Shown: positions 1 through 6,355 of the stretch, in pieces | Layout of the letters: each line of letters begins with the position of its first letter | Numbering within the stretch: position 1 is the first letter of the stretch | Source: Candidatus Tectimicrobiota bacterium | Lineage (GTDB): Bacteria; JACPSX01 | Direction of reading: 5' to 3' | Assembly (NCBI GenBank): GCA_016193065.1 | Contig: JACPSX010000012.1 | Location: 1-6,355, forward strand | Length of the DNA stretch: 6,355 nucleotides | The notes under the pieces: generated by a model | Databases searched by the model: none | The model's input: only the letters and a program-made list of their open reading frames with translations | What the model was told of the DNA's origin: nothing | Position numbers and translations under genes: made by a program

Positions 1-13
1 AAATTGGGTGATG

Positions 14-83
14 CAGGGTCGCGATTTATCGCGCCCTAGTTTGTCTGTAGATCCTCGTCGGGCGCAATGAATTGCGCCCCTAC
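14..83. repeat. Composite REP-like palindrome pair, copy A
   Basis: There are two palindromes separated by a short spacer. The left one (16-36) has CGCGAT/ATCGCG arms around TT. The right one (60-79) is a perfect 9-bp GGGCGCAAT/ATTGCGCCC pair around GA, followed by CCTAC. The same two-palindrome arrangement recurs at 258-337 in the same order and orientation, so this is a repeated element and not chance symmetry. The left arm has a T (19) where copy B has G. The right end overlaps the last bases of the transposase relic, and its CTAC end supplies the minus-strand TAG stop of that frame. Paired palindromes next to a RAYT gene fit the known REP/RAYT association. That this transposase family moved this element is inference. 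Confidence 0.8.
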
Positions 84-567
84 ATAGGGCTCGCTAACCA
101 GCGGTCAAATTCATCCTCGCCTTTCCGGCGAGGGTTCTCCCGGTCGAGTTCCCAGCGCAGCGGATTGGTGGCAATATATTGCCGGATGCGGTTTAGGGAT
201 TCATCGTTGCGAATGATATGCTCGAAGTAGTTGCGCTGCCACTCGACTTTCCCCAATGTAGGGGCGCGATTTATCGCGCCTGGGTTTGTTCTGACTGCCG
301 GCAGATCATCGCCGGGCGCAATAAATTGCGCCCCTACCAGGACGATAATGCCATGGATATGGTTGGAAGTCTCTCTGGTAGCCCGTCCCAGACCGTCTGT
401 ACCACCCGCCCCGCATCGTTCAACACCATTTTCTCGTCTTCCACCTTTGCAAGTAAATTTTCCCGATTCCGGGCGCAGATCGTCACGAAATAGGCACCGG
501 TCTGGGAGTAATCATACCCTCGTAGGCGAAGCCAACGGCGATGGTGAATGGACCGGCAGGATGGCAT
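80..567 (-). pseudogene. Broken REP-associated tyrosine transposase (RAYT, IS200-like Y1 family)
   Basis: The 5' part (567 down to about 375) encodes the RAYT N-terminus: HHRRWLRLRGYDYSQTGAYF, then VTICARNREN and MVLNDAGRVV. The 3' part (364 down to 80) is open in another frame. It contains the HUH metal-binding motif as NHIHGIIVL, then WQRNYFEHIIRN and RQYIATNPLRWELD, whose tyrosines include the expected nucleophile, and it ends at TAG (82-80). Two pieces seem missing compared with the family. One is the stretch normally between WxxLP and the HUH motif; its loss coincides with the frameshift near 365-375. The other, in frame, is about 30-40 residues between TLGK and WQRNY. Family members bind and cleave single-stranded REP hairpins. 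With two deletions and a frameshift this copy should be inactive. Family assignment is firm; the exact deletion sizes are estimates from memory of the family. Confidence 0.85.
258..337. repeat. Composite REP-like palindrome pair, copy B, inside the RAYT frame
   Basis: The element is bounded by a perfect 10-bp inverted repeat, GTAGGGGCGC (258-267) and GCGCCCCTAC (328-337). Inside are two hairpins: GGCGCGAT/ATCGCGCC (263-280, TT loop) and GGGCGCAAT/ATTGCGCCC (314-333, AA loop). It is homologous to 14-83, with a spacer about 10 bases longer. On the minus strand it is read through in frame by the transposase relic as VGAQFIAP ... GAINRAPT, so the whole element sits in coding sequence without adding a stop. 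Its mechanism of spread is not shown by the sequence. Confidence 0.85.
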
Positions 568-664
568 AAATGGATATCCTAAGACGAGTTCATGATTTAC
601 CCCTATGGCTTCCCGATATTATCAAAAACCACGCCGTAAGGCGAATCCCTGGGGCACTCAGTTC

Positions 665-693
665 TTGACACGAGGCCCCAAGCCGAGTAAACT
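665..693 (+). promoter_or_regulatory. Candidate sigma-70-type promoter for the rhamnose operon
   Basis: A perfect TTGACA (-35) at 665-670 is followed after exactly 17 bases by TAAACT (-10) at 688-693. Transcription would start near 700, about 70 bases before rfbA, giving a leader that contains the hairpin at 731-750. A second TTGACA at 722-727 lacks a good -10 partner at the right distance. This is a motif match only. Confidence 0.5.
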
Positions 694-730
694 TTTGCCG
701 ATTTAATCGTACAGTAATTCCTTGACAATA

Positions 731-750
731 TTGGCTTTGTAAAAAGCCAA
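731..750 (+). promoter_or_regulatory. Leader hairpin with GTAA tetraloop upstream of rfbA
   Basis: TTGGCTTT-GTAA-AAAGCCAA is a perfect 8-bp stem closed by a GNRA-class tetraloop (GUAA in RNA). It lies between the predicted promoter and the purine-rich ribosome binding region (751-770). No T-run follows on either strand, so it is not a standard intrinsic terminator. It could stabilise the 5' end of the mRNA, affect translation, or act as a pausing or recruitment hairpin. None of these roles is shown. Confidence 0.45.
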
Positions 751-770
751 GAGGGGGAAGGCGTGGGGAG

Positions 771-1530
771 ATGAAGGGCGTGATTCTTGCGGGGGGGCTG
801 GGCAGCCGGCTGTCCCCGCTCACCAAAATCACGAACAAACATTTGCTACCGGTTTACGATAAGCCGATGGTCTTTTACCCTCTGCAGTGCCTGGTGAACG
901 CGGGGATCACCGACATCATGATCGTTACTGGAGGCAACAATGCCGGAGACTTCTTGAAGCTTCTGGGCAACGGCAAGGACTTTGGCCTCAAACATCTCCA
1001 CTATGCCTATCAGGAAGGGGAGGAGGGGATTGCTGCAGCCTTGAGCCTGGCAGAGCATTTTGCCGACAACGAGAAAATCTGTGTGGTGCTGGGCGACAAC
1101 ATTATCGAGGGGAACATCCGGAGCGCTGTTGAGGAGTTCCAGAAGCGGGAGTCGGGGGCAAAAATCCTCCTCAAGGAGGTGGAAGACTCGGAGCGGTTCG
1201 GGGTGCCCGTCTTTAACGGGGACAAGATTGTGCGGATTGAGGAGAAGCCGGCAGAACCGGGTTCAGATCGAGGAGAAGCCGGCAAAGCCCGGCTCACGCT
1301 ACGCCGTCACGGGCATTTACATGTACGACCACAGGGTCTTTGACATCGTCCGGAAGCTTGTCCCTTCCCGTCGCGGCGAACTGGAGATTACCGACGTGAA
1401 CAACGATTACATTGCCCGGGGAGATATGTCCTGGGGCGTTCTGGAGGGGTGGTGGACGGACGCGGGGACCTTCCCGTCGCTCTTGAGGGCGAGCAATCTG
1501 GTGGCCACGACCGGGGCCAACAAGCTGTGA
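771..1530 (+). pseudogene. rfbA: Glucose-1-phosphate thymidylyltransferase (RmlA/RfbA), frameshifted
   Basis: The product would make dTDP-glucose from glucose-1-phosphate and dTTP, the first step of dTDP-L-rhamnose synthesis. From 771 the frame gives a typical nucleotidyltransferase: GGLGSRLSPLT (residues 8-18), KHLLPVYDKPM, the metal-binding LGDN (Asp109), and IVRIEEKPAEPGS up to about residue 165. An extra, diverged 31-base copy (1235-1296) then shifts the frame, and translation would end at 1343 with an unrelated tail. The true C-terminus continues in the other frame: SRYAVTGIYMYD, ELEITDVN, GWWTDAGT, ending at TGA 1528-1530. Removing one 31-base copy restores a 242-residue protein, the size of the short RmlA type. 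The start is ATG 771, with GAGGGGGA at 751-758 and GGGGAG adjacent. Unless the shift is an assembly artefact, no full enzyme is made. Confidence 0.88.
1235..1296 (+). repeat. Imperfect 31-bp tandem duplication within rfbA
   Basis: Copy 1 is 1235-1265 and copy 2 is 1266-1296, with 26 of 31 bases identical. Each encodes the IEEKPA(E/K)PGS segment just before the YAVTG motif of RmlA, a segment that family members have once. Four of the five differences fall at third codon positions (ATT/ATC, CCG/CCC, GGT/GGC, and the third base of GAA/AAG); the fifth makes Glu to Lys. Because 31 is not a multiple of three, the duplication puts the two halves of rfbA in different frames. Confidence 0.9.
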
Positions 1531-1539
1531 GGAGCCGGC

Positions 1540-1623
1540 ATGGATAAGCCTGCTGTTATACGAACGTGTGACCTGGTCATTGAAGTCGGTCTCCTGATCT
1601 TTCTCTGCCGAGAGTTCGTGTAG
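1540..1623 (+). CDS. Tiny ORF (27 aa), possible remnant of a membrane-protein start
   Basis: GAGGAG (1529-1534), overlapping the rfbA stop, lies 5 bases before ATG 1540, an excellent ribosome binding site. The 27-residue frame reads MDKPAVIRTCDLVIEVGLLI and then a short hydrophobic-to-polar tail, with TAG at 1621. The beginning resembles the cytoplasmic lead-in and first membrane segment of polysaccharide membrane proteins such as O-antigen ligases, so it may be the remnant of a gene deleted between rfbA and rfbC. That identity is a guess. It could also be a real small peptide or chance. Bases 1624-1694 after it show no coding signal that I can recognise. Confidence 0.3.
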   Translation: MDKPAVIRTCDLVIEVGLLIFLCREFV

Positions 1624-1694
1624 TTATTCCAGGGCCAGGATCAGCCACTCGACAGCCGGCTTCCTTGCATCCGCAAAGGTACAGGGGTGATAGG

Positions 1695-1880
1695 GTGAAG
1701 CTTATTGATGGGGACAAAGTGAAGCAGCTCCAGGTCATTCCCGACGAACGGGGTCGCCTCATGGAAATCCTGCGCTGCGACGACGAGAATTTTGTCAAGT
1801 TTGGTCAGGTCTACATGACGACGGTTTTTCCCGGGGTCGTCAAGGGCTGGCATGACCATTTTTACCCCCTCTCTCCTTGA
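1695..1880 (+). pseudogene. rfbC: dTDP-4-dehydrorhamnose 3,5-epimerase (RmlC-like), N-terminal stub
   Basis: RmlC epimerises dTDP-4-keto-6-deoxyglucose at C3 and C5, the third step of the rhamnose pathway. The frame gives KLIDGDKVKQLQVIPDERGR, then LMEILRCDDENFVKFGQVYM and TTVFPGVVKGWHDH, a clear match to the start of the RfbC/cupin epimerase family, and then changes to FYPLSP and stops. About 55 of a usual 150-180 residues remain, so the cupin barrel and active site are lost. I see no continuation in any frame between 1881 and 2005. GTG 1695 is chosen as start because it matches the family N-terminus and AGGGG lies just upstream; ATG 1665 in the same frame would add ten residues with no ribosome binding site. 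The break point is followed by repeat-like DNA. It is almost certainly non-functional. Confidence 0.85.
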
Positions 1881-1922
1881 GAGCCGCTCTGAACCCAATG
1901 CCCCTTGTCGGTGTTTCCCGGT

Positions 1923-1960
1923 CCCTTCCTACCTGGAAGGGAAGGTCAGAATGAGGGTCT
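1923..1960. repeat. Degenerate palindromic repeat downstream of the rfbC stub
   Basis: CCCTTCC (1923-1929) and GGAAGGG (1935-1941) form a 7-bp hairpin with a 5-base loop, followed by AGGTCAGAATGAGGG. By eye this parallels 3884-3917 (CCCTCTCCC, CTGG, GGGAGAGGG, CAAGGGTGAGGG), so the two look like diverged members of one repeat family. The preceding bases 1865-1885 (CCCCTCTCTCC, GAGAG) may belong to the same or an adjacent copy. No U-run follows the hairpin, so a terminator role is not supported. Confidence 0.5.
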
Positions 1961-2005
1961 CTAAGGAATGCGCACGCGGCACAGATAGGATGAGGTGAGG
2001 CCGAT

Positions 2006-3016
2006 ATGAAAGTTCTGGTCACCGGTGGAGCCGGGTTTATCGGCAGCAATTTTATCCGCTTCCTGGTGCGCAACCATCCGGACTGCGATGTGATCAACCT
2101 GGACAAGCTCACCTACGCAGGAAACCTGGAGAATCTCTCCGACCTGGAGACCGTAGCGCAGTACCGCTTTGTCAAGGGGGATATTGCGGACAAGAAACTG
2201 GTGGGACGCGTTTTCCAGGAAGCCCCGGATGCAGTGGTTAACTTCGCTGCCGAATCCCACGTCGATCGCAGCATTCTCAAAGCAGACCAATTCGTGAAAA
2301 CCAATGTGCTTGGCATTCAGGTTCTTCTGGAATGTGCCCGTACGGCAGGAACTCAACGCTTTATTCAAGTGTCCACCGACGAGGTTTACGGGAGCGCAGC
2401 TTCAGGAGAGACCTTTTCCGAGGAGTCTTCCATGCATCCCAACAGCCCCTACGCAGCCAGCAAAGCCGCAGCCGACCTGCTGGCACGCGCTTACTATCAC
2501 ACCTATGGATTCCCTGTGATCATCACCCGCTGCACGAACAATTATGGTCCCTACCAATTTCCCGAAAAGCTCCTGCCGCTGATGATCACCAACGCTCTGG
2601 CGGATCAACCGTTGCCGGTTTACGGTGACGGGTACAACGTTCGGGACTGGATTCACGTGGAAGACCATTGCGCGGCTCTCGATCGGGTGCTCCATCAGGG
2701 ACGACTTGGGGAAATCTACAACATCGGATCTCACTGTGAGAAAACCAACCTGGAAATGGTGAAAGAGCTGTTGGGGATTCTCAATAAACCGCAGTCCCTG
2801 GTCCGCTTCGTGAAGGACCGACCGGGTCATGACAGACGTTATGCGCTGAATGTCAGCAAGATTCAGCGGGAACTGGGCTGGCGGCATCAGATCTCCTTAG
2901 GGGATGGACTGCGGCAGACTGTCGCGTGGTACTCCTGCCATCGAGAATGGTGGGAGCGGGTCAAGCGCGGGGAGTACCGAAAATACTACAAGAAAGTATA
3001 TGGCAGGATCTCGTGA
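2006..3016 (+). CDS. rfbB: dTDP-glucose 4,6-dehydratase (RmlB)
   Basis: This cytoplasmic extended short-chain dehydrogenase converts dTDP-glucose to dTDP-4-keto-6-deoxyglucose using tightly bound NAD. The 336-residue length is normal for RmlB. Visible landmarks are the NAD-binding GGAGFIGSN (7-15), AAESHVDRS (81-89), STDEVYG (123-129) with catalytic Thr124, Asp125 and Glu126, the YxxxK pair Tyr149/Lys153 in SPYAASKA, and RCTNNYGPYQFPEKL followed by VYGDGYNVRDWIHVEDHC, which together are diagnostic of RmlB. The start is ATG 2006, with GAGGTGAGG at 1992-2000 placed 5 bases upstream. It is followed 17 bases later by rfbD. It looks fully intact, unlike the upstream rfbA and rfbC, so its substrate would need an RmlA made elsewhere. 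Confidence 0.97.
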   Translation: MKVLVTGGAGFIGSNFIRFLVRNHPDCDVINLDKLTYAGNLENLSDLETVAQYRFVKGDIADKKLVGRVFQEAPDAVVNFAAESHVDRSILKADQFVKTNVLGIQVLLECARTAGTQRFIQVSTDEVYGSAASGETFSEESSMHPNSPYAASKAAADLLARAYYHTYGFPVIITRCTNNYGPYQFPEKLLPLMITNALADQPLPVYGDGYNVRDWIHVEDHCAALDRVLHQGRLGEIYNIGSHCEKTNLEMVKELLGILNKPQSLVRFVKDRPGHDRRYALNVSKIQRELGWRHQISLGDGLRQTVAWYSCHREWWERVKRGEYRKYYKKVYGRIS

Positions 3017-3033
3017 CTTCGCGAGGAACATGG

Positions 3034-3915
3034 ATGCCCCGAATTCTGATTACCGGTGCCAGAGGAATGCTGGGGAGTGCACTGGTCCGTTTTCTCCAGA
3101 AGAAAAAAAAGGAGAAAATTGAGCTTTTCCCCTGCGACCTTGAGGATCTGGATGTAACCAACCCGGGGGGCGTCAGATCCGGAATTGGAGACATCAAACC
3201 CCATATAGTCATTCATGCGGCCGCCTTCACAGACGTGGACGGCTGTGAGGTGGATGAAAAAAAAGCAATGTCGGTGAATGCCGAGGGGACAAAAAGCGTG
3301 GCGCAAGCCTGCGCGGAAGTGGGGGCCCGGCTGATCTACATAAGCACGGATTTTGTATTCGATGGTACAAAGCGCTCGCCATACAGCGAGGCGGATTCTC
3401 CGAATCCGGTTAATGTTTATGGTCAATCCAAGCTGCGCGGTGAGGAATACGTATCAGGAATTCTGCTCGACTTTTTGATCGTTCGAACGTCGTGGCTTTT
3501 CGGTCCGGGAGGCAGGAATTTTGTGGATACGATCCGCTGCCTGGCGGATAGCCGGAAGACTCTTTCCGTGGTCACGGATCAGGTCGGCAGTCCGACTTTT
3601 TCTGAAGATCTGACGGAGGCGCTCTGGCTTCTCGCGGATTCCGAAGCGGGGGGAATCGTTCATGTGAGCAATGAAGGTGCCTGCTCACGTTATGAATGGG
3701 CGAGAAAAATCGTGGAATTTTCAGAGAAAAATCCTGCGATGGTTCGTCCGTCCACTTCACAAGAGGTGATCAGACCCGCGCGACGACCAAGTTACTCGGT
3801 TCTAAATTCGTCACGGTTCAAGGAAATTACCGGTCGTTCGTTAAGGCCCTGGGTTGATGCGGTGGAAGCTTACCTTTCCTCATCCCTCTCCCCTGGCGGG
3901 AGAGGGCAAGGGTGA
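3034..3915 (+). CDS. rfbD: dTDP-4-dehydrorhamnose reductase (RmlD) with repeat-derived C-terminus
   Basis: RmlD reduces dTDP-4-keto-L-rhamnose to dTDP-L-rhamnose with NAD(P)H, the last pathway step. The 293-residue frame has GARGMLGS (8-15), HAAAFTDVDGCE (61-72), STDFVFDG (104-111), the YxxxK pair Tyr129/Lys133 in YGQSKLRGEE, TSWLFGPGGRNFV and TDQVGSPT, all typical of RmlD. ATG 3034 is chosen because GAGGA (3023-3027) lies before it and the protein then begins directly with the Rossmann fold (MPRILITGARG); the frame is open upstream but that extension overlaps rfbB. The natural end is near RPWVDAVEAYL; the final 12 residues (SSSLSPGGRGQG) and the stop come from a palindromic repeat at 3878-3917. 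The tail should be tolerated. A run of eight A encodes KKKK near residue 24. Confidence 0.95.
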   Translation: MPRILITGARGMLGSALVRFLQKKKKEKIELFPCDLEDLDVTNPGGVRSGIGDIKPHIVIHAAAFTDVDGCEVDEKKAMSVNAEGTKSVAQACAEVGARLIYISTDFVFDGTKRSPYSEADSPNPVNVYGQSKLRGEEYVSGILLDFLIVRTSWLFGPGGRNFVDTIRCLADSRKTLSVVTDQVGSPTFSEDLTEALWLLADSEAGGIVHVSNEGACSRYEWARKIVEFSEKNPAMVRPSTSQEVIRPARRPSYSVLNSSRFKEITGRSLRPWVDAVEAYLSSSLSPGGRGQG

Positions 3916-3917
3916 GG
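3878..3917. repeat. REP-like palindrome forming the 3' end of rfbD
   Basis: CCCTCTCCC (3884-3892) and GGGAGAGGG (3898-3906) form a perfect 9-bp stem with loop CTGGC. An outer pair, CCTCA (3878-3882) and TGAGG (3913-3917), extends the symmetry. This is the CCCTCTCCC/GGGAGAGGG, GGTGAGGG kind of dispersed palindrome common in many bacterial genomes. Its bases are translated as the last residues of RmlD and its TGA is the stop. After transcription it could also act as an mRNA 3' stabiliser between rfbD and the next gene, which is inference. Confidence 0.8.
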
Positions 3918-3968
3918 GGGACTTCTTGCGCGGTGGTTTGCACTCATTGTAGCGGAGAGCTGTAAGCG

Positions 3969-4469
3969 ATGATCCCTGAGTGGTATGCGGTGCGCACCAT
4001 GAGCCGGCATGAGCAGCGGGTCACTGACAGACTTACGAGCAAGGCTTTCCAGGTCTTTTACCCGACGCTGGAGGTCTGGAGTCAGTGGAAGGACCGCAAA
4101 ACGAAGGTCCGGAAGCCCTTGTTTCCAGGCTATCTGTTCATCCAGTTCGAACTGACCCGGGAGGCCTGGATCGAGGTTTTGAAAACTCCGGGGGTGGCCA
4201 ACATCCTGGGCTATACCGATGAACCGACACCGGTGCCTGAGGAGCAGATTCACTCCGTGCAGACGGTTTTGACGGCAGGGGTTCCCGTCAGACCCCATCC
4301 CTACTTGAACGTGGGGGATAAGGTCATCGTGATTGAGGGTCCCCTCAAGGGGGCGATTGGGATCTTCACCGGTTTTGATCACAAGAAGGGGAAGCTGATC
4401 ATCTCGGTGGATCTGTTGTGCCGCTCCATCGAGGTAGAACTGGAAACCCGCGAGGTAGAGAAGTTTTAG
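3969..4469 (+). CDS. NusG-family transcription antiterminator (UpxY/RfaH/LoaP-type paralog)
   Basis: The 166-residue protein has an NGN domain (about 1-100) beginning EWYAVRTMSRHEQRV, with the typical PLFPGYLFIQF (50-60), the aromatic/PGY core that contacts the RNA polymerase clamp. A C-terminal KOW domain (about 114-166) contains NVGDKVIVIEGPLKGAIGIF and GKLIISVDLLCRSIEVELE. Housekeeping NusG sits with secE and ribosomal protein genes; this one sits in a sugar cluster, where specialised paralogs reduce pausing and premature termination across long polysaccharide operons. The start is ATG 3969, with GGAG at 3954-3957 somewhat far upstream. It begins 53 bases after rfbD and probably opens the second unit of the locus. 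The family is firm; which subfamily is not decided. Confidence 0.9.
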   Translation: MIPEWYAVRTMSRHEQRVTDRLTSKAFQVFYPTLEVWSQWKDRKTKVRKPLFPGYLFIQFELTREAWIEVLKTPGVANILGYTDEPTPVPEEQIHSVQTVLTAGVPVRPHPYLNVGDKVIVIEGPLKGAIGIFTGFDHKKGKLIISVDLLCRSIEVELETREVEKF

Positions 4470-4589
4470 GGCGGCCGCGGTGGGAATTCGAGGTGGGTCC
4501 CTTTCAGCTAAGGGGTAGGTGGCCGCTGTCTTTCCTCCTGTGACTGACGGGGCGAAGCTGTCTTTATGGATAATAGAAGGCGGAAACTG
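4470..4589 (+). other. Non-coding leader between the NusG paralog and the epimerase gene
   Basis: This 120-base gap is longer than the others in the downstream unit. It contains the 8-bp palindrome GCGGCCGC (4471-4478), two GGTGGG direct repeats (4479-4484 and 4492-4497) and a distant GGCCGC (4521-4526) able to pair with GCGGCC at 4471. I see no intrinsic terminator, clear promoter or ops-like element. In related loci such a leader is where a NusG paralog loads, but nothing here proves it. Confidence 0.35.
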
Positions 4590-5558
4590 ATGACGATCCA
4601 GGGCAAGCGCATTTTCCTAACTGGGGGAGCGGGCTTTATCGGCTCGACTCTGGCAGGCCGTCTCTTGGAGGACAACGAAGTTGTTATCTATGACAGCTTC
4701 GAGCGGGATGCTTTGAGCGCAAGGGAATTCTCCCATCATAAGAACCTGCGGCGGATCCGGGGTGACATTCTGGACCATGCGGGCATTCAGTCGGCGATGG
4801 AAGGAGCCAACATCGTAGTCCATCTTGCAGCCATCGCCGGGGTGGATACAGTAATCAAGAGTCCAACCTCCACAATGCGGGTGAATCTCCTGGGGACCTA
4901 TAACGTACTTCAAGCCGCGCTGGGTCTAACGAACTGTGAGCGGGTCGTGACGTTCTCCACTAGCGAGGTGTTCGGTACCTACGCTTACCGTGTCAGCGAG
5001 GATGACACTGTGAATACCGGAGCGGTCGGAGAGGCTCGCTGGACGTATGCGGTCAGCAAACTGGCCGGAGAGCATATGAGCTACGCCTATTTCAAGGAAT
5101 TTGCTCTGCCCACGGTCATCGTGCGTCCGTTCAACGTTTACGGACCCGGTCAGGTCGGCGAAGGCGCGATTCACGTTTTCGTCCAGCGATCTCTCTCCGG
5201 CCAGGATCTCTTGATCCATGGGGACGGTGACCAGATTCGATCCTGGACTTACATCGACGATATGGTGGATGGCATCCTGCTGGTGATGGGGCGACCAGAA
5301 GCCGTCGGGCAGTCTTTCAACCTCGGCAACCCACGAGGTACGGTGACGGTCAACGGCTTGGCGGAGCTCATCCTGGCCGTGACCGGCTCTTCTTCGAAGA
5401 TCGCGTATGTCCCAAGACAAGCAGCCGATGTCGAGCTGCGGATCCCCAGCATAGAAAAAGCCCGAACGCTCCTCGGCTTTCAACCGATCGTCGGTCTCCG
5501 GGAAGGAATCGAGCGAACGGTGGCATGGTATCGGATCCTCAGGAACAACGACCGGTAG
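4590..5558 (+). CDS. NAD-dependent sugar-nucleotide epimerase/dehydratase (extended SDR)
   Basis: The 322-residue cytoplasmic enzyme has an N-terminal Rossmann fold with GGAGFIGS (12-19), acidic Asp35 at the end of beta-2 (VVIYDSFERD), HLAAIAGVD (78-86), and the catalytic set Ser123/Thr124 in FSTSEVFGT with Tyr153/Lys157 in WTYAVSKLAGEH. VRPFNVYGPGQ, IHGDGDQIRSWTYIDDMVDG and the C-terminal TVAWYR complete an extended-SDR pattern. SEDD followed by VGEARWTYAVSK recalls UDP-glucuronate decarboxylase and ArnA-dehydrogenase relatives, but 4-epimerases and 4,6-dehydratases share these elements, so the substrate is undecided. ATG 4590 is preferred over in-frame ATG 4566 because AGAAGGCGGA precedes it and the fold starts sooner. 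Its 3' end overlaps the aminotransferase gene by 34 bases, so the two are probably translated together and act in one pathway. Confidence 0.9.
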   Translation: MTIQGKRIFLTGGAGFIGSTLAGRLLEDNEVVIYDSFERDALSAREFSHHKNLRRIRGDILDHAGIQSAMEGANIVVHLAAIAGVDTVIKSPTSTMRVNLLGTYNVLQAALGLTNCERVVTFSTSEVFGTYAYRVSEDDTVNTGAVGEARWTYAVSKLAGEHMSYAYFKEFALPTVIVRPFNVYGPGQVGEGAIHVFVQRSLSGQDLLIHGDGDQIRSWTYIDDMVDGILLVMGRPEAVGQSFNLGNPRGTVTVNGLAELILAVTGSSSKIAYVPRQAADVELRIPSIEKARTLLGFQPIVGLREGIERTVAWYRILRNNDR

Positions 5559-6355
5559 TAACTCGAATCGTCCGGCCTTCCGTCGGAAAAGAAGAAGCGG
5601 AGGCGATCGGGGAAGTGCTGGCCTCCGGGTTCCTTACCCAAGGTGCGGCCGTGGCGCGGTTCGAGGAACTTCTGGCGAGAGTAACCGGGGCGCCGTATGT
5701 AGTGGCGGTGAGTTCGGGAACCGCTGCTCTACACTTGGCGCTTTTGGCATTGGGAATCGGACCAGAGGACGAGGTCATCACGAGCGATTTTACCTTTCCC
5801 GCCACGGTAAACACGATTGAGCTTGTTGGGGCGAAGCCGGTTCTCTTGGATATTGATCTGGTCACCTACAACATGGAGGCAGATCAGCTGGAGAGCGCAA
5901 TCACCCCGCGGACGAAGGCGGTCCTGGCGGTCCATGAGTTTGGGCTCATGGCGGACATGGAGACCATCGGGCAAGTGGCGGGCCGGTGGAGCCTTCCCGT
6001 CATTGAAGATGCGGCCTGTGCACTGGGGGCGAGCCAGCAGGTCCGGGGCCAGCCGGTCGTTGCAGGCTCGGCAGGAAAAGTGGGTTGCTTCAGCTTTCAT
6101 CCACGCAAGTCCATTACTACCGGCGAAGGAGGCTGCCTGACCACTGCGGATGAGGAACTGGCTCGGTGTCTCCGTGCACTGCGCAATCACGGACTGGAGA
6201 GTGCCGGAGGACAAGTCAATCTGACGCTCCCGGGGCTGAACTATCGTCTCACAGAACTGCAAGCAGCCATGGGCGCCGTGCAGTTAAAAAAACTCGATTG
6301 GGCATTGTCCGAGCGCCGTCGATTGGCAGCTTGTTACAATGAGCGATTAGCATCT
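5525..6355 (+). CDS. DegT/DnrJ/EryC1-family PLP sugar aminotransferase (3' end outside window)
   Basis: The frame is open for 277 residues to the window edge; full family members have about 360-400. Landmarks in order are RIVRPSVGKEEAEAIGEVLA (14-33), SGFLTQG (34-40), the PLP-phosphate-binding SSGTAALHLAL (63-73), DFTFPATVNTI (88-98), PVIEDAACALGA (158-169) with Asp162 for the PLP ring nitrogen, and GCFSFHPRKSITTGEGG (187-203), where Lys195 is the Schiff-base lysine, then RNHGL and NYRLTELQAAMGAVQL. These enzymes transfer an amino group from glutamate to a keto-sugar nucleotide. The keto substrate likely comes from the preceding SDR. The only ATG fitting the family start is 5525, within the last 34 bases of the preceding gene; the ribosome binding site there is weak, which suggests translational coupling. 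The amino-sugar product cannot be named. Confidence 0.93.
   Translation, partial: MVSDPQEQRPVVTRIVRPSVGKEEAEAIGEVLASGFLTQGAAVARFEELLARVTGAPYVVAVSSGTAALHLALLALGIGPEDEVITSDFTFPATVNTIELVGAKPVLLDIDLVTYNMEADQLESAITPRTKAVLAVHEFGLMADMETIGQVAGRWSLPVIEDAACALGASQQVRGQPVVAGSAGKVGCFSFHPRKSITTGEGGCLTTADEELARCLRALRNHGLESAGGQVNLTLPGLNYRLTELQAAMGAVQLKKLDWALSERRRLAACYNERLAS

Follow-up and report, generated by a model that had tools for sequence, protein, structure and literature searches.

The rmlA (rfbA) gene of this contig is broken by two head-to-tail copies of a 31-nt segment, and we think it probable that the repeat is a product of assembly, in which two contigs from related populations, sharing a diverged overlap of about 31 nt, were placed end to end. 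The window analyzed here, 6,355 nt long, is a complete contig (C266) of a 2.90-Mb genome in 294 contigs that is 86.29% complete and looks like a short-read metagenome bin. It is the sole genome of its phylum in our comparison set, and all other genomes searched share only its domain. A literal reading of the contig would point to a rhamnose pathway that is either broken or switchable, in a lineage without close relatives in the collections; most likely, the repeat is an ordinary artifact and no genetic switch is involved.

The copies agree at 26 of 31 positions, with an identical run of 15 nt at 1239 to 1253. The mismatches, given as copy 1/copy 2, lie at 1238 (T/C), 1254 (G/A), 1256 (A/G), 1259 (G/C), and 1262 (T/C), which, counted in the rmlA frame that begins at 771, fall on codon positions 3, 1, 3, 3, and 3. 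Each copy translated in frame gives nearly the same peptide from a conserved segment, IEEKPAEPGS for copy 1 and IEEKPAKPGS for copy 2. An earlier note on this DNA had described exactly this arrangement, namely, 31-base copies with five differences, four of them at third positions, that both encode IEEKPA(E/K)PGS, and our coordinates and translations confirm it. For the ungapped match at period 31, the binomial E is about 8e-5 over 1.3 Mb when this one period is considered; because E is still about 1e-4 after our rescaling to the 6.4 kb of the window and the full set of 233 periods scanned, the repeat is more than chance. The third-position bias is by itself modest, the probability of at least four third positions among five being 11/243, or 0.045, by our own calculation. 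Tandem Repeats Finder at its lowest threshold returned no row for the 31-nt pair, and a separate repeat search of the window listed it in a shifted register.

On either side of the repeat, rmlA is read in a different frame (Table 1). In profile searches, residues 2 to 163 of the upstream piece align to positions 1 to 163 of TIGR01207, and the downstream piece aligns from another frame to positions 156 to 239, which bears out the earlier statement that the rfbA frame is broken. In an alignment with 94 homologues, the end of one piece and the beginning of the other overlap by 10 residues. The shift at the repeat is +31, and each copy is continuous with one flank only, in the frame of that flank, which would place the join between 1265 and 1266. 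A ribosome starting at the rmlA start codon would reach copy 2 in the wrong frame, and selection would therefore have been unable to keep changes in this copy silent after a duplication. Since silent divergence cannot accumulate in an out-of-frame copy, the differences most likely predate the join, having arisen in two intact genes that were joined afterward. Programmed +1 frameshifting was also considered and was rejected because the 10-residue insertion that it would create is absent from homologues; to our knowledge, TCA-GAT is not a slippery site.

Table 1. Coordinates of the two rmlA pieces, the repeat copies, and the neighboring rmlC fragment in the window
Feature	Position	Strand	Evidence or remark
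rmlA/rfbA (glucose-1-phosphate thymidylyltransferase), N-terminal piece with copy 1 at its end	771..1265	+	TIGR01207, E 1.7e-46
Copy 1, in frame with upstream half (IEEKPAEPGS)	1235..1265	+	
Copy 2, in frame with downstream half (IEEKPAKPGS)	1266..1296	+	
rmlA C-terminal part, second frame, beginning with copy 2	1267..1530	+	TIGR01207, E 9.6e-26
rmlC-like epimerase, truncated	1695..1880	+	About 54-55 residues match to VKGWHDH, then unrelated FYPLSP and stop

Comparison with homologues indicates that the two copies represent one position in related genomes, a point in favor of an artifact. Within 40 amino acids of the repeat site, the EKP segment occurs once in each of the 102 homologues examined, and a 31-nt repeat at this site was found in none of these 102, none of which is closely related. 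The copies match each other at 25 of 30 positions, and the best homologue match is at most 22 of 30 for copy 1 and at most 24 of 30 for copy 2. Two close relatives would be expected to give copies closer to each other than to any homologue, and the pattern indicates that the copies derive either from such relatives or from a single gene.

The flanks were also aligned to homologues separately, as the earlier note had suggested; left and right affinities were not different, but the comparison has no power, because no relative in the collections is closer than about 77% protein identity. Against the homologues, the left and right halves of rmlA correlate at 0.566, with the best relatives reaching only about 77% protein identity. 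Intact homologues give a mean left-right correlation of 0.634 (standard deviation, 0.201), a range within which 0.566 falls, and artificial chimeras give a mean of 0.294 (standard deviation, 0.323), with 28% of them reaching 0.566. As we read these distributions, the correlation would neither show nor exclude a chimera between close relatives. The halves do not differ in composition beyond the spread within the bin. The bin was searched for another rmlA allele, and none was found; the viral contigs searched contained relatives at 42 to 57% only.

According to the assembly explanation, two contigs from related populations would have covered the same position of rmlA, overlapping by about 31 nt, and because they differed by about 16% in this overlap, the assembler would have left them unmerged. 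Joined directly, without a gap, the two would have left the closing stretch of one contig as copy 1 and the opening stretch of the other as copy 2, and the result would be a diverged tandem with a frameshift. The two halves of rmlA would then come from different cells, and it would be the assembler rather than the organism that made the join.

Related errors have been described elsewhere. Overlapping contigs of divergent haplotypes can be placed side by side and imitate a duplication (Kelley and Salzberg 2010, PMC2864568), a situation that shares with ours two diverged versions of one locus that overlap at contig ends and are set adjacent. Those cases come from diploid animal genomes and have much longer overlaps, whereas here the overlap would be 31 nt in a metagenome bin. 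In metagenome assemblies, overlaps at scaffold joins are left as duplicate sequence, and strain mixtures yield chimeric ORFs (Chen et al. 2020, PMC7111523). The local assembly errors of that study resemble the rmlA case in that overlapping flanks are left as duplicate sequence, but they have Ns at the join, whereas the rmlA join has none and its copies are diverged.

Faulty joins elsewhere in the bin bear on this explanation, and 140 of its contigs (1.32 Mb) were read. Eighteen of the 140 carry one run of Ns each, 4 to 87 nt long (besides some short contigs that are all N), and these runs look like scaffold gaps, or possibly masking; no clear duplicated flanks were found across the short N gaps. 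Wrongly sized joins, both too long and too short, occur in conserved genes of the bin. The tgt gene (L117, contig C250) is broken twice within 350 nt, at an exact tandem duplication of 46 nt close to its end (14985 to 15076) and at about 15320, where the frames meet at one point and the profile jumps from 204 to 256, leaving about 50 codons missing. A DegT-type aminotransferase on contig C44 (L169, reverse complement, about 2594) changes frame as the profile passes from 156 to 175 and lacks about 18 to 21 codons there. In the window itself, homologues of the rmlC fragment extend about 100 residues beyond the break at VKGWHDH, and this truncation is likely a second faulty join, or else a real deletion. 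The rmlC-like gene on C44 was considered as the source of the missing part and set aside, being a different paralogue. The 1.3 Mb scanned also contained three exact tandems, with units of 46, 55, and 64 nt that are each 1 mod 3; the 55-nt copy lies at a cas2/cas4 boundary (L198 3605 to 3714, contig C74).

The fragmented draft assembly, the scaffold-like N gaps, and the wrongly sized joins in tgt, the C44 aminotransferase, and rmlC all count toward an artifact. Counting against it are the lack of Ns at the rmlA join, the lack of differing affinities between the left and right halves, and the singularity of the repeat, which is the only diverged, frame-breaking tandem found in a recognized gene in the 1.3 Mb scanned. 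Diverged tandems at the longer periods of 251 to 1,200 amounted to a few weak matches of up to 71%. The break rate, a further point against an artifact, is not clearly raised: a small homologue-based test found multi-frame places at 2 of 22 sites in the bin versus 38 of 455 in other genomes, with many of the 38 coming from one variable family. Given these counts and the lack of clear flank duplication at N gaps, an unusual level of faults in the bin is not established. The idea in the earlier note that two related rmlA alleles were joined is nonetheless supported by the single copy in all 102 homologues, the silent divergence in each frame, and the other bad joins, and of the two causes offered there, an assembler joining two sequences is favored over recombination in the genome.

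The main competing explanation, which we consider unlikely, is a genuine recombinant: illegitimate or misaligned recombination would have joined two rmlA alleles at a 31-nt offset and left a pseudogene in a polysaccharide locus. Such an event would account for the silent divergence equally well as an artifact would, sugar-nucleotide loci often recombine, and the neighboring rmlC is likewise broken. However, one of the genes broken on other contigs, tgt, is not a polysaccharide gene; the search of the bin turned up no other rmlA allele, and the flanks show no difference in affinity.

Ordinary slippage duplication inside a single rmlA, followed by decay, is more doubtful still. The exact 46-, 55-, and 64-nt tandems could be events of this kind, but the rmlA copies have five substitutions in 31 nt, four of them at third positions, and both frames otherwise remain intact as far as the join. 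A gene decaying after a frameshift would not be expected to favor silent sites, although the bias among only five sites is weak (P = 0.045).

Tandem-repeat slippage gives phase variation in surface-polysaccharide genes, and the rmlA repeat shares with such systems a length that is not a multiple of three and a location inside a sugar-nucleotide gene. Unlike them, it has only two copies, 84% identical, and none in homologues. We find it very improbable that this is a real mosaic rmlA of an uncultured phylum, formed by recombination between two alleles, reversible by loss of a copy, and turning rhamnose synthesis on and off in a crude way. Least credible of all is a reversible switch in which rmlA goes on or off as a copy is lost or gained: the 15-nt identical run is long enough in principle for slippage, but cycling copies would stay identical and these are not homogenized, no homologue has the repeat, and rmlC is broken too (a different rmlC-like gene is present on C44), so that restoring rmlA alone would not restore the cluster. 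With diverged copies, no repeat in homologues, and other broken genes on the contig, the on/off switch for rhamnose synthesis proposed earlier finds no support.

If the repeat is an artifact of assembly, it warns that this bin is no safe basis for calling pseudogenes or phase variation, and it offers a usable signature of joins between contigs of related strains, consisting of a short diverged tandem with mainly silent differences in which each copy is in frame with one flank only.

Besides rmlA and the short rmlC fragment, the window contains rmlB, rmlD, a NusG/UpxY-type antiterminator gene, an SDR epimerase/dehydratase gene, and the start of a gene for a PseC-like aminotransferase. The NusG-family antiterminator, at 3969 to 4469, exceeds the UpxY cutoff and sits inside the sugar-nucleotide cluster. 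Between rmlA and rmlC, a short ORF, MDKPAVIRTCDLVIEVGLLIFLCREFV, at 1540 to 1623 looks like the N terminus of a membrane protein, an O-antigen ligase perhaps; searches with it found no family and no convincing homologue. Repeats with palindromes such as GGGCGCAATGAATTGCGCCC lie upstream of rmlA, at 11 to 89 and 252 to 337. This motif recurs in the bin on a second contig (L142 3689), which makes it probable that the left part of our contig comes from the same genome as the rest of the bin. A G+C-rich inverted-repeat-like element of 35 to 41 nt, CCCTCTCCCCTGGCGGGAGAGGG..., lies at 3884 to 3918, and five further contigs of the bin carry it at about 88 to 92% identity.
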